This document shows positions 1-64,000 of a stretch of 64,000 nt of DNA, piece after piece; within the stretch, counting starts at the first letter, position 1; every line of letters starts with the position of its first letter. This stretch comes from Phycisphaerales bacterium (GTDB lineage: Bacteria > Planctomycetota > Phycisphaerae > Phycisphaerales > UBA1924), in assembly GCA_028289195.1 (NCBI GenBank), contig JANQQR010000001.1:62001-126000 (forward strand), written 5' to 3'. The translations under genes were made by a program, and so were the position numbers. Below the pieces are notes generated by a model. That model had not been told where the DNA came from and made no database searches. It saw only the letters and a program-made list of their open reading frames with translations.

Positions 1-519
1 TCCACACGCAAGCTCTACCGCCAGAAGGGCACGGGTCGCGCGCGCCCCGGCCCCATCCGCACCCCGGTGCGTAAGGGCGGCGGCCACACCTTCGCCAAGA
101 CCCGCGGTCGCGAGGCGTACCACAAGGACATGCCGGTCAAGATGCGTCGCAAGGCCAACCGCAACGCCCTGCTGGCCAAGCTGATCGACGGCGAGGTCAA
201 GATCATCGACTCGCTGGAGTTCGACGCCCCCAAGACCCGCAACTTCCGCGACCTCCTGGAGGCGCTCAACATCGATCGCACCTGCCTGGTGGCCCTGAAC
301 CAGGACAACGACAACGCCCGGCTCAGCGCCCGCAACCTCGACGGGGTGACGGTCTCCAACAGCGCCCAGCTGACATGCTGGGACATGCTCAACCACCGCT
401 ACATGGTGATCTCCAAGGCCGACCTCGAGGCGTGGATCGCCGGGTCGAGCTCGAAGACCGACAAGTCCGCCAAGGCAGGCCTCAAGCACCGCAGCCATAG
501 CGAAGGGGAGGCCGCCTGA
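1..519 (+). CDS. rplD: 50S ribosomal protein L4, 5' truncated
   Basis: The reading frame is open from the first base of the window, so the N-terminal part of L4 lies outside it. The visible 172 codons begin in the basic loop of L4 (KLYRQKGTGRARPG) that lines the exit tunnel and continue through RGREAYHKDMPVKMRR and the conserved C-terminal core. L4 is a primary binder of 23S rRNA. The last about 20 residues form a short Ser/Lys-rich tail. The TGA stop overlaps the rplW ATG by one base (TGATG), so the two are probably translationally coupled. The order L4-L23-L2-S19-L22-S3 is that of the S10 operon. Confidence 0.97.
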   Translation, partial: STRKLYRQKGTGRARPGPIRTPVRKGGGHTFAKTRGREAYHKDMPVKMRRKANRNALLAKLIDGEVKIIDSLEFDAPKTRNFRDLLEALNIDRTCLVALNQDNDNARLSARNLDGVTVSNSAQLTCWDMLNHRYMVISKADLEAWIAGSSSKTDKSAKAGLKHRSHSEGEAA

Positions 520-797
520 TGGAAGCCCACCACATCATCAAGAAGCCCCTGCTCTCCGAGAAGGTGACGTTCCAGACCGAGGACTCGAACCGCTACGCGT
601 TCCAGGTCGCGGTGACCGCCCGCAAGGACGAGATCAAGCAGGCGATCGAAGACCTCTACAAGGTCGACGTCATCAAGATCAACACGGTGACCCACCGCAC
701 GCGCAACCGCCGCATGCGCTACGGGATGGTCAAGGGCAAGACGACCAAGAAGGCCATCGTTCGCATCAAGGAAAACCAGCGCATCGAGCTGATCTGA
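519..797 (+). CDS. rplW: 50S ribosomal protein L23
   Basis: This 92-residue protein has normal length for L23. It begins with the typical IIKKPLLSEK motif and contains the extended loop near residues 60-75 (THRTRNRRMRYG) that reaches toward the tunnel exit, where L23 docks trigger factor and SRP in other bacteria. The start is fixed by the one-base overlap with the rplD stop. It sits between rplD and rplB as in the standard S10 operon. Nothing unusual is seen. Confidence 0.98.
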   Translation: MEAHHIIKKPLLSEKVTFQTEDSNRYAFQVAVTARKDEIKQAIEDLYKVDVIKINTVTHRTRNRRMRYGMVKGKTTKKAIVRIKENQRIELI

Positions 798-836
798 CGC
801 CCGCCCGCTCGGGCGATCGGAAAGAAGGACGACGTT

Positions 837-1691
837 ATGCCGATCCGCATCTACAAACCCACCAGCGCCGGCCGGCGCAACGCTTCGGTGGTGACCAACG
901 TTGAGGTCACCAAGAAGAAGCCCGAGAAGTCCCTGCTCGTGCCCAAGCCTAAGAAGGGCGGGCGCAACCACACGGGCAAGATCACCGTCCGCGGTCGCGG
1001 CGGCGGCGCCAAGCAGCGCTACCGCAAGATCGACTTCAAGCGGGCCGATCGCATCGGGATCAAGGGCACGGTCGTGGGCATCGAGTACGACCCCAACCGC
1101 ACCTGCCACATCGCCCTCGTGCAGTACGAGGACGGCGTGAAGCGCTACCACATCGCCCCCGCCGGCCTCACCGACGGCGACGAGATCATCACCAGCGATT
1201 CGCCGGTCGATCCCAAGCCGGGCGTGTGCATGAAGATCCGCGACATCCCGACCGGCCTGAACGTGCACTGCGTCGAGCTGCAGCCCGGCAAGGGCGGGCA
1301 GTTGTGCCGCTCCGCCGGCTCGTACGCCCGCCTGTCCAACAAGGAAGGCCGCTACGCGACGATCGTGCTGCCCTCGGGCGAGCTCCGTCGTGTGGTGCTC
1401 GACTGCCGCGCGGTCATCGGCGAGGTCGGCAACGCCGACCAGAGCCAGCGCCGCCTGGGCAAGGCCGGCATGTCCCGCCACCTGGGGCGTCGCCCCAAGA
1501 CCCGCGGCGTGGCGATGTCCCACGACGCCCACCCGCTGGGCGGCGGCGACGGCCGCTCCAAGGGCAACCGCCCGCCGGTCAGCAAGAGCGGCGTGCCCTC
1601 CAAGGGCGGCTCGACGCGCAACCGCGCCAAGCCGTCTGAGAAGCTCATCATCCGCAGGCGCAAGAGCAAGAGGTACGGGCAGCTCAAGTAG
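837..1691 (+). CDS. rplB: 50S ribosomal protein L2
   Basis: This 284-residue protein matches the full length of L2, a 23S rRNA binder needed for subunit association and peptidyl transferase. It opens with the characteristic RIYKPTSAGRRN and ends with the basic RRRKSKRYG tail. The conserved loop near the peptidyl transferase centre reads HPLGGG at residues 232-237, where most bacteria have HPHGGG; the first His, equivalent to E. coli His229, is kept and the second is Leu. An AAAGAAGGA ribosome-binding site precedes the ATG. The 39-base gap from rplW contains a small GC hairpin (802-815). Confidence 0.98.
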   Translation: MPIRIYKPTSAGRRNASVVTNVEVTKKKPEKSLLVPKPKKGGRNHTGKITVRGRGGGAKQRYRKIDFKRADRIGIKGTVVGIEYDPNRTCHIALVQYEDGVKRYHIAPAGLTDGDEIITSDSPVDPKPGVCMKIRDIPTGLNVHCVELQPGKGGQLCRSAGSYARLSNKEGRYATIVLPSGELRRVVLDCRAVIGEVGNADQSQRRLGKAGMSRHLGRRPKTRGVAMSHDAHPLGGGDGRSKGNRPPVSKSGVPSKGGSTRNRAKPSEKLIIRRRKSKRYGQLK

Positions 1692-1699
1692 GAACACGC

Positions 1700-1719
1700 C
1701 CGCCGGCCCGAGCCGGCGG
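1700..1719 (+). other. GC hairpin between rplB and rpsS
   Basis: An 8-bp perfect stem (1700-1707 paired with 1712-1719) with a CCGA loop lies in the short gap between rplB and rpsS. No U-tract follows, so it does not look like a terminator. It is one of a series of hairpins in the gaps of this operon; the role (RNA processing, stability or none) is unknown. Confidence 0.5.
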
Positions 1720-1738
1720 CGCATTCGAGGATTAGACG

Positions 1739-2017
1739 ATGTCGAGATCGCTGAAAAAAGGCCCGTACGTCGACGAGAAGCTCTACCGCAAGGTCGAGAA
1801 GCTCGAGGCCTCCGGGCGCCGCGAGCCAATCAAGACCTGGGCGCGTGCCTGCACCATCGTTCCCGAATTCGTCGGGTACACCTTCAAGGTGCACAACGGC
1901 CGGGCCCACGTGGACGTCTTCGTGACCGAGGACATGGTGGGGCACAAGCTCGGAGAGTTCGCCTCCACCCGCCTGTTCCGCGGGCACACGAACAAGAAGG
2001 AAGGCATCCGCAACTGA
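1739..2017 (+). CDS. rpsS: 30S ribosomal protein S19
   Basis: This 92-residue protein is of normal S19 length and begins [14 protein letters not shown], the family signature. Later conserved segments include a [28 protein letters not shown]-type core (about residues 45-75) and the [11 protein letters not shown] end. S19 binds 16S rRNA in the small-subunit head with S13. A GAGG element lies upstream of the ATG. It is in its usual place between rplB and rplV. Confidence 0.98.
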
Positions 2018-2063
2018 CCTCCGCGGCGCGACCATCGCGACGCGCAGAGACAGGAATCTCACC

Positions 2064-2615
2064 GTGAGAATCAACAGCGACAAACTGAAATCCCTCGCCA
2101 CCGAGCGCGGCGTCAGCGTCGAGCAGCTCGCGGCCTCCCTTCCCAAGAGCGACCGGCGCAAGCAGGCCGGTCTCGCCGAGAAGAAGGTTCGCAACTGGAT
2201 GGCCGGGAGCGATCACCCCAGGTGCACGGCCGCCGACATCGCCGCGATGTCCGGCGTGCTGGGCGTCGAGCCCAAGACCATCGCCCGCTTCACCAGCAGC
2301 TACCGGTTCGCCCGGTCCAGCTGGCGGAAGGCCGACCTGGTCGCCGAGCTGATCCGGGGCCGGACCGTCGACGAGGCCGAGGCCCTGCTTGAATTCAGCC
2401 CGCGCCGCGCCGCCGTGTTCGTCCGCAAGGCGCTCAACGCCGCGTCGCAGGACGCGCAGAACGCCGACGCCGAGCAGCGCAAGCTCGTCGTCACCGAGTG
2501 CCGCGTGGACGCGGCGCCCACCATCAAGCGATTCCACCCCAAGGACCGCGGCCGGGCCCACCCGATCGCCAAGCGGACGAGCCACATCATCGTCGGCGTC
2601 GAGGAGGTCGGCTAA
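2064..2615 (+). CDS. rplV: 50S ribosomal protein L22 with an extra N-terminal helix-turn-helix-like domain
   Basis: At 183 residues this is about 70 longer than a typical L22. The L22 core runs from about residue 79 (SYRFARSSWRKADLVAELI) to the end and includes the tunnel beta-hairpin (VTECRVDAAPTIKRF) and the terminal HIIVGVEE. Residues 1-77 have the spacing of an XRE/Cro-type helix-turn-helix: KLKSLATERGVSVEQLA, then VRNWMAG, then TAADIAAMSGVLGVEP. I choose the GTG at 2064 because the extension is well formed and follows rpsS by a normal gap; the next plausible start would remove this domain. The extension could bind rRNA or the operon mRNA; that is inference. Its TAA overlaps the rpsC ATG by one base. 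Confidence 0.95.
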   Translation: MRINSDKLKSLATERGVSVEQLAASLPKSDRRKQAGLAEKKVRNWMAGSDHPRCTAADIAAMSGVLGVEPKTIARFTSSYRFARSSWRKADLVAELIRGRTVDEAEALLEFSPRRAAVFVRKALNAASQDAQNADAEQRKLVVTECRVDAAPTIKRFHPKDRGRAHPIAKRTSHIIVGVEEVG

Positions 2616-3316
2616 TGGGACAGAAGGTCCACCCGTTCGGATTCCGCGTCGGTATCACCGAGGCGCACAAGAGCCGCTGGTACGCGCCCAAGGCGCTGTA
2701 CGGCGAGCTGCTGGTCGAGGACTTCCGCATCCGCAAGTTCGTCGACAAGCGCCTGAACCGCACGCCGCCGTTCGCCGCCGTGAGCGACATCCACATCGAG
2801 CGCACCCGCGAGGAGCTGAAGGTCATCGTCAAGACGGCCCGCCCGGGCCTCGTGATCGGCCCCAAGGGCGCCGAGGTTGACCGCCTGCAGGAAGAGCTGC
2901 AGTACATGACCGGTCGCAAGGTCGCCATCAGCATCCTCGAGATCAAGAACCCGGACATCGAGGCCCAGCTCGTTGCCGAGGGCATCGCCGAGCAGCTCAA
3001 GAAGCGGGCCAGCTTCCGGCGCATCGTCAAGATGCGTGCCGAGGGCTCGATGCAGGCGGGCGCGCAGGGCATCCGCATCCTTCTGGGGGGCCGCCTCGGC
3101 GGCGCCGAGATGAGCCGCCGCCTGGACACGCGTCTGGGCGCCATGCCGCTCTCGTCGCTCCAGGCCCACGTCGACTACGGGTTCGCCCAGTCCTACACGA
3201 CCTACGGCGTCATCGGCGTCAAGGTGTGGATCTACAAGGGCCCGTACACCACCGAAGAGACCGAAGAGATGAGCGACGCAGCCGGCGCCCGCCCCCGCGC
3301 ACGCGGCCGCCGCTGA
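2615..3316 (+). CDS. rpsC: 30S ribosomal protein S3
   Basis: S3 of 233 residues begins MGQKVHPFGFRVG, the universal start; longer in-frame extension upstream overlaps rplV and is not used. The KH domain carries VIGPKGAEVDRL (about residues 75-86), and the C-terminal domain has GAQGIRILLGGRLGGAEM and VWIYKGP. S3 forms part of the mRNA entry channel. The last about 15 residues are Ala/Arg-rich (ARPRARGRR). Translation is probably coupled to rplV. Confidence 0.98.
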   Translation: MGQKVHPFGFRVGITEAHKSRWYAPKALYGELLVEDFRIRKFVDKRLNRTPPFAAVSDIHIERTREELKVIVKTARPGLVIGPKGAEVDRLQEELQYMTGRKVAISILEIKNPDIEAQLVAEGIAEQLKKRASFRRIVKMRAEGSMQAGAQGIRILLGGRLGGAEMSRRLDTRLGAMPLSSLQAHVDYGFAQSYTTYGVIGVKVWIYKGPYTTEETEEMSDAAGARPRARGRR

Positions 3317-3339
3317 TCGAGAGACCAGAGTGATTCACC

Positions 3340-3358
3340 ACGCGGCGCAGGGCCGCGT
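3340..3358 (+). other. GC hairpin between rpsC and rplP
   Basis: A 7-bp perfect stem (ACGCGGC paired with GCCGCGT) with a five-base loop lies in the 64-base gap between rpsC and rplP. Only three T residues follow, so termination is doubtful. It belongs to the set of hairpins between genes of this operon. Confidence 0.45.
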
Positions 3359-3380
3359 TTGACAGAGAAGGCGAGCAGTC

Positions 3381-3800
3381 ATGCCTCGAATGCCAAAGAG
3401 AGTGAAGTTCCGCAAGGAGATGCGCCGCGGGCGCGATCGCAAGGCGACGAAGGGCAACTACGTCGCGTACGGCGATTACGGCCTGCAGGCGCTCGAGGGC
3501 GTGTGGCTCTCGGCCCGCCAGCTCGAGGCCGGGCGTATCGCCTGCCAGCACTTTCTCAAGCGCCAGGGCAAGGTGTACATCCGCGTGTTCCCCGACAAGC
3601 CCGTGTCGTCCAAGCCGCTCGAGCAGCGCATGGGCAAGGGCAAGGCGGACATCGATTACTGGGCCGCGCGAGTGAAGCCCGGCACGATGCTCTACGAGCT
3701 CGCCGGCGTTCCCGAGGACGTCGCCCGCCAGGCGCTGGTCCGCGTGGCGATGAAGATGCCGGTGCGTTGCCGGTTCGTCGGGCGCCGCTTGTCCGTCTGA
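3381..3800 (+). CDS. rplP: 50S ribosomal protein L16
   Basis: L16 of 139 residues, normal length, begins [20 protein letters not shown]. The conserved core includes [40 protein letters not shown] and the terminal [11 protein letters not shown]16 helps position aminoacyl-tRNA in the large subunit. Upstream AGAGAAGGCGAG can serve as a ribosome-binding site. Its place between rpsC and rpmC is standard. Confidence 0.98.
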
Positions 3801-3817
3801 GGCCAGGAGACCCACCC

Positions 3818-4027
3818 ATGGATATGAGCGAAATCCGCAAACTCCCGGGCGACCAGGTCGACGCCGAGCTCGACCGGCTCCAGCGCCGCCTGTTCGATCT
3901 CCGCTGCCAGGCGGTGACGGAGAAGATCGAGGACCCGAGCCAGTTCCGGAAGATCAAGTCAGACATCGCCCGGCTGAAGACCGAGCAGCACCACCGGATG
4001 AGCCAGAAGGACGGCGCAACGGCATGA
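3818..4027 (+). CDS. rpmC: 50S ribosomal protein L29
   Basis: This 69-residue protein shows the L29 helical hairpin: an N-terminal helix with [19 protein letters not shown], then [10 protein letters not shown] and a second helix ending in RLKTEQHHR. An AGGAGA ribosome-binding site at 3805-3810 lies 7 bases before the ATG and fixes the start. The gene overlaps rpsQ by four bases (ATGA), implying coupled translation. L29 sits beside L23 at the tunnel exit. Confidence 0.95.
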
Positions 4028-4311
4028 ACGAAGCGACCACCACATCGTCGAGCAAGAAGGCCATCGAGGCCCGCAGGATCGGCGTCGTCGAGTCCGACGC
4101 GCGCGACAAGACCCGCAAGGTCGTCGTGCAGTTCAGCTCCCGGCACCCCAAGTACGGCAAGTACGTCCGCAAGCGCTCGGTGCTCCACGTGCACGACGAG
4201 AACAACGAATCCAAGAAGGGCGACCGTGTCGAGATCGCCCACTGCCGCCCCATCAGCAAGACCAAGAGCTGGAAGCTCGTGCGGGTGGTCGCTGCGGCGC
4301 CCGGCGCCTGA
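4024..4311 (+). CDS. rpsQ: 30S ribosomal protein S17
   Basis: S17 of 95 residues contains the OB-fold signature: [18 protein letters not shown], then [19 protein letters not shown] and [20 protein letters not shown]. Compared with the usual 80-88 residues it has a short extra N-terminus rich in Thr and Ser. It overlaps rpmC by four bases. S17 binds helix 11 and helix 20 regions of 16S rRNA early in assembly. Confidence 0.97.
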
Positions 4312-4365
4312 ATCAGATCCACTACCGCCGGCGGCGTGAGCCCGGCGGACGACAGGAAGTTCGAG

Positions 4366-4752
4366 ATGCTCCAGTCAGAATCAAGATGCGACGTCGCGGA
4401 TAACTCCGGCGCAAGGGTCGCCATGATCATCCGCGTCCTCGGCGGCTCGACCGCCCGCGGCAAGGCCACGCGCAAGCAGGCCGGCGTCGGCGACAAGGTC
4501 GTCTGCACCGTCAAGAAGGCGCTGCCCGGATCGGACATCAAGTCCGGCGACATCGTCCGCGCTGTCGTGGTCCGCACCGCCTACCCGACGCGGCGCAAGG
4601 ACGGCTCGTACGTCCGCTTCGACAAGAACGCCGTCGTCGTCATCGGCGCCGACGGCAACCCCAAAGGCACCCGCGTGTTCGGGGCCGTGGCCCGCGAGCT
4701 GCGCGACCAGGGACACATGAAGATCGTGTCGCTCGCGACGGAGGTGATCTGA
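4366..4752 (+). CDS. rplN: 50S ribosomal protein L14
   Basis: L14 of 128 residues starts [20 protein letters not shown], matching the family start closely. An in-frame GTG at 4336 would add ten residues, but AGGAAG at 4354-4359 sits just before the ATG at 4366, so I choose the ATG. The remainder carries [20 protein letters not shown] and the terminal [10 protein letters not shown]14 forms part of the intersubunit bridge near L19. rplX follows after three bases. Confidence 0.96.
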
Positions 4753-4755
4753 ATC

Positions 4756-5103
4756 ATGCCGAGCCACATCCGCAAGGGCGATGAAGTGATGATCCGCACC
4801 GGCGATTTCCGCGGGCAGACCGGGACCGTGGTCCGGGTGATCCCCAAGAAGGAGCGCGTGGTCGTCCGCGGCGCCGGGATCCGCGGGATCGTGCGCAACA
4901 TCAAGCCGAACCGCGTCAACCCCCAGGGCGGGCGCGTCGAGGTCGACCGGTCCTTCCCGATGAGCAACGTGAGCCCCGTCGTCGAGGGCAAGGCCGCACG
5001 CGTGCGTTTCGACACCAAGTCCGACGGCAGCAAGACCCGCATCGCCGTCGCCGGCGGCAAGACCAAGGAACTCAACGCGGTCAGAGGGCCCAAGAAAGCC
5101 TGA
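4756..5103 (+). CDS. rplX: 50S ribosomal protein L24
   Basis: L24 of 115 residues has an N-terminal KOW motif (KGDEVMIRTGDFRGQTGTVV) followed by NIKPNRVNPQGGRVEVDR and the DTKSDGSKTRIA strand. It is one of the initiator proteins for large-subunit assembly. The gene follows rplN by three bases without its own obvious ribosome-binding site gap, so coupled translation is likely. Length and order are standard. Confidence 0.97.
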   Translation: MPSHIRKGDEVMIRTGDFRGQTGTVVRVIPKKERVVVRGAGIRGIVRNIKPNRVNPQGGRVEVDRSFPMSNVSPVVEGKAARVRFDTKSDGSKTRIAVAGGKTKELNAVRGPKKA

Positions 5104-5159
5104 ACCGGGCCCGAAGAGGCCCACTCTCGAGGCTGCGGCCCGAGGAGCATGCAAACGCC

Positions 5160-5783
5160 ATGTCCAAGACCAAGGAAAAAGAAGCCAAGTCGAGCGAGCC
5201 CGCGGCCCCCGCCGCACCGCCCCGCCTGCGCACCAAGTACGAGAACGAGGTTTCCGGCCAAGTCGCCGAGAAGTTCGGTCGCGCCAACCCCATGAGCCGG
5301 CCGCGCCTCGAGAAGATCGTCATCAGCGTGAACATGGGCCGGCACCTCGAGAACAACAAGCTGCCCGCGAACGTGAAGGACACGATCACCGGGACGCTCA
5401 CCTCGATCAGCGGCCAGAAGCCGATCGTGATCAAGGCCAAGAAGAGCGTCTCGAACTTCAAGGTCCGCGAGGGCGCCGAGACCAGCGCCATGGTCACGCT
5501 GCGGCGCGACCGGATGTGGCACTTCCTCGATCGCCTGATCAACCTGGCCACGCCCCGCATCAAGGACTTCCGCGGTCTCAAGACCAAGGGATTCGACGGC
5601 GGCGGCAACTACTCGATGGGCCTGGTCGAGCAGGGCGTGTTCCCCGAGATCGACATGGCCCGGACGAACTTCACGCACGGGATGAACATCAACTTCTGCT
5701 TCAGCAACTCCAACCCCGAGGTCAGCCGCTTCGTGCTCGAGGAACTCGGGATGCCGTTCGCGAAGAAGGAATCCAAGAACTGA
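5160..5783 (+). CDS. rplE: 50S ribosomal protein L5 with a short disordered N-terminus
   Basis: L5 of 207 residues against the usual about 180. The first about 22 residues are Lys/Glu then Ala/Pro-rich and look disordered; the L5 core starts near residue 23 with [18 protein letters not shown]. Family motifs follow: [13 protein letters not shown], then [21 protein letters not shown] and the MDMARTNF-equivalent [16 protein letters not shown]5 binds 5S rRNA and contacts the P-site tRNA. A CGAGGAG element precedes the ATG. Confidence 0.97.
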
Positions 5784-5850
5784 TCCACGGGCGCCGGGCC
5801 GGCGCCTTCACGAGAGATCGAGAGCCTCGGCTCACCCGACGGAGACACAG

Positions 5851-6036
5851 ATGGCAACCAAAGCCCAGATCGCCAAGAGCAAGAAGCCGCCGAAATTCAG
5901 CACCCGCAAGGTGCGCCGGTGCGAGATCACGGGTCGCTCCCGTGGCGTGTACCGCAAGTTCCGCGTGAGCCGCATCGTGCTCCGTGAGCTGGCGCTCGAG
6001 GGCAAGGTGCCCGGCATGCGCAAGGCTTCCTGGTGA
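5851..6036 (+). CDS. rpsN: 30S ribosomal protein S14, short form without zinc ligands
   Basis: This is the 61-residue short type of S14, ending in the diagnostic [11 protein letters not shown]. In the zinc-binding form four Cys occupy positions 24, 27, 40 and 43; here the residues are Cys24, Thr27, Ser40 and Val43, so only one ligand remains and zinc cannot be bound in the usual way. The fold outside that site is well conserved ([19 protein letters not shown]). S14 is needed for the head of the small subunit. Upstream lies a GACGGAGAC ribosome-binding site. Confidence 0.96.
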
Positions 6037-6097
6037 TCAGCAGTCCACGCCCGGACGGAAAGTGCGCCGGGCTCGAGAGCAAGACAGGTCGAAAACC

Positions 6098-6496
6098 ATG
6101 ACCATGAACGATCCGATCGCCGACATGCTCACCCGCGTGCGCAACGCCGCGCGCAACCGAGACAAGTCGGTCAACTGCCTGAACAGCAAGGTGTGCAGGG
6201 GTATCGCCGCCATCCTGCAGAGCGAGGGCTACATCGATGGCTTCGACGTCATCGAGGACGGGCGACAGGGCCAGATCCGCGTCCGCCTGAAGTACGGCCC
6301 GCGCGGTGAGCAGCTCATCACCGAGCTCCAGCGTCAGTCCAAGCCGGGATGCCGCATCTACCGAGGCGTCGAGGACCTCCCCAAGCCCCTGCAGGGCTTG
6401 GGCGTGTCGATCGTCTCGACGTCGCGGGGCGTCCTCTCGGACCGCCAGTGCCGCGAGCAGCGCGTCGGCGGCGAGCTCCTGGCGACCGTCTACTAA
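6098..6496 (+). CDS. rpsH: 30S ribosomal protein S8
   Basis: S8 of 132 residues begins MTMNDPIADMLTRVRNAARN, fixing the ATG at 6098; the next ATG two codons later is also possible. Conserved segments are SKVCRGIAAILQSEGYI, then KPGCRIYRGVEDLPKPLQGLG and the C-terminal VSTSRGVLSDRQ. The final GELLATVY matches the family. S8 is a primary 16S rRNA binder and a known translational repressor of the spc operon in E. coli; whether it acts so here is unknown. Confidence 0.97.
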   Translation: MTMNDPIADMLTRVRNAARNRDKSVNCLNSKVCRGIAAILQSEGYIDGFDVIEDGRQGQIRVRLKYGPRGEQLITELQRQSKPGCRIYRGVEDLPKPLQGLGVSIVSTSRGVLSDRQCREQRVGGELLATVY

Positions 6497-6542
6497 GCCC
6501 GAATCAGTCCACTCCGCTCCACGCGAGCAATCGGAATCAGCC

Positions 6543-7091
6543 ATGTCCAGACTCGGAAAGAAGCCAATCCCGGTGCCGGCGAACGTGACCGTCGAGGTCA
6601 GCAAGGCCAAGACGAAGATCTCGGCCGGTTCGAACACGCTCGAACTCGAGCTGCGCCCGGAAGTCAACGTCGAGTTCGACTCGGGCGAGAAGGAGATCCG
6701 CGTCACGATCGACCCCGCCGACGAGTCGAACCGTCAGGTCCGCGCCTACTGGGGCATGACGCGTTCGCTCCTGGCCAACATGGTCGAGGGCGTGACCAAG
6801 GGGTACGAGCGGTCGCTCGAGGTCGTCGGCGTGGGCTACACCGCGGTCGTCGCGGGTAAGACGCTCGACCTCAAGCTCGGCACCGCCAACACCGTCAAGC
6901 TGCCGATCCCGATGGGCGTCGACGTCCAGGTCGAGCGGAACTTCATCCGACTCAAGGGCATCGACAAGCAGCGCGTGAACCAGTTCGCCGCCGAGATCCG
7001 GTCGACCCGCAAGCCCGAGCCGTACAACGGCAAGGGCGTGCGCTACACCGACGAGGTCGTGCGTCGCAAGCAGGGCAAGGTCGGCGCCTAA
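6543..7091 (+). CDS. rplF: 50S ribosomal protein L6
   Basis: L6 of 182 residues, normal length, starts [19 protein letters not shown]. The two-domain L6 fold is indicated by [22 protein letters not shown], then [11 protein letters not shown], and the C-terminal [30 protein letters not shown] region (about residues 138-167) close to the sarcin-ricin loop contact. A CGGAAT sequence precedes the ATG. It is in its usual place between rpsH and rplR. Confidence 0.97.
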
Positions 7092-7111
7092 GGGGCGCTT
7101 TCAGCACGGAG

Positions 7112-7129
7112 CCGCGGGACGCCCCGCGG
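7112..7129 (+). other. GC hairpin between rplF and rplR
   Basis: A 7-bp perfect stem (CCGCGGG paired with CCCGCGG) with an ACGC loop lies in the 47-base gap between rplF and rplR. No T-tract follows. It ends shortly before the rplR start and so could affect ribosome access or mRNA processing; no direct evidence for either. Confidence 0.5.
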
Positions 7130-7138
7130 GGAACGACG

Positions 7139-7501
7139 ATGGACAAGCAACGACTCAAGAACATCCGCAGGAACCGGCGCCGTCGCGGCATCCGCAAGCG
7201 CGTCGTCGGCACCCCCAGCCGCCCGCGTCTGGCGATCTTCCGCTCGCTGAAGCACATGTACGTGCAGATCATCGACGACATGGCCGGCAAGACGCTGTGC
7301 TCCGCTTCGACCCGCGAGGGCGACATCGGCGACGCCTCCCCGGGCAACGCCAAGGCGGCCCAGGCGGTCGGCGATCGCATCGCGAGCCGGGCCAAGGAGC
7401 AGGGCATCAAGACAGTGGCCTTCGATCGTGGCGGCTTCCGCTACCACGGGCGCGTCAAGGCGCTCGCAGAGGCCGCACGCAAGGGCGGACTGGAGTTCTA
7501 G
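7139..7501 (+). CDS. rplR: 50S ribosomal protein L18
   Basis: L18 of 120 residues has the basic N-terminal arm ([15 protein letters not shown]), then [20 protein letters not shown] and the C-terminal [26 protein letters not shown]. It binds 5S rRNA together with L5, whose gene lies upstream in the same operon. Length and position are standard. Confidence 0.98.
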
Positions 7502-7547
7502 AACATCCGGCCCCCAGGCGAGGGGCAACCCGAAGGACGACCCGAAT

Positions 7548-8306
7548 ATGGCAGAGTTCATCGAAGATTCAGGGCAGCTCGAGAGCAACACCATCGGTGT
7601 GTTCCGCAGCGCCGCGACCGTCAAGGGCGGCAAGCGGTTCAGCTTCGGCGCGATGGTCGTGGTCGGTGACCGGCGCGGACGCGTCGCGATCGGCTACGCC
7701 AAGGCGAACGAAGTGCCGCCGGCGATCGAGAAGGCCCAGAAGGACGGCAAGAAGAACCTCAAGACCGTGACCCTCCAGAAGGGCACGATCCCGCACGCCG
7801 TCGAGGGCCGCTACCTCTCGTCGCGGGTCCGCCTGATCCCGGCGTCGCCCGGTACCGGCGTCGTGGCCGGCGCTACCGTTCGCGCCGTCCTCGAACTCGC
7901 CGGCATCACCGACTGCCTCACCAAGGCGTACGGCTCGACCAACAAGAAGAACCTCGCCAAGGCCACGCTCGACGGTCTCCGCCAGCTCCGGATGAAGGAC
8001 ACGGTCGCCGAGCTGCGCGGCGTGACCATCGAGAAGTCGGACGTCGATGAGATCCTCGAGCGCGGCAGCGCGTTCATGCCCGCCACCAAGAGCACAGGCG
8101 AAGTCGCCAAGGGCCCGGTCAACACCGTCGGCCAGGACACCCGCGGCGGTGGTCGCGGAGGCAGAGGCGGCGGTCGCGGCGGTCGCGGCGGCGGTGGACG
8201 CGGTGGTCGTGGCGGCGCCCCTGGGGGCGCTCCCGGCGGTCCCGCCCCGGCGGAGGCCCCCGCACCGGACGCGGCGCCCGCTTCGGAACCGAGCAACCCG
8301 AGCTGA
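7548..8306 (+). CDS. rpsE: 30S ribosomal protein S5 with an RGG-type tail
   Basis: S5 of 252 residues against the usual about 165. The core spans residues 1-190: FSFGAMVVVGDRRGRVAIGYAKANEVPPAI (about 31-60), then AGATVRAVLELAGITD and LDGLRQLR. From about residue 198 to 223 the chain is almost only Gly and Arg in repeated GGRGGR units, followed by an Ala/Pro-rich end. RGG tracts bind RNA in other proteins; the role here is inferred. The ATG at 7548 is chosen because upstream codons in frame lack S5 similarity. Confidence 0.97.
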   Translation: MAEFIEDSGQLESNTIGVFRSAATVKGGKRFSFGAMVVVGDRRGRVAIGYAKANEVPPAIEKAQKDGKKNLKTVTLQKGTIPHAVEGRYLSSRVRLIPASPGTGVVAGATVRAVLELAGITDCLTKAYGSTNKKNLAKATLDGLRQLRMKDTVAELRGVTIEKSDVDEILERGSAFMPATKSTGEVAKGPVNTVGQDTRGGGRGGRGGGRGGRGGGGRGGRGGAPGGAPGGPAPAEAPAPDAAPASEPSNPS

Positions 8307-8316
8307 GACTGATCAA

Positions 8317-8334
8317 CCGGGCGCCAGCGCCCGG
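8317..8334 (+). other. GC hairpin between rpsE and rplO
   Basis: A 7-bp stem (CCGGGCG paired with CGCCCGG) with a CCAG loop lies just after the rpsE stop. No T-tract follows and rplO begins 35 bases later, so read-through is expected. It is the same type of element as those in other gaps of the operon. Confidence 0.5.
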
Positions 8335-8368
8335 GCATTGCCGCCCACAGAGGCGGGAGATACCCATC

Positions 8369-9034
8369 ATGATGATCCACGACATCACAGCCATGGCCGG
8401 CAAGTACAAGAAGCGCAAGCGCATCGGGCGCGGCGAATCGAGCGGCTGGGGCAAGACCTCAGGGCGCGGCCACAAGGGCGCCAAGAGCCGCTCGGGCTAC
8501 AGCGCCAAGAAGGCGTTCGAAGGCGGCCAGATGCCGTTCTTCCGTCGCGTCGCCAAGCGTGGCTTCACGAACGCGCAGTTCCGCACGGAGTTCTGGATCG
8601 TCAACCTCGGGTCGATCATCCAGCACCCGTCGTTCGCGAGCGGCGGAGAGGTCAACGCCAAGAAGCTGATCGAGGCCGGCCTGATCCGCGACGATTCGCG
8701 CCCCCTCAAGGTCCTGGGTGATCTCGGCGAGAACGCCGAGAGCGGCCTGAGCGTCAAGCTCGACATCACCGCCAACCGGGTGACCGACAGCGTCCGCAAG
8801 ATCGTCACCGGCGCCGGCGGCAGCGTGAACGAGACCGGCACCCGCCGGGACATCGTCCGCGGCATCGATCGCAACAGCGAAGACCGCACGCCCACCAAGC
8901 TCACCAAGAAGCCCAAGAACAGGGCCGCCAAGGACTTCTCCCACCTGATGGAGAAGAAGGACGGCAAGGGCAAGGGCAAGGGCAAGGGCGAGTCCAAGGG
9001 CAAGCCCGAGGGCAAGAAGTCCAAGAAGGATTGA
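8369..9034 (+). CDS. rplO: 50S ribosomal protein L15 with a lysine-rich tail
   Basis: L15 of 221 residues against the usual about 145. The core shows KYKKRKRIGRGESSGWGKTSGRGHKG (about residues 12-37), then GGQMPFFRRVAKRGF and the C-terminal GLSVKLDITANRVTDSVRKIVTGAGG. From about residue 171 the chain turns into a charged tail ending in repeated Lys-Gly units. The start may be either of two adjacent ATG codons (8369 or 8372). The Lys-Gly tail resembles the basic extensions that fill rRNA grooves; that is inference. secY follows. Confidence 0.96.
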   Translation: MMIHDITAMAGKYKKRKRIGRGESSGWGKTSGRGHKGAKSRSGYSAKKAFEGGQMPFFRRVAKRGFTNAQFRTEFWIVNLGSIIQHPSFASGGEVNAKKLIEAGLIRDDSRPLKVLGDLGENAESGLSVKLDITANRVTDSVRKIVTGAGGSVNETGTRRDIVRGIDRNSEDRTPTKLTKKPKNRAAKDFSHLMEKKDGKGKGKGKGESKGKPEGKKSKKD

Positions 9035-9108
9035 GGACCGCGGCCTAGAGTCGCCTCCCGCGCCGCCGGCTCGAGTGCCGCGTCGCAAGGCGTCGAGTCG
9101 GAAGCACA

Positions 9109-10566
<1,458 letters not shown>

Positions 10567-10588
10567 GTTCTCGCGAGCACGCACATAC

Positions 10589-11509
10589 GTGAGCAGTCGC
10601 ACACCCAGTGACGGGGCGGACCATCCGACGAGCCCCTCGGGTATTGCTCTCCGCACGGCCGAAGAAATCGACGCGATCCGGAACGCCGCCCGCGTCGTCG
10701 AAGCGGCGCTCGGTGCGTCTTTCGACGCCTGCCTCCCCGGCCATCCCACCTCGGAAATCGATCACGCCGCCCGCGCAGCGATCGAGCAGGCCGGCGCGGA
10801 ATCGCTGTTCCTGGGCTACCGCCAGGGCTCGAGCCCGCCGTTCCCGGCTGTCGCCTGCGTGTCGGTGAACGACGAGGTCGTCCACGGCGTGCCGGGCGAT
10901 CGCGTTCTCCGAGAGGGTGACCTCGTCTCGATCGACATCGGAGCCCGGGTCGATGGCTGGTGCGCCGATCTGGGCACCAGCCGCGTGCTCGGAGACGCTC
11001 CGGGAGCGCTCGCCGATCTCCGTACGTCGACCCGCGCGCTGATCAGCGAATCGATCGCGTCGATCGTGCCCGGCAGGGCGTGGTCGGAGATCGGCGCGTC
11101 GATGGAGGCCCGGGCCGACGAACTCGGGTACGGCATTGTCACCGAGTACGTCGGGCACGGAGTGGGGCGGACCCTGCACGAGCGGCCCAAGGTGCCGGCG
11201 TACCGGAGCGGGTTCACCGGGGAGGATTTCGTGCTCCAGCCGGGTATGGTGTTCGCCTTGGAGCCGATCCTCACGCTCGAGCGTGGCCGATCCAGGCTGA
11301 GACGCCGTGACTCGCTCCCCACGTGGCGGATGCCCGTGCGGGTGGCGGATGACGGCTGGACCGTGCGGACTGCCACCGGGACGCCCGCCTGCCACGAAGA
11401 GTGGATGCTGGCGGTCACCGAGGAGGGCTGCCGGGTGATCGGGTGCCCTCCATGGCCCGATCGGGCCGGATCCGGGGCCGGATGCATCCCGACGAGGACT
11501 GTGGTATAG
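10589..11509 (+). CDS. map: methionine aminopeptidase, type I
   Basis: The enzyme removes the initiator Met from new proteins. The peptidase-M24 fold is clear: Asp ligands in VSIDIGARVDGWCADLG, the His in TEYVGHGVGRTLHE, and Glu ligands in FALEPI and the C-terminal EEWMLAVTEEG. An Arg-rich insertion follows FALEPILTLE, where most homologues are shorter. I choose the GTG at 10589; a GTG at 10547 would overlap secY by 20 bases. The last about 20 residues are not conserved. A promoter-like element overlaps the stop codon and probably serves rpmJ onward. Confidence 0.93.
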   Translation: MSSRTPSDGADHPTSPSGIALRTAEEIDAIRNAARVVEAALGASFDACLPGHPTSEIDHAARAAIEQAGAESLFLGYRQGSSPPFPAVACVSVNDEVVHGVPGDRVLREGDLVSIDIGARVDGWCADLGTSRVLGDAPGALADLRTSTRALISESIASIVPGRAWSEIGASMEARADELGYGIVTEYVGHGVGRTLHERPKVPAYRSGFTGEDFVLQPGMVFALEPILTLERGRSRLRRRDSLPTWRMPVRVADDGWTVRTATGTPACHEEWMLAVTEEGCRVIGCPPWPDRAGSGAGCIPTRTVV

Positions 11510-11510
11510 T
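11502..11510 (+). promoter_or_regulatory. extended -10 promoter candidate for the rpmJ-rplQ segment
   Basis: TG, one base, then TATAGT (11505-11510) is a good extended -10 element that overlaps the end of map. No convincing -35 hexamer is seen at the normal distance, as is common with extended -10 promoters. It would start an mRNA with a leader of about 140 bases before rpmJ, giving the alpha-operon genes their own transcription. Confidence 0.45.
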
Positions 11511-11520
11511 GTTGGGCTCC

Positions 11521-11550
11521 GCTCTGGGGCGATGGAGAGGCCTCCAGAGC
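11521..11550 (+). promoter_or_regulatory. hairpin in the rpmJ leader
   Basis: A 7-bp inverted repeat (GCTCTGG at 11521-11527 and CCAGAGC at 11544-11550) encloses a 16-base GC-rich loop in the 147-base non-coding stretch before rpmJ. It is a candidate regulatory leader structure such as a ribosomal-protein binding site; no known family is recognised. Confidence 0.35.
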
Positions 11551-11656
11551 CACTCAGAGCGTATCGGTAAACCCCGCTTTCAGCAGCAGTTCGGAGTCTG
11601 CCCACAAGGTTTCGCTCCGCGCTGTGCCAGCAGCAGACAAGGCTGAGGTTCGCAGC

Positions 11657-11773
11657 ATGAAGGTTCGAGCAAGCGTCAAGAGGATCTGCAGCTCCTGCAA
11701 GATCATCCGCCGGAAGGGAAAGGTGCGCGTTATTTGCACCGCCGATCCCAAGCACAAGCAGGTGCAGGGCTGA
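11657..11773 (+). CDS. rpmJ: 50S ribosomal protein L36
   Basis: This 38-residue protein has the L36 signature [10 protein letters not shown], then [14 protein letters not shown]. The zinc ligands Cys11, Cys14, Cys27 and His33 are all present, unlike S14 and L32 in this window, so this is the zinc-binding form. The ATG follows a GTTCGCAGC stretch with only a weak ribosome-binding site. It lies between map and rpsM; infA, which usually precedes rpmJ in this cluster, is not here. Confidence 0.95.
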
Positions 11774-11802
11774 TCGCCCGGCATTGAAGGAGCTACGCAG
11801 CT

Positions 11803-12180
11803 ATGCCCCGCATCGTTGGCATCGACGTCCCCGACCGCAAGCCGATCCGCTACGCGCTTCGGTACATCCACGGCATCGGCCCGCGCTTCGCTGAGGAGAT
11901 CCTCGAGCGCGCGGGCATCGACCCCATGAAGCGCGCCAGCGACCTCGCCGAGAACGAGGTTGCCCAGATCGCCGCGCTGATCGACGCCGAGTACCTCGTC
12001 GAGGGTGCTCTGCGGCGCCAAGTTCAGCAGAACGTCGCGCGTCTGCGTGACATCCGCTCCTACCGGGGCGAGCGTCACCGTCGCGGGCTCCCGACTCGGG
12101 GCCAGCGCACTAAGTCAAACGCCCGCACCCGCAAGGGCCGCAAGAAGACCGTCGCCGGCAAGAAGGGCGTCAAGGGCTAA
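11803..12180 (+). CDS. rpsM: 30S ribosomal protein S13
   Basis: S13 of 125 residues shows MPRIVGIDVPDRKPI, then YIHGIGPRFAEEIL (the helix-hairpin-helix region), and the C-terminal SYRGERHRRGLPTRGQRTKSNARTRKG, the basic arm that reaches tRNA in the A and P sites. The end is Lys-rich. A GAAGGAG ribosome-binding site precedes the ATG. It pairs with S19 in the head of the small subunit. Confidence 0.98.
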   Translation: MPRIVGIDVPDRKPIRYALRYIHGIGPRFAEEILERAGIDPMKRASDLAENEVAQIAALIDAEYLVEGALRRQVQQNVARLRDIRSYRGERHRRGLPTRGQRTKSNARTRKGRKKTVAGKKGVKG

Positions 12181-12194
12181 TCAGCATGATCCAT

Positions 12195-12212
12195 CGCCGG
12201 CACGCGCCGGCG
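12195..12212 (+). other. GC hairpin between rpsM and rpsK
   Basis: A 7-bp stem (CGCCGGC paired with GCCGGCG) with an ACGC loop lies in the 113-base gap between rpsM and rpsK. No T-tract follows. The arm sequence is the same as in the rplB-rpsS hairpin (1701-1718). Confidence 0.5.
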
Positions 12213-12293
12213 GGTTGAGAACAACTCCGGTCCGATCCTCGTCAGCCCCGTGGGCGCGCGAGAACACCCGGGTCAGAAGGAACCGCACGCCAC

Positions 12294-12671
12294 ATGGCAA
12301 AGAAGCAGAAGAAAGTCCGCAAGAACGTCGTCAAGGGCATCGCCTACATCAAGGCGACGTTCAACAACACGATCGTCACCATCACCGACATGAACGGCGA
12401 GGCCCTCTGCTGGGACTCCGCCGGGACGATCGGGTTCAAGGGCGCCCGGAAGAGCACGCCGTTCGCCGCCACCCGCGCCGGCGAGTCGTGCGGCTCCAAG
12501 GCCCGCAAGATGGGCATGGTCGAGATCGAGGTCCGCATCCGGGGCGCTGGCGCCGGGCGCGAGTCCGCGATCAACGGCCTGACGTCCACCGGCCTGCGCG
12601 TGACGGCCCTCGAGGACCACACCCCGGTCCCGCACAACGGCTGCCGCCCCCGCAAGAAGCGGCGCGTCTGA
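12294..12671 (+). CDS. rpsK: 30S ribosomal protein S11
   Basis: S11 of 125 residues contains [18 protein letters not shown], then [13 protein letters not shown] and the C-terminal [20 protein letters not shown] with the [13 protein letters not shown] end that is nearly invariant. S11 forms the platform with S18 and contacts the mRNA in the E-site region. The ATG is preceded by a weak AAGGAACCG element. rpsD, usually next, is not in this cluster. Confidence 0.98.
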
Positions 12672-12696
12672 CGGCCGGAAACAGCATCTCCACCCT

Positions 12697-12723
12697 GCCG
12701 TCGCGAGGGCACGCGGCGACGGC
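12697..12723 (+). other. GC hairpin between rpsK and rpoA
   Basis: An 8-bp stem (GCCGTCGC paired with GCGACGGC) with an 11-base loop lies in the 196-base gap before rpoA. It is not followed by a T-tract. The rest of the gap holds no clear gene; this is the place where rpsD would be expected. Confidence 0.45.
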
Positions 12724-12867
12724 GAGGGCTTCACGATCGACCAGCGTGCTGCCGCAGAGAGGAAGAAGAGGGCCGTTGCTCGCCTGGCGGGAACAGCGGG
12801 ACCTCGAGGACTCCACGCGGCGCTCGCCTGAGCATCAGGACGACCCGCCAGAGACGGAGAACGATTC

Positions 12868-13863
12868 ATGAGAGTTCGTTGGCGCGGCTTGGAACTGCCG
12901 AGCAAAGTCATCCAGCAGGAGAAGTTCGCGACGGCCGACTACGGCCGGTTCGTCGTCGAGCCTTTCGAGCGCGGATTCGGGACCACGATCGGGAACGGCC
13001 TCCGCCGGGTGCTCCTCTCGAGCCTCGAGGGAGCCGCGGTGACCGCCATCAAGATCAAGGGCGCCGAGCACGAGTTCACCTCGATCCCCGGCGTCATGGA
13101 GGATGTCACCGACATCGTCCTGAACGTCAAGAACCTGATCGTCGGCCTCGAGGGCGAGGAGCCCCGCGTGATGCGTCTCGGCGCCGCGGGTCCGGGCGAG
13201 GTGACCGCCGATCTGATCGAGGCGGACACCAACGTCACGATCTACAACAAGGACCTGGTCATCGCCACGCTGACCGACGAGATCGACTTCGAGATGGAGC
13301 TCCACGTCGGCAAGGGGCGCGGCTACGTGCCCGCCAGCGAGCAGTACGCCGACGAGGAGGAGCAGGAGATCGGGGTGATCCCGGTCGATGCGCTCTACTC
13401 GCCGGTGCAGCGCGTCAAGTACAGCGTCGAGAACACGCGCGTGGGTCAGAAGACGAACTACGACAAGCTCACGATGGAGGTCTGGACCAACGGGACCACG
13501 TCTCCCGAGATGGCGCTCGTCGAGGCGTCCAAGATCCTCCGCAAGCACCTCAACCCGTTCGTTCACTACTTCGAGGCCGGCGAGGAGCGTGTCTCCGAGG
13601 CCGCCGCCGCCGCCGCGAGCGTGGACGACGAGCTGATCCGCAAGCTGCAGATGCCGATCGGCGAGCTCGAGCTCTCCGTCCGGGCCAGCAACTGCCTCGA
13701 GTCCGCGGCGATCGCCACTGTCGCGGATCTGGTGCAGAAGACAGAGGCCGACCTTCTCAAGGTCCGCTCGTTTGGAAAGACCTCGCTCCGCGAGGTCCGC
13801 AAGAAGCTTCAGGAACTCAACCTCAGCCTGGGGATGCCCCTCCCCGAGGGCGTCAACGCGTAG
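12868..13863 (+). CDS. rpoA: DNA-directed RNA polymerase subunit alpha
   Basis: This 331-residue protein has both alpha domains. The N-terminal domain (about residues 1-235) shows GRFVVEPFERGFGTTIGNGLRRVLLSS, the dimer interface, and VMEDVTDIVLNVKNL. The C-terminal domain (about 265-325) shows ELSVRASNCLESA and LLKVRSFGKTSLREVRKKL, the DNA- and activator-binding helices. An Ala/Glu-rich linker joins them. GGAG precedes the ATG. It is followed after ten bases by rplQ, as in most bacteria. Confidence 0.98.
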   Translation: MRVRWRGLELPSKVIQQEKFATADYGRFVVEPFERGFGTTIGNGLRRVLLSSLEGAAVTAIKIKGAEHEFTSIPGVMEDVTDIVLNVKNLIVGLEGEEPRVMRLGAAGPGEVTADLIEADTNVTIYNKDLVIATLTDEIDFEMELHVGKGRGYVPASEQYADEEEQEIGVIPVDALYSPVQRVKYSVENTRVGQKTNYDKLTMEVWTNGTTSPEMALVEASKILRKHLNPFVHYFEAGEERVSEAAAAAASVDDELIRKLQMPIGELELSVRASNCLESAAIATVADLVQKTEADLLKVRSFGKTSLREVRKKLQELNLSLGMPLPEGVNA

Positions 13864-13873
13864 GGATTCAGCC

Positions 13874-14602
13874 ATGCGTCACCGCAGAGCCGGATACAAA
13901 CTGGGCCGCACGTCGAGCCATCGCCAGGCGATGCTCCGCAACATGGCCGTGTCGCTGTTCGAGCACGGTCAGATCGTCACGACCGTGCAGAAGGCCAAGG
14001 CGCTCCAGCCGTTCGTCGAGAAGATCGTGACCCAGGCCAAGCGTGGTGACATCCACTCGCGGCGCCTGATCGCGGCGAAGCTCGGCGGCGATCGCCGGGC
14101 CTTCGACTGGCTCTACCTGCCCAAGGGCGCTACCGAGGAAGAGTCCGACAAGGTCCGCAGGCTCAGCGAGCGGGCGTCGCAGTTCTTCGACGTCCCCGAT
14201 TCGTCGGAGGTTGAGCGAGATCGCTACGGCGATATCCGCAAGGCCCCCAGGATCGTGAAGCACATCGTCGACAACGTCGCGCCCCGCTTCCAGGACCGCG
14301 CCGGTGGCTACACCCGCATCGTTCGGCTCGGGCGCGTCCGTCTGGGCGACGCCGGTGAGCTGTGTGTGATCCAGTTCGTCGGGGCCGAAGAAGGCCCCGA
14401 GATCGGCGGCAACCTGAGCCGGCGTCGTCGCAAGGCCGACCGGCGCACCGCCTACGCCGCTGAGGTCCGCAAGGGCTTCGCTGCCGCGGCAGCGCCCGAG
14501 GCAGCCGAGCCTGAGGCCGACGAGGCCGCGACCGCTGTCGCCGAAGCGCCCGCCGAGGCCGAGGCTACCGAAGAGACCGAGACCAAAGACGCCGAGAGCT
14601 GA
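13874..14602 (+). CDS. rplQ: 50S ribosomal protein L17 with an insertion and an acidic tail
   Basis: L17 of 242 residues, about twice the usual length. The N-terminus MRHRRAGYKLGRTSSHRQAMLRNMA and the segment RFQDRAGGYTRIVRLG are diagnostic. Relative to a typical L17, about 45 residues are inserted between the two conserved parts (roughly 75-120), and after about residue 195 the chain becomes an Ala/Glu-rich acidic tail. The acidic tail contrasts with the basic tails of S5 and L15. The gene closes the operon; a terminator follows. Confidence 0.96.
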   Translation: MRHRRAGYKLGRTSSHRQAMLRNMAVSLFEHGQIVTTVQKAKALQPFVEKIVTQAKRGDIHSRRLIAAKLGGDRRAFDWLYLPKGATEEESDKVRRLSERASQFFDVPDSSEVERDRYGDIRKAPRIVKHIVDNVAPRFQDRAGGYTRIVRLGRVRLGDAGELCVIQFVGAEEGPEIGGNLSRRRRKADRRTAYAAEVRKGFAAAAAPEAAEPEADEAATAVAEAPAEAEATEETETKDAES

Positions 14603-14630
14603 TCCGTCTTTGACAACCCGGAACCCACCC

Positions 14631-14660
14631 CGCCCCGGCCACGTGCCGGGGCGTTTTCTT
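14631..14660 (+). terminator. intrinsic terminator after rplQ
   Basis: A 9-bp perfect GC stem (CGCCCCGGC paired with GCCGGGGCG) with a CACGT loop is followed directly by TTTTCTTT. This is a textbook intrinsic terminator and marks the end of the ribosomal supercluster. Confidence 0.92.
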
Positions 14661-14673
14661 TCGATCACTCCGC

Positions 14674-14679
14674 TACACT
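14674..14679 (+). promoter_or_regulatory. -10 element just before pheS
   Basis: TACACT lies exactly 9 bases before the pheS ATG and directly after the rplQ terminator. Transcription from it would begin at or beside the start codon, giving a leaderless mRNA. No strong -35 hexamer is visible. The same hexamer and spacing precede alaS. Confidence 0.5.
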
Positions 14680-14688
14680 CGCATTCCC

Positions 14689-15720
14689 ATGGTCAGCGAA
14701 CTGGATCAACTCGAATCCGAGGGGCTCTCGCTTCTCGAGCAGGCGGGTGACGTCGACAGCCTCGAACAATGGCGCATCGAGTTCCTCGGGTCTAAGGGGC
14801 GGCTCAAGGCGGCCCTTGGAAAGATCAAGGAGGTCCCCGGGGACCAGCGCAAGGCGTACGGCCAGCGCTCCAACGAGGTGAAGAAGTCACTCGAGGGCGC
14901 GTTCAAGGCCCGGCAGGCCGGGAACGGCGCGGCGCCCGCGGGTGCTTCCAAGGGTCCGATGCTCGACGTGACGCAGCCCGGCGTGGCGCAGCCCCTGGGC
15001 AAGGCTCACATCCTGACCCGCGTGCGGGCCGAGCTCTGCGAGGTCTTTGCGCGCATGGGATTCGAAGTGGCGCAGGGGCCGGAACTCGAGGACGACGAGC
15101 ACAACTTCGTGAAGCTCAACGTCCCGGACTCGCACCCGGCCCGCGAACCGATCGACAATTTCTATATCGATGAACCCGGCGACCCGTCGCGCCCGCGCAT
15201 GCTGCGCACGCAGACATCGACCGTGCAGATCCGAGTGCTCGAACAGGCGATCGCCGAGGGATGGGGTCCGCCCCTGAAGATCATCGCGCCGGGGCGGGTG
15301 TACCGCCCCGACACGGTCGACGCGACGCACTCGTTCATGTTCCACCAGCTTGAGGGTCTCTACGTTGCCGAGCGGGTGACGATGGTCGAGCTCAAGACGA
15401 CGCTCTTCCAGTTCGCCCGCATGTACTTCGGCCCCGATGCCGAGGTGCGCCTCCGCCCGAGCTTCTTCCCGTTCACCGAGCCCAGCGCCGAGCTGGACAT
15501 GAAGATCCGGCTCCGTCCGGACAAGCCCGCCGAATGGATCGAGCTCGGCGGCAGCGGGATGGTCGACCCGTCGGTGCTCGAGGCCGTCGGGCTCGACCCC
15601 GAGAAGTGGACAGGGTTCGCGTTCGGGTTCGGGATCGAACGCATCGCGATGGGCCGCTACGGGATCCCCGACATCCGCATGCTCTTCGAGAACGACGTCC
15701 GTTTCCTCGAGCAGCTGTAA
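14689..15720 (+). CDS. pheS: phenylalanyl-tRNA synthetase alpha subunit
   Basis: This 343-residue class II synthetase subunit has an N-terminal coiled-coil arm (about residues 1-90), motif 2 around GRVYRPDTVDATHSFMFHQLEG, the ELGGSGMVDPSVLEAVG segment and motif 3 GFAFGFGIERIAMGRYGIPD near the C-terminus. It forms an alpha2-beta2 enzyme with PheT, which is not adjacent here. No ribosome-binding site precedes the ATG; a -10 element sits 9 bases upstream, so leaderless expression is likely. Confidence 0.97.
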   Translation: MVSELDQLESEGLSLLEQAGDVDSLEQWRIEFLGSKGRLKAALGKIKEVPGDQRKAYGQRSNEVKKSLEGAFKARQAGNGAAPAGASKGPMLDVTQPGVAQPLGKAHILTRVRAELCEVFARMGFEVAQGPELEDDEHNFVKLNVPDSHPAREPIDNFYIDEPGDPSRPRMLRTQTSTVQIRVLEQAIAEGWGPPLKIIAPGRVYRPDTVDATHSFMFHQLEGLYVAERVTMVELKTTLFQFARMYFGPDAEVRLRPSFFPFTEPSAELDMKIRLRPDKPAEWIELGGSGMVDPSVLEAVGLDPEKWTGFAFGFGIERIAMGRYGIPDIRMLFENDVRFLEQL

Positions 15721-15775
15721 TCCACCACGGTTTCTGCCCAACCACGCGTTGTTCGGGGCAATTGGGAGACGGCGC

Positions 15776-16411
15776 ATGGCCGACGCACGCGAAGAATTCG
15801 ACAAACTCGCCGAGCAGAGCGAGCCGCCGCTCTACGTGGACCGCGATTCCGGCGGCTCGGATGAGATGGATTTCGTCGACCCGCCCGGTTGGCCCAAGCC
15901 GATCGGGATCATCGACATCATCTGGGGCGTCATCAACATCGGGTGCACCGGCTGCGGCATCGGGATGCAGGTGCTCTTCTCGGGCATGATGAACCAGGCG
16001 TTCCCCGACGGGGTCCCCCCGATCATGCAGAACCCGCCGATCCTGAACTACGTCGCGGCGGCGATCGGCGCTGTAGTAGCCATCCTGCTCATCGTCGCGG
16101 GAGCGGTGCTGCTCGGTCGGAAGGCCATCGCTCGCCCGCTGCACCTGGTGTACGGCGTGCTCGCCGTGCTCAGCATCGTCCTGAGCGCGTACATCCAGCT
16201 GCAGGTGCAGCAGGAGATCGCCGAGTGGGTGCAGCAGAACCCGGACACCGCGTTCGCCCAGCAGCAGAGCCAGGGTGGCGCGATCGGGGCGCTGATCGGC
16301 GTGATCGTCACGCTGCTCTTCGGGATCTGGCCCGTGTTCTGCCTGGTGTGGTTCGGCGTGATCAAGCGCGACGCCAGCGAGATCGAGCGCGGCGCCGAGC
16401 AGCTCGTCTAG
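15776..16411 (+). CDS. four-helix membrane protein of unknown function
   Basis: This 211-residue protein has an acidic N-terminal stretch of about 40 residues followed by four hydrophobic segments: around IGIIDIIWGVINIGCTGCGIG, the YVAAAIGAVVAILLIVAGAV region, LVYGVLAVLSIVLSAYIQL, and ALIGVIVTLLFGIWPVFCLVW. A Gln-rich loop lies before the last helix. I choose the ATG at 15776, preceded by GGGAG. No family is recognised. Its TAG stop shares the four bases CTAG with the stop of the convergent permease gene. Confidence 0.8.
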   Translation: MADAREEFDKLAEQSEPPLYVDRDSGGSDEMDFVDPPGWPKPIGIIDIIWGVINIGCTGCGIGMQVLFSGMMNQAFPDGVPPIMQNPPILNYVAAAIGAVVAILLIVAGAVLLGRKAIARPLHLVYGVLAVLSIVLSAYIQLQVQQEIAEWVQQNPDTAFAQQQSQGGAIGALIGVIVTLLFGIWPVFCLVWFGVIKRDASEIERGAEQLV

Positions 16412-17754
16412 CCGACCTCACGGCGCTGGAAGAGCAGCACCGAGAGGCTGAGGAACATCACGATCTGCACCGCCCCGTACACCAGCACGAGGGCGATGTA
16501 GCGGGGGGGCACGTCGTGCCCCTGGGTGATCGCGTCGACAAGCCAGAACATCTGGAGGTTGGGGACGATCGCCCAAGCCCCGAACGCCCCGTAGTTGTAT
16601 TCGGTGTAGTTGGCGAACAGGTAGTCACCCTCGCGCGGCGGCCTGCGGACATCCAGGTCCCCCGTGTTGAGCAATTCGAGCTGGATGTCGCCGTTGCGCT
16701 GCAGCACGACGAGGCCCTGCAGAGCGTTGGGCCCGCTGATGTTGCCGACGTCGTCGATGTCCACACGTGACTGCGCCTGGCGGGGCACGATCATCACGAG
16801 CCCTGACGGCTCGGGCCCGTAGTACAGCGCGCGACCGGGGTCGACGTCCGCCTTCGGGGGGCTCTCGAGCGTGATCGTGAGCGTGTCGCCGGCGACGGCC
16901 ATCGACACGTCGTCGAGGTTCTCGACCTCGCGGATGACGCCCACCTGGACGTTCGAGAACGCGAAGCGCCCGAAAAGGTGGTTCGACAGCAGCCCGAGCA
17001 TGAGCATCCCGGCGCAGACGACGATCGTCATGACCTGCCCGAGCCTGGTTGACGCCGCGAGCGCGACGGATGTCAGCACGAGGATCGCGACGATCGCGCA
17101 CCCCGACGCGATGAGCACCTGGGGCTTGAAATCGGTGGACATCGCCTGCCACTCGAACTGGCTGCTGATGCCCAGCGTGATGAAGTACCCCAGCAGGGCC
17201 GACGGGAGCATGGTGAGGATGGCCGTCGAGCTGAAGACCCAGCCGTAGAAGTAGTTCCCCCAGGTCGCCAGGGCCATCGAGCCCAGGATCGACCCCACCC
17301 CGAAGAACACGACCACCAGGTCGACCCGGTCCCGGGCCGTCGACATCACCCCGTGGCGGATCATGAACAGGAAGAACACCGTCATGATCACCGAGCCGAT
17401 CAGGATCGCCCCGGAGACGCCGATGTACTTGCCCAGGATGAACAAGGGGCGTCCGACGGGCTTGCTGATGACCGTCAGCACGGTCTTGTTCTGGATCTCC
17501 TGGCTGAGGACGCTGGTGGCGATGAAGGCCGCCAGGAGCGTTGCGCAGACCATCACGGTCGCTAAGCCCATATCCAGAAGCAGTTTATCGTCGCCGGAGA
17601 CCTCCATGTCTTCCGTGTAGCCCATGGTGTAGGCGCTCAGCAGCATGTTGAACACCTGCAGCACGGCGCTGGCGAACACGATCACGAAGAACACCGGCTG
17701 GCGGAGGCTCTCGAGAAAGGTGTTGCGACTGATGGCGAGGATCTGAGAAAGCAT
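16408..17754 (-). CDS. ABC-2 type transporter permease, divergent from the SPFH genes
   Basis: This 448-residue membrane protein starts MLSQILAISRNTFLESLRQ; longer in-frame sequence upstream has no membrane or family character. The N-terminal half has about six helices and the ABC-2 permease pattern, with the cytoplasmic segment NKTVLTVISKPVGRPLFILG that resembles DKVIWQTMTKPVRAWEYILG in the permease at 24052. The C-terminal half carries a soluble domain (about residues 285-400) before a last helix. No ATPase is adjacent on its strand, so it may share the one at 22820. Substrate unknown. Confidence 0.85.
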   Translation of the reverse strand: MLSQILAISRNTFLESLRQPVFFVIVFASAVLQVFNMLLSAYTMGYTEDMEVSGDDKLLLDMGLATVMVCATLLAAFIATSVLSQEIQNKTVLTVISKPVGRPLFILGKYIGVSGAILIGSVIMTVFFLFMIRHGVMSTARDRVDLVVVFFGVGSILGSMALATWGNYFYGWVFSSTAILTMLPSALLGYFITLGISSQFEWQAMSTDFKPQVLIASGCAIVAILVLTSVALAASTRLGQVMTIVVCAGMLMLGLLSNHLFGRFAFSNVQVGVIREVENLDDVSMAVAGDTLTITLESPPKADVDPGRALYYGPEPSGLVMIVPRQAQSRVDIDDVGNISGPNALQGLVVLQRNGDIQLELLNTGDLDVRRPPREGDYLFANYTEYNYGAFGAWAIVPNLQMFWLVDAITQGHDVPPRYIALVLVYGAVQIVMFLSLSVLLFQRREVG

Positions 17755-18122
17755 CGTTGGAGCAGGGGGATTCGCGGGCCGGGCCGCCCGGGGGATCGCG
17801 CCGCTCGTGCAGCGTGCGCGGCGAAAAGGTCGATCTCTGGTCCCGGCGGAGAACACCGCCCGGCGTGGATCGTACAGGATGTACGCTCGGCGACGCCGGA
17901 GGTTTGTATCGGCGCGCGGAGTCCGCTCGGAAGAGCACCGGCTCGGGTGGACATGCCCGCAGGAGCCCGCGAGAATGCGGGCCACCCAGCGGCTGTCGAG
18001 AGACCCAAACCCGTCCGGCACCCCGAACGGACGCCGAAGGCGCCGAGCGACGGAGTCGCACAGCAGTCTCGACAACGGGCCGGCGCCGCGAGAGAGGGCG
18101 CGAGCAAGCACAGCGAGATCCA
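17755..18122. promoter_or_regulatory. divergent intergenic region
   Basis: This 368-base stretch separates the divergent permease from the SPFH genes and must hold both promoters. A short inverted repeat CGTAC-AGGAT-GTACG (17871-17885) lies near its middle. I see no convincing -35/-10 pair and no small gene. Long frames crossing it are extensions of the two flanking genes. Confidence 0.4.
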
Positions 18123-20195
18123 ATGATCGCCGACCACCTTTCATACCAGCGGGCCCGCACCGTCAGCCTCACCGGCCTGGCGCTGCAGGCGCTGCTCGGG
18201 ACGCTCCTCCTGCTGTATGCCCTGATCGTGGGGGACGAGCCGGCTCTCACCGGTTCGCTCGCCATCCTCTGCGGCATCCCGATCTGGATCGCGCTCGCCG
18301 TCGTGTTCCACCAGCACCGGCTCGAACGCCTGGAGGCGATGGAACTCGAGGCGTTCGAGAGCTCAGCAGCCGCCGAGGCGTCGGTGTTCGAGACCGCCCG
18401 CGCCGAGGAGCAGCCCCAGGCCAGGCGACTGGTCGCCTTGCACAAGTGGTTCCTCCCCGGAGTCAGCATCGTGGTCGCGGTGCTGCTGGCCGGCATCGGC
18501 TTGGTGCGTCTGCTGCGCGCCCAGAACACGCTCCGGAACGAGGGCGCCTTCCCGCTCCCCGACGAGCAGGGCTGGGCGATGGCGATCGGCGTCGCGCTCG
18601 TGATCGTCGGGTTCGTTGCCGCCCGATTCGTTGCGGGCATGGCCAAGCAGAAGGCGTGGATGCTCCTGCACGCCGGCTCGGCCGGCGCGGTGGGCGCCGC
18701 GATGATCGGCGCCGGCATCGCCGTGGCGAACTTCATCGATCAGACCATGCAGGCGGGCAGCCTGCTGCGCTATCTCGACATCGTCTTCGCGTTGTTCATG
18801 ATCGTCCTCGGCATCGAGATGGCGCTGAACTTCCTGCTGAACCTCTACCGCCCGCGCAAGGCCGGTGAGTACCAGCGGCCCGCGTTCGATTCGCGGGTGC
18901 TCGCGTTCATCGCGGCGCCGGACCGGCTGGCCGAGTCGATCAGCGATGCGATCAACTACCAGTTCGGGTTCAACGTCAGCTCGACGTGGTTCTACCGGCT
19001 GCTCGCGCGGTCGGTCCTGAGCCTGGCCCTGCTGGGTGTGCTCGTCGTCTGGGCACTCTCGGTGTTCACGGTCGTGAAGCCCGAGGAACGCGGCCTGCTC
19101 CTGATCAACGGAAAGTTCCAGCGGGAAGTCGGGCCGGGCCTGGTCGTGAGCTGGCCCTGGCCGTGGTCGCGTGTCGATCGATTCCCCGCCGAGTCCGTGA
19201 ACCAGATCCGCGTCGGCTCGAACCCGCCCGAGGCGGGGAACCCGATCCTCTGGACCAACGAGCACAGCGATGTCGAGCGGTTCTTCCTCGTGCAGCCGGC
19301 CAGCGTGAGCATCGACTCCGCTGGGGCGGCCAGCGACAGCGACCTCAACCTGATCTCTGCCGAGTTCCCGATCAGCTACGTCGTGACCGACCTGCGGAGC
19401 TACAAAGAACTCGCGCAGGACGCGCGCGGTGACGACGTCGATCAGATCCGCAGGGATCTGCTCGAGGCGATCGCTTCCAGCGTGATCATCGAGTACATGG
19501 CGACGCAGGACGTCGACGCTGTACTCGGATCGGCCCGTCGTCAAATGGCCGAAGACCTGCGTGGTCTGATCCAGGAGGCGTTCGACACCCAGGCGGGCCC
19601 GCTCAACAGCGCGGGCCGCCCCGCGGGCGCCGGGGTCGAGGTCATGTTCGTCGGCGTCGCCGGAGTCCAGCCGGAGAAGGAGGTCGCCGCAGCCTTCGAA
19701 GAGGTGGTCGCCGCAGACCAGCTCCAGCTGACCCTGATCGAGCAGGCCGAGGCCGACGCGATCCGCACGCTCGCCGGCGTTGTCGGCGACGTCGACCGGG
19801 CCAACACGATCATCGATGAACTCAACGCCCTGGATCGCATCAAGACCGCGGGCGCCGACGCAGAGTCCGTGGCCCTCCAGGAGCAGAGGGTGCTCGATCT
19901 GATCATCGACGCCGGCGGCGAAGCCGCGGTGCTCGTCTCGCAGGCCCGGGCCGAGCGCTGGCGTCAGCACATGGGCACGGCCGCACGGGCGGTGTCGATC
20001 AACGGCCAGATCGCCTCGTACCGCGCCGCGCCGGGCCCGTTCCGCGTGGCTCGCTACATCGAAGCACTCCGCGAGGCCGCCCAAGCGGCCCGCGTGTACA
20101 TCTCGACAGTCGACGGGGTCAGGATCCGCCTGAACCAGGAGGAGCAGACCCCGATCATGACCGGATTCGACCTCGACGGGGGTGACCAAGAATGA
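18123..20195 (+). CDS. SPFH/band-7 protein with a large N-terminal membrane domain
   Basis: This 690-residue protein joins about seven predicted membrane helices (within residues 1-320) to a band-7/SPFH domain. The SPFH part starts after the last helix with VVKPEERGLLLINGKF and continues through GPGLVVSWPWPWSRV, the HflK-like pattern in which the conduit protein faces the extracytoplasmic side. A helical region rich in Ala, Glu and Gln follows (about 520-660). Known HflK has one N-terminal helix, so the seven-helix fusion is unusual. It is the first of three adjacent SPFH genes. Function is inferred only as membrane scaffolding. Confidence 0.85.
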   Translation: MIADHLSYQRARTVSLTGLALQALLGTLLLLYALIVGDEPALTGSLAILCGIPIWIALAVVFHQHRLERLEAMELEAFESSAAAEASVFETARAEEQPQARRLVALHKWFLPGVSIVVAVLLAGIGLVRLLRAQNTLRNEGAFPLPDEQGWAMAIGVALVIVGFVAARFVAGMAKQKAWMLLHAGSAGAVGAAMIGAGIAVANFIDQTMQAGSLLRYLDIVFALFMIVLGIEMALNFLLNLYRPRKAGEYQRPAFDSRVLAFIAAPDRLAESISDAINYQFGFNVSSTWFYRLLARSVLSLALLGVLVVWALSVFTVVKPEERGLLLINGKFQREVGPGLVVSWPWPWSRVDRFPAESVNQIRVGSNPPEAGNPILWTNEHSDVERFFLVQPASVSIDSAGAASDSDLNLISAEFPISYVVTDLRSYKELAQDARGDDVDQIRRDLLEAIASSVIIEYMATQDVDAVLGSARRQMAEDLRGLIQEAFDTQAGPLNSAGRPAGAGVEVMFVGVAGVQPEKEVAAAFEEVVAADQLQLTLIEQAEADAIRTLAGVVGDVDRANTIIDELNALDRIKTAGADAESVALQEQRVLDLIIDAGGEAAVLVSQARAERWRQHMGTAARAVSINGQIASYRAAPGPFRVARYIEALREAAQAARVYISTVDGVRIRLNQEEQTPIMTGFDLDGGDQE

Positions 20196-20232
20196 CCCGG
20201 CCCGCCAGCGACCAGCCTACCGGAGCCCGCCA

Positions 20233-21330
20233 ATGCGCACGTATGTAATGATCGCCATCGCCGTCGTGATCGTCGGCGGCTTCGTGGCGTACATGTCTTC
20301 CTTCACCGTGAAGTTCACCGAAGCCGCGGTCGTGACGACCTTCGGCAAGGTCGGCTCCGGCGGCGTTGTCCGCACGAACGGGCTGCACTTCAAGGCGCCC
20401 GCGCCGATCCAGAACGTCACGCTCTACGACACGAGGGCTCGGTTCCTCCAGGTCGAGAGCGAGACGCAGCAGACGGCCGACAACCGGCAGATCGTCGTCG
20501 AGGCGTTCATGACTTGGAACGTGGCCGACCCCGCCACGTTCTACCGGCGCTTCCGCAGCCAGTCGGGCACCAGCGCCCGTGAGCACTACGTCCAGGCAGA
20601 GAGCCAGCTCACCTCGCTGCTCCGCAGCGCCATGTCCGAGGTGAGCAACTTCCGCCTCGGCGAGCTCTTCGCGCCCGGCGTCGGCCAGTCGCGCCTGAGC
20701 GATCTTGAGGACGCGGTCTTCCAGCGCCTTATCTCGGAAGGCGCCGACTCGACGCTCGCAGACGAGGACGCCGGCAGCAGCGGGGCGGCCGACCCGGCCG
20801 AGCGGGGCAACCTCCCGCAGTACGGCATCAACATCACTCTCGTCGGCATCGATCGAGTTGTGCTCCCCGAGGACACGACGCGCCAGGTGTTCGAACGCAT
20901 GACCGAGGCGCGCAAGCGTCTGGCCGCCAAGGCCGAGAGCGAGGGCGAGGCCCTCGCCACCGCGATCCGGTCGGAAGCCGAGAACAACGCTTCGAGGATC
21001 CGCGAATTCGTGCGCTTCCGCGCCGACCAGATCCGCAACCAGGGCAACCTGGAAGCGGCGCAGTACTTCGCGTCGATGAACGAAGATCCAGAATTGGCGA
21101 ACTTCCTCACGTCGCTCGACCTGCTCCGCAACGGGCTCGGTCGCAAGGTGACGCTCGTGCTGCCTTCCACCATGCCCGGCATGGTGCTCTTCGGGGCCGA
21201 GGCGTTCAGCGCGGTGCAGCAGGGCCAACTCCCGTCGGTGTTCGAGGGCGCTCCGTCGGCCTCGGCCGATCCCGAGAGCCCGCGCGTGACTGAGACCAGC
21301 ACACCCCAGCCCGAGGGGGGCTCCCATTGA
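20233..21330 (+). CDS. SPFH/band-7 protein, HflC-like
   Basis: This 365-residue protein has one N-terminal membrane helix (MRTYVMIAIAVVIVGGFVAY) followed by a band-7 domain: VKFTEAAVVTTFGKV, then GLHFKAPAPIQNVTLYDTR and a helical region with ERMTEARKRLAAKAESEGEA, the typical stomatin/HflC pattern. The C-terminus is Ser/Pro-rich. CGGAG nine bases before the ATG at 20233 favours it over a GTG at 20182. HflC normally pairs with HflK around the FtsH protease; no ftsH is near, so the partners here are probably the neighbouring SPFH proteins. Confidence 0.88.
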   Translation: MRTYVMIAIAVVIVGGFVAYMSSFTVKFTEAAVVTTFGKVGSGGVVRTNGLHFKAPAPIQNVTLYDTRARFLQVESETQQTADNRQIVVEAFMTWNVADPATFYRRFRSQSGTSAREHYVQAESQLTSLLRSAMSEVSNFRLGELFAPGVGQSRLSDLEDAVFQRLISEGADSTLADEDAGSSGAADPAERGNLPQYGINITLVGIDRVVLPEDTTRQVFERMTEARKRLAAKAESEGEALATAIRSEAENNASRIREFVRFRADQIRNQGNLEAAQYFASMNEDPELANFLTSLDLLRNGLGRKVTLVLPSTMPGMVLFGAEAFSAVQQGQLPSVFEGAPSASADPESPRVTETSTPQPEGGSH

Positions 21331-22811
21331 CCGGGTCTGATCCGAACGACAACCCGAACGACGTGCTCGCCGACGTCGGGGACGTCGAGGAGATGCCCGT
21401 CGAGGAAACCCGACGCGCCGCATCGCTGACCCTGCGTTCGGACGAGACTCGCGAGGCCCGCGCCGCGTCGATGGAGGCGGCCAACCGCTCCCTCGCCGAC
21501 GCGCTGCGGATCACCTACCGCGGATTGCAGGCAGTGATGATCGCGCTCGTCGGGCTCTTCGCGTTCAGCGGGTTCGAGCAGGTCAACCAGGCCGAGAGCG
21601 GCATCCGCGTCGACCTCGGCGTCATCAAGTCCGAGCGTCTCGACCCGGGCTTCCAGTTCGCCCCGCCCTACCCGTTCGGCGAGATCATCAAGGTCGGCAC
21701 CGGCAATCGAACGCTCGAGATCGACACCGCGTTCTGGCCGGACCTCCCGGAGCGAGATCGGGGCAAGTCGCTCGACGAGGTGCAGGCGCGCGGGCTCCCG
21801 CTCCAGCCGGGCAAGGACGGCTCGCTCCTGACCGCAGACAAGAACATCGCCCACGCGCAGTTCACCATCGTGTACAGCGTCGCGAACCCCATCGCCTACG
21901 TGCGCACGTTCAAGGTCGCCGAGGGATCCTCGATCAACGACCCTTCGGACTTCTCCCGCGCGATCGTCCGGTCGTGCGTCGAGCGGGCGGCCGTCCACGT
22001 GGTCGCCGAGGTGCCGATCGACGACCTCCTCAAGCGCGGCTCCGGCGCCTCGGCCCAGGGCGGGCGTGAGGACACCCTGGAGTCGCGGATCAGGCGCCTC
22101 GCCCAGGAACGCCTGGACTCGATCGGTCCCGACGGGGACAGCGGCATCGAGATCAGCCAGGTCATCCTCCGCAGCGCCTCGCCGCCGATCCGCGTCCGTC
22201 GCGAATTCAATCAGGTGCAGATCGCCCAGTCCGACGCGGGCAAGGCCCGGGACGAGGCTCTCGGCGATGCGAGCACGGTGCTCAACGGCATCGCGGGGAG
22301 CGCACACGAGCCGCTGCTCGACCTCATCGACAAGTACGAAGCGGCGCTCGATCTCGGCGAGGACGAGCGGGGCGAGCAGCTGCGCGGCCTGATCATGGAC
22401 GTGCTGGACGGCGGGTTCAACACATCCCCCGATCGGCCGGTCGTCACGATCGACGGGCAGGACTACCAGAACGTGCGCCTCTCGGGCGAAGCCTCCGAGT
22501 CGATCGGTGAGGCGCGCCGGTTCGCCCAGACCGTCGCGCAGCGGGCCCAGCGCCAGGCCGAGACGTTCGCCGCCAAGCGCGAGCAGTACCGCGTCAGCCC
22601 GGCGGTCTTCGCGCTGACCGAGTGGTCGCAGGCCTACCTCCAGTTCCTCCGCAATCCGACGGTCGAGGTCCTGTGGATCCCCGAGGGCGCAGAGTTCGAA
22701 TGGCTCATTACCCCTGACCCCGAACTCGCCCGCCAGCGGGAGACACAGCAGTACCAGGAGGATGTGCAGAACAACCTCCGCCTCCAGATGCTGCCCGACG
22801 CACCGAACTGA
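21327..22811 (+). CDS. third SPFH/band-7-like membrane protein
   Basis: This 494-residue protein has an acidic N-terminal region of about 65 residues, one membrane helix near residues 70-85 (LQAVMIALVGLFAFSGF), then a band-7-like domain with EQVNQAESGIRVDLGVI and LDPGFQFAPPYPFGEIIKV. A long helical region follows (about 290-450). A TTG overlapping the previous TGA is used as start because GAGGGGG lies just upstream. It overlaps its upstream neighbour and is followed by the ABC ATPase after eight bases, so the unit is tightly co-transcribed. Confidence 0.8.
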   Translation: MTGSDPNDNPNDVLADVGDVEEMPVEETRRAASLTLRSDETREARAASMEAANRSLADALRITYRGLQAVMIALVGLFAFSGFEQVNQAESGIRVDLGVIKSERLDPGFQFAPPYPFGEIIKVGTGNRTLEIDTAFWPDLPERDRGKSLDEVQARGLPLQPGKDGSLLTADKNIAHAQFTIVYSVANPIAYVRTFKVAEGSSINDPSDFSRAIVRSCVERAAVHVVAEVPIDDLLKRGSGASAQGGREDTLESRIRRLAQERLDSIGPDGDSGIEISQVILRSASPPIRVRREFNQVQIAQSDAGKARDEALGDASTVLNGIAGSAHEPLLDLIDKYEAALDLGEDERGEQLRGLIMDVLDGGFNTSPDRPVVTIDGQDYQNVRLSGEASESIGEARRFAQTVAQRAQRQAETFAAKREQYRVSPAVFALTEWSQAYLQFLRNPTVEVLWIPEGAEFEWLITPDPELARQRETQQYQEDVQNNLRLQMLPDAPN

Positions 22812-22819
22812 CAGATTCA

Positions 22820-24055
22820 ATGGCAGAACAGTCCACCTCCAAGCACACGCAGTCTGAAGAAACGATCGTCGCGGCCCAGGGCCTGACGAAGGTCTTCAAG
22901 GATTTCTGGCACCGCGACCGCGCCCGCGCCGTCGACGGCATCGACTTCCAGATCGGTCGCGGCGAGATCTTCGGGTTGCTCGGGCCCAACGGCTCGGGCA
23001 AGTCGACCACGATCAAAATGATCCTGGGCCTTCTCAAGAAGACCTCGGGCAGGCTCATCGTCTTCGGCAAGGCGCCCAGCGAGGTGACGACCAAGAAGCG
23101 CATCGGGTACCTGCCCGAAGAGTCGTACCTCTACCCGTTCCTCAACGCCCGCGAGACGCTCGACTACTACGGCAAGCTCTTCAACCTCGACGCGCGCACC
23201 CGCGCCGAGCGCATCGACGGCCTGCTCGACATGGTCGGCCTCACGGCGGTCCAGTTCCGCCAGGTGCGGGAGTACTCCAAGGGCATGCAGCGCCGCATCG
23301 GCCTTGCCCAGGCGCTGATCAACGACCCCGAGTTCCTGATCCTCGACGAGCCGACCACCGGCCTCGATCCGATCGGCACCAGGCAGGTCAAGGACCTGAT
23401 CGTCGAGCTCGGGCGCCGAGGCAAGACGATCCTGCTCTCCAGCCACCTGCTCGCAGACGTCGAAGACGTCGTCGATCGCATGGTGATCCTCTACGGCGGC
23501 AAGATCCGCGCCGAGGGCAGCTGCGAAGAGCTCCTCGAGGCCCGCGAGCGCAACGTCATCGAGACGGACGAGCTCGACGAGGCGACGATCGAGGAGCTCC
23601 GCTCCGTCCTCGAGAAGCGCAACCACACCGTCGAACGGATCACGCGACCGCGCCAGAAGCTCGAAGAGCTGTTCGTCGGCATCGTCGAGCAGGCCCGCGC
23701 CGAGCAGATCGCCACGAGCGGCGCCACGCACGCCGGATCGACCGCGTCGTTCCTCCAGAGCGACGAGAAGACCGAGGCCAAGGAGGGCGAGGCGCTCATC
23801 GAGAGCCTGATCGAGACCGAGCCGGCGCCGGCGAGCGCCGCACCCGACGACGCCGCGCCGGTCGCACAGGCGCCGGAAGAAGAGGAAGGCGCGTCCGTCA
23901 TCGCCGACCTTCTGGAGACCCAGGACGGATCATCCTCGGGAGCGAAGGCTGCCGGTGCACAGGCGTCGTCCGATGAGGCCGGCTCGGGCCCCGACGAGGA
24001 CATGATCGCCGATCTCCTCGGTGGCCCCGACGAGGACCCGAGGGACCGTCCGTGA
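22820..24055 (+). CDS. ABC transporter ATP-binding protein with a long acidic tail
   Basis: This 411-residue ATPase has Walker A GPNGSGKST (residues 55-63), the signature YSKGMQRR (152-159), Walker B FLILDEP (172-178) and an H-loop His209. The domain resembles ATPases of ABC-2 exporters. From about residue 310 a disordered acidic Ala/Glu/Asp-rich tail follows, with three related short motifs (ALIESLIETE, SVIADLLETQD, DMIADLLGGPDED). It overlaps the permease GTG by four bases. The tail motifs may dock a partner; that is inference. Confidence 0.93.
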   Translation: MAEQSTSKHTQSEETIVAAQGLTKVFKDFWHRDRARAVDGIDFQIGRGEIFGLLGPNGSGKSTTIKMILGLLKKTSGRLIVFGKAPSEVTTKKRIGYLPEESYLYPFLNARETLDYYGKLFNLDARTRAERIDGLLDMVGLTAVQFRQVREYSKGMQRRIGLAQALINDPEFLILDEPTTGLDPIGTRQVKDLIVELGRRGKTILLSSHLLADVEDVVDRMVILYGGKIRAEGSCEELLEARERNVIETDELDEATIEELRSVLEKRNHTVERITRPRQKLEELFVGIVEQARAEQIATSGATHAGSTASFLQSDEKTEAKEGEALIESLIETEPAPASAAPDDAAPVAQAPEEEEGASVIADLLETQDGSSSGAKAAGAQASSDEAGSGPDEDMIADLLGGPDEDPRDRP

Positions 24056-26181
24056 GTCTGTCGGAGCGACTCGGCCAGCTGAACCGTGTGCAGCGGACGC
24101 TCTGGTTCCGCCTCGGCGCCACGGCGCTGGTCGTGCTGATGGCGGTCGGCCTGGCGATCGGCCTGTGGATCGCCTCGCGCGATCTCGACGGGATCATGAA
24201 CGACGTGGCCATGCGGGCTCAGGAACGCTCGCAGCGGGTTGTCGCCGGGACCGAAGCGGAATCCGGTCCGGTCGGCGTGGTGCGTGACGCGATCGACTCG
24301 GCTCTCCTGTCGATGCAGGTCCCCGACGCGGAAGAGCTCCGCGATCGCGGGCTGTCCGAGGAGTTCATCCGGCGGGCCATCGATAGCGCGAGCCCCTGGA
24401 GCGTCGTCGGCGCTATCGGCGTCGTGGCGGCGCTCGCCATCGGCGTGGTGTGGCTCGGGCTCGGTCTGAGCTACACCGGGATCCTCCTGGCCGGATGGGT
24501 GCCGGCGCTGATCCTCTCGTACATCCCGGGCCTGCAGGGACTCGGCACGCTGCTGTTCGGCGCGATACCGCTGGCGTTGGCGTTCCTGACCGGCATGGAG
24601 ACGCTCAAGATCGCGCTCTCGGGTCCCTCGCCGGTGCTCGCTGTTGCGCGCAACGTCCTCGCCGAGGCGGTGCGCATGAAGATCAGCATCGTCTTCATCG
24701 TCCTGCTCATCTTGCTGCTGTCGACGACCCCGAGCCTCCTCAACGACGAGCAGCCCCTGCGCTACCGGGTGCAGAACTGGCTGCAGTACGGCACGGGCCT
24801 CTCGTTCGTGGTCCTGGCGCTGCTCACCCTGTTCTTCTCGACCGCGACCGTCGCGTTCGAGCAGCGCGACAAGGTGATCTGGCAGACGATGACCAAGCCC
24901 GTGCGCGCCTGGGAGTACATCCTGGGCAAGTGGTCCGGCGTCGTCGCGCTCAACGCGGTGCTCCTGACGGTCACGGCATCGGGTGTGTACCTCTTCACCG
25001 AGTACCTGCGCCGCCAGCCCGCCCACGGCGAGATCGCCTACCAGGTCGACTACTCGGGCCAGATCACCCGGGGCTTCCCCGAGCGCCAGACCGAGGACAG
25101 ACGCCTCTTGGAGAGCCAGGTGCTCGTCGCGCGCACGGGGCGGGGTCCCGAGGCGTTCAACATCCTGGCCAGCGAGTACCGCATGAGCCTGGCGATCGAC
25201 AACCTCGTCGCCAATCGCCTCGCCTCCGACTCGTCGCTGAGCGACACCCCGGCGCTGCGCCGCGAGCTGCGCCAGGAGCTCACCGACCAGTTCGAGACCG
25301 CCATCGACAACGCGATCCAGGCCGAGATCGAAGACGCCGAGAACCGCGCGGGCGGCCCGCTGCGCGCGACGCCGTCGGCGATGAGGAACTTCCGCCGGGA
25401 GGTCCTCGACCGCTGGGAGTCGCGCTACCGCACCGTTCCGCTGGGCGGCATGCAGACCTACCTGTTCACGGGTATCGATCCGCCGCGCGGACGCGATCGA
25501 GCCAGCCTCACGCTGCAGTACAACATCAACGCGGGCACGAACGACCCGTCCAAGGTCTATCGCGTGTTTTTCGACATCAACGGCCAGCAGTTCGAGCGCC
25601 AGGTCGCCCTCGACGCCGCCCAGCGCATGCTGTTCCACCCCGACCTGGTCGGCGACGACGGCATCGTCCAGCTCACGGTGCTGAACGCCGAGGGGAACGA
25701 CCGCGACATCTCGTTCCCGCCCGACGGGCTCGAGATCCTCTCGATCGCGGGCGGCTACGAGCTGAATTTCACGCGCATCATGTTCGTGATGTGGGTGAAG
25801 CTGGCGTTCATCGCCGCGGTCGGTGTTGCGGCATCGACGTTCCTCAGCTTCCCCGTGGCGTGCCTGGTCACCATGAGCATCCTGTTCATGGCCGAAAGCG
25901 CCGGGTTCCTGCAGGACTCGCTGCGCGACTACACGGCTATGACCACGGAAGGGCGTGACTGGGTCGCGACGGTCGTGCGCCTGATCGCTGTGCCGGTGGC
26001 ATGGACGTTTTCGGTGTACGCCGAGTCCAAACCCACGGCGAGCCTCGTCGACGGGCGACTGCTCAGCTGGCTGGCGCTCGCCAAGACGATCATCGTTCTG
26101 GGCCTGTGGTCCCTGGCGGGCCTGGCGACAGGCTGGCTGATCTTCCGCCAGCGCGAACTCGCGACCTACTCAGGCAAATAG
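24052..26181 (+). CDS. large ABC-2 type transporter permease
   Basis: This 709-residue protein has an N-terminal helix, a loop, further helices, then the permease core with the cytoplasmic DKVIWQTMTKPVRAWEYILGK pattern shared with the divergent permease. A soluble extracytoplasmic domain of roughly 240 residues (about 320-570) is inserted before the last helices. The GTG start overlaps the ATPase stop (GTGA) with GAGGGA upstream. It is the natural partner of the ATPase just upstream. The substrate cannot be told from sequence. Confidence 0.88.
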   Translation: MSLSERLGQLNRVQRTLWFRLGATALVVLMAVGLAIGLWIASRDLDGIMNDVAMRAQERSQRVVAGTEAESGPVGVVRDAIDSALLSMQVPDAEELRDRGLSEEFIRRAIDSASPWSVVGAIGVVAALAIGVVWLGLGLSYTGILLAGWVPALILSYIPGLQGLGTLLFGAIPLALAFLTGMETLKIALSGPSPVLAVARNVLAEAVRMKISIVFIVLLILLLSTTPSLLNDEQPLRYRVQNWLQYGTGLSFVVLALLTLFFSTATVAFEQRDKVIWQTMTKPVRAWEYILGKWSGVVALNAVLLTVTASGVYLFTEYLRRQPAHGEIAYQVDYSGQITRGFPERQTEDRRLLESQVLVARTGRGPEAFNILASEYRMSLAIDNLVANRLASDSSLSDTPALRRELRQELTDQFETAIDNAIQAEIEDAENRAGGPLRATPSAMRNFRREVLDRWESRYRTVPLGGMQTYLFTGIDPPRGRDRASLTLQYNINAGTNDPSKVYRVFFDINGQQFERQVALDAAQRMLFHPDLVGDDGIVQLTVLNAEGNDRDISFPPDGLEILSIAGGYELNFTRIMFVMWVKLAFIAAVGVAASTFLSFPVACLVTMSILFMAESAGFLQDSLRDYTAMTTEGRDWVATVVRLIAVPVAWTFSVYAESKPTASLVDGRLLSWLALAKTIIVLGLWSLAGLATGWLIFRQRELATYSGK

Positions 26182-26234
26182 AAGGGGGCGGGAGGATCTC
26201 CCCGGTAGGGGAGTTCACCCAGGAGCAGCACACC

Positions 26235-28304
26235 ATGGGCTCACGCGACCGGATCATCCAGCTACTCGCCGCCAGCACGATCGTTGTCTGCCTCGTCGTT
26301 TCCGGATCGCTCGCAACGATGCTGACATCCGAGGCGGGCCGCGCGCAGCTCACCTACGCCGATGAAGCCACCGAGGGCGATCCGCCCGAGGTCGCGGTCG
26401 GAATCGCGATGGGCGCGTTCCGCGGCCTGTTTGTGAACTACCTCTGGATCCGCGCCCAGACCCTCAAGCAGGAAGGCAAGTTCTTCGAGGCGATCCAGCT
26501 GTCCGAGGCGATCACGCGCCTGCAGCCGCGCTTCCCGCGCGTGTGGGCGTTCCACGCCTGGAACATGTCGTACAACATCTCGGTCGCGACCAACACGCCC
26601 CAGGAACGCTGGCAGTGGGTCATGGCCGGCATCGATCTGCTCCGCAGCGAAGCGATCCCGCGCAACCCCAACAGCGTGCTGCTCCACAAGGAGCTCGCGT
26701 GGATTTTCGTCCACAAGGTGCAGGGCTTCGCCGACGACCTCAACCACTACTACAAGCGCGAGCTCGCCAAGGAATGGACAATCATCCTGGGCAGCCCGCC
26801 GCGCCTCGACGGGGAGACGCGCGAAGACAACATGCAGACGATGGCCAACTGGCTGGAGCCCCTCGTCTCGACGCCCGACACGCTCTCGGGCGTGATCGAG
26901 AACGAGCTGCAGTTCCAGCGAGAGACCGGCCTCGGGCTCAACGAAGACGGCGAGCCCGAGTCCAGGGTCGAAGAACTCGCCGATCGCATCCGAAACGACA
27001 TCGGCCTGCCCCTTGGCAAGGAGTTCCTGCGCTTCGTCCAGTACAGGGCCGCCTCGCTCGATCGCTGGTACCTCGAAGAATCCCAGCAGGACCTCTCGCT
27101 GGCGTTCGTCAACCCCGAGGTCGACGAGATCCTGCTCGACCCTCGCTACGCCGACATCCCCGACGGCGAGGGCCGTGTCTACGCCGGCCCGCTGCAGCGC
27201 CTCATGTTCTGGATCCAGCGCCGGATCCTGATCGACGAGAAGAACATGGAGCCCAAGCGCATGCAGGATCTGACGCTCGAGCACGGCCCGCTCGACTGGC
27301 GTCACCCCGGCGCCCACGCCTTCTACTGGGCACGTCGCGGCGTCGACGAGGCGCTCGAGCGCGACTCGACCACCAAGTTCGACACCCTGAACACCGATCG
27401 CCTCGCGGTCCACGCGGTGCAGGAGATGTTCCGCTTCGGCGAGATCCAGTTCGACCTGATCACCGGCGACTACTTCGCGTCCAACAACTTCGACTGGGTC
27501 GACACCTATGGCGACATCCTCGAGGTCGTCATGACGCCCGAGCGCGGCGACATGGCCGCCGATGTCGAGCAGCGCTCGTACACCACCTACGGCGCCGGCT
27601 ACGAGAATTTCCTGCGCGACGTCATCCGCGTGGCGTACAACCGCGGCGAATACGCGACCGCCAGGCGCATCCACGAACGCCTCCGGAACTGGGGCGGTCT
27701 CAACATCAACGACCCGGATCTGGCCCGCCAGCTCACGCTGCCGCTCGAGCAGTTCGTTCGCCTCGATCTCCAGGAACGGATCTCGACGCCCCACGTCGCG
27801 GTCGAGGAAGCCGAATCGGCGCTCATGGACGCCTACATCGGCGGGCTCCTCAACAACAAGCTCGATCGCTTCAACCAGATGATCGCGCACTCCCAGTTCA
27901 TCCGGAGGGAGTTCCTGAAGATCCAGGACATCCAGTCGGTGCGCGATCCCGAGCACCAGCGCATGGCCTCGTACCTCGAGCCGACCTTCGCCCAGTTCGC
28001 CGCAAAGGTGCTTATCCGCGTCCTGCGTGGCACCGGCAACGCCGAATTCCGCATCGGGCCAACCCAGGCGGGCTACATCTATCGCCAGGTTCCAAGCGCC
28101 CTCCAGCGCCTCGTGTACGACGATCTGATGAACCAGATCCAGCAGTCCATGGCCGAAGGCGGTGGGCAGGTGTCATCTCGCGAGAGCCTCCAGTCGCTCT
28201 TCCCCGAACCTCCGGGCATGGAGGCGTTCCGCGAGATGCGCGCATCGGTGGATCAGAGCGAATTCCAGGAGCGCGTCCGCCAGATCGAATTCTCGCGCCA
28301 GTAG
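26235..28304 (+). CDS. membrane-anchored 689-residue protein of the SPFH-ABC cluster
   Basis: The protein begins with a single hydrophobic helix (about residues 8-28) and then is soluble and largely helical, with TPR-like features such as FFEAIQLSEAITRLQPRFPRVWAFHAW near the start and NRGEYATARRIHERLRNWG later. I recognise no family. Frames upstream of the ATG at 26235 belong to the permease 3' end. It lies 53 bases after the permease and is last in the unit, so it is probably an accessory or periplasmic part of the same assembly. Confidence 0.8.
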   Translation: MGSRDRIIQLLAASTIVVCLVVSGSLATMLTSEAGRAQLTYADEATEGDPPEVAVGIAMGAFRGLFVNYLWIRAQTLKQEGKFFEAIQLSEAITRLQPRFPRVWAFHAWNMSYNISVATNTPQERWQWVMAGIDLLRSEAIPRNPNSVLLHKELAWIFVHKVQGFADDLNHYYKRELAKEWTIILGSPPRLDGETREDNMQTMANWLEPLVSTPDTLSGVIENELQFQRETGLGLNEDGEPESRVEELADRIRNDIGLPLGKEFLRFVQYRAASLDRWYLEESQQDLSLAFVNPEVDEILLDPRYADIPDGEGRVYAGPLQRLMFWIQRRILIDEKNMEPKRMQDLTLEHGPLDWRHPGAHAFYWARRGVDEALERDSTTKFDTLNTDRLAVHAVQEMFRFGEIQFDLITGDYFASNNFDWVDTYGDILEVVMTPERGDMAADVEQRSYTTYGAGYENFLRDVIRVAYNRGEYATARRIHERLRNWGGLNINDPDLARQLTLPLEQFVRLDLQERISTPHVAVEEAESALMDAYIGGLLNNKLDRFNQMIAHSQFIRREFLKIQDIQSVRDPEHQRMASYLEPTFAQFAAKVLIRVLRGTGNAEFRIGPTQAGYIYRQVPSALQRLVYDDLMNQIQQSMAEGGGQVSSRESLQSLFPEPPGMEAFREMRASVDQSEFQERVRQIEFSRQ

Positions 28305-28321
28305 TTCCGGCGGGGCCCGGC

Positions 28322-28327
28322 TACCAT
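28322..28327 (+). promoter_or_regulatory. -10 element just before the FAH-family gene
   Basis: TACCAT ends seven bases before the ATG at 28335. It overlaps an earlier in-frame ATG at 28326, which argues that 28335 is the true start and that the mRNA is leaderless. No -35 at normal spacing is evident. Confidence 0.4.
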
Positions 28328-28334
28328 GGGCCCG

Positions 28335-29060
28335 ATGAAGCTCCTTCGCACAGATCGGGGTGTCGCCGTGGATCTGCCCGGCGCGGCGCCGCTGCAGCTC
28401 CACCACATCATCGGCGTGGGGCGCAACTACGTGGAGCACGCCCTCGAGCAGGGCGCAAAGCCTCCCGAGCGCCCGATGATCTTCACCAAGAACCCGTTCA
28501 GCGCCTCGCTCGACGGCGACGACATCGTCGTCCCCGAGATCTGCCAGGACCGCGAGCAGGTCGACTTCGAGGGCGAGCTGGCGCTGGTCATCGGCAAGGC
28601 CTGCCGCGACGTCAGCGAGAGCGAGGCGTCGGACCCCGCGTCGGGGTGCATCCTCGGGTACTGCTGCGCCAACGACGTCTCGGCCCGTTGGTGGCAGAAG
28701 GAGGGGGCCGGGGGCCAGTTCAACCGCGGCAAGAGCTTCGACACCTTCTGCCCGCTCGGCCCGGTGCTCACCCCGGCGTCCGAGGCCGGCGACCCCATGG
28801 CGCTGCGGGTGAAGACGACCGTCAGCGGCGAGGTGATGCAGGACGCCCCGACCTCGGCGATGACCTTCGGGCCGGCGTACCTGGTCGCCGAACTCAGCCG
28901 CGGCACGACGCTCCTGCCCGGCACCGTGATCCTCACCGGCACGCCCAGCGGCGTCGGCATGGCCCAGGACCCCAAGCGCTTCCTGCGGGACGGCGACGTG
29001 GTCCAGGTCGAGATCGAAGGCCTAGGCTCGATCACCAACCCGGTGCGCTTCGAGCGCTGA
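28335..29060 (+). CDS. fumarylacetoacetate hydrolase family protein
   Basis: This 241-residue protein has the FAH fold: HHIIGVGRNYVEHA at the start, FTKNPFSASLDGDDIVVP, the metal-binding Glu pattern in VDFEGELALVIGKACRDV, and the C-terminal LLPGTVILTGTPSGVG. Such enzymes hydrolyse or decarboxylate 2-oxo acids in aromatic degradation or act as oxaloacetate decarboxylases; sequence does not decide the substrate. The insertion around WWQKEGAGGQFNRGKSFDTF matches the family. It stands alone between the SPFH cluster and alaS. Confidence 0.9.
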   Translation: MKLLRTDRGVAVDLPGAAPLQLHHIIGVGRNYVEHALEQGAKPPERPMIFTKNPFSASLDGDDIVVPEICQDREQVDFEGELALVIGKACRDVSESEASDPASGCILGYCCANDVSARWWQKEGAGGQFNRGKSFDTFCPLGPVLTPASEAGDPMALRVKTTVSGEVMQDAPTSAMTFGPAYLVAELSRGTTLLPGTVILTGTPSGVGMAQDPKRFLRDGDVVQVEIEGLGSITNPVRFER

Positions 29061-29082
29061 GGACCGCCGGGGCTCCCCCGCG

Positions 29083-29088
29083 TACACT
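29083..29088 (+). promoter_or_regulatory. -10 element just before alaS
   Basis: TACACT is followed by nine bases and then the alaS ATG, with no ribosome-binding site between. Spacing equals that before pheS. A leaderless alaS mRNA is the simple reading. Confidence 0.5.
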
Positions 29089-29097
29089 GGCGGGCCC

Positions 29098-31989
29098 ATG
29101 TCCGTCACCACCGCGCCATCCAAGACCGCCGCGCAGATCCGCCAGGAGTACATCGACTTCTTCTCCGAGCGGGCGTCGCACCGGTTCGTGCCGTCGTCGC
29201 CGGTCGTCCCCCATGACGACCCGACGCTGCTGTTCGCCAACGCCGGCATGAACCAGTTCAAGCCGCTGTTCCTGGGCCAGGCTGATCCCCACGGCCCGCT
29301 GGCCGGGCTGACGCGTGCCGTCAACAGCCAGAAGTGCATCCGCGCCGGGGGCAAGCACAACGACCTCGACGACGTCGGCAAGGACACCTATCACCACACG
29401 TTCTTCGAGATGCTCGGCAACTGGTCGTTCGGCGACTACTTCAAGGCCGAGGCCATCCAGTGGGCGTGGGAGCTGCTCACGCAGATCTGGGGCCTCGACC
29501 CCGAGCGCCTCTACGCGACCTACTTCGAGGGCGACCCGTCGCAGGGGCTCGAGCCCGATCGCGAGGCCTACGACCTCTGGTGCAAGTACCTCCCGCCGGC
29601 GCGCGTGCTCCCGGGCAACGTGAAGGACAACTTCTGGGAGATGGGCGACACCGGCCCGTGCGGCCCGTGCAGCGAGCTCCATTACGACGGACGCACCGAC
29701 GCGGAGCGTGCCGCGGTGCCCGGTCACGACCTTGTGAACCGTGAGAGCCCGGACCTCATCGAGATCTGGAACCTGGTGTTCATCCAGTTCAATCGCACCG
29801 AGAGCGGCCTCTCGGCGCTCCCGGCCAAGCACGTCGACACGGGCATGGGCTTCGAGCGCATCGTGCGCGTGCTCCAGGGCAAGACGAGCAACTACGACAC
29901 CGATGTGTTTGCGCCGCTCTTCGAGGCGATCCGGACGATCTGCGGCGCCGCCCCGTACGGGGGCGATCTCGCCAGCCCGGTCGATACCGCCTATCGCGTG
30001 ATCGCCGATCACATCCGCACGCTGACAGTGGCGATCAACGACGGCGCCGAGCCGAGCAACGAGGGCCGGGGCTACGTGCTCCGGCGCATCCTGCGCCGCG
30101 CTGTGCGCTACGGTCGCCAGACCCTGGGGGTCGAGGGCGTGTTCCTCGCGAAGCTGGTGCCGACGGTCATCGACGCGCTGAAGGGCGCGTTCCCCGAACT
30201 CGCCGACGATCCGGCGCGCATCGAAGCGGTGGTCCGCGACGAGGAAGAGGCGTTCGGTCGCACGCTCGACCAGGGCCTCAAGCTTTTCGAGAACGCGGCG
30301 CAGGGCGTCAAGACGATCGGCGCCGAAGACGCCTTCAAGCTCCACGACACCTACGGCTTCCCGATCGATCTCACCCAGCTCATGGCCGAGGAGCGCGGGC
30401 TGACCGTCGATACCAGGGGCTTCGAGCAGCGCATGGCCGAGGCCCGCGAGCTCAGCCGCTCGGGCGGAAAGGCGAGCGCCGACAACGGCCTGCTGCTCAC
30501 GACCGACGCCGTCGAACACCTACGCAAATTGAATGTCGAGCCGACCGACGACTTCGCGAAGTTCGAGGGCAAGAAGTGCCGGGCGCGCGTCGAGATCATC
30601 TGGAACGGCACCGACTTCGACGAGAACGTCGTCGCGGCCCACACGCGACCGACCGATCGCTTCGCCGTGATCCTTGATCGCACGAACCACTACGCCGAGA
30701 TGGGTGGCCAGGTCGGTGACTCCGGCCGGATGACCGTCACGCGCGAGCGCCGCAGCGGCTCGAACGTCCCCGGCGGTGGCGAATTCGTCATCGAAGACAC
30801 CCGGGCGGTGGGGGGCTACGTCCTCCACATCGGGCGCATCGCCAAGGGCGAAATCCGCTCCGGCGACGATGTCGAGATCAGGCTCGACGCGCCGAAGCGC
30901 AAGGCCGTCGCCTCCAACCACACCGCGACGCACCTGCTCAACCTGGCCCTGCGGGCGCGCCTCGGAGAAGCGGTCGATCAGAAGGGTTCGCTCGTAGCGG
31001 CCGACCGGCTCCGTTTCGACTTCAACCACAAGTCGGCGGTGAGCATCGACGAGCTCGCCGATGTCGAGGCGTCGGTCCGCAAGGAGATCGGCGAGAACCT
31101 CGAGGTGAACACGCAGCTCGTCGCCCTCGAAGACGGGCGTGCGATCAGCGGTCTGCGGGCCGTCTTCGGGGAGACCTACCCCGACCCCGTGCGCGTCGTC
31201 TCGATCGGCCCCTCGGTCGACGACCTGTTGGCCGACCCGTCCAGCGACCAGTGGGAGGGACGATCCATCGAGTTCTGCGGCGGCACACACGTCGCCCGCA
31301 CCGGCGAAGTCGGCGATTTCCTGATCACCGCCGAGGAAGCGGTCTCAAAGGGCGTGCGGCGCATCTCTGCCGTCACGGGCGAGGTCGCGCTCGCGGCGAC
31401 CAAGCTGGCCGATCGCATCGAGTCGAGGATCAAGGGGGCCGGCACCCTCGACGTGAAGTACCTCGCGAGCGAAGTGGGGGAGATCGCGGGCGAACTCGAA
31501 CGGGCGCCGATCCCTGTGTCGCGCAAGGCGTCGCTGCGCCAGGCTCTCGCGCCCCTGCAGGCGAAGATCAAGGAAACGCAGAAACAGGCCGCCGGAGCCG
31601 GTCGCGAACGCGCCGTGGATGCCGCGCGGGAGCTCGCCCAGGCGACCGACGGCGATTTCATCGTCGGAGAGATCCCCGCCGGATCCGATCGCGCGGCGCT
31701 GCTCGCGGCGCTCGATGCGGTCCGCGCACGCCGGGCGGGTGCGGCGATCATGCTGATCTCCGGCGATACGGAATCTCAGAAGGTCTCGATCGTCGCCAAT
31801 GTCCCCGATTCGCTCGTCAAGCGTGGCCTGAAGGCGGGCGACTGGGTGCGCGAGGCGTCCAAGGCCGTCGGCGGCAAGGGCGGCGGGCGTCCCGACGCGG
31901 CGCAGGGCGGGGGCACGGAGCCTTCCAAGATCCCTCACGCGATCGATGCCGCGCAGTCCCTTGCCGGTCAGACGATCGGGGGGGGATAG
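29098..31989 (+). CDS. alaS: alanyl-tRNA synthetase
   Basis: AlaRS of 963 residues, full domain set. The class II catalytic core starts at the N-terminus (RQEYIDFFSERASHRFVPSS) with FANAGMNQFKPLFLG and the KCIRAGGKHNDLDDVG segment. The editing domain has the zinc ligands His608, His612 (HTATH), Cys727 and His731 (CGGTH). The C-terminal domain with helices and a Gly-rich end follows. It charges tRNA-Ala and hydrolyses mischarged Ser- and Gly-tRNA. Start ATG at 29098 is the only one matching the family. Confidence 0.98.
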   Translation: MSVTTAPSKTAAQIRQEYIDFFSERASHRFVPSSPVVPHDDPTLLFANAGMNQFKPLFLGQADPHGPLAGLTRAVNSQKCIRAGGKHNDLDDVGKDTYHHTFFEMLGNWSFGDYFKAEAIQWAWELLTQIWGLDPERLYATYFEGDPSQGLEPDREAYDLWCKYLPPARVLPGNVKDNFWEMGDTGPCGPCSELHYDGRTDAERAAVPGHDLVNRESPDLIEIWNLVFIQFNRTESGLSALPAKHVDTGMGFERIVRVLQGKTSNYDTDVFAPLFEAIRTICGAAPYGGDLASPVDTAYRVIADHIRTLTVAINDGAEPSNEGRGYVLRRILRRAVRYGRQTLGVEGVFLAKLVPTVIDALKGAFPELADDPARIEAVVRDEEEAFGRTLDQGLKLFENAAQGVKTIGAEDAFKLHDTYGFPIDLTQLMAEERGLTVDTRGFEQRMAEARELSRSGGKASADNGLLLTTDAVEHLRKLNVEPTDDFAKFEGKKCRARVEIIWNGTDFDENVVAAHTRPTDRFAVILDRTNHYAEMGGQVGDSGRMTVTRERRSGSNVPGGGEFVIEDTRAVGGYVLHIGRIAKGEIRSGDDVEIRLDAPKRKAVASNHTATHLLNLALRARLGEAVDQKGSLVAADRLRFDFNHKSAVSIDELADVEASVRKEIGENLEVNTQLVALEDGRAISGLRAVFGETYPDPVRVVSIGPSVDDLLADPSSDQWEGRSIEFCGGTHVARTGEVGDFLITAEEAVSKGVRRISAVTGEVALAATKLADRIESRIKGAGTLDVKYLASEVGEIAGELERAPIPVSRKASLRQALAPLQAKIKETQKQAAGAGRERAVDAARELAQATDGDFIVGEIPAGSDRAALLAALDAVRARRAGAAIMLISGDTESQKVSIVANVPDSLVKRGLKAGDWVREASKAVGGKGGGRPDAAQGGGTEPSKIPHAIDAAQSLAGQTIGGG

Positions 31990-31993
31990 CGCC

Positions 31994-33202
31994 ATGCCCC
32001 GGCTCCGAGCGATGGCGGCATTGCTGGGGTTGGTGTGCACAGCGATCGCGCTCGCGAAGGACTCTCAGAGCCTCTCGACGTTCCAGAGTCGGAGCTTCCA
32101 GGTTAAGACTGATGTCGATCGCGCCATCGCCATGCCGCTCGCCGAGCACATGGACACGATGTACGCGAGCTATCGCGACCTGCTCCCTGGATTTGCGCCG
32201 CGGAACAGTCAGCGCTCGACGCTGTACGTTCTCTCAGATCAGGGCACCTACCTCGCGACGCTCGCCGAACTGGGCCTTGACGCGAGAAACACCGGCGGCG
32301 TGTTCTTCTGGAGCGCGATTGACTCCGGCCTCGCGACGTGGGTTGAAGATCGCAGCAGGTTCCGTCTGAAAGAGGTGCTCCAGCACGAGGGGTTTCACCA
32401 GTTCGCTCGCACGCACATCGGCGACGGTCTGCCGATCTGGGCGAACGAGGGTCTTGCCGAGTACTTCGGATACGCGATGCTTGTCCGGGGCCGTCTGGAA
32501 CCCCGGCTTGTCCCGTCGCGCCCGCTGCAACGCGTGTCAGACGCGATCTCTCGCGGGATGTACCTCCCGTTCGACGAGCTGCTCCGGATGGACGGGCGTG
32601 AATGGGGGGATCGCGTGCGCTCGGGCGACCCCCGAGCCGCGGTTGCGTACGACCAATCCTGGTCGGTCGTGCACTTCCTGCTGCACGCGGAGAATCGCAA
32701 GTACTCGCGAGCGTTCTTGAAGTTTCTCCAACTCACCTCGACCGGTCTCGACATCGAGCATTCGCTTCAGAGAGCGTTCGGCTCGACCGAGTTCGAGCCG
32801 TTCGAGAGCGCCTGGAAGCGATACATCGCCAGTCTCGAGGCGGATCCTCTGAGCGAGATGGTTGAGCGATTGGCGTTCATGGCCGAGGGCCTCCTCACGC
32901 TGCACCGGCTCGGGGAGGAGGTGGGTTCGATAGAGGAGCTCAAGGCGAAGCTCATAGCGATCGGATTCGAGCAGCGCTTCGGTTCGCACGGCGGCGCGTT
33001 CACGATGAGCGCGGAAGACGAACAGACGTTCGCAGTGCCGGCTCCGGAAGGGAGGCGCAAGCCGATCACACTCGCGCTCGTCCCCGCCAAGAGCGAAGGC
33101 CTCCCGCCGACCATCGAAGTGCGCGGGTTGTCGGCGCGGGTCCGGACGGTGTGGCTCCGTGGGCCCAGCGGCGAGTGGCAAAGCGACGTTGAGATCCGCT
33201 AG
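31994..33202 (+). CDS. secreted HExxH peptidase-like protein
   Basis: This 402-residue protein has a signal peptide (about residues 1-21) and a zinc-peptidase pattern: HEGFH (131-135) followed by NEGLAEYF (151-158), whose Glu residues suit the third ligand of gluzincins. The layout is like the DUF1570 proteins frequent in planctomycetes. It begins four bases after the alaS stop, so it may be co-transcribed. The C-terminal 100 residues are not recognised. The stop TAG shares CTAG with the convergent gene at 33199. Peptidase activity is inferred. Confidence 0.8.
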   Translation: MPRLRAMAALLGLVCTAIALAKDSQSLSTFQSRSFQVKTDVDRAIAMPLAEHMDTMYASYRDLLPGFAPRNSQRSTLYVLSDQGTYLATLAELGLDARNTGGVFFWSAIDSGLATWVEDRSRFRLKEVLQHEGFHQFARTHIGDGLPIWANEGLAEYFGYAMLVRGRLEPRLVPSRPLQRVSDAISRGMYLPFDELLRMDGREWGDRVRSGDPRAAVAYDQSWSVVHFLLHAENRKYSRAFLKFLQLTSTGLDIEHSLQRAFGSTEFEPFESAWKRYIASLEADPLSEMVERLAFMAEGLLTLHRLGEEVGSIEELKAKLIAIGFEQRFGSHGGAFTMSAEDEQTFAVPAPEGRRKPITLALVPAKSEGLPPTIEVRGLSARVRTVWLRGPSGEWQSDVEIR

Positions 33203-33729
33203 TTGTGAACACGCTGGTACGCGACCTCGAACCCGTCCTTGATGTTCCATTCGCTATCGGTTGACTGCACCGTGACGCTCAGCACGCTGCGGTCATCGTT
33301 CACCTCGAAGATGAACCGTGAGGGCTGTTGGGCATAGTCCGGCGACTGGAACACCGCCCGTTTCGGCTCGGACTCGATGAGCACGAATCTGAGCGGAGCA
33401 TCTATCTCGGCCTCCCAGAGCTCCATGCCGGGCGAGAAGTGGCGGAAGCACATCGTCACGTGCTCGCCCTCCTGCTCGATCAGCAGGAGCTCGTAGATCC
33501 GGCGGTCGTTGTCCGGCCATGTGAGGATGAACGAGCCGACCATCGCGCCGCCCTGAGGGGCGATCCAGTGCTCCTGTCCACGGCCTCCGAACAACTCGCC
33601 CTCCCAGGAGCCTGCGATAAACGCCAGAGCGTCGACCTTCGCTTCCACGGGTTCGGAATTGCGGGCGTGAGCAAGGGGCAGGAGCGCGAGGGCGACCCCC
33701 GCGATGACGGTCAGTGAGAATCGGCGCAT
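33199..33729 (-). CDS. secreted protein of a DUF6265-like type
   Basis: The 176-residue protein has a signal peptide (about residues 1-22, ending at AHA) and one compact domain that starts FIAGSWEGELFGGRGQEHW and continues GGAMVGSFILTW and YELLLIEQEGEHV. This is the pattern of the DUF6265 family, a lipocalin-like fold of unknown role. Its ATG overlaps the stop of the upstream VOC gene by one base (TAATG), so it is translated as part of that unit. Confidence 0.75.
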   Translation of the reverse strand: MRRFSLTVIAGVALALLPLAHARNSEPVEAKVDALAFIAGSWEGELFGGRGQEHWIAPQGGAMVGSFILTWPDNDRRIYELLLIEQEGEHVTMCFRHFSPGMELWEAEIDAPLRFVLIESEPKRAVFQSPDYAQQPSRFIFEVNDDRSVLSVTVQSTDSEWNIKDGFEVAYQRVHN

Positions 33730-34205
33730 TACTCTGGATCTCCGTAGCCGGACGCGTGGCCGGCGAGCCTGATCATGTTGCCGTCAGGATCGTGGAAGTC
33801 GGCGAGTTCCACAACGCCGGGGATGCGGAGCGTCGGGCCGAGGAACTCGACACCCTTGGATTCCAGCGTGGCGCGGGCGTGATCGATGTCAGTCACGCCG
33901 ATGTTGAACGACGCGGTGCCCGAGCCTCCCGCCTCGTCGACGACGCCGAGACCGATAGTGACGCCGCGGATACCCACGTCGATCCTCGCCCAGCGCAGCT
34001 GGTCGTTCCGCTCCTGGAGCGAGAAGCCGAGCGTGTCGGTGTAGAACGCGATCGCGCGATCGAGATCCTCGACGCCGAGCTGGACGAGGAGGGTGGGCTG
34101 CCAGCGGACCCGCTCGGTCTGTGCGCTCTTGGGCCCTGCGAGCGCAACCCAGGCGCCCGCGATCGATGCGCAGGCGATGCTCACAACAATGATGAGATTC
34201 TTCAT
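33729..34205 (-). CDS. exported VOC-superfamily protein
   Basis: This 158-residue protein has a hydrophobic N-terminus (about residues 1-24, signal peptide or anchor) and one vicinal-oxygen-chelate domain: QLGVEDLDRAIAFYTDTLGFSL, later GVTDIDHARATLESKGVEF and DFHDPDGNMIRL. The family includes glyoxalases, dioxygenases and antibiotic-binding proteins. The start is set by AGGAAGG before the ATG at 34205. An exported VOC protein next to a cytoplasmic paralogue is unusual. Confidence 0.88.
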   Translation of the reverse strand: MKNLIIVVSIACASIAGAWVALAGPKSAQTERVRWQPTLLVQLGVEDLDRAIAFYTDTLGFSLQERNDQLRWARIDVGIRGVTIGLGVVDEAGGSGTASFNIGVTDIDHARATLESKGVEFLGPTLRIPGVVELADFHDPDGNMIRLAGHASGYGDPE

Positions 34206-34231
34206 CGGTCGGTCCTTCCTGTTCTGGAGTG

Positions 34232-34609
34232 CTACTTCTGAAGCTCCTGGAAGAGCATGTGCTTGTTGCCGTCGGGATCGAAGAACGTCGCCAGCTTGAC
34301 GAGGTCCGGGATGGTCATGGTCTCCCCGTCGAAGCGCACATCCTTGGATTCGAGCGTGCCCCGCGCGGCATCGATGTTCTTCACGCCCCAAGTCAGCGTC
34401 GCTCCGCCGGCGGCGTCGACCGATTCGCGCTGGGCGAGCCCGACGTTGACGTGCTCGACGGGCGAGGACAGCTCTGCCCAGGCGATCTCGTCGACCTTGT
34501 AGAGCAGTGAGAGCCCGAGGACGTCCGTGTACCACGCGATCGAGGCGTCCAGATCGGAGACCCCGATCGAGCAGGTGAGGCCTCCGTTGTATCCCAGCGA
34601 ATCAGCCAT
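34232..34609 (-). CDS. VOC-superfamily protein
   Basis: This 125-residue protein is a single VOC domain without signal peptide: GVSDLDASIAWYTDVLGLSL and FFDPDGNKHMLFQEL are diagnostic. It is similar to the next gene over its whole domain, so the two arose by duplication. GAGAAAGGA precedes the ATG. The promoter region overlaps the palindrome at 34650-34670 shared with the divergent regulator, which suggests control by it. Substrate unknown. Confidence 0.88.
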   Translation of the reverse strand: MADSLGYNGGLTCSIGVSDLDASIAWYTDVLGLSLLYKVDEIAWAELSSPVEHVNVGLAQRESVDAAGGATLTWGVKNIDAARGTLESKDVRFDGETMTIPDLVKLATFFDPDGNKHMLFQELQK

Positions 34610-34640
34610 GGGCGATCTGTCCTTTCTCTCGGTGCGGGGC

Positions 34641-34668
34641 TTGGAATCGTTTGTATATCAGATATACT
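34641..34668 (+). promoter_or_regulatory. promoter of the HxlR-like regulator
   Basis: TTGGAA (34641-34646), a 16-base spacer and TATACT (34663-34668) form a good promoter. Its start point would fall at or next to the ATG at 34676, so the mRNA would be leaderless. The -10 lies inside the palindrome, which fits autorepression. Confidence 0.55.
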
Positions 34669-34670
34669 AA
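34650..34670. promoter_or_regulatory. palindromic operator candidate
   Basis: GTATAT-CAG-ATATAC (34653-34667) is a perfect dyad that extends with two more matching pairs on each side after one mismatch. It is AT-rich in a GC-rich region and lies exactly between the divergent VOC and HxlR-like genes. Operators of HxlR and related winged-helix repressors are short dyads of this kind. It covers the regulator's -10 element. Confidence 0.6.
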
Positions 34671-34675
34671 TGGCA

Positions 34676-35281
34676 ATGGGAGCCGATGCAAGCGAATTCA
34701 CTCCGGATCCGGCCCTGCCCCTGCTGACCCAGCACCGCTGGGCGCTGCCCGTCCTCGCGCAGCTCCTCGAGGGCTCGATGGGCCTGGACGCGCGCCGGGG
34801 CGGGGGCGCCCGCCTCATCGTGCTCAGGAACCGCCTCGAGGCCCCTCTGCCGTCGGTCAAGCGTGCCCTCGAGGGCCTGGCGGAGCAGGGCTGGGTGGAG
34901 GCCAATCCGGGCGACGGTCACCCTCTTCGCCCCGAATACCGCCTGACGCGCGAGGGCATCCTCGTCGCCGAGGCGGCGGAACAGGTGGTGGCCCGTGTGC
35001 GAGGCCTGGGCCTCGCAGAGGCGCTGACACGCAAGTGGTCGATCCCGACGACCCTGGCCATCGCCGGGGATCGGCACCGGTTCAACGACATCAAGTCGGC
35101 CCTGCCGGGCGTGACGCCGCGGGCGTTGGTGATAGCTCTGGACGATCTGGAATCCCGTGCGCTCATCGAGCGCTCGACCGAGGGGACTCGCACGCCGCGC
35201 CCGCGCTACGCCCTGACGGAGCGGGTTCTCCCGGTGATCGAGCCGCTGGCGGGGCTCAACGCCTCCCTCTCGGCGGCGTAG
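34676..35281 (+). CDS. tandem winged-helix HxlR-like regulator
   Basis: This 201-residue protein contains two related winged-helix domains. The first (about residues 15-105) reads HRWALPVLAQLLEG, then LPSVKRALEGLAEQGWVEA and RPEYRLTREG; the second (about 115-195) reads RKWSIPTTLAIAGDRHRFNDIK, then LVIALDDLESRALIERS and RPRYALTERV. Each half fits the HxlR pattern, normally one domain per chain that dimerises. I choose the second ATG (34676) because a -10 element ends seven bases before it and no ribosome-binding site exists; 34670 is the alternative. Confidence 0.85.
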   Translation: MGADASEFTPDPALPLLTQHRWALPVLAQLLEGSMGLDARRGGGARLIVLRNRLEAPLPSVKRALEGLAEQGWVEANPGDGHPLRPEYRLTREGILVAEAAEQVVARVRGLGLAEALTRKWSIPTTLAIAGDRHRFNDIKSALPGVTPRALVIALDDLESRALIERSTEGTRTPRPRYALTERVLPVIEPLAGLNASLSAA

Positions 35282-35284
35282 CTC

Positions 35285-36238
35285 TCACATGATCGACAGG
35301 CGCTGCTCTGTTTCGGCCAGGAGCGACTCGGCCTGCGCGACGCAGTCCATCGCCTCGTCGAACGCGTGGTCGGCCGATGCGGACCACGCCCGGTTCACCA
35401 TGCGCTCGGCTCTCGCGAAGTGATCCATCAGAGAGGCGTAGCCGGAGAGCCCGAAGGTGGCGATCAGCTTCGGCCTGCACGCCACGAAATCAACCATCTG
35501 TTCCTGCTGCAGCCGACCCAGCGTGGCGACGACCTCGGCCATCTTCCCTCGCTCGTCCGGGATGACGCTCAGGCCCTCGCGGAGCTCGCGAACCGCCGCG
35601 TGCGCCGAGGTGAGGATGGACATCGGATCAAGCCGATCGCCGGATTCTCCGTCACCGCCTTCAGCGAGCTGCGCGGCGATCGCCTTCTTGTTCGCCGAGC
35701 GAACGAGGAACGCGCCCGCGACCAGCCCGACCATCGAGATCGCGAACACCCAGCTGTGGCGCCAGCGTCCGATGTCGAACGAATCAAGGCGAACGGCGAC
35801 GACCGGTCGCGACGCGGGAAACGCCTCAGGGTCGCTCACTGCATGCAGCATCTCGAGCATCGCCGGCGTGAGCGGGTCGCCGGAGCGCCCGACGGAATTC
35901 ATCGACTCCCGAGACGCCAACAACTGCTCGCCCGTTGGCTGCGCGTCGACCGGTGCGAGCACCAATTCCTCGTCCGGGACGACCGGTGGCGGCGGTGGGT
36001 CGAGGAGCGGGGCCGCGGCCTGTTCCGCCTGCGCCGCGTCGATCTGGCTCTGCAATTCGGCAACGGTCGCACCGAACTCCGGGTGCGCCCTGGGATCGAA
36101 GCTCCCGGCGGTGCCCCCGAGCGCCAATCCGGCGGTGTCGGTGCCCGGCGCGGGGAGGCTGACAAAGTAGCTCGTCGCGGCCGCGAGGAGGCCGACGATG
36201 AGGCTGATCGTGATGATGAGGTTGCCGAGGTGTTTCAT
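35285..36238 (-). CDS. bitopic membrane protein of unknown function
   Basis: This 317-residue protein has a hydrophobic helix near residues 5-28 (LIITISLIVGLLAAATSYF), a Pro-rich extracytoplasmic region with LLDPPPPPVVPDEE, a second helix near 163-180 (VFAISMVGLVAGAFLV), and a cytoplasmic helical domain with AVRELREGLSVIPDERGKM. No family is recognised. The ATG at 36238 is 25 bases downstream of the OPT stop, so the two are probably co-transcribed and may work together. Confidence 0.75.
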   Translation of the reverse strand: MKHLGNLIITISLIVGLLAAATSYFVSLPAPGTDTAGLALGGTAGSFDPRAHPEFGATVAELQSQIDAAQAEQAAAPLLDPPPPPVVPDEELVLAPVDAQPTGEQLLASRESMNSVGRSGDPLTPAMLEMLHAVSDPEAFPASRPVVAVRLDSFDIGRWRHSWVFAISMVGLVAGAFLVRSANKKAIAAQLAEGGDGESGDRLDPMSILTSAHAAVRELREGLSVIPDERGKMAEVVATLGRLQQEQMVDFVACRPKLIATFGLSGYASLMDHFARAERMVNRAWSASADHAFDEAMDCVAQAESLLAETEQRLSIM

Positions 36239-36263
36239 GTTCGCGATTCTCCGAGCCGAAGCC

Positions 36264-38885
36264 TCATCCCGTGAGCAGCACAACAGCATTGGCGCTCAGC
36301 CCGAGCAGGGCGTCGCCGACGATGAACCCCGCCGCAAGCGGCACGCCCCATTCCTCCGCCCAGCGCTTGCCCATCGTGCCCGCGACGACCATGTTCACGA
36401 TGCATCCGATCCCGTAGGTCGCGATGTAGATCATCGGCAGGTACATCGACAGCCCGATCAGCACACCGAGCCCGCTGAACGAGCCGAGGCCGAGCAGCGC
36501 ACCCAGGATCGCTCCCAGTCCGTACAGGCCGTAGGGCATCGCCCCGCCCTGCACGCCCGTGATGATCGCCTGCAGCGCCTGGGCCTGCGGCGCAACCGTG
36601 TCGGTGCCTGCGCCCATCGGGACGCCGAACTTCTGCATGTTCCCGCCCGCGATCACGAGGATCACGGTCATGGTGATGACCGGCCCGATGGCCGTCGCGA
36701 TCAGTTCCACCGTCTGCTGGCGCCGCGGCTGAGCGCCGACGATATAGCCGGTCCGCAGGTCGGCCATCATGTCCGCCGCGCACGTGATCGCGACGCAGAG
36801 CGCGGCGCCGATCAGCACGGCCCCAAGCACACTGCCGGGGCCCGAGAGAAGGAGTATCAGCACGACGGTGAGCAGCGCCATGCCCGAGATCGGCGACCAG
36901 TCGGTCATACCCGTGCACTGAGCGATGATGATGCCGGCGAACCAGATCCACAGGCCTCCGATCAACGCGATGAGACCGGCCCGGAGGTGCGGGTCCAGGT
37001 GGGAGAGCCACCCCGGCTTGTCGGCGCTGAGCCCCGAAACGGCCTCGTTCTTGTCGACCGGCGACGCGTTCGTGAACGCGTCCAGCGTGTCCTGGTTTGC
37101 GAACGCGAGCACATACCCGTTGTGCTTGAACGTCAGGTCAGCGCATTCGATCCGCTCGCCGGTGATGGGATCTGTCGTGTTGACCGATTGTGTGCTCGTG
37201 AAGTCCGCCGCGACGAACAGGAGCACCAGAGCCGACACCGCCGCGACGATGAGCACGCGGAGTCCGAGTTCGTCTCTCCCGGTCTTGCCGCCCTTGCGAC
37301 CCGCGGCAGCGATCGATCGGATCGCCTCCTTGATGGCGGGAAGCGAGGCGATCACTCCCATCATCGCGCCGCCGAGCAGAAGGCCGATGCCGAGCGGGCG
37401 GTTGATGTTCCCGTAACCCCAATTGGCGGCGCCGTCTGCCGTGACCGTACCGGGCATGAAGCCCAGGTTGTAGAGAACCGGGTTGATGATCAGATACGCG
37501 AGCACGCCGCCGGCCAGCACGAACAGGCCGGCGCGACCGGAGAGGTAGCCCGCCCCGAGCGCGAACGGCGCGATGGCGAAGATGAGCTGCGCTTCTGCCG
37601 GGAGCCCGAGCCAGCGACCAACGTCCACGCGATCGTCCTGGATGATCAGATCCGGCACGCCGTTGCGGTCGTTGTCGACATAGCGATCGAGCACCGGGTC
37701 TTCCTGGGGCGACTCGGGCGTGCCGATGCCGTTGTATTCAAAGTCGACCGGCTCCTGCTCGGCATCGATGCGAGCGGGGAGGCGGATCTGCAGATCGGCG
37801 TAGCCGAACGCGGGGTCGGCCGCCCAGCCTGCCTTTGTGTTCCGGAGGCTCTCCCACGAGCCCTCGCCCGAGATGGCCAGGTGCACGCGCTTGGCGAGTT
37901 CGAGCGGATAGCCCGCATCGAGCAGGCGCTGCCGATCGGTCGGATCCTCGGCCGAGAGCGCCAGGGCGCGGACGCCCTGCGCGCCGACAGCTGCGACACG
38001 TGCCTCGAGGAGCTTGACGTCTTCGACGCATTCGAGGCACTCGTCCGTGCTCATCGACTGCTTCGAGCCGGGGCTCAGCTTCTTCTGTGCATCAACCAGC
38101 TCGAACGCCAGGCGCCCGTGGGCGGCGATGTCGGCGAGCTCGTCCGGCAGAGCCTCCTGCTGGATCCACGAATCGATCGCCTGCGTGAGGAGCATGTCGG
38201 CGCGGCTGATCCGTTCTTCACGGACGAGTTGCTCAAGGTCGCCGAGTGCCGCGGGGGACGTGATCTGGGGCAGCTGCGCGGGCGCTGTGATAACCGCCGA
38301 GATGACAATGCCCAGGACCAGCACGATGGCCTTTTTCGCGCCCGCGCCCGGCGAGCGGAGGATGGCTCCGACCGCCGTCCCCGATGGGAAGCGGAGGCGT
38401 TCGATGTCGATCATCTGCTTGCGCAGCGGCACGATGAACGCCCCACCGAGCACGGCTCCGGCGACGCACGCGAGCGTGATGAGCCAGAAGTCAACCGAAG
38501 AGACCGTGAGCTGGTACCCGAGCAGCAGGAGCACGGGCACGGTGAAGATCACGCCGGAGTTCGGCGTGTTCACCGCCGAGCCGACGGTCTGCATGATGTT
38601 GATCTCGAGGATCGATCCGCGCCGCAGCAGCCCGCGGAGTACACCGAAACCGAGCACCGCGGCGATCGAAGACCCGACGATCGTGAAGCCGATCTTCAGG
38701 CCCGCGTAGGTGATCGCGGCGTTCATGACGGCTCCGACGATGACGCCGAAGATCACAGCGCTGAGGGTGATCTCTCGATACCTCGTCTGGAAGAGCCCGG
38801 CGCCGGATGCAGGCTTGCGCGTCGCATCGATCTGGTCGGGCGCGTTCGCTGGTCCCTCATCGGGACCGGACGGGGTGTCGGCCAT
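36264..38885 (-). CDS. OPT-family transporter with two soluble insertions
   Basis: This 873-residue membrane protein is of the oligopeptide transporter (OPT) family: FQTRYREITLSAVIFGVIVG, LKIGFTIVGSSIAA, then FPSGTAVGAILRS and the C-terminal half with FIVGDALLGLSANAVVLL. Two soluble insertions interrupt it. Residues about 205-425 form a domain with a DNDRNGVPD loop (404-412) of the calcium-binding type. Residues about 563-625 include CADLTFKHNGYVLAF, similar to a YHS domain. An AAGGAGG site precedes the ATG. OPT members carry peptides or metal chelates; the substrate is unknown. Confidence 0.9.
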   Translation of the reverse strand: MADTPSGPDEGPANAPDQIDATRKPASGAGLFQTRYREITLSAVIFGVIVGAVMNAAITYAGLKIGFTIVGSSIAAVLGFGVLRGLLRRGSILEINIMQTVGSAVNTPNSGVIFTVPVLLLLGYQLTVSSVDFWLITLACVAGAVLGGAFIVPLRKQMIDIERLRFPSGTAVGAILRSPGAGAKKAIVLVLGIVISAVITAPAQLPQITSPAALGDLEQLVREERISRADMLLTQAIDSWIQQEALPDELADIAAHGRLAFELVDAQKKLSPGSKQSMSTDECLECVEDVKLLEARVAAVGAQGVRALALSAEDPTDRQRLLDAGYPLELAKRVHLAISGEGSWESLRNTKAGWAADPAFGYADLQIRLPARIDAEQEPVDFEYNGIGTPESPQEDPVLDRYVDNDRNGVPDLIIQDDRVDVGRWLGLPAEAQLIFAIAPFALGAGYLSGRAGLFVLAGGVLAYLIINPVLYNLGFMPGTVTADGAANWGYGNINRPLGIGLLLGGAMMGVIASLPAIKEAIRSIAAAGRKGGKTGRDELGLRVLIVAAVSALVLLFVAADFTSTQSVNTTDPITGERIECADLTFKHNGYVLAFANQDTLDAFTNASPVDKNEAVSGLSADKPGWLSHLDPHLRAGLIALIGGLWIWFAGIIIAQCTGMTDWSPISGMALLTVVLILLLSGPGSVLGAVLIGAALCVAITCAADMMADLRTGYIVGAQPRRQQTVELIATAIGPVITMTVILVIAGGNMQKFGVPMGAGTDTVAPQAQALQAIITGVQGGAMPYGLYGLGAILGALLGLGSFSGLGVLIGLSMYLPMIYIATYGIGCIVNMVVAGTMGKRWAEEWGVPLAAGFIVGDALLGLSANAVVLLTG

Positions 38886-39008
38886 CGCGGCAACCTCCTT
38901 GCTGCCGCGGCGTTGGGTGCGGCAGGACCGGGAGCATGGTGACCGATCCGGCCCGTTCCCTCAACCTGAAGGACCCCGAACGCCGAACCACCCGCGCTGA
39001 TTTGGCGG

Positions 39009-39344
39009 TTACTGGCTCGCGAGCAGCTTGGCGGCGATCGCGGCGACGTCTTCCTCGCCGGTCTCGTCGTCCGCGTCTCCGGGACCCATCGCTTCGATCC
39101 GCGTCTTGAGGTCCCCGATGAAACTCACCCGGATGCCGAAGTTCTCGCCGACCTTCACGGCGGAACCGGCCCCGACGGCCTTGTTGTTCACCAGCAGCTC
39201 GAGCTCTTCCTCGGACCGCTTGGGCAACTCGATGATGGTGCCGGGGATGATCGCGACGATGTCGCCGAGGCTCATCCGGCGCTCGCCGAGGCGGACGATG
39301 ATCGGGACATCGAGATCGAGGATCTGGGACAGGTTCGAGGCCAT
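39009..39344 (-). CDS. FliN/SpoA-domain protein
   Basis: This 111-residue protein consists of an SpoA (surface presentation of antigens) domain like the C-terminus of FliN: ILDLDVPIIVRLGERRMSLGDI, then PGTIIELPKRSEEELELLVNNKAVGAG, GEVVKVGEN-like AVKVGENFGIRV. An acidic tail follows. FliN forms the flagellar C-ring with FliM. Here it stands apart from other flagellar genes, next to fabF. ATG at 39344 is used; an adjacent GTG at 39347 is possible. A flagellar role is likely, since a FlgN-like gene also occurs at 63417. Confidence 0.85.
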   Translation of the reverse strand: MASNLSQILDLDVPIIVRLGERRMSLGDIVAIIPGTIIELPKRSEEELELLVNNKAVGAGSAVKVGENFGIRVSFIGDLKTRIEAMGPGDADDETGEEDVAAIAAKLLASQ

Positions 39345-39392
39345 CACCTCGGATATCGACCAAGCCGGGCCCAGGTCTGGAGCCGGGGCCGG

Positions 39393-40685
39393 TTAGTCCT
39401 CGAACGCCCCTGCGATCAGGGTGACGTTGTGGCCGCCGAATCCGAAGGTGTTGTCCATCGCGTACCGGATCCGGGCGTCGCGGGCGACGTTGGGCACGAA
39501 GTCCATGTCGAACCCGTCATCGGGGTTGTCGCAGTTGATGGTGGGGGGGACGACGCCGTGCCGGATAGCGCCGATGCAGGCGACCATCTCAACTCCGCCG
39601 GAGGCGCCCAGGCAGTGCCCCGTCATCGACTTGGTCGAGCTCATCAGCAGCTTGCCGCCGTTCGGCTTGATCGCGTGGTCGCCGAACACGCTCTTCACCG
39701 CTGCGACCTCGGCGGCGTCTCCGAGCGGCGTCGACGTTCCGTGGGCGTTGATGTAGCCGATGTCCTCGGGATTCAGCCCCGCGTCGGCGAGGGCGCCCTT
39801 CATCGCGCGACCGGCGCCGCGACCCTCTGGGTCAGGCGCGGTGATGTGCGACGCGTCGCTCGTGGAGGCGTAGCCCACGAGTTCGCACAGGATCTGGGCT
39901 CCGCGGGCCTTGGCGTGCTCGAGCGACTCGAGCACGAATACAGCCGCGCCTTCGGACAGCACGAAGCCATCGCGATCACGATCGAACGGCCGCGAGGCCG
40001 CCTCGGGGTCGTCGTTCCTGGTGGACAGCGCCTTCATCGTCATAAACGCGCCCAGGCACAGAGGCGACACGGCGCCCTCGCTGCCCCCGGCGAGCACGAC
40101 GTCCGCAAGCCCGCTCTTGATCGTCCGCATGGCGTCGCCGATGGAGTGCCCGGACGATGCGCACGCAGTCGTGTGTGATGACGAGGGCCCCTGGATCCCG
40201 AACCGGATGGACAGGTCGCCGGCGATCGCGTTGGCCATCAGGCGCGGCACGGTGAAGGGCGTGAGCCGGTGCGGTCCCTTGCTGCCCAGCACGTTCACGC
40301 TCGATTCGATGGTCTGGATGCCGCCGACACCGGAGCCGATGATCACGCCGCAGCGAGTGGCGTCTTCCTTGGCAAAGTCGATGCCGCTCGCTTCGACCGC
40401 CTCGATTCCTGCGCAGATACCCAGGTGCGCGAACCGGTCCAGGCGCTTCACCTCGCGCTTGTCGATCCGGGATGTCGGATCCCAGTTCCGGATCAGTCCG
40501 CCGATGTGCACGGACCAGTTGTCGATCGGCCATCCATCGAAGGGCGGCTCGTCGACGATCCGAGAGATCCCGCTCCGTCCCTGGACGAACGAGTCCCACG
40601 TCGACGCAGCGTCAGTTCCGATGTTCGTGACGCAGCCCATCGCGGTCACAACGACGCGTCTCGGGCTCGACGGATGGTCAGCCAT
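39393..40685 (-). CDS. fabF: beta-ketoacyl-ACP synthase II
   Basis: This 430-residue condensing enzyme has the catalytic triad: Cys175 in TTACASSGHS, His315 in NAHGTSTPLGD and His357 in SMTGHCLGASG, with Lys352. It extends acyl-ACP with malonyl-ACP in fatty acid synthesis. It lies 112 bases downstream of acpP. The ATG at 40685 has GGAGATC some 12 bases upstream. Assignment to FabF rather than FabB rests on the motifs and on synteny with acpP. Confidence 0.96.
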   Translation of the reverse strand: MADHPSSPRRVVVTAMGCVTNIGTDAASTWDSFVQGRSGISRIVDEPPFDGWPIDNWSVHIGGLIRNWDPTSRIDKREVKRLDRFAHLGICAGIEAVEASGIDFAKEDATRCGVIIGSGVGGIQTIESSVNVLGSKGPHRLTPFTVPRLMANAIAGDLSIRFGIQGPSSSHTTACASSGHSIGDAMRTIKSGLADVVLAGGSEGAVSPLCLGAFMTMKALSTRNDDPEAASRPFDRDRDGFVLSEGAAVFVLESLEHAKARGAQILCELVGYASTSDASHITAPDPEGRGAGRAMKGALADAGLNPEDIGYINAHGTSTPLGDAAEVAAVKSVFGDHAIKPNGGKLLMSSTKSMTGHCLGASGGVEMVACIGAIRHGVVPPTINCDNPDDGFDMDFVPNVARDARIRYAMDNTFGFGGHNVTLIAGAFED

Positions 40686-40797
40686 GGATCGGCGGGATCT
40701 CCGTATTCAGAGGCTGAAGGGATGCGGCGGCAACCGCCGACGGGTCAATCCTGACCGCCGCGGCTCGGCACGCGAGGGAACGGGGTGATCGCGACGA

Positions 40798-41052
40798 TCA
40801 CGCCGATGTGGCGTTCTTGGCTTCCATGATGAACTGGATCGCCTCGCCGACGGTCTTGATCTGCTCGGCCTTGTCATCGGGAATCGACGTCGCGAAGACG
40901 TCCTCGAATTCCATGACCAGCTCGACCGTATCGAGGCTGTCCGCGTTCAGGTCGTTCACGAAGCTCGTGTCGCGGGTCAGCTCGCTCTTTTCGACGCCCA
41001 TCTGCTCGGCGACGATGTCGATTACCTTCGATTCGATCTCTTGTTCGGTCAC
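40798..41052 (-). CDS. acpP: acyl carrier protein
   Basis: ACP of 84 residues with the phosphopantetheine site Ser39 in [16 protein letters not shown]. It carries growing acyl chains for FabD, FabH, FabG and FabF encoded around it. The GTG at 41052 is used, with CGGAG upstream. A promoter of its own lies in the fabG-acpP gap, in keeping with the need for high ACP levels. Confidence 0.97.
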
Positions 41053-41118
41053 GTCCGATGTCTCCGAGAGAGGTACGAGCGGGCACGTCCCGGCCCGTCG
41101 GTGCTGAAAGGATCGCCC

Positions 41119-41147
41119 AATATAGTCCGGCCGCTCCAGATCGCCAA
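41119..41147 (-). promoter_or_regulatory. promoter for acpP
   Basis: On the minus strand TTGGCG (41142-41147), a 17-base spacer and TATATT (41119-41124) form a near-consensus promoter about 65 bases before the acpP start. It would give acpP and fabF transcription separate from the plsX-fabG part. Confidence 0.6.
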
Positions 41148-41208
41148 ACCCCGGCCGGGGGAATCCTCGATGTTTGGCTGGTGTTTGTTCGAGTGCCGGC
41201 TCCGCCGG

Positions 41209-41964
41209 TTATGCCATCGTCATGCCACCGTCGACTGTGATCACCTGCCCCGTGAGGTAGCCGGAGCCGTCTGAGGTCACGAATGCGACCGCTTCGGCGA
41301 TGTCCTCAGCGACCCCGAGCCTCCGGACACACAGCGAGGCGAGCACCTTGGACTTGATCTCGTCGCCGAGGGAAGCGGTCATATCGGTCTCAATGAAACC
41401 CGGGGCGACGACGTTGGCGGTCACGCCCTTGGCTCCGAGTTCCCTGGCGAGCGATCGCGTCAGGCCGACCAGGCCGGACTTGGCGGCGGCGTAGTTGGTC
41501 TGGCCGGCGTTGCCGACGAGCCCGGACGTCGAAGCGATGTTCACGATCCGCCCGAATTTGCCCTTCATCATCGGTCGCGCCGCGGCCCGGCATGCGACGA
41601 ACGCCGACACGAGATTGACCCGGAGTACGTCCATCAGGTCCTCGTCGCTCAGGCGGAGGATCAGGTTGTCGCGGGTGATCCCGGCGTTATTGACCAGGAT
41701 GTCCAGACGCCCGAACTCCTGCGCGACACCCTCGATGCAGGACGTCAGTGACGACGCATCGCCCACGTCGGCCGCGGCGGCGCTCGCCGAGCCGCCGCTC
41801 GCGTTGATTTCGTCGGCCAGCGATTGCAGCGCGTCGAGCGAGCGGCTCACGAGGACGACGTGGCGGCCCTCGTGCGCCAGCCGCTGAGCGATCGCCCGGC
41901 CGATACCCCGGCTCGCGCCGGTCACGATCGCGACGCGCTTCTCTGTCTGTTCACTGTCTGCCAC
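41209..41964 (-). CDS. fabG: 3-oxoacyl-ACP reductase
   Basis: This 251-residue short-chain dehydrogenase has the NADP-binding TGASRGIG (about residues 15-22), NNAG, catalytic Ser145, Tyr158 and Lys162 (YAAAK) and the C-terminal GSGYLTGQVITVDGGM, all typical of FabG. The GTG at 41964 with GGAG upstream gives normal length; a longer frame to 42048 adds unconserved residues. It reduces beta-ketoacyl-ACP in fatty acid synthesis. Confidence 0.96.
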   Translation of the reverse strand: MADSEQTEKRVAIVTGASRGIGRAIAQRLAHEGRHVVLVSRSLDALQSLADEINASGGSASAAAADVGDASSLTSCIEGVAQEFGRLDILVNNAGITRDNLILRLSDEDLMDVLRVNLVSAFVACRAAARPMMKGKFGRIVNIASTSGLVGNAGQTNYAAAKSGLVGLTRSLARELGAKGVTANVVAPGFIETDMTASLGDEIKSKVLASLCVRRLGVAEDIAEAVAFVTSDGSGYLTGQVITVDGGMTMA

Positions 41965-42064
41965 GTTTCGTCTGCTCCGTACAGGATTGCGAGCGAGTCG
42001 CTCTGCCATCGGCGCCGGTCTTCCACGCGCCGAAGAACCTCTGAACACTCCGGGTCACGCCCGG

Positions 42065-42679
42065 TCAGCCGTCCCCGGCCTCGCCCGAATGAGTCCCCAC
42101 TGGCGGGTCGAGCGGTGCGTTGTCGAGTTCGGCAACCGAATCGGCCGTCACCGGCTTGATCGCGATCGCCTGGAATTCCCACACGCCCCCCGTCCCGACG
42201 GCCTCCCAGGCCGTGAGGTACGCGCCGCGCGGGCCCTGCACGCCGAGCGCGAGCTCGAATGACCCGCTCTCTTCCCTCAGCGAGTTCACCCGGACGCTCT
42301 CAAGAGTGCTCGAGGCGCGCTCCCACTCTCCCGCGCCGACCATCGCTTCGAGCACGTGGCGATCGCGCTCTGCAAGCATCGGAGACAGCGTCTCGGCGTC
42401 TCCCTCCGCGAAGCAGGCAGCGAACGCCGCGGTGACTTCGGCGACTTCCCGGCTCCTGGGCTTGAACTCGGCCGGGAACTGGACCGAGTCCGGCCTCGCG
42501 ATGTCGTCGAGCGTCCAGGCGGGAGGCGGGGGCGTGTAGGTCTGCGCCGGGGGCGGCGGCGGGGCGGGGCGGTCGTCCCTGGCGGCGGTCTGGTTTTCTT
42601 CCGGCGCTTCGGAGCAACCGGCCAGCGCGAGCAGCGCAGCCAGCGCCAACCCTCGACGGACCGTCTTATTCAGGGACAT
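42065..42679 (-). CDS. lipoprotein of unknown function inside the fab cluster
   Basis: This 204-residue protein has a lipobox ending LLALAGC near residue 22, a Pro-rich linker and a domain of about 150 residues with EVAEVTAAFAACFAEGDAETLSPML that may be NTF2-like in length and start. No family is recognised firmly. Start can be 42682 or 42679 (two ATGs); it overlaps the fabD end. Its position between fabD and fabG is not usual for fab operons. Confidence 0.75.
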   Translation of the reverse strand: MSLNKTVRRGLALAALLALAGCSEAPEENQTAARDDRPAPPPPPAQTYTPPPPAWTLDDIARPDSVQFPAEFKPRSREVAEVTAAFAACFAEGDAETLSPMLAERDRHVLEAMVGAGEWERASSTLESVRVNSLREESGSFELALGVQGPRGAYLTAWEAVGTGGVWEFQAIAIKPVTADSVAELDNAPLDPPVGTHSGEAGDG

Positions 42680-43598
42680 CATGGCTCACCACCTTTGTCT
42701 TCCGATCGATGCGTCGCATGAGGCCCGCGAGCACCTTCCCGGGGGCCACCTCATGAAATGCCCCCGATGCATGGGCCGTCAACCACGAGCAGCAATCGCT
42801 CCAGCGAACCGGGCTGGTGAGCTGGGCGACGAGCCCCTCTCGGATCGACGCGCCGCCGTCGTCGGTCCTGTGCGGCTGGCCCGTGACGTTCGAGAGAACC
42901 GGGCACGCGGGCGTGCCGATCTCGATCTTCTCCAGCGCATCACGAAGACGCTCAGCCGCCGGGTCCATGAGCGGGGAGTGGAACGCCCCGGCGACGCTCA
43001 GCTTCGTCGCTCGGAGACCCATCTCGCAAGCGACATCGACCGCCCGATCGCATGCCCCCATCTCTCCGCTGATGACCACCTGGCCGGGCGCGTTGAGGTT
43101 CGCCGGAACGAGCACCGCGCCCTCCGAGGCCTTCTGGCAGACCTCGCGCGCCTGCGCTTCGTCGGCGCCGATCAAGGCGACCATCGAACTGGCGGTCGCC
43201 TCCGCGGCGTCCTGCATGGCCCGGCCCCGCAGCGTGACGAGTTCGAGCCCGTCCTCGAATCCGATGGCCCCCGCGATGTGCAGGGCGGTGTACTCCCCGA
43301 GGCTGAGCCCCGCCGTCGCGCTCAGAGTCGGCGCATCATCCCCATCGGGGAACATCGCGCTGAAGCTCGCGACGCCGCAGGCGAAGAGAGCGGGCTGGGC
43401 GATGTCGGTGCGCTCGAGCGTCTCGGCGGGACCCTCGAAGCAGAGCGAGGAGAGCGTCGCGCCGAGCCGATCGCCGAGGATCTCGTCGGCCCGCTCGAAC
43501 ACCTTGGCCGCGACCGGGCTCTGCTGCGTCCACCCGCTGCCCATCCCGACGGCTTGTGCGCCCTGTCCTGGGCAAAGCACCACCATGCTCGAGTCCAA
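42666..43598 (-). CDS. fabD: malonyl-CoA:ACP transacylase
   Basis: This 310-residue acyltransferase starts with VVLCPGQGAQAVGMG and has the nucleophile Ser99 in GLSLGEYTAL, where E. coli has GHSLGE, and the His of AGAFHSPLM. It loads malonyl units on ACP. A TTG start at 43598 is used because GGAGG sits six bases before it; an ATG four codons later is the alternative. fabH lies just upstream on the same strand. Confidence 0.95.
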   Translation of the reverse strand: MDSSMVVLCPGQGAQAVGMGSGWTQQSPVAAKVFERADEILGDRLGATLSSLCFEGPAETLERTDIAQPALFACGVASFSAMFPDGDDAPTLSATAGLSLGEYTALHIAGAIGFEDGLELVTLRGRAMQDAAEATASSMVALIGADEAQAREVCQKASEGAVLVPANLNAPGQVVISGEMGACDRAVDVACEMGLRATKLSVAGAFHSPLMDPAAERLRDALEKIEIGTPACPVLSNVTGQPHRTDDGGASIREGLVAQLTSPVRWSDCCSWLTAHASGAFHEVAPGKVLAGLMRRIDRKTKVVSHDVPE

Positions 43599-43631
43599 TC
43601 CGAACCTCCGTTGCGTTCTTTCAGGGCCGTG

Positions 43632-44645
43632 CTACAGGCGCCACAGGCTCGAAGCCCAGGTCAGCCCGCCGCCGAACGCGACGAACATGACCAGATCGCC
43701 GGTCTGACACTTGCCGACGCTGCGCAGCTCGTCGAGGCACACCGGCACCGAGCCCGCGGAGCAGTTGCCGTACCGGTCGATGTTCACGTACATGCGGTCC
43801 TGCTCGATCCCGAAACGCTCGCGGGCGGATTCGAGCATGCGGGCGTTCGACTGGTGGCAGACGTACTGCGCGACGTCCGACGCCTCGATGCCTGCTTTCT
43901 CGAGCGTTTCGCCGATGAGATTCGCGAACGTGCCCACGGCGAACTTGTAGACCTCGCGCCCGCGCATCTGGAGCGTTCCGAGTTGCAGTTCGTTGGGATC
44001 GTCCTGGTCCGGCACGTCCCGCTCGCGCCGGGGCAGGTAGAGATCGGCCCAGCGCTCGCCGTTGGCATGAAGCGCCGAAGCCAAAATGCCCTGCGACTGG
44101 TCCTCGGTGGCCTGGAGGATCACCGCGCCCGCCGCGTCGCCGAACAGGATCGAGACGCCGCGATTGGAGTAGTCCATGACCTCGGTCATGACGTCGCAGC
44201 CCACCACGGCGATGGTTCGGCAGCGCCCGACGCGGATCATGTCGTGAGCGATGTTCAGCCCGTACACGAATCCGCTGCACGCCGCGAGGAGGTCGAATGC
44301 CCCGGCGTTCCCGAGCCCGACACGCTTCCCCACACGGCACGCGGTGGCCGGGCACGTCATCTCGCCCGTGACAGTGCCGATGACAAGGAGGTCGATCTCG
44401 CTGCGGTCGATGCCGGAATCTTCGATCGCTCGAGTCAGCGCATCGGTGCACAGCGAGACTGCGGATTCGCCCTTGGACGGGTCGCACTTGCGCCGTTCCC
44501 TGATGCCGGTGCGCTGGACGATCCACTCGTCCGACGTGTCCATGATCTTCTCGAGATCCTGGTTCGTCAGGCGTCCCTCGGGGACGGCCCTCCCGGTTCC
44601 AAGGATCGTGACGCCACGGGCGGGAGGAGTCTGGGGCATGCTCAT
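43632..44645 (-). CDS. fabH: beta-ketoacyl-ACP synthase III
   Basis: KAS III of 337 residues has the catalytic Cys123 (AACSGF), His264 (CHQSNARM) and Asn294 (YGNCSAGS). It starts fatty acid synthesis by condensing acetyl-CoA with malonyl-ACP. The ATG at 44645 overlaps the plsX stop by four bases (ATGA), so the pair is translationally coupled. Upstream in-frame codons belong to plsX sequence in another frame. Confidence 0.97.
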   Translation of the reverse strand: MSMPQTPPARGVTILGTGRAVPEGRLTNQDLEKIMDTSDEWIVQRTGIRERRKCDPSKGESAVSLCTDALTRAIEDSGIDRSEIDLLVIGTVTGEMTCPATACRVGKRVGLGNAGAFDLLAACSGFVYGLNIAHDMIRVGRCRTIAVVGCDVMTEVMDYSNRGVSILFGDAAGAVILQATEDQSQGILASALHANGERWADLYLPRRERDVPDQDDPNELQLGTLQMRGREVYKFAVGTFANLIGETLEKAGIEASDVAQYVCHQSNARMLESARERFGIEQDRMYVNIDRYGNCSAGSVPVCLDELRSVGKCQTGDLVMFVAFGGGLTWASSLWRL

Positions 44646-45688
44646 GCGGCCTGGTCCTGGCCTTCGATGACACTCTCGTCGAGTTCGGCGAGACGCTCGA
44701 CGATCGCTTCGTTCACACCCGCTGACACGTACTCGCGCGCCGAACGGATCGTATTGCGGATCGTCCTGGCTTCGCTGGAGCCGTGGCAGATCATGCAGAC
44801 CCCGTTCACACCGAGGAGCGGAGCGCCGCCGTACTCGTGATAGTCGTTGCGCTTGAAGAGCTGTTTGATGATCGGCTCGAGCTGCAGGCCGAGCTCGGCG
44901 TTGGTCATCATGATCTCGTGGGCGATCGCGCTGAAGAGGCTCTTGGCGAGGCCCTCGGCCAGCTTGAGCATGGTGTTCCCGACGAACCCGTCGGTCACCA
45001 CCACATCCGCGCCGCCTTCGAAAAGATCGCGGCCCTCGATGTACCCGATGTAGTTCAGGCCCGAGGTCGTCTCGAGCATCTCGCGCACCTGCTTGACGAT
45101 CCCGGTGCCCTTGGAATCCTCGGCCCCGATGTTGATCTGCGCGACCCGCGGGACGGACACACCCAGGATCTTCCGGGCGTACACCTCGGCCATGAGGCCG
45201 TACTGGGCCAGGTGGGAGCTGCGGGGCTCGGGGTTGGCACCGACGTCGCACACGACGACCGGGCCGTGGAAGCTGGGGAGCGTGCAGGCGATCCCGGGCC
45301 GGTGGGCGCCGGGGAGACGCTTCATGTACATCGTCGCGGCCGAGACACACGCGCCGGTGTTGCCGGCGGAGATGACGATGTCGGCGGGATCCGCGCACTT
45401 ACGGGCCGAGCCCATGAGCGCCATGCGGACCAGCGACGAATCGGGTTTGGCGCGGACCGCCTCGACCGGCGACTCGTGCATCTCGATGCACTCGCTGGCG
45501 TGCTCGATACTCAGGCGCGGGTCGTCGCCGCCTTCGCCGCGTTCGCGCAGGATGTCCCGGATGGTTGGTTCGTCGCCGATGAGGACGAGCTCATCATCGG
45601 TCGCGAGGTCTTCGAGCGCGTCAACACAGCCCCGGACGATCGCGTCGGGTGCGTTGTCGCCTCCCATGGCATCGATCGCTAGGCGCAT
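44642..45688 (-). CDS. plsX: phosphate acyltransferase PlsX
   Basis: PlsX of 348 residues begins MRLAIDAMGGDNAPDAIVRG, the family signature, and has PVEAVRAKPDSSL, ISAGNTGACVSAATMYMKRL and ADVVVTDGFVGNTMLKLAEG. It makes acyl-phosphate from acyl-ACP for phospholipid synthesis. The order rpmF-plsX-fabH-fabD-fabG-acpP-fabF is the classic bacterial cluster. Confidence 0.97.
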   Translation of the reverse strand: MRLAIDAMGGDNAPDAIVRGCVDALEDLATDDELVLIGDEPTIRDILRERGEGGDDPRLSIEHASECIEMHESPVEAVRAKPDSSLVRMALMGSARKCADPADIVISAGNTGACVSAATMYMKRLPGAHRPGIACTLPSFHGPVVVCDVGANPEPRSSHLAQYGLMAEVYARKILGVSVPRVAQINIGAEDSKGTGIVKQVREMLETTSGLNYIGYIEGRDLFEGGADVVVTDGFVGNTMLKLAEGLAKSLFSAIAHEIMMTNAELGLQLEPIIKQLFKRNDYHEYGGAPLLGVNGVCMICHGSSEARTIRNTIRSAREYVSAGVNEAIVERLAELDESVIEGQDQAA

Positions 45689-45816
45689 CCGATTCCGTCC
45701 TGGATCAAAGTGTGTCGCTCAGTCACGCCCCGACCGTTGGAACGCCGCGGGAATCCCCTCCTGCGGCGGATCAGCGAGACGCGAACGCATTCAGCGCTCG
45801 CGTGCTCGGGCACCGA

Positions 45817-46017
45817 TCAATCGCGCTGCGGGCCGATCTTGAGCTTCGGCACGCTGATCACCAGACCCGGGCGGACGTAGCCGCTCTCGGAGCACGCGCG
45901 GTGGTGCTTCTTGTTGGTGCCGCTCAGCGGGCACAGCGTGGGCTTCTTGGCGTCGAGCGCGTCGTGTGCGCGGCGCCGACGCGTTCTTCCGTGGCTCTGT
46001 CTATGTGTCGGGAGCAT
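45817..46017 (-). CDS. rpmF: 50S ribosomal protein L32 with a broken zinc ribbon
   Basis: This 66-residue protein begins LPTHRQSHGRTRRRRAHDAL, matching the basic N-terminus of L32. The usual four-cysteine ribbon is reduced: Cys29 and Cys42 remain, while the second Cys of each pair is Ser (Ser32, Ser45). Hence normal zinc binding is unlikely. The C-terminus is slightly extended. It is first in the plsX-fab cluster, as in many bacteria. A GAGGGC element precedes the ATG. Confidence 0.9.
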   Translation of the reverse strand: MLPTHRQSHGRTRRRRAHDALDAKKPTLCPLSGTNKKHHRACSESGYVRPGLVISVPKLKIGPQRD

Positions 46018-46296
46018 GCTCGAGCCCTCGTGCGTGGCGTGAATCTCGGCGGGGCGGCCCGGGCCGCCTGCATCGCCGTGTGGTCAATGTCGGATACCGG
46101 GAAATCGGGTCCGGAGCGGTCCGGTGCGGTGCTCCGAGAGGCGGAGAAGGTAGCCCCGAGGACCCCGAAAGTCAATCGAACAAGCCCCTCCGGGCCCCCT
46201 CAGAGGGCCCAGAAGGCCGGTGGGACGCCATTTGGGGTCGGGCCACCTTTCCGCCGAAAGGTCGCCGCTCCGATCCTGGACGAGGGCGATCTCTCG
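46018..46296. other. non-coding stretch upstream of rpmF and tRNA-Lys
   Basis: This interval separates the divergent rpmF cluster from tRNA-Lys. It holds a GGGCCC-centred hairpin (about 46188-46206) without a T-tract. I see no conserved small gene; the DUF177-type gene often upstream of rpmF is absent. The rpmF promoter must lie here but is not obvious. Confidence 0.35.
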
Positions 46297-46326
46297 TTAG
46301 ACGGGCACGCTGCCTCCGGATACACT
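46297..46326 (+). promoter_or_regulatory. promoter for tRNA-Lys
   Basis: TTAGAC (46297-46302), 18 bases and TACACT (46321-46326) form a plausible promoter about 50 bases before tRNA-Lys. Confidence 0.5.
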
Positions 46327-46375
46327 CGCCCGTTCGAAGTCGCCCGGCGGCATTTCACGACGCCTCGTTCGGCGC

Positions 46376-46448
<73 letters not shown>

Positions 46449-46600
46449 TTCCTGCGCGCCGATCTCCCGGGCGCAGTGGACCAGGGGCCCACCTCGGTGT
46501 CTACTATGAGGTGTCTGAGACGAGTCGTCTGACGAACCGTCGGGAGGTTGGGTCTGAGAGGTGCCAGCGCGCCATGAAGACCCGAAGGGAGACATCCGGA

Positions 46601-47938
46601 ATGAGACTGAAGACTGCGACGTCACGCCGCGCGGCGTGGGCTGTTCTTGCGACGTTGCCCGGGGCCGCGTTCGCCGGAAATCTGACTCCTCCGGCGGGCC
46701 CAGTGGCGCCGACGATGAAGACCCTCGACCAGGTCGAGCCGCGCGTCCCGGTTTCCTCGCTGCCGGGCTCCTCTTCCGCCCTGCATGTGATCAGCCAGCC
46801 CGGCTCGTACTACCTCGACACGGATCTCGTCGGGGCGCCCATGCTCAACGGCATCGAGGTGCTCTCGGGTAACGTCGATCTCGACCTGTCGGGGTTCACG
46901 ATCCTGGGCGGCCCCGGCACCCAGAACGGGATCGCCGGCAGCGCGCCGTCGCGCCGTGTCCGCGTGCACAACGGCTTCATCGCCGGCTGGGGCGGGGTCG
47001 GGCTGCAACTGGCCGGCGCCCCTGCGAGCAAGGTCGAGCGCGTCGTGGTGGTCGGCAACGAGGCCGGCGGCGTCATTCTGGGCAGCAACAGCGAGATGAC
47101 CTCGAGCTGCGTCGTCGGCAACAGCTTCGACGGGGTCATCGCCGAGGCCGGCTGCACGCTCCGGCTTACCACAATCCGGGACAACCTCGGCACCGGCGCG
47201 ACGCTCGGGCCCGGCGCGAGCGTCATCGCCTGCGAGATCTTCTCCCCGGATCCCCTCGGCAGGGCGCTCGACGTGAGCGGCGCCGGCACCGTAAGGGGCT
47301 CGCGCCTCGGGCGGTCCCGCTTCGACGGAGGGAGCGCGTCGGTCCGCGGAAACTCGTTCGAACTCGCCGTGGACCCGTCGCCCGGCCAGTTCGGTATCGA
47401 GTTCAGCGGGGACAACTACGACTTCGCTGACAACGTCGTACGCCTGCTGGCGCAAGGCACCGTCAACACCGACTGGGTCGTGTTCTTCGGGAACAACCAG
47501 AGCGTGTGCGACAACGCGATCCTGTGCGCCAATCCGAATTTCCGTGCTCGGTACATGTTGCTCACATCGGGCAACGTCTCGCTGATCAAGGGCAACAAGA
47601 TCCGCGGCATCCCGGACCTGGGCGCCGGCATGTTCGTGTCCGGGGTCTCGAATGAGATCGAGGACAACCGCCTGTCGGTCAAGCCGGGCGCGCTGGTCTG
47701 GGTGGGCATCGGTTCGGATGATCCCAACGCGCTGCTCGTGCACAACACCGTCAATTCAGCCGTCGGCGCGAACTTCCTGGCGCTCCAGAGCGGGGGCCAA
47801 TCGCTCGGCGCAAGCCGCTCCGATCGCGGAGGCGGGGCCGAGTACGACTTCAACTTCTCTCCCGACGGAGGGCCGATCCTCTCGAGCGGTTCGCTCGGCG
47901 GGAACTCCAACCCGGACCGCAACGTCGCGCACGACTAA
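46601..47938 (+). CDS. secreted right-handed beta-helix-like protein
   Basis: This 445-residue protein has a signal peptide (about residues 1-26, ending AFAG) and then repeats of short strands with Asn/Gly turns: DLDLSGFTILGGPGTQNGI, HNGFIAGWGGVGLQL, VVVGNEAGGVILG, SCVVGNSFDGVI and TTIRDNLGTGATLG. This is the rhythm of parallel beta-helix proteins (pectate-lyase-like fold). No catalytic motif is recognised. The ATG at 46601 is preceded by GGGAG; 46574 is a possible earlier start. It is probably extracellular. Confidence 0.8.
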   Translation: MRLKTATSRRAAWAVLATLPGAAFAGNLTPPAGPVAPTMKTLDQVEPRVPVSSLPGSSSALHVISQPGSYYLDTDLVGAPMLNGIEVLSGNVDLDLSGFTILGGPGTQNGIAGSAPSRRVRVHNGFIAGWGGVGLQLAGAPASKVERVVVVGNEAGGVILGSNSEMTSSCVVGNSFDGVIAEAGCTLRLTTIRDNLGTGATLGPGASVIACEIFSPDPLGRALDVSGAGTVRGSRLGRSRFDGGSASVRGNSFELAVDPSPGQFGIEFSGDNYDFADNVVRLLAQGTVNTDWVVFFGNNQSVCDNAILCANPNFRARYMLLTSGNVSLIKGNKIRGIPDLGAGMFVSGVSNEIEDNRLSVKPGALVWVGIGSDDPNALLVHNTVNSAVGANFLALQSGGQSLGASRSDRGGGAEYDFNFSPDGGPILSSGSLGGNSNPDRNVAHD

Positions 47939-47950
47939 GCGCCGCGCGCA

Positions 47951-49111
47951 TCAGCGGCAGTACGCGATCGCAGAGCGGGCGAGGATCTTCGCCAGCGTGT
48001 TGACAGATTTCAGGTCAACCCACTCCGTGGTTTCGTGCTCGCCGCCTCCGTCGTGCCCGAAGACGACAGAGTCGATCCCGGCCTGCTGCAGCAACGCCGC
48101 GTCGGTCCAGAACCACACGGCCGACGGGCCCGGATCGGCTCCGCCGATCTCGCCGATCGCCTCGGCGACCACACTGGCTGTGTCGCTCCCGGTGCGCGCC
48201 TCGAACGTGGGTTCGGTCATCGGGATCGAGATGTCGGCCTCGAACGTCGGGTCAGACGCGCTCAGGTTGTCGGCGAGCGACCGGATCCTGCTGAGTACGT
48301 ACTCCGGTGTTTGGTCGGGCGTCATCCGCCACTCGATGTTGGCCGTGCACGAAGGTGAGTATTGCGTCGGCCCGACGCCGCCGCTCAGCGTGCCGACGTG
48401 CAGCGATGGCCGGCCGGCCAGCGGGTGCGGCTGGCTCGCTGCGAGTTCCTGTTCGAGTTCCGCGACGCGAGCCAGCAACCTCGACATCTGCAGGTTGGCG
48501 TCGATGCCGAGATCGTGACGGCTGCCGTGGGCCTGGCGACCCCGGACGACAACGCGCACCCACGCGAACCCGCGATGGGCAAGGGCCAGCTTCATCCAAC
48601 TGGGTTCCGTCACGATCGCGCCGTCGGTGCGCGCTGCGCGGAGGACTTCCTGCGTTCCGATGCTCCCGGCCTCCTCGTCGGCAACGGCGGCTATCAGCAG
48701 GTCGCCTCCCAGGCGTTCGCCGGAGTCCAATATGGCCTTGGCAGCGGCGATCGACGCGGCAACGCCCGCCTTCATGTCGTAGCAGCCCCGCCCGAACATC
48801 TTTCCGTCCGTGATGCGGGGTTCGAAAGGGGCGTCCATGCCATCCACGCCCACCGTGTCGATATGGCCGTTGAGCATCAGCGAGCGCCCGGCCCCGCCTC
48901 CGGGGAGTGTCGCCAGCACGCTCGGGCGACCCTCGGTCTCGCAGAGGACACGCACGTCCAGACCCGCGTCTGTGCACGTATCCGCGACAAACGCAGCGAT
49001 CTCGGCTTCGCCCGGTCCACCGGGGGCGATCGTCGGATTTACCGAGTTGATCGCCACCATCTGCTCCAGTGTCGAGAGCAGGAACCGCTCGTCAATCTCG
49101 GGGAGTGTCAC
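47951..49111 (-). CDS. M20-family metallopeptidase (ArgE/DapE/CPG2-like)
   Basis: This 386-residue hydrolase has the two-metal M20 pattern: GHIDTVGVD, GRGCYDMKAG, VADEEAGSIG with the catalytic Glu pair, VTEPS, and the late His in FGHDGGGEHE. A dimerisation domain lies about residues 185-295. Family members deacylate amino acids or split peptides; ArgE, DapE or a dipeptidase are all possible. The GTG start lies inside the end of the Nramp-like gene (20-base overlap), with AGAGGA upstream. Confidence 0.9.
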   Translation of the reverse strand: MTLPEIDERFLLSTLEQMVAINSVNPTIAPGGPGEAEIAAFVADTCTDAGLDVRVLCETEGRPSVLATLPGGGAGRSLMLNGHIDTVGVDGMDAPFEPRITDGKMFGRGCYDMKAGVAASIAAAKAILDSGERLGGDLLIAAVADEEAGSIGTQEVLRAARTDGAIVTEPSWMKLALAHRGFAWVRVVVRGRQAHGSRHDLGIDANLQMSRLLARVAELEQELAASQPHPLAGRPSLHVGTLSGGVGPTQYSPSCTANIEWRMTPDQTPEYVLSRIRSLADNLSASDPTFEADISIPMTEPTFEARTGSDTASVVAEAIGEIGGADPGPSAVWFWTDAALLQQAGIDSVVFGHDGGGEHETTEWVDLKSVNTLAKILARSAIAYCR

Positions 49112-50453
49112 TCGCTGGATCCTCTGGTTGCTGAACGCCGGGCTCGGTCGTAGGAGGTGACGCGGGTGGGCGTACGCGCAGCCAGCCGGCCAGACTCGCG
49201 AACCCCATAACGATGATCAGCAGCGACGTCGCCAGCCACCCGTTGCGGAACCGCTTGCCCACCCACGCGCTCCGTCCGTTCATGAACAGGAGCGCCAGGG
49301 CGAGCACCGGCAGGAACCCCGCGCCGACGATGGCGTACGCCTTCTGCGCGCTCTTGAACGAGGTGAGCACCCCGAGCATCGGGACCGTCGCGATCCCCAG
49401 CAGGTACCCGCGATAGGCCCACGATTGTGTGCTCACGCTCAGGCGGGTCGGGGTGTCCTTGGATGAAGCACCAGACGCCGGGCTCCCGCGCACCAGATCC
49501 CAGATGTCGGCGAAAAGGTACGGGACGCCCTGCCACACGCCGAGCAAGCTGCTGAAGACCGCCCCCCACGCGCCGACGAGGAAGATCCACCGGCCGAGCG
49601 GTCCCAGGGTCTCTCCCAGACGCTCCGAGAGCGCCACGAGCAGGCCCATGCCGCCGCCGGACAGCACGGCTCCGGAGGCGATGATCACCACACCCATGCC
49701 AAACATCGCGGTCGCCAGGTAGCCGACTCCCAGGTCGATCCGGCACGTGCCCAGGTGTTCCGGCCGGTCCCGGTCGAGCTCCCGGATCCAATAGCCGTAG
49801 GTCAGGATCGTGACCGTCCCGCCCACGCCGCCCATGAGCGCGACGATCCAGGACAGCTCCTCAGCGTTCCGCGGGAGGGTCGGGACGAAGAGGCCTCGAG
49901 CCACCTCGACGAGGTCCGGCCCGAGCAACACGGCGCAGCCGATGACGCAGAGGAACATCAGCGCGATGAGCCCCGCCATCACCTTCTCGAAGACCTTGAA
50001 GCCACCGATCCAGGCGAGCGCTACCCCCACCACGCTGTGGGCGGCCCCGTACACGACCTTCCCCACCTGATCCCCGGACCAGGACCCGATCTCGAGGCGC
50101 CAGGGCACCAGCGAGTTGGCCGCCACGCCGCACGCGCTGATCATGGCCGCGCCTGTAAAGAAGGACCACGGGAGGAAGTAGAGAAGGAACAGAACGAGGC
50201 ACCAGCGCCCGATCCGGTCGGCGACCCCCTCCAGGAGCGTCCTGCCGGTGGCCACCTGCCAGCGCGCCAGGCCCTCGGTGAGCACCAGCTTGAAGACCGC
50301 ACCAAGCGCGACCGCCCACAGCACCGAGAGCCCCAGCAGGCCGCCGCTGAAACCGGCCGACGCGAGGTCTCCGGCGCCCACGCCCGTCGCCGCGACGAGC
50401 AGGCCCGGTCCGAGAATGGCCAGCGGGCTCAGTTTTTTCGGTGTCACGCGCAT
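49092..50453 (-). CDS. Nramp-like transporter lacking the usual metal-site motifs
   Basis: This 453-residue protein has about eleven membrane helices in the Nramp/LeuT arrangement, beginning LAILGPGLLVAATGVGAGDLASA. Nramp metal transporters have DPGN in helix 1 and MPH in helix 6; here the matching places read GVGAGDL and GGVGGTVTILTYGYW, so the manganese/iron site is not conserved. It may carry another solute. The ATG at 50453 is chosen; one at 50534 would add an unconserved hydrophilic stretch. It overlaps the M20 peptidase gene, so both may serve one uptake-and-cleavage task. Confidence 0.8.
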   Translation of the reverse strand: MRVTPKKLSPLAILGPGLLVAATGVGAGDLASAGFSGGLLGLSVLWAVALGAVFKLVLTEGLARWQVATGRTLLEGVADRIGRWCLVLFLLYFLPWSFFTGAAMISACGVAANSLVPWRLEIGSWSGDQVGKVVYGAAHSVVGVALAWIGGFKVFEKVMAGLIALMFLCVIGCAVLLGPDLVEVARGLFVPTLPRNAEELSWIVALMGGVGGTVTILTYGYWIRELDRDRPEHLGTCRIDLGVGYLATAMFGMGVVIIASGAVLSGGGMGLLVALSERLGETLGPLGRWIFLVGAWGAVFSSLLGVWQGVPYLFADIWDLVRGSPASGASSKDTPTRLSVSTQSWAYRGYLLGIATVPMLGVLTSFKSAQKAYAIVGAGFLPVLALALLFMNGRSAWVGKRFRNGWLATSLLIIVMGFASLAGWLRVRPPASPPTTEPGVQQPEDPASDTPRD

Positions 50454-51071
50454 GTGGTGGGTGGAATCGGAATCGTTTGGAATCTCATCGATAACGGGCA
50501 GGACCACTGTGACGCATTCGAGGGCGGGCCGCATCCCGTGCTCGGATAGGAGTTTGTGCTCGGGTGATCCGGCGGGCTGTGGTGCAACGCCGAACGGGGC
50601 TCCGAGGTGCAACCGTTATTTGACAGCTTCGGGCCGAAAACGGTGACGAGCGCTCTGAAAAGGGCCGATCGAGCCCATCGCTGGGGGTGGCCGCCCGGAG
50701 CGGTCGCCAGCGCTGTGCCTCCGATCGGGCCGCGGGCTTGATCGCGCAGCGTGTCAGACGGAGTTCTTGGAAGGGCCGTGATCGCCGTGAACCGAGCCAC
50801 TCTCACACCCTGGACCGCCTCGCAGCAGTCGGGCATATCGCTTGCCCGAATTCGGCCGCGCGTGCTCGCGCGTTGCGCGCCGGTGTGGAAGCAGCGAATC
50901 GCGGGGATCTGGGCCGAATATGGGAATGTCGCGACGTTGAGAATTCCGCTTGCCCGGGGTCAAAGCGTCGGGTATCTGTTGATGGTTGATGGTTCTAGCT
51001 TTCCGTGTGCCGCGCGCAGAGTTCGGGCGGGGTCCGTGCCTGCACGCTGCACATCGTAGAGGAGGTGTCTT
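50454..51071. promoter_or_regulatory. 618-base divergent intergenic region
   Basis: This long gap lies between the Nramp-like gene and the giant secreted protein and must hold both promoters. The two short overlapping frames here (to about 51059) lack any domain or good start, so I do not call genes. A tandem TTGATGG repeat occurs near 50978-50992. I recognise no riboswitch. Confidence 0.45.
50950..50978 (+). promoter_or_regulatory. promoter candidate for the giant secreted protein
   Basis: TTGCCC (50950-50955), 17 bases and TATCTG (50973-50978) give a fair promoter about 95 bases before the GTG at 51072. Confidence 0.4.
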
Positions 51072-54000
51072 GTGGATTACAGGTGTCGTGCTCGAACTCT
51101 GATTCGGGCTGTTGGTATTTGTGCGGGTGTGAGCGTTGCCTTCACCGCCAATGCCGCAGATGAAATGACTCAGAAGGACCAGAAGGAAGCTCCCCAGAGC
51201 TCCTCGGTCACTGTCGCTCCCTTCCACACGGATAACACCGGTGGTTCGGCTGTCGGCAACGAAGACCGTACGCCCGGCGACCCGCTCACCAGCGTTGTCT
51301 GCGACAACGTTGACGTGGCGAACTGCCAGGAGCGCGTCATTATTGACGCCACGCCCCACGGTCGTATCCAGCTCGGCGAAGTGAACGCGATCCGCCAGAA
51401 GCGGTTCGACAACTTCCGCCCGTCGGCCGACGGCTACATGCAGCAGGTCTGCATCCGTGTCGAGTACTTCAACGACGTGCAGTGCTCGCTGCTGTACGAC
51501 GACGACATGGATCCGATGACCCCGGACGTCGCCCAGAACCCGAATCCGCACGACGCCAACCTGTACGGCCTCCTGCAGATCACGTTCTACGACGACTTCC
51601 TCGGCTTCCCCCAGAACATCATCTCGGGCCCCTTCCGCGGTGATGGCACGGGCGTCGATGAGGGTTCCGGACTGTCGATCGCCGACCCCCTGAACGTTAC
51701 GCAGGCCTACACCGGCGACTCGATCGGCTTCAACACCCCGACGTTCTTCGAGTACGGCATGTCCGCCACCTTCGATGCGGGCGACGAGCCGTTCTTCCTC
51801 GGGAACACCTGCTACTGGGTTGAGTTCGACTACGAGGACAACGCCAGCACCTGCGTGACGCAGATGAGCGCCTCGTACTCGGCCGGCCCGCTGCCCACCG
51901 CCAACGGTTCGGGCGGCCCCACGGACGGCCTCACCATGCAGGGCCAGGACATCGGTGATCGCTTCAGCATCACCTTCGATCGCACCATCCGCGCGATCCT
52001 CGATCCGGCTCTCGACCTCCGTTCGTTCGACCTCCACATGTGCCTGCGTCTGAACTCGCTTCAGGACGGCACGGGCGTCAACGTTCCGCTGACGATCACG
52101 AACAGCGAGAACATCTTCGACCCGCGCTGCAGCGCCAAGCAGGTCGTCGAGAACGACACGGTCAACACGGCCAAGACCCTGGCCTGCTCCGTGCTCGGTT
52201 CGAACGACATCCAGGACACCACCTGGGCCACGTTCGACACCTCGTTCTCCTCTGGTGCCTGCCGCGCCAGCCTCGCCGAGGCCTTCGAGTCTTCGGCCGG
52301 CGACACGTGGTACCAGTTCAACGCCACCACCGAGGACCCGCTCATCCCGGGCACGGCCTCGGCGATCCTCGGCACCTGCAACACCAACCAGCTGGCTGGT
52401 GAGGGTGCCGGCGACACGATCCTGGTGATCTACGCCTTCAACGATCCCATGAACATCCCGGCCGTCATCACGTCGGCGGATGTGACCGAGATCGGCTGCA
52501 GCGACAACGCCTGCGGCGCCGGCCTCTCCCAGATCTGTGTGACCAACCTCGTCCTCAACAACCCGTACCTCGTGCGCGTCCACGCCCGCGACTACGGCGA
52601 TCAGGGCGTCCAGACCTTCACTCTCCAGTGCCCGTGCCCGTTCATCGAGAACGACACGTGCGACACTGCGGGTGAGATCCTGACGGCCGACTTCACCCAG
52701 CCCGGCGGCACCCTCGTCAACGGCGGTACCGGCAACGGCAACAAGAACCTCGGCGAGCCCGTCGGCTGCGAGTCGACTCTCGAGTACAACAACAAGCAGG
52801 ACGAAGACGGCATCGACGGCAACACCGCTTGGTACCGCCTCGCGGGCCAGGGCCACATCGTTCAGCTCTCGACCGAGAACCAGCTCTCCATGGGCGGTCT
52901 CGACTACGACACGGCCCTCGCCGTCTTCTGCAGCGAAGATGATTCCTGCAGCGGCCTGGCCTGCATCGGTGGCAACGACGACCTCGACCCGGCGAACAGC
53001 AACTTCAAGTCGCAGGTTGAGTTCTGCGCAATCGCCGGCAAGACCTACTACATCGCGGTGTTCGGCTTCGGCGGCGACTCGGGCGACTTCGCCCTGTCCG
53101 TCGAAGAGCTCACCGACTCGATCAACAACCTGCCGATCGACTGCTGCGCCAACGGCAACGTTTGCAGCTTCGTCAGCGAGTTCGAGATCCCCTTCGGTTC
53201 GCTCAACGAGCTCACCAGCGCTCAGGCCAACACCGAAGACTGCGACGACGGCTCCAGCGCGATCCCGCCGGCGCAGCCCCTGCCGGACATCTCCGGTACC
53301 AACAACCTCTGCAACGGCCCGACCAACATGGCCGGCAACTACCAGGGCCAGGGCGGCTTCATCTTCGTCGGCGAGCCCGTCGATGGTGCGATGTTCTCGC
53401 TCAACGGTGGCCGCGACATCGACAACTACATCTTCGAAGGTCTCGAAGGCAACGGTCTCAACACCGTCGTCGACTTCACCTTCCAGGGTGAGAGCTCCGT
53501 CTTCATCCGCACCGAGTTCGTCTTCTCGAACTGGTTCGGCTGCCCCGGTCTCGCCACGGGCCTCCACTTCGGTGGCCTCGAGTTCGAGGGTGAGCGGATC
53601 TCCTGGACCGCGCCGTTCAAGGCCGAGTTCAGCACCGCCAACAACGGCGCTGGTGGCCCGGGCAACTGGTTCACCATGAACTTCGAGCTCCGCCAGAACA
53701 TCAACGGCCAGGGCGTCCCCTGTGGTCAGCGCGACCGGTACTGGCTGCGCGTCAACGAGAGCCTCGACGAGGATCTCTGCGTCGCGATCGCCGACCCCGC
53801 CGGCAACCCGACCACGGACGATCCGATGGATCCCGAGATGGGCACCGTCACCTTCGGTGACTACGACCTCGAAACGATCCAGCCGACCTGGGGCGACGAG
53901 CGCTGGGGTATGTTCGGCACCGTCGGCAACGTTCCCGCAGACCGCTGCGGCACGCTCTGCACCGACAACGATCCGATGGATCCCAACACGCTTCTCAACG

Positions 54001-56105
54001 ACCGCTTCGCGGGTGAGACCTGCACCGGTCGCAAGAGCCCGTCCAAGGGCGGCACCGCTGCCAGCCTCCCCGGCTGCGGCGAAGCCAACCCCCTCCCGGG
54101 CGATTTCATTCTCCTCCGCGATGGCGTTCCCATGGTGGGCGACATCTCGGGCGAGATCTCGTTCTCGGCCGTCGGCGTTGACGTCGACTGGTTCAAGATC
54201 CAGATCGGTACCGATGCCGACATCATCGCCGGCACTCAGTTCGCCGTTCACATGGACGTCCAGAGCAACTACGCCATGGGCGCCCTGCTTCTGGAAGATC
54301 GTTGCGACGTGACCGTCGACAACCAGGTCGTGTACGGGGCCGCCGGCGTCCTCGGTGCTTGCACCGCGCGTGGCGTCTCCGCCGACGACATCACGGTTCT
54401 CCCGGCCGGCGTCTACATCATCGACATCCGTTGGCGCAACCTGTTCACCTCGGGCGGCGGCTACGCCATCCTGTCCGACTCGAACTGCGAGTTCAACGGA
54501 AACGTTAACGGTCTGAACAAGTACATCCTGACCGTCACCGGCACGGCTCTGCCCAACTGCTCGGTCGACACGATGGGTTCCCGCGTTGCTACGGCTGAGG
54601 CGTTCGAGGGCTGCCCCGCGACGTCCAACCCGATCATCCTGAACCCGTCCACGGGTGGACCGCTGTTCGAAGAGCGCTCGACCAACTGCCCGAGCGAAGA
54701 CAACGATGGCTGCACGGTTGGCACCTACGAGGCGGATGAGCTCATCCTCTCGCTCGGTGGCTCGACCAGCGACGCTGTCAACGGTCTTCTCCACTCGCAG
54801 TTCGAGAACGACACCGACTCGACCCAGAACTTCCTCATCGACCAGGACTACTACAACCTGGAAGTCCCGGCTGGTGAGATCTGGGCCCTCTCCTTCGGCG
54901 GCACCGCCGATGGTCCCGTCCGCTTCCAGGTCGCCAACGTTGGCGATGCTGGTTCGCTCTGCAACGCCGAGCTCTTCCCCGGTACCGATACCCGCTTCCG
55001 CACCAACGCCCGCGGTCTCCTCCGCGTCCTGGCTACGGTCGAGGCCGGTGATTGCCTCGGTGCCGCTTCCAGCTCGACCGTGTACCTCTCCGAGGGCTTC
55101 TACGCGGTCATCGCTTCGCCGGGTAGCATCGATGGCGGCCTCGCCGGCGCCAGCTTCGAGTGCGACCTGGGCGAGGAGCTCACCTACGTCCTCAACACCT
55201 CCATCGAAGAGGTTGGCTCCTGCTGCACCCTCCAGGACTGCGTGCAGTCCACGGCCGGCTCCTGCGCTGGCGACTTCACCTCCGGTGCCGTCTGCGACGC
55301 TGGCTACGCCTCCGGCGCTGGCAGCGCATACAGCGACATCTCGGGTTCGGGCACCAACCTGAACCTGGTCGAAGAGTCCACGGCCGTCGTGACTCTTGGC
55401 GCCGCCTTCACCTTCTACGGCAACGCCTACACCCAGATCGCTGTCTCTGACAACGGCTACGTTGTCATGGGCGGCACCGCCGACACTGGCAGCTCCGCGG
55501 CTCCGCGGGCGATCGCTGATGCCGGTACCCCCAACGCCATCGTCGCTCCGGCGTGGCACAACTGGGATCCGACCGCCGAGGGCAACAAGGCCGGCAACGC
55601 GGTCTACTCCCTCGTCAGCGGCAACGTCACCACCATCCAGTGGAACGTGACCCGCCAGTTCAGCTACCAGCAGGGCGCCAACTTCCAGCTGGTGCTCGAC
55701 AGCAGCGACGGAAGCATCGAGTTCCGCTACGGCGCGTTCTTCGATAACACCCTCGTTGCCTCGAACGCTGGTTCGCTCGGCGACGTCTCGGCTTCGCTGT
55801 TCTCTTCGGGTCTCGAGGATGAGACCGGCCTCCGCGGCACGGTTCACAGCCTCGACCTCGATGGCAACACGAACGTCCGCTTCACCGCTGACGATTCCTG
55901 CCCGGCCCCGGCGTGCTGCGTCGGCAACGGTGCCAAGGAGTCGCCCGGCCAGGTCAACTTCGGTGACATCACCGCGGTCCTTGGCAACTTCAACAACAAC
56001 TACGGCGCCGGCAACACCGGCCCCGGCGACTCGAACTGCGACGGCGTCGTCAACTTCGGCGACATCACGTCCACGCTCGGTAACTGGCTGAACGCCTGCC
56101 CGTAA
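51072..56105 (+). CDS. giant secreted multidomain protein with a dockerin-like C-terminus
   Basis: This 1677-residue protein has a signal peptide (cleavage near residue 29, TANA) and is rich in Asp, Asn, Gly, Thr and Cys. Two PPC-like beta domains follow one another (about residues 360-525 and 525-685), each with a DTWYQF or TAWYRL strand. Further beta domains lie near 1005-1155, 1220-1370 and 1410-1610. The end holds two VNFGDIT repeats; the second has a complete calcium loop (GDSNCDGVVNFGDI), the first has lost the acidic residues. AGGAGGTG just before the GTG is one of the strongest ribosome-binding sites in the window, so expression is probably high. Binding partner unknown. Confidence 0.88.
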   Translation: MDYRCRARTLIRAVGICAGVSVAFTANAADEMTQKDQKEAPQSSSVTVAPFHTDNTGGSAVGNEDRTPGDPLTSVVCDNVDVANCQERVIIDATPHGRIQLGEVNAIRQKRFDNFRPSADGYMQQVCIRVEYFNDVQCSLLYDDDMDPMTPDVAQNPNPHDANLYGLLQITFYDDFLGFPQNIISGPFRGDGTGVDEGSGLSIADPLNVTQAYTGDSIGFNTPTFFEYGMSATFDAGDEPFFLGNTCYWVEFDYEDNASTCVTQMSASYSAGPLPTANGSGGPTDGLTMQGQDIGDRFSITFDRTIRAILDPALDLRSFDLHMCLRLNSLQDGTGVNVPLTITNSENIFDPRCSAKQVVENDTVNTAKTLACSVLGSNDIQDTTWATFDTSFSSGACRASLAEAFESSAGDTWYQFNATTEDPLIPGTASAILGTCNTNQLAGEGAGDTILVIYAFNDPMNIPAVITSADVTEIGCSDNACGAGLSQICVTNLVLNNPYLVRVHARDYGDQGVQTFTLQCPCPFIENDTCDTAGEILTADFTQPGGTLVNGGTGNGNKNLGEPVGCESTLEYNNKQDEDGIDGNTAWYRLAGQGHIVQLSTENQLSMGGLDYDTALAVFCSEDDSCSGLACIGGNDDLDPANSNFKSQVEFCAIAGKTYYIAVFGFGGDSGDFALSVEELTDSINNLPIDCCANGNVCSFVSEFEIPFGSLNELTSAQANTEDCDDGSSAIPPAQPLPDISGTNNLCNGPTNMAGNYQGQGGFIFVGEPVDGAMFSLNGGRDIDNYIFEGLEGNGLNTVVDFTFQGESSVFIRTEFVFSNWFGCPGLATGLHFGGLEFEGERISWTAPFKAEFSTANNGAGGPGNWFTMNFELRQNINGQGVPCGQRDRYWLRVNESLDEDLCVAIADPAGNPTTDDPMDPEMGTVTFGDYDLETIQPTWGDERWGMFGTVGNVPADRCGTLCTDNDPMDPNTLLNDRFAGETCTGRKSPSKGGTAASLPGCGEANPLPGDFILLRDGVPMVGDISGEISFSAVGVDVDWFKIQIGTDADIIAGTQFAVHMDVQSNYAMGALLLEDRCDVTVDNQVVYGAAGVLGACTARGVSADDITVLPAGVYIIDIRWRNLFTSGGGYAILSDSNCEFNGNVNGLNKYILTVTGTALPNCSVDTMGSRVATAEAFEGCPATSNPIILNPSTGGPLFEERSTNCPSEDNDGCTVGTYEADELILSLGGSTSDAVNGLLHSQFENDTDSTQNFLIDQDYYNLEVPAGEIWALSFGGTADGPVRFQVANVGDAGSLCNAELFPGTDTRFRTNARGLLRVLATVEAGDCLGAASSSTVYLSEGFYAVIASPGSIDGGLAGASFECDLGEELTYVLNTSIEEVGSCCTLQDCVQSTAGSCAGDFTSGAVCDAGYASGAGSAYSDISGSGTNLNLVEESTAVVTLGAAFTFYGNAYTQIAVSDNGYVVMGGTADTGSSAAPRAIADAGTPNAIVAPAWHNWDPTAEGNKAGNAVYSLVSGNVTTIQWNVTRQFSYQQGANFQLVLDSSDGSIEFRYGAFFDNTLVASNAGSLGDVSASLFSSGLEDETGLRGTVHSLDLDGNTNVRFTADDSCPAPACCVGNGAKESPGQVNFGDITAVLGNFNNNYGAGNTGPGDSNCDGVVNFGDITSTLGNWLNACP

Positions 56106-56148
56106 TCCGGGTAGACACCCAGCTAGGTCGCTGATCCTTTGACCCCTC

Positions 56149-56188
56149 GACCCCGCGGAGTTCGCTCCGCGGGGTCTTTCATTTTTCG
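56149..56188 (+). terminator. intrinsic terminator after the giant secreted gene
   Basis: A 12-bp perfect stem (GACCCCGCGGAG paired with CTCCGCGGGGTC) closed by a TTCG tetraloop is followed by a T-rich stretch (TTTCATTTTT). It is the strongest terminator in the window. Confidence 0.93.
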
Positions 56189-56212
56189 CTGCCCAGCCCC
56201 GATCCGCGGGGC

Positions 56213-56241
56213 TTCACCTGGGGCTCGCCTCTGGCTATACT
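56213..56241 (+). promoter_or_regulatory. promoter for tRNA-Val
   Basis: TTCACC (56213-56218), a 17-base spacer and TATACT (56236-56241) lie 12 bases before the tRNA. Confidence 0.6.
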
Positions 56242-56253
56242 CGCTCCCCACTC

Positions 56254-56327
56254 GGGCGATTGGCGCAGTTGGCTAGCGCGCATCGTTGACATCGATGAGG
56301 TCACTGGTTCGAGCCCAGTATCGCCCA
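56254..56327 (+). tRNA. tRNA-Val (GAC)
   Basis: A 74-base cloverleaf with acceptor GGGCGAT/ATCGCCC, D-arm GCGC/GCGC, anticodon stem CATCG/CGATG with loop TTGACAT (anticodon GAC), and T-arm ACTGG-TTCGAGC-CCAGT. CCA is not encoded. Confidence 0.96.
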
Positions 56328-56333
56328 CTTCAC

Positions 56334-56360
56334 CGCCCCTCTGACCGAGGGGCGTTTTTT
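56334..56360 (+). terminator. intrinsic terminator after tRNA-Val
   Basis: An 8-bp stem (CGCCCCTC paired with GAGGGGCG) with a TGACC loop is followed by six T residues. It separates tRNA-Val from tRNA-Thr. Confidence 0.9.
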
Positions 56361-56386
56361 GTTCCCGAGCCCCGCTCGGCGACCAT

Positions 56387-56459
56387 GCCGCTGTAGCTCA
56401 ATTGGTAGAGCGCGTGATTTGTAATCTCGAGGTTGGGGGTTCGAGTCCCCCCGGCGGCT
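56387..56459 (+). tRNA. tRNA-Thr (TGT)
   Basis: A 73-base cloverleaf with acceptor GCCGCTG/CGGCGGC (one G-U), D-arm GCTC/GAGC, anticodon loop TTTGTAA (anticodon TGT) and T-arm GGGGG-TTCGAGT-CCCCC. The anticodon stem CGTGA/TCTCG holds a T-T mismatch at the 29:41 pair. CCA is not encoded. No promoter is clear between it and the terminator upstream. Confidence 0.92.
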
Positions 56460-56487
56460 TTAGCGGCACCGCGAGCACGTTCCCGCT

Positions 56488-56516
56488 TTTGCAGGCGGGG
56501 CGTCTGCCGCTATGAT
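56488..56516 (+). promoter_or_regulatory. promoter for tRNA-Tyr
   Basis: TTTGCA (56488-56493), 17 bases and TATGAT (56511-56516) form a good promoter 27 bases before tRNA-Tyr. Confidence 0.6.
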
Positions 56517-56543
56517 CTCTCCCCGCCCCGGGAAAGGGGCAAC

Positions 56544-56626
56544 GGGCGTGTACCGAAGTGGCCAAACGGGTCAGACTGTAAATCTGATGGCTTACGCCTT
56601 CGCAGGTTCGAATCCTGCCGCGCCCA
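56544..56626 (+). tRNA. tRNA-Tyr (GTA)
   Basis: An 83-base class II tRNA with acceptor GGGCGTG/CGCGCCC, anticodon stem TCAGA/TCTGA with loop CTGTAAA (anticodon GTA), a long variable arm and T-arm GCAGG-TTCGAAT-CCTGC. CCA is not encoded. Confidence 0.95.
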
Positions 56627-56666
56627 TTCGGTCTTCCAGTCGCGAGCAACGCGGCCTGACGAGATC

Positions 56667-57275
56667 ATGACCCTCTCTCAACAGACCCTCAGAGAACTGC
56701 TCGAAGCGATCGGCGCACGCACGCCAACGCCCGGCGGTGGGGCGGTGGCCGGGATAGCCGGTTCGCTGAGCGCAGCGCTCGCGCTGATGGCGTGCCGGTA
56801 CAGCAGCGAGTCGCTGGAGTCCTTGGCGGAGGGAAGCCCGGAAGGCGACGGCGTCGCGGGCCGGTTCGCGTCGTCGGCCGAACGATTCCTCGAACTTGCA
56901 GAAGCAGACCAGGCGGCGTTCTCGCAGCTCCAGGCCGCGTGGAAGCTCCCCAAGGACGCCCCCGGTCGCGAGGCCGAACTGCAACGCTGCTCGCTCGCGG
57001 CGATCGAACCACCGCTTGGTGTCATCCGCGAGGCCTCCTCGCTGCTCGCGCTGTCTCGGCGCGCGGCCCCCGCGATCTCCCGCCACCTCAAAAGCGACCT
57101 CGCGATGGCGGCGGTGATGCTCGAAGCCGCGGCCCGCGCGTCGCGCTGGAATGTGCAGGTCAACGCCGGCGGCGTCGGGGGCGAGCGGGGCCAGGCCCTG
57201 CTGTCCGAGGCGGACGCTCTGCTCCGCGGTGCATCGGCTGATCTCGAGGAAGCGGTCGCCCTGTGTGCTTCATGA
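56667..57275 (+). CDS. cyclodeaminase/cyclohydrolase-family protein
   Basis: This 202-residue all-helical protein has the family start with GARTPTPGGGAVAGIAGSLSAALALMACRYS. The family contains formimidoyl-THF cyclodeaminase and methenyl-THF cyclohydrolase (FchA), which act on one-carbon folates. No formimidoyltransferase domain is fused. It follows tRNA-Tyr by 40 bases and could be read from that promoter. FchA-like cyclohydrolase is the more probable activity for a stand-alone protein of this length; not proven. Confidence 0.85.
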   Translation: MTLSQQTLRELLEAIGARTPTPGGGAVAGIAGSLSAALALMACRYSSESLESLAEGSPEGDGVAGRFASSAERFLELAEADQAAFSQLQAAWKLPKDAPGREAELQRCSLAAIEPPLGVIREASSLLALSRRAAPAISRHLKSDLAMAAVMLEAAARASRWNVQVNAGGVGGERGQALLSEADALLRGASADLEEAVALCAS

Positions 57276-57278
57276 CGC

Positions 57279-57539
57279 GTGGGCTGCAGCGGAACGCTGC
57301 GCTCAGCCGATCCATCCTGCGTGCCGAATGCCGATCGACCCCATGACCGACCCGGGAATCCGCCGGCGCAGGCCAAGCGCTGGCTCGGCATCTACTTTCA
57401 GTGCTGCGGGGTCTACGCCCGGATCTACCAGAACCGCGATGCCACCGCGTACGAGGGCCGGTGCCCGCGATGCGGCGCTCAGATCTCGGCTCTCATCGGT
57501 CCCGACGGCACGAACCGCAGGTTCTTCGAGGCGATCTGA
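57279..57539 (+). CDS. small cysteine-rich protein of unknown function
   Basis: This 86-residue frame has an unconserved-looking N-terminus and a compact C-terminal half with FQCCGVYARIYQNRDATAY and RCPRCGAQI. The CC and CxxC pairs suggest one zinc site. The start is uncertain: GTG at 57279, right after the previous stop, or GTG at 57321. It is probably co-transcribed with the cyclodeaminase-like gene. No family recognised. Confidence 0.6.
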   Translation: MGCSGTLRSADPSCVPNADRPHDRPGNPPAQAKRWLGIYFQCCGVYARIYQNRDATAYEGRCPRCGAQISALIGPDGTNRRFFEAI

Positions 57540-57554
57540 GCACCCGGGGCCCCC

Positions 57555-57560
57555 TAAACT
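57555..57560 (+). promoter_or_regulatory. -10 element before the 180-residue gene
   Basis: TAAACT ends nine bases before the ATG at 57570 with no ribosome-binding site between, the same layout as at pheS and alaS. Confidence 0.4.
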
Positions 57561-57569
57561 GATCCATCT

Positions 57570-58112
57570 ATGAGTTCCCCTCGCTCCCAGACGGAATACC
57601 AGATCGGCAGGCCGACCGGATCGTGCGCCGCGACAGGGGCGACGCTCGCGCCCGGTGAGGCGTATGTCGGCGCTCTCGTTGAGGTGCTCGATGAAGACTC
57701 CGGGGTCGCGTCCCTCGAGCGCCGCGATTACGAGCCGGGTGCGTGGTCTTCCCTGGAACACAAACCCCGCGTCTTCGCCCGCTGGCGCGGGATCGTGCCC
57801 GAATCGAACGCCAAGCCCGCGCTCGCGCTCGATCCACCCGCTCTCTACGACCTGCTCGACCAGCTGGGTGAGGGCGACGACCCGACGCGCGCGACCCTGC
57901 GCTACGTGCTCGCGCTCCTGCTCCTGCGCAAGCGCTTGCTGAGTCACGCAGGGACACGTCGCGATGATGACGACGGCGAAGTGATCCTCCTGCGCCGCAA
58001 GGGTGAACCTGCCGACGCGGAGCCGATCGAGGTCTCCGATCCGGGATTGGATCCAAAGGCGCTCTCAGAAGCCGCCACCCAGTTGGGCGCCGCGATCGGT
58101 CTCGAAGCGTGA
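57570..58112 (+). CDS. conserved-looking soluble protein of unknown function
   Basis: This 180-residue protein starts with RPTGSCAATGATLAPGEAYV, a short Cys/Gly segment, then a region with YEPGAWSSLEHKPRVFARWRG, a helical part with LYDLLDQLGEGDDPTRATLRYVLALLLLRKRLL and a late EVILLRRKGEPADAEPIEVSDP. No family is recognised and no signal peptide is seen. It overlaps the next lipoprotein gene by four bases (GTGA), so both are probably coupled and functionally linked. Confidence 0.75.
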   Translation: MSSPRSQTEYQIGRPTGSCAATGATLAPGEAYVGALVEVLDEDSGVASLERRDYEPGAWSSLEHKPRVFARWRGIVPESNAKPALALDPPALYDLLDQLGEGDDPTRATLRYVLALLLLRKRLLSHAGTRRDDDDGEVILLRRKGEPADAEPIEVSDPGLDPKALSEAATQLGAAIGLEA

Positions 58113-59020
58113 GCCGCGCTGCGCTGAGTCTCGTTCTGGTGTTCACAGTCGCGCTGACGATCGGCTGCCGGAATCGCGGGGGCTCGATGCCCGAACTCTC
58201 GGGCCGCTCGGACCCAACGCTCCCGACGTACGAGCAGATCGCTGCCGGCTACAACGAAAGAACGGATCTCCTGACCCGGATCTGGGCCCGCGCGGTCGTC
58301 TCGATCGACTACATCGATGACACGGGCAAACGGCGCTACCAGCAGGGTGACGGGCACCTCCAGCTGATCCAGCCATCCAACCTTGCTCTGAGCATCGGGA
58401 AGCTCGGTGAGGTCTTCCTCTGGGTCGGCAGCGACGAGGAGTTCTATTGGATCCTGGAGACTCGTGAGCGCCAGAGAGCGTTCGTGGGTCGACACGCACT
58501 CGCCACCCCCGGCAAGACCGAAGGGCTCGGCCTGCCGATCCCGCCCCTGGAACTCGTCCAGCTCCTGGGAGTCGCGCCGCTGCCGCTCGAAGCGCCGCCG
58601 GACTCCCGCGTCCGTCGGGCCAGGACTGACCGCATGGTGGTTGTCGATCTCCCCAGGGGCGAGAATCTCTGGCGTTACTGGCTCGACCCGGACTCGCTCC
58701 GTCCCCGCGTGATCGAGCTCTTCGAGGGAGACAACCGAGATACGTCGCAGATCACGGCTTGGCTGGACAACGACGAACAGGTCCGGCGCCGGGGAGTCGG
58801 TGGCATCCAGCCGCGTATGGCCTCGCTCATCCAGCTGGTGCACCGCCCGTCGGATTCACGGATGAAGATCACGCTCGAGGGCATGGTCGACGGGGGACGC
58901 GGCAAGCTGGATCCGATCGTTTTCGAACTCCCGAGCCTCCTCGAGTCCTTCGGAATCGAGACGCTGGAAGACCTCGATCAACGTGCGGCGGCAATCGCGA
59001 GCCCGGATCTTCAGCCGTGA
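58109..59020 (+). CDS. lipoprotein of unknown function
   Basis: This 303-residue protein has a signal peptide with a lipobox ending TIGC near residue 20. The mature part reads like a beta-rich LolA/LolB-type or DUF4292-like fold: WARAVVSIDYIDDTGKRRYQQGDGHLQLI, SIGKLGEVFLWVGSDEEFYWIL and later LWRYWLDPDSLRPRVIELFE. The similarity is by pattern only. GTG start overlaps the upstream gene. It probably sits on the outer or inner membrane. Confidence 0.8.
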   Translation: MSRAALSLVLVFTVALTIGCRNRGGSMPELSGRSDPTLPTYEQIAAGYNERTDLLTRIWARAVVSIDYIDDTGKRRYQQGDGHLQLIQPSNLALSIGKLGEVFLWVGSDEEFYWILETRERQRAFVGRHALATPGKTEGLGLPIPPLELVQLLGVAPLPLEAPPDSRVRRARTDRMVVVDLPRGENLWRYWLDPDSLRPRVIELFEGDNRDTSQITAWLDNDEQVRRRGVGGIQPRMASLIQLVHRPSDSRMKITLEGMVDGGRGKLDPIVFELPSLLESFGIETLEDLDQRAAAIASPDLQP

Positions 59021-59029
59021 CGCCGTCTG

Positions 59030-59035
59030 TATGAT
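59030..59035 (+). promoter_or_regulatory. -10 element before the RDD gene
   Basis: TATGAT ends nine bases before the ATG at 59045. Spacing matches pheS, alaS and 57570. AGGA also lies close to the ATG, so ordinary initiation from read-through mRNA is also possible. Confidence 0.4.
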
Positions 59036-59044
59036 CGCTCAGGA

Positions 59045-60559
59045 ATGCACCCTCGCTCCATCATTCGAAGCGCCGCGCTCGTCCTGCTCGGAGCCGTGGC
59101 GATCGGGAGTCCGTCCCACGCACGATCGATCGAGATCGCCGCGACCTCGCGGCACGGGGCGTGGTTCGTCAGGTCGATACCCGGAGGAGGCGTATCGCTT
59201 GATCTGGCGCGGGCCGACGGCGTCCCGGGCGCGTTCGATCGCATGGGGTCACTTCCCAACGCCCCGTCCTGGATCACAGGCACCCCGACCGGGCTCGCGC
59301 TCATCTTCGAACCACAGCCGACCGGTGACACGAGCGGCGGGCAGGCGTCCGATGGCGTGCGCCGCCAGGTCCGCACGGTCGAGTTGCTCACCGGCTCCAG
59401 CCCGGGTTTGCTCGCAATCGGACCCGTCTCTCCCGCGCCCCCGTTGCCCGAATCCGAGGATCTCGATGGCTTCGGCAGTGACGAGTCGTCTCTGTTTGTT
59501 CTGCTTCGCAACGGAACCAATGAGAAGCGCCTCGTGCGCCTCGATGGGACGCAATGGGAGAGCATCGCGCTGCCGGAATCCGTGGATCCGGACTCGCGCC
59601 TCTCGATCCTCCCGGGGACACCCGGGCCCCTCCGGGTGCTGGCCAGAAGCGGAGACGGCACCGCGGTGGCCTGGACGCTTGCGCAGAGCGGCTGGACCCG
59701 AGAGGGCCCGGTCGCACTGAGCGCAGACGCCCGGGCGTTCGTTCTCGGCGACCGGCTCTTCGCGTTGCGGGCCGCAGGCGCACCCGGATCTGAAGGCGCG
59801 GCGCTCGAGTTGCTGTCGCTGCGAGACGGACGGGCCACGACTGTCGGCAGCGTGCCGCGTCGCGCCGGAACCGTCGTCGCCGGTGTGCAAGGGGACCTTC
59901 TCGCTATCGTGCAGGCGGCGTCGGACGGGCTGGTCCCGCCCCACGTCACCGTCCTCACGTCTTCCGGGAGGATCGTGAGCGAAGCGGAGATGACCATCGG
60001 CCCACCCGTGGGTCGTCGGGAGGTCGAGTTGGTCGCCGCGTTGCTGGCGTCGATCGGGCTCTCGAGCGCTATCTTCGTCTTCCGGCTGTCGTCACGGGGC
60101 GGCGCTCCGTTCGCGATGCCAGAAGGATGGGTGCTGGCGAACGCGTTGCGTCGATCGGCCGCCACGAGCGCGGACATCCTGCTGTGGCTCGTGCTGACGT
60201 CGCTGGTCTGGTCCATCCCGCTCGGAGACATCGTCGATCCGTTGGCCCCGGGATTCCAGCGGCTTGGGATCTGGCCGGGCCTCAGCGGCCTGGCGGCACT
60301 CGCGATCAGCGGCGGCCTCGGGGAGGCGCTCAGCGGCCGGACGCTCGGGAAGATCCTGCTGGGGTGCCGGGCGTCGGTCTCGGGGGGAGCGAATCCGTCG
60401 TTGGGGCGCTCGTTCTTCAGGAACTTCGTGAAGTACTCCTGCCCGCCGATCGCGCTCCTCTCGCTGACGGTTCCGGACCCCCACGTTGCCCCCGGAGCCG
60501 CCGGGATCGCGGTTCTGGAGCGCGACCTCGCGGAGCCCGAGGCCCCGGCGCGCGACTGA
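59045..60559 (+). CDS. secreted/membrane protein with a C-terminal RDD domain
   Basis: This 504-residue protein has a signal peptide (about residues 1-27, ending SHA), an extracytoplasmic region of about 310 residues with repeated strand-rich segments (possibly a beta-propeller), a helix near 320-345 (LVAALLASIGLSSAIFVFRL), and an RDD-type membrane domain with SADILLWLVLTSLVW, GRTLGKILLGCRAS and FFRNFVKYSCPPIALLSL. RDD domains occur in membrane proteins of unknown or ion-exchange function. It ends the small unit that starts at 56667 or 57570. Confidence 0.8.
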   Translation: MHPRSIIRSAALVLLGAVAIGSPSHARSIEIAATSRHGAWFVRSIPGGGVSLDLARADGVPGAFDRMGSLPNAPSWITGTPTGLALIFEPQPTGDTSGGQASDGVRRQVRTVELLTGSSPGLLAIGPVSPAPPLPESEDLDGFGSDESSLFVLLRNGTNEKRLVRLDGTQWESIALPESVDPDSRLSILPGTPGPLRVLARSGDGTAVAWTLAQSGWTREGPVALSADARAFVLGDRLFALRAAGAPGSEGAALELLSLRDGRATTVGSVPRRAGTVVAGVQGDLLAIVQAASDGLVPPHVTVLTSSGRIVSEAEMTIGPPVGRREVELVAALLASIGLSSAIFVFRLSSRGGAPFAMPEGWVLANALRRSAATSADILLWLVLTSLVWSIPLGDIVDPLAPGFQRLGIWPGLSGLAALAISGGLGEALSGRTLGKILLGCRASVSGGANPSLGRSFFRNFVKYSCPPIALLSLTVPDPHVAPGAAGIAVLERDLAEPEAPARD

Positions 60560-60583
60560 GATCTCGCAGCCCGAGGAATGCGC

Positions 60584-60613
60584 TTCAGGCCCGCCCCCTC
60601 CGGTCCCGATAAT
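60584..60613 (+). promoter_or_regulatory. promoter for the TPR gene
   Basis: TTCAGG (60584-60589), an 18-base spacer and GATAAT (60608-60613) form a plausible promoter in the short gap after the RDD gene. Confidence 0.45.
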
Positions 60614-60660
60614 CGATAGCAAGGCCCGCGTTGCGCGCCGAGCACCCGAGAGCTTCCGAA

Positions 60661-63285
60661 GTGCCAGATCCCAGCGACCAACCCGGGACCGACGAGAGCC
60701 AGGAGGAGCGCGCGCCACGCTTCAAGCTCCCGGAACTTCATCCGCTCCGGGAGCCGAAGGACCTGTGGCCGCTCCCGGCCATCCTGATCGGGGCCGCCCT
60801 CGCCGTCGCGGGCGTTCTCGTGCTCATCCGCGGCGCCCCCGGCCCGGACTTCGAGGGCGCTCTGCACCACGTCGAGTCGCTCATCGAACGCCAGGAGTAC
60901 GACCGCGCCCTGATCACACTCAACGGGGCGATCCGTGAGGAACTCGAGCATCCCGACGCGACCGACGAGATCAACTCCCGGTTCCACGCGATGCGCGCCG
61001 ACGCCCTCTACCTCGCACAGCGCCTGAGGCTCTCGGAAATCGGGGAGTCGCAGCAGGCCAAGAACAACAACACAATCCTTGAGGAATACGCGCTCGCGGA
61101 GTCGTTCGATCACCACGCGATCACGCCTCGGCGCGAGGCGTTCAAGGCTCAGACACTCGTCGATCTTGGTCGGTACGACGAGGCCGTCCACCACATCGAG
61201 CGTCTCGCCGAGGAATTCGCGCCTCGTCGCCACGCCCTTCTCAAGAGGGTCATCTCGCACGATCTCGTCCGCGGCGGAGCCGGCACGCAACGCGCCCGCG
61301 AACTCCTCACTACGCTGATGCGAGACCGGAAGCTGAAAGAGGAAGACCGCCTGTGGGCGATCGCCCGCCAGACGCAGCTCCGCCTCGAGAGCGGGTACGC
61401 CCCCGAGGCCATCGATGCTCTGCTCCCCGAGATCCAGCGCCTCGAGCAGCGCGACACGCCGGGTGCCGCCGAGTTGTTCCTCATGCTCGGCAAGGCCTAC
61501 CTCGAACTCGGTCGCTTCGAAGCGGCCCGCGATCAGCTGGCCATCACCGAGCAGATCCTCCCGCCGGGCGATGAACGCCGGGGAGAGGCCGAGGCGCTGC
61601 TGGCTCGCATCCTGCAGCGTGAGGGAGAGCTCGAGGAGGCGCGCGACCGGTTCTCGACTGTTGCTGAGCGCTTCCCGAATTCCCCCGCCCAGGTGCTCGC
61701 GTTCCTGGGGTTGGGTGAGGTCGAGGCGGACCTCGGGCGCCGCGAAGAGTCCATCGCCGCGTACTCCAAGCTCGTCGGACGGGTGATCGGTGAGGATCAT
61801 CCCGCATTGGAGCAGGGCTCGGCGTACCACGGCGCGGCCGACCACGAGGAGGCGGAATCCGATCACGGTCACGCAGACTCCGCGGCGCATGCGCCGGCCC
61901 AGCAGGTGGCGATGGCCGACGTCGGCGTACCGATCAAGACGATCGATCTCAGCATCGCGCAGCGTCACCGGGCCCAGTTCATCGGTGGCGATCTTCAGAC
62001 CGCGCTCCGATACTCCGAGCTCATCGAGGCTCTCTACGTCACTTCAGAGCCGTCACCGCCCGCGATCCTGCGAACCGCTGAAACCCATCGGGCCATCGCC
62101 CGGCACGAGATGGGCCTCGGCGAGGACCAAGACGATGCCGATGGGCTCGACGTCTTGCGGTTCGACCCGATCAAGGCCGAGTCGATCAAATCGCACTTCG
62201 AGGCGGCCGGCGACAAGTTCCGCGAGCACTCGCGCCTCGTCGTCGTCGATGATCCGGCCCTTGCGGTCGCGTCGCTGTGGGAAGCGGCGGACGCGTTCGA
62301 TCGGTCGGGAGACCGCGATACCGCGATCGAGCTGTTCACGCAGTTCATGCAGGCGATGCGCTCCGATCCGCGAAGGTTCGAGGCCAAACACCGCCTGGCG
62401 CGGGCGTTCCAGGCCAAGGGCGAACACGACACGGCGATCGATCTCTTCGAGGAGATCATCCAGGAGAACCCCCAAAGCGACGAGGCCTACCGCAGCTACG
62501 TGCCATTGGCTCGCTCGTTCGTCGCCTCGGGCTCGGAGGACGGCTACGAGCAAGCCGAGCGATGGCTGACGCAGGTCGTCAGCGGGCGTGTTTTCGAGCC
62601 CGCATCGCCCCAGTTCCGCGCCGGGCTTGTTGAGATGGCCCGGATGTACCTCGCCGAGAGGCGGTACGACGAGGCGATCGCCCGTTTCGACGAGGTGCTC
62701 GAGCGGTACGAAAACCGGTCCGACCGCGTCCGCCTCGAGTTCGAGCTCGCCGAAGCGAACCGCCTGTCCGCCGGCGCGATCGACCGGCAGTTGCTCGACG
62801 CGATGCCCCTGAGCGACCGGAACGCCCTGGAGACCCTCCGCGAGCAGCGTCTGCGCGTGGCGTTGGAGTTGTACGAGGACGTCCGTGTCGCCATCGAGGA
62901 CATCGAGCCCGATCGCCGCAGCCCGATGCAGACCGTCATTCTCAGGAACTCGACGTTCTTCCGGGGAGACTGCGCGTTCGATCTCGGCGAGTACGACGCG
63001 GCGATCCGGCACTACGACGGCGCCGCCCAGCGGTATGCGCGCGAGCCCGCGTCGCTCGTGGCGATGGTGCAGATCGTCAACTGCTACGCGGAGCTCGAGA
63101 AGTGGCGCGAAGCCCAGACCGCCCACGAGCGAGCCCAGCGACGCTTGCGGGAGCTTCCCGACGATGTCTGGCAGACTTCGGCCGTCCCGATGGACCGCCG
63201 GCACTGGGAGCGATGGCTCGAGGCGAGCCACAGGCTGGAGCAGCTCGGCGCACGCGCGGATGCCGCGGATGATGCCGAGCCCTGA
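60661..63285 (+). CDS. membrane-anchored tetratricopeptide-repeat protein
   Basis: This 874-residue protein has a charged N-terminus, one helix near residues 38-58 (LPAILIGAALAVAGVLVLI) and then many TPR-type helical pairs, e.g. AELFLMLGKAYLELGRFEAARDQL, AVASLWEAADAFDRSGDRDTAIELF and AEMARMYLAERRYDEAIARFD-like repeats. Between two TPR blocks (about nt 61795-61905) is a His/Ala/Glu-rich loop. TPR arrays bind partner proteins; the side of the membrane and partner are unknown. GTG at 60661 is used; a TTG at 60631 is possible. Confidence 0.85.
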   Translation: MPDPSDQPGTDESQEERAPRFKLPELHPLREPKDLWPLPAILIGAALAVAGVLVLIRGAPGPDFEGALHHVESLIERQEYDRALITLNGAIREELEHPDATDEINSRFHAMRADALYLAQRLRLSEIGESQQAKNNNTILEEYALAESFDHHAITPRREAFKAQTLVDLGRYDEAVHHIERLAEEFAPRRHALLKRVISHDLVRGGAGTQRARELLTTLMRDRKLKEEDRLWAIARQTQLRLESGYAPEAIDALLPEIQRLEQRDTPGAAELFLMLGKAYLELGRFEAARDQLAITEQILPPGDERRGEAEALLARILQREGELEEARDRFSTVAERFPNSPAQVLAFLGLGEVEADLGRREESIAAYSKLVGRVIGEDHPALEQGSAYHGAADHEEAESDHGHADSAAHAPAQQVAMADVGVPIKTIDLSIAQRHRAQFIGGDLQTALRYSELIEALYVTSEPSPPAILRTAETHRAIARHEMGLGEDQDDADGLDVLRFDPIKAESIKSHFEAAGDKFREHSRLVVVDDPALAVASLWEAADAFDRSGDRDTAIELFTQFMQAMRSDPRRFEAKHRLARAFQAKGEHDTAIDLFEEIIQENPQSDEAYRSYVPLARSFVASGSEDGYEQAERWLTQVVSGRVFEPASPQFRAGLVEMARMYLAERRYDEAIARFDEVLERYENRSDRVRLEFELAEANRLSAGAIDRQLLDAMPLSDRNALETLREQRLRVALELYEDVRVAIEDIEPDRRSPMQTVILRNSTFFRGDCAFDLGEYDAAIRHYDGAAQRYAREPASLVAMVQIVNCYAELEKWREAQTAHERAQRRLRELPDDVWQTSAVPMDRRHWERWLEASHRLEQLGARADAADDAEP

Positions 63286-63362
63286 GTTCGCTGCGCTTGA
63301 TGCGCAATAATTGGCCGAGTCCTCGGGCCGCACCCGAAGAACACTGAGTCAGTGGATCACGC

Positions 63363-63380
63363 CCCCGCACGGATGCGGGG
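63363..63380 (+). other. hairpin upstream of the FlgN-like gene
   Basis: A 7-bp stem (CCCCGCA paired with TGCGGGG) with a CGGA loop lies in the 131-base gap between the TPR and FlgN-like genes. No T-tract follows, so termination is uncertain. Confidence 0.35.
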
Positions 63381-63416
63381 CGCACAACTTGCGCACGAAC
63401 GCCTACAGGGTCACGG

Positions 63417-63926
63417 ATGACCAGCGCGCACGGACAATCTGGCGATCGCCCCAGCGGTGCTCTCGGGACCGATCCGTCGGTCTGGTCGCGGCGCTTGCGT
63501 CGGATACTCGATGAGCAGATCGGGCTCTACGAGCAGCTCGATTCCCTCAGCGCCCGGCAGCTCCAGGCAATCTCCAACGAAGACGCCGACCAGCTCCTCG
63601 TCATCCTCGGCGAGCGCGAAGCGATCATCGGCGAGCTCCTGCATCTGAACGAAGACCTCTCGCCCTTCGTCTCGAACTGGGCCACGCTCTCGGCCCAGCT
63701 CCCGCCGTCCCAGCGAGATGCGCTCGGCGCGTCCTTCGATCGCGTCGCCGCTCTGGTCGAGGCCATCTCGGAGCGCGACGAACGAGACCGGCGCGAACTC
63801 GAGGCGCGGCGCGAGCGCGTCAAGACATCGCTCGTCGAGGTGTCCCGAGGGAAAGGGGCGGTGGCGGCGTACTCCCGGGTCGGCCCGACCGATCCGCCTG
63901 CGCGATTCCAGGACCGGGAGGGCTGA
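63417..63926 (+). CDS. FlgN-like flagellar export chaperone
   Basis: This 169-residue helical protein matches the FlgN pattern: LRRILDEQIGLYEQLDSLSARQLQAISNEDADQLLVILGEREAIIGELLHLNEDL (about residues 26-80), i.e. paired helices with the LL-x-LGERE-II core. FlgN binds hook-associated proteins FlgK and FlgL before export. The C-terminus has GKGAVAAYSRVG, a short segment also typical of the family. flgK would be expected nearby, beyond the window end. With the FliN-like protein at 39009 it implies a flagellum. Confidence 0.8.
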   Translation: MTSAHGQSGDRPSGALGTDPSVWSRRLRRILDEQIGLYEQLDSLSARQLQAISNEDADQLLVILGEREAIIGELLHLNEDLSPFVSNWATLSAQLPPSQRDALGASFDRVAALVEAISERDERDRRELEARRERVKTSLVEVSRGKGAVAAYSRVGPTDPPARFQDREG

Positions 63927-63934
63927 CCTGAGCG

Positions 63935-64000
63935 ATGACACCCGCGCTCGCGATTCAAGAGTCAACGATCCCGGGTGCCGCCGAAGGCGAGCTCGCGGAG
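63935..64000 (+). CDS. start of an open frame running off the window
   Basis: An ATG nine bases after the FlgN-like stop opens a frame of 22 codons that is still open at the last base. Its visible part (MTPALAIQESTIPGAAEGEL) matches nothing I know. Position suggests a flagellar gene, but the evidence is thin. Confidence 0.35.
   Translation, partial: MTPALAIQESTIPGAAEGELAE

Follow-up and report, generated by a model that had tools for sequence, protein, structure and literature searches.

Here we report a natural HxlR-type regulator that carries two winged-helix units in one chain and that probably works as a single-chain pseudo-dimer, acting as a local autorepressor of a VOC (glyoxalase-fold) operon at a dyad in the stretch that separates its gene from this divergent operon. 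The regulator is encoded in the window, the 64,000-nucleotide stretch of Phycisphaerales DNA that was analysed, and belongs to a branch of two-unit proteins that is widespread, has an operator that can be recognised and keeps one recurring partner gene. Among the HxlR regulators cited here, those of solved structure are symmetric dimers whose chains carry one unit each. The branch provides a natural test of the effects of a fusion: do the two halves take on separate roles, does the operator become asymmetric, and is a single molecule enough? The branch also supplies a compact pair of putative repressor and operator for study, and a clue to what an uncharacterised VOC family does.

The regulator gene (34,670–35,281, forward strand) is an open reading frame of 203 codons, supported by a Pfam HxlR match and an AlphaFold2 model. 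A second in-frame ATG at 34,676, the start used in the sequence-only reading, would yield a protein of 201 residues. A promoter-like element for the regulator, TTGGAA-16-TATACT (34,641–34,668, forward strand), ends at 34,668 and would place the transcript start near 34,675, so that translation may begin leaderless from this second ATG.

Unit 1 (residues 19–112; 34,724–35,005) is a winged helix that was modelled alone, and HxlR-family chains top its structural comparison. It contains a predicted recognition helix (residues 60–72; 34,847–34,885; assigned by DSSP on the model) and a highly conserved wing (residues 74–93; 34,889–34,948) with the family consensus NPGYGHPLRPEYxLT. A three-residue joint (residues 113–115; 35,006–35,014), likewise defined by DSSP, leads from the last helix of unit 1 to the first helix of unit 2. 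Unit 2 (residues 114–203; 35,009–35,278) is a canonical HxlR winged helix by its Pfam HxlR and HypR matches, and has its own predicted recognition helix (residues 150–162; 35,117–35,155; DSSP on the model); all these features lie on the forward strand. The units repeat two motifs, HRWALPVL...RPEYRLT in unit 1 and RKWSIPTT...RPRYALT in unit 2. The RP-x-Y-x-LT pattern proposed from the sequence is exact in both units, and the repeat of the tryptophan–proline motif also stands, but its proposed W-x-P-x-L spacing is really W-x-x-P and the following leucine is absent from unit 2 of the window protein.

Profile comparison of the two halves, structure prediction and Pfam matches across relatives agree with the original proposal of two HxlR-type units in one chain. 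Profiles of unit 1 and unit 2 (80 rows each) aligned over 90 columns with an hhalign probability of 98.9% and a pairwise E value of 1.2e-17, a score to which the common winged-helix fold may contribute in part, as the halves were compared only with each other; an alternative cut of the same rows gave 99.1%. The AlphaFold2 model of the whole chain, built with 80 sequences, has a pLDDT of 91.4 and a pTM of 0.88, and each unit in it consists of three helices, then two strands, and ends in another helix. The proposal would have failed had the first half not folded as a winged helix; modelled alone, this half is a winged helix (pLDDT 84.4) whose best matches are HxlR-family chains. Profile comparison and structure together rule out a repeat arising by chance or as a composition artefact.

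Against Pfam HxlR (PF01638; cut-off 20.8), the whole protein scores 51.6 bits, unit 2 alone 39.4 bits and unit 1 alone 16.4 bits, the last being under the cut-off. The best Pfam match of the first half alone is HVO_A0261_N (PF25213), at 33.6 bits under a cut-off of 35, which the whole protein narrowly exceeds at 35.1 bits through a match in unit 1. All 80 full-length relatives match Pfam HxlR, and at E ≤ 0.01 their first halves match HxlR in 74 and HVO_A0261_N in 65 of 80 cases. Both units have the HxlR fold, a winged helix with flanking N- and C-terminal helices. The unit 2 model (residues 111–203) superposes on HypR with a Z score of 12.3 over 93 residues (rmsd 2.0), and unit 1 modelled alone superposes on 3df8 with a Z score of 12.2 over 96 residues (rmsd 2.6) and equally on QsrR (Z 12.2). 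MarR and ArsR chains follow closely for unit 1, with Z values within 1 counting as ties, and structural similarity by itself is therefore not enough to assign this unit to a family. The two best solved relatives of the first-half profile are 1yyv (5.1e-6), which is also among the HxlR matches of the whole protein, and YdzF (6e-6). We therefore prefer an HxlR origin of unit 1 on sequence and model comparisons, although it is not proven and HVO_A0261_N competes in Pfam. That unit 1 is a mere generic winged helix was considered, as the whole-chain model had given MntR/DtxR (Z ~10), and was rejected, because the unit modelled alone matched HxlR chains best and its profile agrees. Having two units rather than the one unit per chain of HxlR proteins, the protein is a variant of that family and not a typical member. 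A Foldseek search with the whole-chain model returned no solved chain at E ≤ 0.001, the first row being an unrelated TFIIIC subunit, and neither the regulator nor the two VOC reading frames matched an NCBIfam family at its cut-off.

The window protein has no cysteine. Among relatives, a single position carries cysteine in more than one fifth of the rows: residue 103, which lies in the closing helix of unit 1 and is cysteine in 51 of 80 rows and alanine in the window protein. Some members of the family may use it for sensing.

The sequence-only reading had called for a search for other two-unit members, and many exist. The source assembly (94% complete) contains one PF01638 match. A match spanning both units occurs in 32 of the 101 related genomes sampled, including the source genome, and a further 7 have one-unit matches only. 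In public genomes, 537 of 553 stretches matching the motif G[YH]GHP[LM]RPE encode a relative, and the best 80 of the 537 were examined as loci. Wing 1 is conserved by construction in these 80 loci, as they were retrieved by its motif; in set A1 (30 rows), which was retrieved without it, mean pairwise identity is 0.76 for wing 1 versus 0.35 for wing 2. A single open frame of 169–207 residues is present in 79 of the 80 loci, the remaining one (L082) having an early stop; L082 was excluded from sets A2, A3 and A4 and from the tree and was retained in the operator counts. The placed rows span 11 phyla, among them Planctomycetota (34), Pseudomonadota (23) and Actinomycetota (4), with 7 rows not placed, and named hosts of relatives include Calidithermus and Kribbella. 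Seven relatives (L006, L010, L014, L015, L021, L024 and L029) showed apparent stops, but in all of them the reading frame closes where the match ends or shortly before it, which leaves the genes whole. In five of the six family f4 relatives examined, of genus g64 (L006, L010, L014, L021 and L024, not L023), the frame extends upstream of the usual methionine, with an Arg-Arg or arginine-rich stretch plus a hydrophobic one that resembles an export-like N-terminus or an overlapping small gene. Viral contigs gave 21 matches to the motif pattern and no relative. The existing annotation of two relatives on plasmids is winged helix-turn-helix transcriptional regulator.

The recurring partner is a divergent VOC gene. 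In the window it encodes 125 residues (34,232–34,609, reverse strand; Pfam Glyoxalase, 45.7 bits) and lies in the same place in relatives: a VOC homologue is found upstream on the opposite strand in 79 of the best 80 of 537 loci, the upstream sequence of the other (L054) being too short to show whether one is present. The start of the VOC match lies less than 400 bases from that of the regulator in 76 loci and farther in L035, L041 and L049. In the related-genome set, 28 of 29 relatives have the VOC neighbour; this set and the 80 loci overlap in some genomes, and two further two-unit matches fall outside the 29. The exceptional locus, L017, has a two-unit regulator with no VOC match within 1,500 bases upstream and no upstream TATA dyad. 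Target and site were perhaps lost together there, but one case proves little, and single-TATA sites occur also beside intact VOC genes.

Further genes follow in the VOC direction. A second VOC protein, of 158 residues from an internal ATG that we chose as its start (33,729–34,205, reverse strand), has its Pfam Glyoxalase match in the C-terminal part of a longer reading frame (33,729–34,535); its hydrophobic N-terminus suggests a possibly exported copy, and a close match to this gene is next in line in L034 and L098. Beyond it lies a DUF6265 gene (33,199–33,729, reverse strand; PF19780, 84.7 bits), homologues of which occur upstream of the regulator in 14 of the 29 relatives. On the other side of the regulator, a reading frame of 334 residues (35,285–36,289, reverse strand) has no Pfam match at E ≤ 0.01. 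The metal ligands of glyoxalase I are conserved histidine, glutamate and glutamine residues. An alignment of the VOC proteins (78 rows, local matches) has no histidine among the positions conserved in at least 80% and has methionine at position 118, where glutamate is expected; lacking a conserved histidine, the protein is unlikely to have a metal site of the glyoxalase I type.

The predicted operator, GTATATCAGATATAC (34,653–34,667), is an inverted repeat with 7-base arms and a 1-base centre that is conserved in relatives, ends 2 bases before the first ATG (34,670) and is overlapped by the second hexamer of the promoter-like element. This element came from a consensus scan that found 1 versus a shuffle mean of 0.1, which by itself is no evidence of function. 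The pattern GTATA-N5-TATAC, with at most 2 mismatches of 10, occurs in 56 of 80 intergenic stretches versus 2 of 80 downstream controls and 5 of 80 shuffles. The source assembly holds no second copy at up to 1 mismatch, the window site being the single occurrence, so the regulon looks local; the backwards control pattern is also rare (twice per strand in the same assembly), and the single copy is therefore only what rarity allows and not significant alone. Expectation-maximisation alignment of 81 sites gave approximately GGTnC-n2-TTTGTATAGTnnCTATACTTT-n3-GTCAA, with the last spacing varying. GTCA follows the dyad in 61 of the 81 sites, and the window equivalent of GTCAA is degenerate (GGCAA). 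Judged by its sequence, GTCAA, the complement of TTGAC, may serve the VOC promoter as its −35 box, in which case the spacer would contain the dyad and the −10 box would lie near the left half of the dyad.

The two half-sites are not equally kept. The TATA nearer the VOC gene is intact in 77 of the 81 sites and the other in 51. As the site alignment could favour one side, the halves were recounted with GTCAA alone as the anchor: among 70 stretches, both halves are present in 36, the left only in 22, the right only in 3 and neither in 9. In this count, GTCAA is absent from 11 of the 81 stretches, including that of the window. Stretches with more than one GTCAA were anchored on the copy preceded by the highest AT content, which in some of the rows with neither half is not the copy beside the site. 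Part of the left-only rows are related sphingomonads. On the protein tree, in which 15 of 77 inner branches are well supported, the right half-site changes state at least 10 times and the left 3 times (L076, with no recognisable site, was excluded from these counts), and loss of the right half-site seems to recur. This loss covaries with unit 2 positions 135, 121, 158 and 159 and unit 1 positions 13, 10 and 51, although the descent-corrected test comes down to 2 independent pairs and has no power. A possible reading, less likely than not, is that this is a natural single-chain HxlR whose halves read different half-sites. In this reading, fusion would have freed the heads from identity and given rise to an intrinsically directional operator within a family otherwise made of symmetric dimers, one half-site and one wing being fixed and the other having drifted repeatedly. 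A VOC −10 box over the left half could alternatively hold that half steady and produce the same asymmetry.

The mechanism that we infer, in its binding, its repression, its one chain per site and its inducer, would run as follows. Units 1 and 2 would pack against each other by their terminal helices in the manner of the two subunits in HxlR dimers, and the single chain would then offer two recognition helices about one helical turn apart and bind the predicted dyad that separates its gene from the VOC gene on the opposite strand. As the dyad overlaps likely promoter elements of both genes, binding would repress the VOC operon and the synthesis of the regulator itself, and release would probably be brought about by a small molecule handled in the VOC pathway. 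A matching dyad is present at the regulator's own promoter. The half-site centres lie 10 bp apart, one helical turn, which fits the 34.8 Å between the recognition helices of HxlR, described in an excerpt of its report as bound to DNA as a dimer formed through helices 1 and 5 (PMC7835342). Half-sites one turn apart, together with the working helix 5–helix 1 fusions of the engineered sensor FAsor described in the same excerpt, favour one chain per dyad. The sequence-only reading had likewise suggested that the protein might read its dyad as a monomer; the partner gene, the operator with its unequal halves and the breadth of the family went unmentioned in it.

This picture has to be weighed against readings that distribute the DNA contacts differently. 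The blocks GGTnC, TATA, TATA and GTCAA are conserved roughly one turn apart, as they would be if two-unit chains dimerised and placed four winged helices on an operator of ~35 bp, the inner pair reading TATA/TATA and the outer pair GGTnC and GTCAA; but two identical chains in a symmetric pair would be expected to favour an extended site that is symmetric too, yet the outer blocks differ, and GTCAA is more simply read as a −35 box, so that we regard this arrangement as unlikely. The one-chain reading itself is weakened by the 30 of 81 operators that have no intact second TATA, so that many members do not read a clean dyad. This degeneracy of one half-site in many loci, like the score of window unit 1 under the Pfam HxlR cut-off, might indicate that one unit only binds DNA and that the other has become a dimerisation or sensing domain with its fold kept. 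Such a division of labour is very unlikely in view of unit 1, which is the more conserved, above all in its wing (0.76 versus 0.35 in A1), and keeps its predicted recognition helix.

The direction of regulation is a separate matter. HxlR is named an activator in its structure entries, so the repression reading draws its support from the position of the site, and the regulator might activate the VOC operon as HxlR does its own. The dyad, however, lies between the −35-like box and the VOC gene, where, judging from this position, a bound protein would normally block polymerase, and activation is distinctly unlikely. We thus retain repression by a single-chain pseudo-dimer as the working mechanism.

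On a Pseudomonas aeruginosa plasmid, a VOC gene and a two-unit regulator (L113:2527–3528; NZ_CP131793.1, ~220774–221775) are flanked by qnrVC1/intI1 on one side and by an IS110-family transposase, qacEdelta1 and sul1 on the other. The pair is bounded by GTTAGGC and GCCTAAC, which are attC-like, and is apparently a two-gene integron cassette. Its intergenic site reads GGTTCG...GTATAGTTGC...GTCAAG. Among 72,556 plasmid records searched for near matches only, one contains at least 80% of the cassette.

Double-HxlR architectures are listed in Pfam or InterPro. A word search of an open-access library, weak evidence of absence, turned up no article that describes two-unit HxlR proteins or an HxlR gene next to a VOC gene. 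The window protein shares PF01638 and a winged-helix fold with terminal helices with HxlR and with the MarR/DUF24 regulators YodB, CatR, HypR and QsrR, all of which have one unit per chain and dimerise. CatE has a VOC fold. The regulons of YodB, CatR and QsrR include ring-cleavage dioxygenases such as CatE, according to an excerpt of PMC6798810. In the same excerpt, YodB, CatR, HypR and QsrR sense through cysteine, whereas the window protein has none and, lacking the conserved N-terminal sensing cysteine, falls outside this redox subgroup; their thiol switch cannot apply to it.

Two-winged-helix single chains are already known and serve as precedents, as far as the excerpted reports describe them. 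FAsor is an engineered HxlR–cpYFP–HxlR in which the fluorescent protein connects helix 5 of one copy to helix 1 of the other, and its fusions remained formaldehyde-responsive, so the HxlR chain ends are close enough for fusion (PMC7835342, excerpt). Like the window protein, it has two HxlR units per chain joined from helix 5 to helix 1; it differs in being man-made, with identical copies and a reporter between them, whereas the window protein has a three-residue joint and diverged halves. SarS of Staphylococcus aureus, a member of the SarA family, carries two homologous halves, both winged helices, in one natural chain and is described in the excerpted text as a non-dimer (PMC10715151). Its structure, 1p4x, stands at rank 43 in the Foldseek listing, with a weak whole-chain match (9% identity, TM 0.32). 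The window protein has the same architecture of two homologous winged helices per chain, but SarS is a chain of 250 residues with SarA/MarR kinship.
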